A stretch of 10,043 nucleotides of DNA from Campylobacteraceae bacterium (GTDB lineage Bacteria > Campylobacterota > Campylobacteria > Campylobacterales > Sulfurovaceae), in NCBI GenBank assembly GCA_027002665.1, contig JALWZK010000326.1:1-10043 (forward strand), in the 5' to 3' direction. A program made the position numbers and the translations under genes. Below, in pieces: positions 1-10,043 of this stretch; position 1 is the first letter of the stretch; every line of letters begins with the position of its first letter. The notes under the pieces were generated by a model. It was given only the letters and a program-made list of their open reading frames with translations. It searched no databases and was not told the DNA's origin.

Positions 1-105
1 GCTATATTGAGCTGAAGCTATTTCACTATGCTTAGATGCTAAATCGTCCATCTCAATAAGTAAAAATATTAAAGAAATTTCTATTAAAAATATTATAATC
101 TGCAT
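1..105 (-). CDS. Partial hypothetical protein with N-terminal hydrophobic segment
   Basis: This is an open frame of 35 codons from an ATG at 105 (minus) that runs off the left edge without a stop. Residues 2-17 are almost all Ile, Leu and Phe with one Glu and one Ser, which looks like an N-terminal membrane anchor or signal anchor. A polar stretch follows, rich in Ser, Ala, Glu, Asp and His. I do not recognise the family from so little sequence. A perfect extended -10 box lies about 30 nt upstream, so the gene probably has its own promoter rather than depending only on read-through from purT, which ends 70 bp away on the same strand. The Shine-Dalgarno sequence is weak (AAG-type). No plus-strand frame across this stretch stays open for more than about ten codons, which favours the minus-strand reading. 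Confidence 0.45.
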   Translation of the reverse strand, partial: MQIIIFLIEISLIFLLIEMDDLASKHSEIASAQYS

Positions 106-132
106 TTAAAATTCTTAATTTGGGATATATTA

Positions 133-141
133 ATTATAGCA
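133..141 (-). promoter_or_regulatory. Extended -10 promoter element upstream of the partial gene
   Basis: On the minus strand this reads TGC followed by TATAAT, a perfect extended -10 box. It sits in the 70-bp gap between the end of purT and the start of the partial gene, with the expected transcription start about 20 nt before that gene's ATG. There is no clear -35 box, which is common for sigma-70 promoters in Campylobacterota. Confidence 0.5.
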
Positions 142-175
142 GATTACACTTAAATATTAAGATTATTTTAAGTTT

Positions 176-1342
176 TTATCTATCACTAATTGAACTCACT
201 ATCTCTAAGGCTCTCTTTTTAGCCTCTTCTATATTATCATCTATGACCAAAGCTACTGCCAATCTCCTTCCAATATGTGACTCCGGTTTACCAAAAATCC
301 TTACAAATGAGTTTTTAGAGAATGCAGAGTTTGGAACCTCTATTTTAGGATTTTTAGACTCACTCTTAGCCTTATATGCTCCACTTGCACCTGCTCCATA
401 GAGTGTAAAATCTAAAGGTAGCCCTAAGACTGCTCTAATATGTAGTGCAAATTCACTTTGAGATTGAGTTATAAGTGTTACCATTCCTGTATCGTGTGGT
501 CGTGGGCTAAGTTCTGAGAAATATACCTCATCATCTTTGATAAAAAATTCAACTCCAAATATTCCTCTTCCACCTAAGCCATCTGTCACCTTTTTTGCAA
601 TCTCCTTAGCCTTCTCTAACGCCTCTTGACTCATATTCATCGGTTGCCAAGATAAGATATAGTCTCCATCTCTCTGAAGGTGACCTATTGGCTCACAAAA
701 TATGGTCTCGTTCTCTGTTCGTGTGGTTAATAGTGTAATCTCATAATCAAAAGATATAAACTCCTCTACTATAAGCTCACTAGCATCTCCTCTAGCCTCT
801 TTTGCTATCTCCCAAGATTTTTCTATATCTTCACTGCTTCTAACAATACTCTGCCCATGCCCTGAACTACTCATTACAGGCTTAATAACTGCTGGAAGAC
901 CAATCTCATTGACAGCCTCTCTTAACTCATCTAAGCTCTTTACAAATCTATATCCACTCGTCTTTACACCAAGCTCTTCAGAGGCAAAAATTCGTATATT
1001 TTTTCTATTCATAGTCTTATTGACAGCTTCAGCATTTGGAATTACATGAAATCCCCTCCTTTCAGCCTCAAATAGTGCCTCAATAGATATGGCTTCAACC
1101 TCTGGTAAGATATATGTAGGCTTCTCCTTTTCGATAACCTCAATAACCTCATCTCTATCTAACATATTGATAACATAAGCCCTATTTGAGACCAAATGGG
1201 CAGGAGCATTTTTATACTTATCAACAGCAATTACCTCAATTCCCAATCTTTGAGCTTCAATAGCTACCTCTTTACCAAGCTCACCTGAACCGAGTAACAT
1301 TATCTTAATAGACTCTTTCTGTAGTGGAGTAGTAAATAACAT
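176..1342 (-). CDS. purT: Formate-dependent phosphoribosylglycinamide formyltransferase (PurT)
   Basis: PurT makes formyl-GAR from GAR, formate and ATP in the third step of de novo purine synthesis, as a folate-independent alternative to PurN, in the cytoplasm. The 388-residue product aligns from end to end with the roughly 392-residue E. coli enzyme by recognition. It has an N-terminal nucleotide-fold segment with GSGELGKE (residues 18-25), an ATP-grasp domain with [11 protein letters not shown] (154-164), and the metal-binding pair E265 and E277 in VEFF and [13 protein letters not shown]-terminal RIFGKPE segment is followed by RRLAVAL (348-365), which carries the conserved Lys and Arg that contact GAR. 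The ATG at 1342 is preceded by AAAGG at good spacing and matches the family N-terminus. It is separated from upstream rpsU by a terminator, with a TACAAT -10-like box at 1371-1376, so it is probably transcribed alone. Nothing is missing. Confidence 0.96.
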
Positions 1343-1370
1343 CTGTAACCTTTATATAAAAATTTGGGAT

Positions 1371-1376
1371 ATTGTA
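1371..1376 (-). promoter_or_regulatory. Candidate -10 box for purT
   Basis: TACAAT on the minus strand is one mismatch from the sigma-70 consensus and lies about 28 nt upstream of the purT ATG, downstream of the rpsU terminator. No -35 box is evident. It is assigned by position and motif only. Confidence 0.35.
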
Positions 1377-1386
1377 TCGAATTAGA

Positions 1387-1419
1387 TTAAAAAGTAGTAA
1401 AACCACTTAAAAAAGTGGT
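1387..1419 (-). terminator. Rho-independent terminator of rpsU
   Basis: A perfect 7-bp stem (ACCACTT / AAGTGGT, arms 1413-1419 and 1402-1408) with a four-base loop is followed on the minus strand by a T-rich tract interrupted by a few other bases (TTTACTACTTTTT). It begins 10 bp after the rpsU stop codon. The T tract is on the minus-strand side only, so it terminates rpsU and insulates purT. Confidence 0.8.
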
Positions 1420-1428
1420 CTATTTATA

Positions 1429-1641
1429 TTATAGTCTTGCTTCGTATCTTCTAAGCATATATAGCTTTTTAAGAATTTTCTTACGGGTAGCAATCTTCTC
1501 TTTCTTTCTTCTCTCTGTTGGTGGCTCATAGTGTTGTCTTGCTCTGGCTTCTGTAACGATTAAATTTCTATCGCACTGTCTTTTAAATCTTCTATAAGCT
1601 TCATCAAATGACTCTTTAGGACCAACTTTTATTCCCGGCAT
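1429..1641 (-). CDS. rpsU: 30S ribosomal protein bS21
   Basis: bS21 is a small basic protein of the 30S platform, next to the 3' end of 16S rRNA, that helps translation initiation. The 70-residue product starts [25 protein letters not shown], with conserved spacing of the FDxAxRRFKRxC motif and a very basic C-terminal half ([16 protein letters not shown]) ending in RRYEARL. Length matches the family (about 70 residues). The open frame extends 48 codons further upstream to 1785, but the ATG at 1641 is the family start and is preceded by an exceptional Shine-Dalgarno sequence. The gene is monocistronic in appearance, with its own promoter candidate and terminator, and is divergent from nnr. In many bacteria rpsU sits with dnaG and rpoD, which is not the case here. 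Confidence 0.97.
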
Positions 1642-1646
1642 TCTCT

Positions 1647-1655
1647 TCACCTCCT
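1647..1655 (-). promoter_or_regulatory. Very strong Shine-Dalgarno site of rpsU
   Basis: The minus strand reads AGGAGGTGA, a nine-base uninterrupted match to the anti-Shine-Dalgarno end of 16S rRNA, with 5 nt to the ATG. It fixes the start of rpsU at 1641. It is much stronger than the sites in front of the other genes in this window. Confidence 0.85.
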
Positions 1656-1670
1656 CTCTTATCAAAAATT

Positions 1671-1690
1671 TTCTATAAAAATCTATAGAA
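1671..1690 (-). repeat. Small inverted repeat in the rpsU leader
   Basis: A perfect 7-bp inverted repeat, TTCTATA (1671-1677) and TATAGAA (1684-1690), with a 6-nt loop. It lies between the presumed rpsU transcription start (about 1700) and the ribosome-binding site, so it could form a weak hairpin in the 5' leader. It is AT-rich and may be chance. Confidence 0.35.
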
Positions 1691-1707
1691 GTGATAAAAT
1701 GGATAAA

Positions 1708-1713
1708 ATTATA
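1708..1713 (-). promoter_or_regulatory. -10 box of the rpsU promoter
   Basis: A perfect TATAAT on the minus strand about 67 nt upstream of the rpsU ATG, in an AT-rich upstream region. No convincing -35 hexamer is present. It predicts a leader of about 60 nt. Confidence 0.5.
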
Positions 1714-1742
1714 TCTAAAAAATATTATGATTAGGTGATTTG

Positions 1743-1751
1743 TGATAGAAT
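1743..1751 (+). promoter_or_regulatory. Extended -10 box of the nnr-hisD promoter
   Basis: TGA followed by TAGAAT, an extended -10 with one mismatch in the hexamer, lies 44 nt before the ATG at 1796. Because it overlaps the alternative upstream GTG at 1742, it also argues that translation starts at 1796. Together with the rpsU -10 box it makes the 154-bp gap a divergent promoter region. Confidence 0.45.
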
Positions 1752-1795
1752 TTGTTTTATTAAAAATAAAATATTTATATTTCAAGAGAGTTAGA

Positions 1796-3223
1796 ATGCA
1801 ACCACTATATAAATCATGTTATGAAATGGATAAGAGATGTTATAATGAGTATCTTCTAACTGAAGATATATTAATGGAACACGCCTCTATGGGCATGGAG
1901 AGATATATAAGAGAGAATTTTAAGAAGGGAAGTTCTGTCTTAATTGTTGCTGGAGTTGGAAATAATGGAGCTGACGGCATAGTCTTAGCTAGGCTCTTAG
2001 AGAGTGACTATAGAGTCTCTCTATATATTCCTTATGGAGTAAAATCTCCTATGGCAAAACTTCAACTATCACGAGTTAAGAGATTAAATGTAGGTATTAT
2101 AGATGAGGTTAGAGATGCAGATATTATCGTAGATGCAATATTTGGAGCAGGACTTAGTAGAGAGTTAGATGAAAAGACAAGAAGGCTTATTGTTAAGTTG
2201 GAGGAGTTAAATGGATTTAAGATAGCGTGTGATGTTCCAACAGGTATCGATATTGATGGGAATCCACTACCTATGGCATTTATCGCCAATGTTACCATTA
2301 CTATGGGGGCATTAAAAGAGTCACTCTATTCCGATATGGCAAAAGATTTTGTAGGAGAGATAATCCGTATAGACTTGGGTGTAAGCCACAAGAGATATAT
2401 AGATGGATTTCATACTGATTTATATCTCTTAGAGCAGAGTGATATGAGACTTCCCCATAGAAATTTCTCTAAAAAGACACATAAAGGGAGTTTTGGACAT
2501 CTATCTGTAGTTGTAGGAGAGAAAGAGGGGGCAGGTATAATGTCTGCCTCTTCAGCTTTAAGATTTGGAGCTGGACTTGTTACGGTTGTTGGATGTTTAT
2601 TCAATACAACACTACCTATATATATTATGAATGGTTTAACTCTCCCTGAAAAAACTACTGCAGTAGCTTTTGGAATGGGATTTGGATATGATTTTGAGGA
2701 GGAGATAGTTGATGAGATAATAGAGAGTGATTTACCAATAGTTCTGGATGCAGATATATTTAGTTCGGAGCGAATCTTAGAGTTTCTGGAGAATCGAAAT
2801 AGAGAGATAGTTCTAACTCCACACCCAAGGGAATTTGTAAGCTTATGGAATATGAGTATAGATGAGCCAATTAATATATCTATCTTACAGGCTAACCGTT
2901 TTAATAAAGTTAGGGAGTTCTGCTCTCTATTTCCAAATGTTACCCTACTACTGAAGGGAGCTAATATGATTATTGGCAAAAATGATAGACTATTTGTAAA
3001 CCCTTATGGAACTTCTAAACTCAGTAAAGGTGGGAGTGGAGATGTGCTTACGGGAATTATAGGCTCACTCCTATCACAAGGTTGGAGTGGATTGGACTCT
3101 GCAATCTCTGCATCTCTAACTTTAACAACTGCTTCAAATCTATATAGTGGAGCAGACTACTCTATGCTTCCGACTGATATAATAGAAAATTTAACCAAAA
3201 TTACGCAATTAGATAATAATTAG
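1796..3223 (+). CDS. nnr: Bifunctional NAD(P)H-hydrate epimerase / ADP-dependent dehydratase
   Basis: This enzyme repairs damaged NAD(P)H. The N-terminal domain (about residues 1-215 of 475) interconverts R and S hydrates; the C-terminal ribokinase-like domain (about 225-475) dehydrates the S form using ADP or ATP. Epimerase marks are [11 protein letters not shown] (residues 51-61), DAIFGAGL (113-120) and CDVPTGID (145-152). Dehydratase marks are KTHKGSFG (227-234), TPHPREF (341-347), LLKGAN (385-390) and GGSGDVLTG (412-420). The open frame begins at a GTG at 1742, but the ATG at 1796 gives the family N-terminus, has an AGAGAG site 5 nt upstream and lies downstream of the presumed promoter. 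The stop is 10 nt before hisD, whose ribosome-binding site overlaps it, so the two are co-transcribed. Confidence 0.93.
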
Positions 3224-3233
3224 GAGATAGAGA

Positions 3234-4523
3234 TTGAAAATATTTAATACCAACGATAGAGAGTTCAATACTCAATTTAGTGAGCTTTTAAAAAGAGGTG
3301 CTATGGATATTGATGAGGTGAGTATCACAGTTAAAAATCTATTAGATGAGATTAGAGAGAGTGGAGATAGTGCATTAAAAGCTCATATAGGTAGATTTGA
3401 TAGATGGACTCCTACGGATAGTAGTGATTTAATGGTATCTGTTGAGGCAATGGAGAGAGCATATAGAGATTTAGATAGCCCTTTGAGAGATGCACTACAT
3501 CTGGCTTATGATAGAATAGAGAGCTACCATCAAAAACTTATGCCCAAATCTTGGATTGATTTTGAAGATAATGGAACTATATTGGGGCAGAAGGTAACTC
3601 CAGTCGATAGAGCAGGACTATATATTCCCGGTGGAAAAGCCTCCTATCCCAGCTCTCTACTTATGAATGCAATTCCCGCTACTGTTGCGGGTGTTAAAGA
3701 TATTATTGTATGTAGTCCAGCCCCAGATAATGAGTTAAATCGACTATTTCTCTCAGCTTGTTATCTATGTGGAGTTAAAAAACTATTTAAAGTTGGTGGA
3801 GCTTCTGCTATTGGGGCTATGGCTTATGGAACAGAGACTATTCCTAAAGTTGATGTTATTACAGGACCTGGAAATATATTTGTAGCAACAGCTAAAAAGT
3901 TAGTCTATGGTGAAGTTAATATTGATATGATAGCAGGTCCCAGCGAAATTGGAATATTGGCAGATAGTTCTGCAAGAGCCGATTATATAGCTATGGATTT
4001 ACTATCACAAGCAGAGCATGATGAGATGGCAAGTTCTATCTTAATTACAACAGATGAAAACTTAGTTAGAGAAGTTTCTATAAAAGTAGAAGAGTTTTTA
4101 ACCACTTTACCAAGAGAGAGAATAGCAAGAGCATCTATTGAGAATAGAGGTGCTATTATTTTAACTGATAGTATGGATAGAGCTATATCCCTTATGAATC
4201 AGATAGCACCGGAACACTTGGAGATAGTTACCCAAAATCCTATGGAGCTACTTCCAGAGATAAGACATGCAGGAGCTATATTCTTAGGAGAATATACACC
4301 AGAGCCAATTGGTGACTATATAGCTGGACCTAATCATACTCTACCTACAGGTGGAACAGCAAAATTCTATTCGCCTCTTAGTGTAGATAATTTTCTAAAG
4401 AAATCCTCAATTATCTCTATGAGCAGACAAGGTATAGAGGAGATTGGAAGAGAGTGTGCAATGATAGCAGATATGGAGGGATTAACTGCACATAAAAACT
4501 CAGTTACAATAAGATTGGATTGA
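3234..4523 (+). CDS. hisD: Histidinol dehydrogenase
   Basis: HisD performs the last two steps of histidine synthesis, oxidising L-histidinol to L-histidine with two NAD+ in the cytoplasm. The 429-residue product matches the usual length (434 in E. coli). The zinc ligands are visible: Q259 and H262 in SQAEHD, D361 in PIGDYIAGPNHTLPT and H420 in LTAHKNSV. The catalytic pair E327-H328 lies in APEHLE. The NAD-binding GPGN is at 211-214. Translation begins at TTG, supported by GGAG seven nt upstream and by the family N-terminus; no in-frame ATG fits better. It is the second gene of a unit with nnr. Its TGA is immediately followed by the stop of the convergent mipA-like gene, so any transcription end must lie inside that gene. 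Confidence 0.96.
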   Translation: MKIFNTNDREFNTQFSELLKRGAMDIDEVSITVKNLLDEIRESGDSALKAHIGRFDRWTPTDSSDLMVSVEAMERAYRDLDSPLRDALHLAYDRIESYHQKLMPKSWIDFEDNGTILGQKVTPVDRAGLYIPGGKASYPSSLLMNAIPATVAGVKDIIVCSPAPDNELNRLFLSACYLCGVKKLFKVGGASAIGAMAYGTETIPKVDVITGPGNIFVATAKKLVYGEVNIDMIAGPSEIGILADSSARADYIAMDLLSQAEHDEMASSILITTDENLVREVSIKVEEFLTTLPRERIARASIENRGAIILTDSMDRAISLMNQIAPEHLEIVTQNPMELLPEIRHAGAIFLGEYTPEPIGDYIAGPNHTLPTGGTAKFYSPLSVDNFLKKSSIISMSRQGIEEIGRECAMIADMEGLTAHKNSVTIRLD

Positions 4524-5321
4524 CTACTCAAATAGATTTTTAATTTTAGTTGAGAACTCCCTATCGAATAGATAGGCGATAAATAGTCCACTATATACTC
4601 CATAACTTCTATTAAATAGTGGACTATCTTCTGATACTGCCCCATTTAAATCGTAATATCTTATAAATGCTCCTGCCCAGACTCTATTGAACTTTTTAGA
4701 TATGCCGATAGATGTCTTATACCCCATATATCCAGCCTCTGCTCTATATTGAGATCTATCTTTTGTTGCAAAACGGCTCTCTACACCATAGATATAGTTT
4801 TGAAATCTACTATCTGCCCATACCCCTCCAGTTTGAAGTTGGAAGAGATACCCATTTAAAAAGTTATAATCTATTGCAAATCGTGGATCACACTTATAAC
4901 CTCTATATCTCATCTCCTTAAAATTTGTAGATACAACTGCACGAATTGGGAAATCTAACTTTAGAGTTAATCCATCTTTTTTATATAGCTCATATATAAT
5001 AGCAGGTCCTATCTCTCCAGCAATATCGAGGTCACTCATTCCCTCTCTTGCTCCTGAACTGTGAACAGGTAGCGAACCACTCATACTCAACCTTAAACTA
5101 ACTCTATCCATACTAAATAGTCTCTGTTTTAATCCATCTTTATCAATATCCATTGTTTTACTATGGTAATCTATATATGGGAATGGTAAAATGGTATTAT
5201 TTGTATGGTTAGAGCCTATATAGTCTGGATAAGTGATACTCCCAATACCTATACCCAAATCTAATGTGGAGCTATATAAAGATGATATTATCATTATAAT
5301 AGTTATAAATTTTTTTTTCAT
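4524..5321 (-). CDS. MipA/OmpV family outer-membrane protein
   Basis: The product is 265 residues. It starts with a classic signal peptide (MKKKF, then a hydrophobic stretch, probable cleavage near residues 17-19). A beta-barrel pattern of alternating aromatic and polar strands follows. Family-typical marks are YPDYIGS (31-37), PFPYIDY (46-52) and GEIGPA (102-107). Members of this family include MipA, a scaffold linking murein hydrolase and synthase, and OmpV porin-like proteins; the exact role here is not predictable. The start is preceded only by a weak AAAG, but the signal peptide supports it. It is divergent from the secretion operon, with 148 bp between the two starts, and could be a functional neighbour at the outer membrane, though that is inference. 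Confidence 0.82.
   Translation of the reverse strand: MKKKFITIIMIISSLYSSTLDLGIGIGSITYPDYIGSNHTNNTILPFPYIDYHSKTMDIDKDGLKQRLFSMDRVSLRLSMSGSLPVHSSGAREGMSDLDIAGEIGPAIIYELYKKDGLTLKLDFPIRAVVSTNFKEMRYRGYKCDPRFAIDYNFLNGYLFQLQTGGVWADSRFQNYIYGVESRFATKDRSQYRAEAGYMGYKTSIGISKKFNRVWAGAFIRYYDLNGAVSEDSPLFNRSYGVYSGLFIAYLFDREFSTKIKNLFE
4560..4576. repeat. 6-bp inverted repeat near the hisD/mipA-like junction
   Basis: CCTATC (4560-4565) and GATAGG (4571-4576) are separated by five bases, within the last codons of the minus-strand gene. No T tract follows on either strand, so it is not a standard terminator, although it is the nearest compact hairpin to the end of the hisD transcript. Confidence 0.3.
4583..4627. 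repeat. Perfect 12-bp inverted repeat inside the mipA-like gene
   Basis: ATAGTCCACTAT (4583-4594) and ATAGTGGACTAT (4616-4627) are exact reverse complements, with a 21-nt spacer. They lie within codons 232-247 of the minus-strand gene, downstream of the hisD stop when read on the plus strand. No T tract follows on either strand. Confidence 0.75.
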
Positions 5322-5351
5322 ACTTTATTATATCTCTTTATCTTTAATATC

Positions 5352-5380
5352 TATATTTAATCTGATATTTTTTTTGTAAA
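5352..5380 (-). promoter_or_regulatory. Candidate promoter of the mipA-like gene
   Basis: On the minus strand TTTACA (5375-5380) matches five of six bases of a -35 box, and an AATATA/TATAGA-like segment follows about 17 nt later (5352-5357). A perfect TATAAT also lies at 5327-5332, but only 5 nt from the ATG, too close for a normal leader. The assignment is tentative. Confidence 0.3.
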
Positions 5381-5407
5381 TTAAATAGTGTCGGAGTGAA
5401 TTTAATT
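5379..5407. repeat. 8-bp inverted repeat overlapping the sapC promoter
   Basis: AATTAAAT (5379-5386) and ATTTAATT (5400-5407) flank a 13-nt loop, AGTGTCGGAGTGA, which is markedly less AT-rich than its surroundings and contains two AGTG copies. The right arm touches the -35 region of the sapC promoter and the left arm touches the possible -35 of the divergent gene. This position would suit an operator, but AT-rich repeats of this size can occur by chance. Confidence 0.4.
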
Positions 5408-5434
5408 AATATTTAAGTGAACCATAGTTATAAT
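5406..5434 (+). promoter_or_regulatory. Sigma-70 type promoter of the sapCDEF-like operon
   Basis: TTAATA (5406-5411) as a weak -35, a 17-bp spacer and a perfect TATAAT (5429-5434). Transcription would start near 5441, giving a leader of about 29 nt before the TTG start. Short gaps and an overlap downstream suggest that this promoter drives the whole secretion operon. Confidence 0.55.
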
Positions 5435-5469
5435 TTGGTGTTGATATAGATTATTATGGAGAAAGATAT

Positions 5470-6864
5470 TTGGCTCGGAAGATTCGACTTTTTATTAAAA
5501 ATGTAGCTCAACATATCATTTTAAAAAGTATTGATAATATGTTTAGAGATGAGTTAGATTATATCCTTTTCCTATCTATGATAAGAGATATAAAGGGTAG
5601 AATAGATATAGCGATACACTCTTATGTGTTAATGCCAAACTATTTAGAGTTTATAGCCACTCCTTCAGATGAGACAACTATATCTAAGTTTATGCAATCT
5701 CTTGGACGACGATATGTGGGATACTATAATAAAAAGTATAACAGAAGAGGAACTCTATGGGAGGGGAGATATAAATCATCTCTTGTTGAAGATAGTTTCA
5801 TCTTTGATGTTATGAGATATATTGAGTTGAGACCTATGAGAGAGGGATTGGTAAAAGATGCCTCTCTATATAGATATAGTAGTATCCGTAGTAATCTATT
5901 AAACGAAAAAGATAAGATAGTAACTCCCCATAGAGTATATAGAGATTTAGGTTATAGAGATGAAGATAGAATAAAACGGTATTCTCAAATTTTCTACTTG
6001 GAGACAAATAGAGAGCAATTTATAGTAAGTTGTTTAGAAAAACAGCTTATTACAGGTAGCAAATCATTCGTTTTAAAATTAGAAAGATTGATAGGTATAA
6101 CTCTCAGAGAGAGGCAGAGAGGACGACCGAGAAAAAAATTAGAACAAGGAAGAAAAAGTATGTATAAAAAATTGGTAGTCTTGGATAAAAAGAGACATAG
6201 TGACTTAAAAGTTAAACCTATGAGAGATTTAAATTTTGCAAGAGGAAACTCATTTATTCCCCTTCTTGCAACTGAAGTGGCTCTAATTGGTTCAACCTTT
6301 CCGATTGTTTTTACAGATAATGAAAATCCATCATTAGTCGCTTTAGTATCTCTTGGTGGAGAGAGTTTGGCAATTAACCATGAGGGGAAATGGATTACAA
6401 ACTATATTCCAGCTTTCATTAGAAGATACCCTTTCGCAATTGCACAGACAGAAGATAATCCTCAACAGAAAGTTATCTTAATAGATGAGGAGTCCGATTT
6501 AGTATCAACCATAGAAGGGAATGAGTTATTCTTGGAAGATGGAACTCAGAGCGATACACTAAAAAATGCTATTAATTTTTTAACAAATTATGAGAATCAA
6601 TTTACCATTACTAAAAATGTGGCTAAGGTTATTAGGGATAGTGGTATCTTGGAAGAGAGAGAGATAGCAGTTGGTGAAGGTGATGAGAAGCAGGTCCTAG
6701 TAAATGGATTTAAGATTATAGATAGAGAGAAGTTAAATAGTTTAAGTGATGATATATTGGCAGATTGGGTTAGAAAAGGTATTATTACTCTAATTGATGC
6801 CCATATTAAATCTTTGGAAAATATTAATACCCTCTTTGAGTTAGCCCAACAGAGACAGAGTTAA
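5470..6864 (+). CDS. Fusion protein: degenerate REP-associated tyrosine transposase (Y1) domain + SapC domain
   Basis: This 464-residue protein begins at TTG, with GGAGAAAGA 5 nt upstream, and opens MARKIR as RAYT proteins do. Residues 1-150 are a Y1 transposase domain with VLMPN (53-57), GRRYVGYYNKKYNRRGTLWEGRYKSS (79-104) and RYIELRPMREGLV (116-128). The RAYT C-terminal part follows, with an RGRPRKK AT-hook-like tail (217-223). The HUH metal site is lost: positions 57-60 read N-Y-L-E instead of N-H-x-H. Y117, at the position of the family nucleophile, is kept. Residues 231-464 are a full SapC domain (KKRHSDLKVKP, IPLLATEV, FPIVFTDN, YIPAFIRRYPF, DAHIKSLENINTLF). SapC is linked to S-layer protein export in C. 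fetus; its biochemical role is unknown. The gene is first in the operon, 27 bp before the ABC transporter gene. Both halves share codon use, so the fusion is not recent. I infer a non-catalytic DNA- or RNA-binding module. Confidence 0.88.
   Translation: MARKIRLFIKNVAQHIILKSIDNMFRDELDYILFLSMIRDIKGRIDIAIHSYVLMPNYLEFIATPSDETTISKFMQSLGRRYVGYYNKKYNRRGTLWEGRYKSSLVEDSFIFDVMRYIELRPMREGLVKDASLYRYSSIRSNLLNEKDKIVTPHRVYRDLGYRDEDRIKRYSQIFYLETNREQFIVSCLEKQLITGSKSFVLKLERLIGITLRERQRGRPRKKLEQGRKSMYKKLVVLDKKRHSDLKVKPMRDLNFARGNSFIPLLATEVALIGSTFPIVFTDNENPSLVALVSLGGESLAINHEGKWITNYIPAFIRRYPFAIAQTEDNPQQKVILIDEESDLVSTIEGNELFLEDGTQSDTLKNAINFLTNYENQFTITKNVAKVIRDSGILEEREIAVGEGDEKQVLVNGFKIIDREKLNSLSDDILADWVRKGIITLIDAHIKSLENINTLFELAQQRQS
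6146..6162 (+). promoter_or_regulatory. Possible internal translation start for free SapC
   Basis: AAGGAAG is followed, 9 nt after AAGGA, by an ATG (6160-6162) that is codon 231 of the fusion. The peptide from there begins MYKKLVVLDKKRH, resembling the start of stand-alone SapC proteins, and runs 234 residues to the same stop at 6864, close to the usual SapC length of about 250. It could allow a second, transposase-free product, or be a relic of the original sapC start. Confidence 0.4.
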
Positions 6865-6891
6865 AATTAATCTTATAGGAGCAAACCGTTA

Positions 6892-8664
6892 ATGGCAAAT
6901 ATGCAATTACCTCATCAGAGAAGAGAAACAGGAGAGTTAAGAAAGGCTCTATTTAAAGCTAAAATAGCATTTTTTATGGCAGGTTTCTTTAGTCTATTTA
7001 TAAATCTTTTAATGTTAGTTCCTGCACTATATATGTTGCAACTCTATGGGAGGGTTGTAACGAGTAGAAGTGAAGAGACTCTCTATATGCTTACAGGCTT
7101 AGTTATTGTCCTCTTTATAACCTTAGCCCTCTTAGAGATGGTTCGCTCAAGAATACTTGTCCGAATTGGAAATAAGATGGATAAGATATTAAATCAGAGG
7201 GTTTTTGATGCCCTATTTAAATTGGCAGAGAAATATCCCGGAAAGGCTTCAGCTTCGGCACTATCAGATTTAACACAGATTAGACAATTTATGACAGGTA
7301 ATGGACTATTTGCCTTTTTTGATGCTCCATGGATGCCGATATATATTGCACTTCTATTCTATTTCCATGAAGATTACGGATATTTTGCAATTTTTGCGGC
7401 AATTGTCTTAATAATTATTACGATTATTAATAACTACTCTACAAAAAGTAAATTGGATGAAGCAAATAGACATAACTCATCATCTATGATGTTTGTAAAT
7501 ACAAATCTTAGAAATGCTGAAGTTATCCACGCTATGGGTATGAAAGATAATATTAGAAATATCTGGCAAAATAAACACTATAGTTTCTTAAGAGCTCAAA
7601 GTGAAGCAAGTGCTCATGCTGGAGTATGGGCAAATATCTCTAAAATTACCAGAATGATGTTTCAATCTCTAATGTTGGGATTGGGGGGATATCTGGTTAT
7701 TCAAAATGAGGTTGGTGCTGGTATGATGATAGCAGGTTCTATTGTTATGGGTAGAGCATTAGCCCCACTCGATTTAATGGTAAATACTTGGAAACAGTTT
7801 AGTAGTGCAAGAACATCTTATAAGAGATTAAATGCTCTCTTAAATGATTTTCCAAAAGAGAAGGAGTATATGGAGCTTCCACCACCAACGGGCGAACTTC
7901 TATTGGAGCAGGTTGTAGTAGTCCCTCCAAATAGTAAGATCCCATCTCTTAGAGGTATCTCAATGCAGATTAATAAGGGAGATGTTGTTGGAGTTATTGG
8001 ACCCAGTGCAGCTGGAAAATCATCTCTTGCAAGAGCCATACTTGGTGTCTGGCCACTTCAAAATGGAAAAGTTAGACTTGACGGAGCTGATATATCCCAA
8101 TGGGATAAGGTAGCCCTCGGGAAATATATAGGCTATCTCCCGCAAGATATAGAGCTGTTTGATGGAACTGTGAGTCAAAATATAGCTCGGTTCAATAAGA
8201 TTGACCCTAAGAGCGTTGTCAAAGCCGCACAGATGGCAGGTGTTCACGATATGATATTGAGATTACCCGATGGATATGATACAAAAATAGGTGTTGGGGG
8301 TTCAACTCTATCCGGTGGACAGAGACAGAGAATAGGAATAGCAAGAGCAATATATGGGGACCCCGTGCTGGTTGTCTTAGATGAGCCAAATTCAAATCTT
8401 GACGAGGCTGGGGAGGCTGGACTACTTCAAGCAATTAACTATTTAAAACAGATAAAAAGCACCGTTATCTTAATTACACATAGAGCAAATATACTCCAAG
8501 TTACAAATAAGATAGCCGTTTTAAAGGGTGGACTATTGGAGATGTATGGAGCCACTAATGCTGTCTTAGCAAAATTAAGAGCAAATAATGCACCTAAACC
8601 TAAGCCGACTCCAACCAAGGGACCTGTTATGTCTAAACCAACACTTAGCAAACCAAGTAGTTAA
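6892..8664 (+). CDS. sapD: Type I secretion ABC transporter, PrtD/SapD-like permease-ATPase
   Basis: This is the inner-membrane motor of a type I secretion system, a fused half-transporter that works as a dimer. Residues 25-310 hold the membrane domain, with hydrophobic segments near 26-48, 65-85, 138-158, 164-182 and 255-290. There is no N-terminal C39 peptidase domain. The ATPase domain carries Walker A GPSAAGKS (370-377), Q-loop Q418, signature LSGGQRQR (473-480), Walker B VLVVLDEP (492-499) with the PrtD-type NSNLDEAGE following, and H-loop H530. These are the marks of the PrtD subgroup, which exports substrates with uncleaved C-terminal signals. The tail (about 566-590) is low-complexity, rich in Pro, Lys, Thr and Ser, and unusual. 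The start ATG has TAGGAG about 10 nt upstream; an alternative ATG lies three codons in. The next gene begins 9 nt after the stop. The symbol is assigned by analogy with C. fetus. Confidence 0.93.
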   Translation: MANMQLPHQRRETGELRKALFKAKIAFFMAGFFSLFINLLMLVPALYMLQLYGRVVTSRSEETLYMLTGLVIVLFITLALLEMVRSRILVRIGNKMDKILNQRVFDALFKLAEKYPGKASASALSDLTQIRQFMTGNGLFAFFDAPWMPIYIALLFYFHEDYGYFAIFAAIVLIIITIINNYSTKSKLDEANRHNSSSMMFVNTNLRNAEVIHAMGMKDNIRNIWQNKHYSFLRAQSEASAHAGVWANISKITRMMFQSLMLGLGGYLVIQNEVGAGMMIAGSIVMGRALAPLDLMVNTWKQFSSARTSYKRLNALLNDFPKEKEYMELPPPTGELLLEQVVVVPPNSKIPSLRGISMQINKGDVVGVIGPSAAGKSSLARAILGVWPLQNGKVRLDGADISQWDKVALGKYIGYLPQDIELFDGTVSQNIARFNKIDPKSVVKAAQMAGVHDMILRLPDGYDTKIGVGGSTLSGGQRQRIGIARAIYGDPVLVVLDEPNSNLDEAGEAGLLQAINYLKQIKSTVILITHRANILQVTNKIAVLKGGLLEMYGATNAVLAKLRANNAPKPKPTPTKGPVMSKPTLSKPSS

Positions 8665-8673
8665 GGATTTTTG

Positions 8674-9966
8674 ATGAATGGACAAGATAACCGTATGCCA
8701 TCAGATAATACAACACCGGCAATTATTTTTGGATTGATAGTTGTTATTACTGTATTTGGATTTATTGGTGGTTGGATGTATTATGCTCCACTCGCTTCCA
8801 CTTCTGTGGCAGTTGGACAGGTAGTAGCAGGTGGAGTTAAACAGAAAGTGCAACACTTAGATGGTGGAAGTATAAAGAAAATCTATGTTAAAGATGGAGA
8901 TGTTGTAAAAAGGGGTGATATATTAATAGAGTTAGATGATATTCAGATAAAGGAGAATTTAAACATTCTAAACTCCCAATATCAAACTGCTCTCGCTACA
9001 TATGCAAGATTAAAAGCTCAAAGAGATAATCTGAGTTCAATAGATTTTCCAAAGGGAATTAAAAGGAGTATAATTGAAAATCAGATAAATATATTTAATA
9101 TTAGTAAAAAATCTCTCAGAGATGAGGATTTAATTACTAAAAGAAGGATATTACAGATTAAAAAACAGATAGTTAGTTTAAAAGCTCTAATTAATAGTAA
9201 TAAGAAGAGGTTGAGAGCAATCTCTAAGCAGAAAGAGGAGCAGGAGATTCTATTTGCTCAACAACTTGTAGATAAGCTTAAAATTCAAGAGTTGGAGAGA
9301 GAAGCAAATAGAATAGAGGGGGATATTGCAAGTAAAATAGCCGATATTGCAAGACTTAGAGAGCAGATTAATGAGTTAGAAACTCAGAAGCTTTTAAGAA
9401 AAAAGAAGTTTAAAGAGGATATCTTAGATAAATTGGTTAAAACTAAATCTCAAATAGAGGATTTAAAATCAAAAATTATTGCGACTGAGGATAAATTAAA
9501 AAGAACTAAAATTAAAGCTCCTATTGCTGGAACAATCGTGGGACTTAAATTCCATACCATAGGTGAAGTTATAAGAAGAGGTGAGGATATTTTAGAGATA
9601 GTTCCAAAAGACTCTAAACTACTGATTGTTGCAAAAGTAAAAACAACCGATATAGATAAGGTTAAGGTTGGACTCTTAGCACAGGTTATGTTCCCTGCTT
9701 TTAATATGAGAAAGATACGATTTATAGAGGGTAGGGTAATTAGTGTATCTGCTGATAGCTTTATAGACAAGGCTACCCATAGACCATACTATGAAGCAAA
9801 AATAGAGGTCACAAAAGAGGGATTAGATGAGCTAAAAAAACATAATTATACATTAGTTGCAGGAATGCCAGCTACTGTAATGATACAACTTGGAACGCGA
9901 ACAACACTTGAGTATATACTTAAACCATTTCAAAATATGTTAATTCGAGGATTTAATGAAGAGTAA
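8674..9966 (+). CDS. sapE: Type I secretion membrane fusion protein, HlyD/PrtE/SapE-like
   Basis: This is the periplasmic adaptor linking the ABC transporter to the outer-membrane channel. The 430-residue product has a short cytoplasmic N-terminus, one membrane segment (about residues 16-38) and the first lipoyl half-motif GGSIKKIYVKDGDVVKRGDILIELD (64-88). A long charged coiled coil spans about 90-275. The second lipoyl half, KAPIAGTIVGLKFHTIGEVIRRGEDILEIVP (281-311), and a beta-barrel follow, ending in the family signature GMPATVMIQLGTRTTLEYILKPF (397-419). The frame is open from a TTG at 8671, but the ATG at 8674 is 5 nt from AAGGAT and is the better start. The ribosome-binding site overlaps the stop of the transporter gene, and the 3' end overlaps the next gene by 11 nt, which suggests translational coupling. 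The symbol is by analogy. Confidence 0.92.
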   Translation: MNGQDNRMPSDNTTPAIIFGLIVVITVFGFIGGWMYYAPLASTSVAVGQVVAGGVKQKVQHLDGGSIKKIYVKDGDVVKRGDILIELDDIQIKENLNILNSQYQTALATYARLKAQRDNLSSIDFPKGIKRSIIENQINIFNISKKSLRDEDLITKRRILQIKKQIVSLKALINSNKKRLRAISKQKEEQEILFAQQLVDKLKIQELEREANRIEGDIASKIADIARLREQINELETQKLLRKKKFKEDILDKLVKTKSQIEDLKSKIIATEDKLKRTKIKAPIAGTIVGLKFHTIGEVIRRGEDILEIVPKDSKLLIVAKVKTTDIDKVKVGLLAQVMFPAFNMRKIRFIEGRVISVSADSFIDKATHRPYYEAKIEVTKEGLDELKKHNYTLVAGMPATVMIQLGTRTTLEYILKPFQNMLIRGFNEE

Positions 9967-10043
9967 AATTATATTTTTAACCCTATTTTTATGGTGTAGC
10001 TATAGTAGTGCAGAGATTTTAACTATATCGGAAGCCTATAATC
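9956..10043 (+). CDS. sapF: Partial TolC-family outer-membrane channel protein (SapF-like), N-terminus only
   Basis: The ATG at 9956 opens a frame of 29 codons that runs off the right edge. It overlaps the end of the membrane fusion protein gene by 11 nt in another frame and has GAGGA 4 nt upstream. The peptide begins with Lys-Ser-Lys and a hydrophobic stretch (IIFLTLFLWC), then SYSSA-E as a probable cleavage site near residue 19. It continues ILTISEAYN, which resembles the first helix of TolC-type proteins after the signal peptide. Family assignment rests on this short motif plus the conserved order ABC transporter, fusion protein, TolC in type I secretion operons. The Cys in the signal region is not in a convincing lipobox. 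Confidence 0.75.
   Translation, partial: MKSKIIFLTLFLWCSYSSAEILTISEAYN

Follow-up and report, generated by a model that had tools for sequence, protein, structure and literature searches.

Introduction

RAYTs are called domesticated transposases and, to our knowledge, their role for their hosts is unclear; nor do we know of a function established for SapC (PF07277), a family that includes the product of the Campylobacter fetus sapCDEF operon, in type I secretion. Here we describe a locus at which the two are joined in one gene, lying within a contig of 10,043 nucleotides, the whole of which was analysed and is referred to as the window. With RAYT/TnpA_REP proteins (E. coli TnpA_REP, PDB 4er8) and TIRYTs, the fusion shares the fold, the position of the Y1 tyrosine and helix alpha3, and it too has a hairpin near the gene, most of the stand-alone RAYT loci compared from the same order being accompanied by GGGGTCAG-type repeats at a similar distance before the start. 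It differs from RAYT/TnpA_REP in having neither HUH histidine (in the window, and likewise in 29 of 34 non-redundant fusions), in carrying a C-terminal SapC domain, and in having one site before its own gene rather than many repeats. As in the SapC family, the SapC domain scores over its cut-off and the gene is the first of a type I secretion operon, whereas the RAYT half in front and the internal start set it apart from the usual SapC, which among the sequences found here is mostly about 220–270 residues long when it stands alone.

Genes that give two products through an in-frame internal start are represented by Cas11b (PMC11899642) and by the single-gene two-polypeptide endolysins (PMC9430671); like the fusion, they have a conserved internal ribosome site and start for the C-terminal part alone. 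Unlike in those genes, the internal start of the fusion appears to be what is left of a gene that used to stand by itself and began there.

TldRs derive from nuclease-dead TnpB. They are RNA-guided transcription factors (PMC13418256), so that, as in the role proposed below for the fusion, a nuclease of the IS200/IS605 world has turned regulator; TldR is RNA-guided and TnpB-derived, whereas the fusion goes back to TnpA/RAYT proteins and would recognise a hairpin. Searches of the literature for a RAYT or IS200-like transposase together with SapC found no description of such a protein, and searches for SapC together with type I secretion, also with Sulfurimonas, found no paper. In one paper on RAYTs, a few unexpectedly long proteins, attributed to fusions or annotation errors, were discarded (PMC6006769).

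A RAYT–SapC gene heads a type I secretion operon

The contig belongs to an assembly of 343 contigs (86% complete), the one SapC match and one Y1 match of which both fall at this locus. The fusion gene (5470..6864, + strand) is a single open frame of 464 residues with a TTG start. Its RAYT half (residues 1–214; 5470..6111) matches Pfam Y1_Tnp at residues 21–119 with 35.4 bits (cut-off 23), and its SapC domain (6181..6834), the sole SapC of the assembly, matches at residues 238–455 with 209.7 bits (cut-off 28.9); the NCBIfam model REP_Tyr_transpos gives the fusion protein 43.1 bits, under its cut-off of 80. The linker between the halves (residues 215–230; 6112..6159), which contains the RAYT tail RGRPRK, is predicted to be flexible, with pLDDT <50 across residues 215–228 of the model. 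It includes an internal ribosome-binding site, AAGGAAG (6146–6152), followed by an ATG (6160–6162) that we propose as the start of a stand-alone SapC (6146..6162, + strand); this ATG encodes residue 231, where stand-alone SapC begins. Next on the same strand come genes for a PrtD-type type I secretion ABC permease/ATPase (6892..8664; TIGR01842, 743 bits) and an HlyD-family membrane fusion protein (8671..9966; TIGR01843, 341.6 bits), both over cut-off. Thus, the original prediction of one uninterrupted frame carrying RAYT and SapC at the head of a type I secretion operon holds, and the Pfam search that it called for recovers both domains.

The window stops past hlyD; in locus L043 the next gene, a candidate for the TolC-like outer membrane factor, belongs to the OEP family, and genes of similar size are found at other loci. 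The gene order around the fusion is kept in relatives, with an ABC homologue 3' of the fusion at 34 of 36 loci from named genomes; of the other two, L042 stops there and L063 is an exception discussed below.

The RAYT half and its HUH motif

The RAYT half had been taken for a complete RAYT protein, a claim that fails in the window, where both catalytic histidines are gone. By alignment of close sequences, the VLMPN motif runs on as Y-L-E at residues 58–60 (5641..5649, + strand), where active RAYTs show HxH, and in an IS200/IS605-type transposase of solved structure (2xm3) the aligned stretch reads MPDHVHL. None of 119 readable close sequences has H at either residue 58 or residue 60; residue 58 is Y in 104 of them and residue 60 is E in 114. 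The position of the catalytic tyrosine, placed by alignment at Tyr117 (codon 5818..5820, + strand), is occupied by Y in 105, H in nine and F in five of the same set. Of the 34 non-redundant fusions, 29 have lost the HUH motif, one (L080) retains half of it and four (L063, L070, L073 and L077) have it intact; its loss apparently happened more than once on the SapC tree. With both histidines lost, the RAYT domain of the window should not cut DNA, to judge from its sequence. A link to DNA inversion at the sap locus, raised as speculation with the original prediction, is not supported. For the window, and equally for the 119 close sequences that are readable, none of which has an HUH, an active transposase at the secretion locus is ruled out; this exclusion does not extend to the four fusions with an intact motif.

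Other features of the RAYT half persist. The fold is retained in the window protein, for which structure-library matches span residues 1–207. In the model, helix alpha3 (residues 70–89, TISKFMQSLGRRYVGYYNKK; 5677..5736, + strand) is the counterpart of the RAYT DNA-binding helix, a correspondence supported by the alignment of the L063 protein to 4er8, and its conservation in fusions (0.85) is the third highest of 11 segments. The RAYT half is under purifying selection, also in lines without HUH.

A proposed hairpin-binding regulator

We consider it more likely than not that a domesticated, mostly nuclease-dead RAYT now serves the operon as a hairpin-binding (auto)regulator, with two products made from one gene. 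A domesticated regulator had been among the possibilities first raised for this gene, and it is the best supported reading. HUH is mostly lost, yet the fold, helix alpha3 and purifying selection persist. A RAYT gene would have been fused in frame with the 5' end of sapC in a way that spared the sapC ribosome site, so the mRNA would give RAYT–SapC from the TTG and SapC from the internal ATG. In the window's lineage and most other lineages the RAYT half lost both HUH histidines and should no longer cut DNA, but it retained the RAYT fold and the hairpin-binding helix. It would bind the one hairpin that precedes the promoter of its gene and in this way regulate the sapC-prtD-hlyD-tolC operon, and the SapC part would tie this regulation to the state of the secretion machine.

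More tentatively, at somewhat less than an even chance, the gene may encode a single-target, hairpin-reading autoregulator carried on SapC, from which the Campylobacter SapC proteins with remnants described below descend. If so, a component of the machine, SapC, signals the secretion state to its own promoter through a former transposase, and those Campylobacter proteins go back to a RAYT–SapC unit. In the fused line, where HUH is mostly lost and the fold, the binding helix and a cognate-looking hairpin persist, a regulatory role for a Y1 protein becomes testable, and Sulfurimonas denitrificans is a culturable carrier of the fusion suited to this purpose. The fusion also offers a handle on SapC and suggests how two products can arise when a gene fusion leaves the original start of its downstream partner in place.

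A covarying hairpin before the fusion genes

An imperfect hairpin or inverted repeat, first spotted by eye, lies at 5355..5408 (+ strand), with arms at 5359–5369 (AATCTGATATT) and 5387–5397 (AGTGTCGGAGT). Taken alone, the inverted repeat of the window is not significant; the covariance model R1, in the training set of which the window copy is included, scores it at 48 bits (E 1.6e-9), and the pattern AATAGTGTCNGA has a single occurrence in the window's genome. Across fusions the hairpin follows the consensus ACTATGGCACT ... AGTGTCGGAGT, is mostly imperfect and lies 60–110 nt 5' of the fusion start. When the best inverted repeat of each upstream region is taken alone, it is significant in 13 of 33, in some of them at other places. 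The alignment A3, which comprises 30 of the 34 upstream regions (L006, L037, L080 and L063 left out), shows 85.5% pairing versus 77.7% in shuffles and covariation of 0.303 versus 0.187, both against controls that ignore relatedness. Two-sided, compensatory changes occur at ten of 15 pairs, and sliding the pairing partner lowers pairing to 30–50%. Wobble pairs at two positions (U.G in 16 and G.U in 18 of the 30 regions) favour the coding strand in many loci; the preference is not general, as L058 scores equally well in either direction and at L060 the minus strand has a slight advantage.

Outside its training set, R1 recovers the hairpin at the same place in L035 (the other copy of L006), L037, L050, L063 and L066, and it also matches at a C. 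sputorum remnant locus (L087). It finds no hairpin in L080, no match at 11 stand-alone RAYT loci and, at 12 stand-alone SapC loci, one match of chance level only (17.5 bits). Scans of 13 whole genomes, 11 of which had supplied rows to R1 and in each of which 150 of 2017–9071 first-look candidates were scored, gave 13 sites above 40 bits, every one before a fusion gene; genome G361, with two fusions, has two such sites and G079 none. In the incomplete assembly of the window's genome, no second match exceeded 27.3 bits among the 150 of 2289 candidates scored. Within this scope, the window gene has one strong upstream hairpin, with no REP or TIR copies flanking it on both sides or scattered in the genome. 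Two candidates for a second R1 target were set aside: L125 (G000) is a weak match inside an unrelated gene, and L126 (G404) adjoins putative acetate-metabolism genes. Further candidates are L127, L128 and L129.

The hairpin lies just upstream of a promoter-like sequence (5412..5434, + strand), read from the sequence as TTTAAGTG (5412–5419) and TATAAT (5429–5434). By eye, similar TTAAAG/TTAAGT and TACAAT strings are found 3' of the hairpin in relatives; TTTAAGT is what we take to be a Campylobacter promoter element. In the window TATAAT lies 3' of the hairpin, so transcripts that start from this element probably do not include the hairpin. A terminator of the upstream gene was considered and rejected for the window, where that gene, encoding a MipA-family protein, is divergent.

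At most of the 11 stand-alone RAYT loci, GGGTCAGG-like repeats stand before the gene, and at several also behind it; L022, L025 and L027 have GGGGTCAGGTGAACG-type terminal repeats upstream and an inverted copy right after the stop codon. Such an arrangement is described for TIRYTs (motif GGGGWSAS, PMC3733652; PMC6006769). In the fusion hairpin, the right arm (AGTGTCGGAG, AGGGTCAGATAC) has a similar place and orientation, and it may derive from a terminal repeat of this type.

Alternatively, the hairpin could be an incidental transposon-end remnant, with the RAYT half binding nucleic acid elsewhere, such as cargo mRNA or single-stranded DNA, for localisation or co-translational delivery. The retained fold and helix alpha3 and the attachment of the domain to a secretion protein would fit this explanation, and a hairpin binder could bind RNA too. 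We nevertheless regard it as unlikely, since the hairpin covaries and is retained together with the RAYT half across several families, and since half of the site is found with eroded Campylobacter remnants and with none of the stand-alone Campylobacter sapC genes.

A probably lost RAYT half and Campylobacter remnants

The hairpin-binding regulator that we favour can be compared with loci at which the RAYT half has been displaced or eroded. The fusion of L063 is not at the head of the operon, and its internal ATG is replaced by ATA, without a ribosome site. On the other strand, the secretion operon begins with a separate sapC that has a ribosome site to itself, and the hairpin stands 54–107 nt before this separate gene, in the usual orientation. 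In the SapC tree, computed without rows L015 and L086, the L063 fusion branches off before all other fusions (99/95; long branch), and the stand-alone SapC of L063 is nested among 31 fusions of a clade supported 94/59. In view of this nesting, the stand-alone protein most likely lost its RAYT half.

SapC is present in 13 of 150 Campylobacteraceae genomes drawn, eight of which have an N-terminal remnant of roughly 130–165 residues, strongly eroded yet open, and five a stand-alone protein. Campylobacter sputorum is one carrier of the remnant. One protein search named no C. fetus protein among its matches. In the SapC tree, the remnant-bearing and stand-alone Campylobacteraceae proteins together form the sister group of the fusions (94/82). 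A single hhalign comparison shows the remnant to be a homologue of the RAYT half (97.5%, E 5e-12). Among 11 segments, helix alpha3 is the best conserved in the remnants (0.75), whereas the RAYT helices towards the C-terminus have disappeared. All eight remnant genes retain AGGA together with the internal ATG, and the internal start residue is M in 12 of 13 remnant proteins, with I in P0129. The seven readable remnants start with TTG (four), GTG (two) or ATG (L123). The left arm ACT[CT]TGGCACT lies 74–85 nt 5' of six of the seven remnants with upstream DNA, L120 being the exception, in a set that includes the near-identical pairs L112/L114 and L117/L118; it precedes none of the five stand-alone Campylobacteraceae sapC genes. 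The right arm has eroded; among the Campylobacter remnants, L113 alone is well matched by R1.

The strongly eroded yet open RAYT half of Campylobacter raises the possibility that this half is a passive leader, handing ribosomes to the internal sapC start and having no function as a protein. The internal ribosome site and ATG are indeed the most constant feature of these genes, and the stand-alone SapC of L063 nests inside the fusions without a RAYT half. A passive leader is nonetheless quite unlikely, given the purifying selection on the RAYT half and the preferential conservation of helix alpha3 in the remnants.

The same loci bear on whether the hairpin could be the operator of an unrelated regulator, with the RAYT half serving for protein–protein contact only. 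Shared inheritance could partly explain why hairpin and RAYT half are kept together, given their linkage in the sequence, and the repeated loss of HUH indicates that the original activity was dropped. Yet at L063 the hairpin stays before the RAYT-less sapC with a RAYT–SapC gene next door, and the wobble pairs favour one strand in many loci, which is Y1-like and unlike double-strand operators; we consider this explanation improbable.

A probable internal start for SapC

The regulatory reading preferred here includes two products, and the gene probably makes both RAYT–SapC and SapC, as judged from its start signals. The sequence GGA is found at -14..-5 of the internal ATG in 36 of 37 non-redundant genes (exception, L005) and in 13 of 241 cases before other internal Met codons. 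Just upstream of the internal ATG, Arg is encoded by AGG in 19 of 22 cases versus 47 of 681 elsewhere, and Gly by GGA in 14 of 14 versus 269 of 804 elsewhere; the residue to which GGA contributes varies (R, G, D) and the bases are constant. This codon choice implies that the bases, and not the residues alone, are conserved. The mean pairing energy at the internal site is -5.5 versus -3.1 in synonymous shuffles; the synonymous-shuffle values of single genes range from 0.046 to 0.65 and are individually weak. Long-form starts, placed by homology, could be read in 34 non-redundant fusions, as TTG in 32 and GTG in two. The internal ribosome site and ATG also occur in L070, L073 and L077, all with an intact HUH, and the string AGGAAAAAAATG, which opens two stand-alone Campylobacter sapC genes, is present internally in many fusions.

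The gene could alternatively encode an ordinary two-domain protein as its one product, with an internal ATG of no function. Translation of the short form is so far deduced from sequence, and Lys/Arg-rich linkers favour AGGA-like strings by themselves. However, codon use just upstream of the internal ATG is skewed towards AGG and GGA, the bases stay constant beneath changing residues, and the exceptional L063 has a separate sapC. A single product is also improbable.

Fusions with an intact HUH motif

Three of the four HUH-intact fusions, the f20 fusions L070, L073 and L077, have perfect palindromes of 17, 21 and 26 base pairs with the core GGGTCAG or GGGTCGG; among the 29 other fusions with upstream DNA, only L055 has one. 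In the corresponding genomes (G171, G368 and G332), there are no exact copies of the arms beyond the two palindrome arms, and copies with one mismatch are no commoner than the control. At these three sites, an active RAYT would be comparable with dead ones at the same kind of operon-head site.

Where HUH is intact, the fused RAYT might still be a nicking enzyme that keeps or copies the palindrome, domain and site being decaying, non-regulatory remains elsewhere. Both the intact motif in four of 34 fusions and the distribution of perfect palindromes (three of four HUH-intact fusions versus one of 29 others) are compatible with this view. There is little chance that it is correct, however: the three fusions with perfect palindromes belong to one clade, their genomes hold no scattered exact copies of the arms, and lines without HUH still conserve the domain and the hairpin pairing.

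Distribution of the fusion

A search at E<=1e-3 gave 466 homologues; both Pfam domains are present in 114 of the best 120 of these 466, the window's own protein included, and the remaining six have SapC alone according to a precomputed domain list. Names among the best 120 include Sulfurimonas denitrificans DSM 1251 and Campylobacterota MAGs, and database labels for such proteins are putative transposase, hypothetical or SapC family protein. Full-length fusions are present in 15 of 398 genomes drawn from the order, with contig-end pieces in two more (E<=1e-30); two of the 15 have one stop within the matched stretch, yet open frames of 485 and 461 residues. The original prediction had allowed for this architecture being widespread among Campylobacterota, and rightly so, considering the 15 genomes of the order and the eroded version in C. 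sputorum and other Campylobacter genomes. The fragmentation of the window's assembly (343 contigs) notwithstanding, an assembly join or frameshift artefact is refuted to near certainty by the recurrence of the architecture in the single-contig genomes G171, G367 and G404 and by the presence of both domains in 114 of the best 120 homologues.

Several loci have peculiarities of their own. In G361, a second fusion gene (L103, contig C7, 1068–1933) has its own hairpin and sits behind a Calx-beta/trypsin-like fragment and a 145-residue gene, parts of the locus being masked. In a Sulfurimonas MAG (L059:8001-9383), the frame is disrupted in the RAYT half and the SapC half is open. The MipA-family outer membrane protein gene of the window (4524–5321, - strand), divergent from the fusion, is found at this place only in L033 and its second copy L004 among the loci compared. 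Immediately upstream of the fusion in L043 is a gene for about 150 residues (L043:7416-7883), for which no Pfam match exceeded the cut-off; genes of similar size are found in other Sulfurimonas loci. In C. fetus, a glycosylation region is reported to adjoin the sap locus (PMC4943207). Past tolC in L043, genes at 13772–17381 resemble nucleotide-sugar or glycosyltransferase genes by eye, and genes similar to them in size are present in L040, L044, L047 and others.
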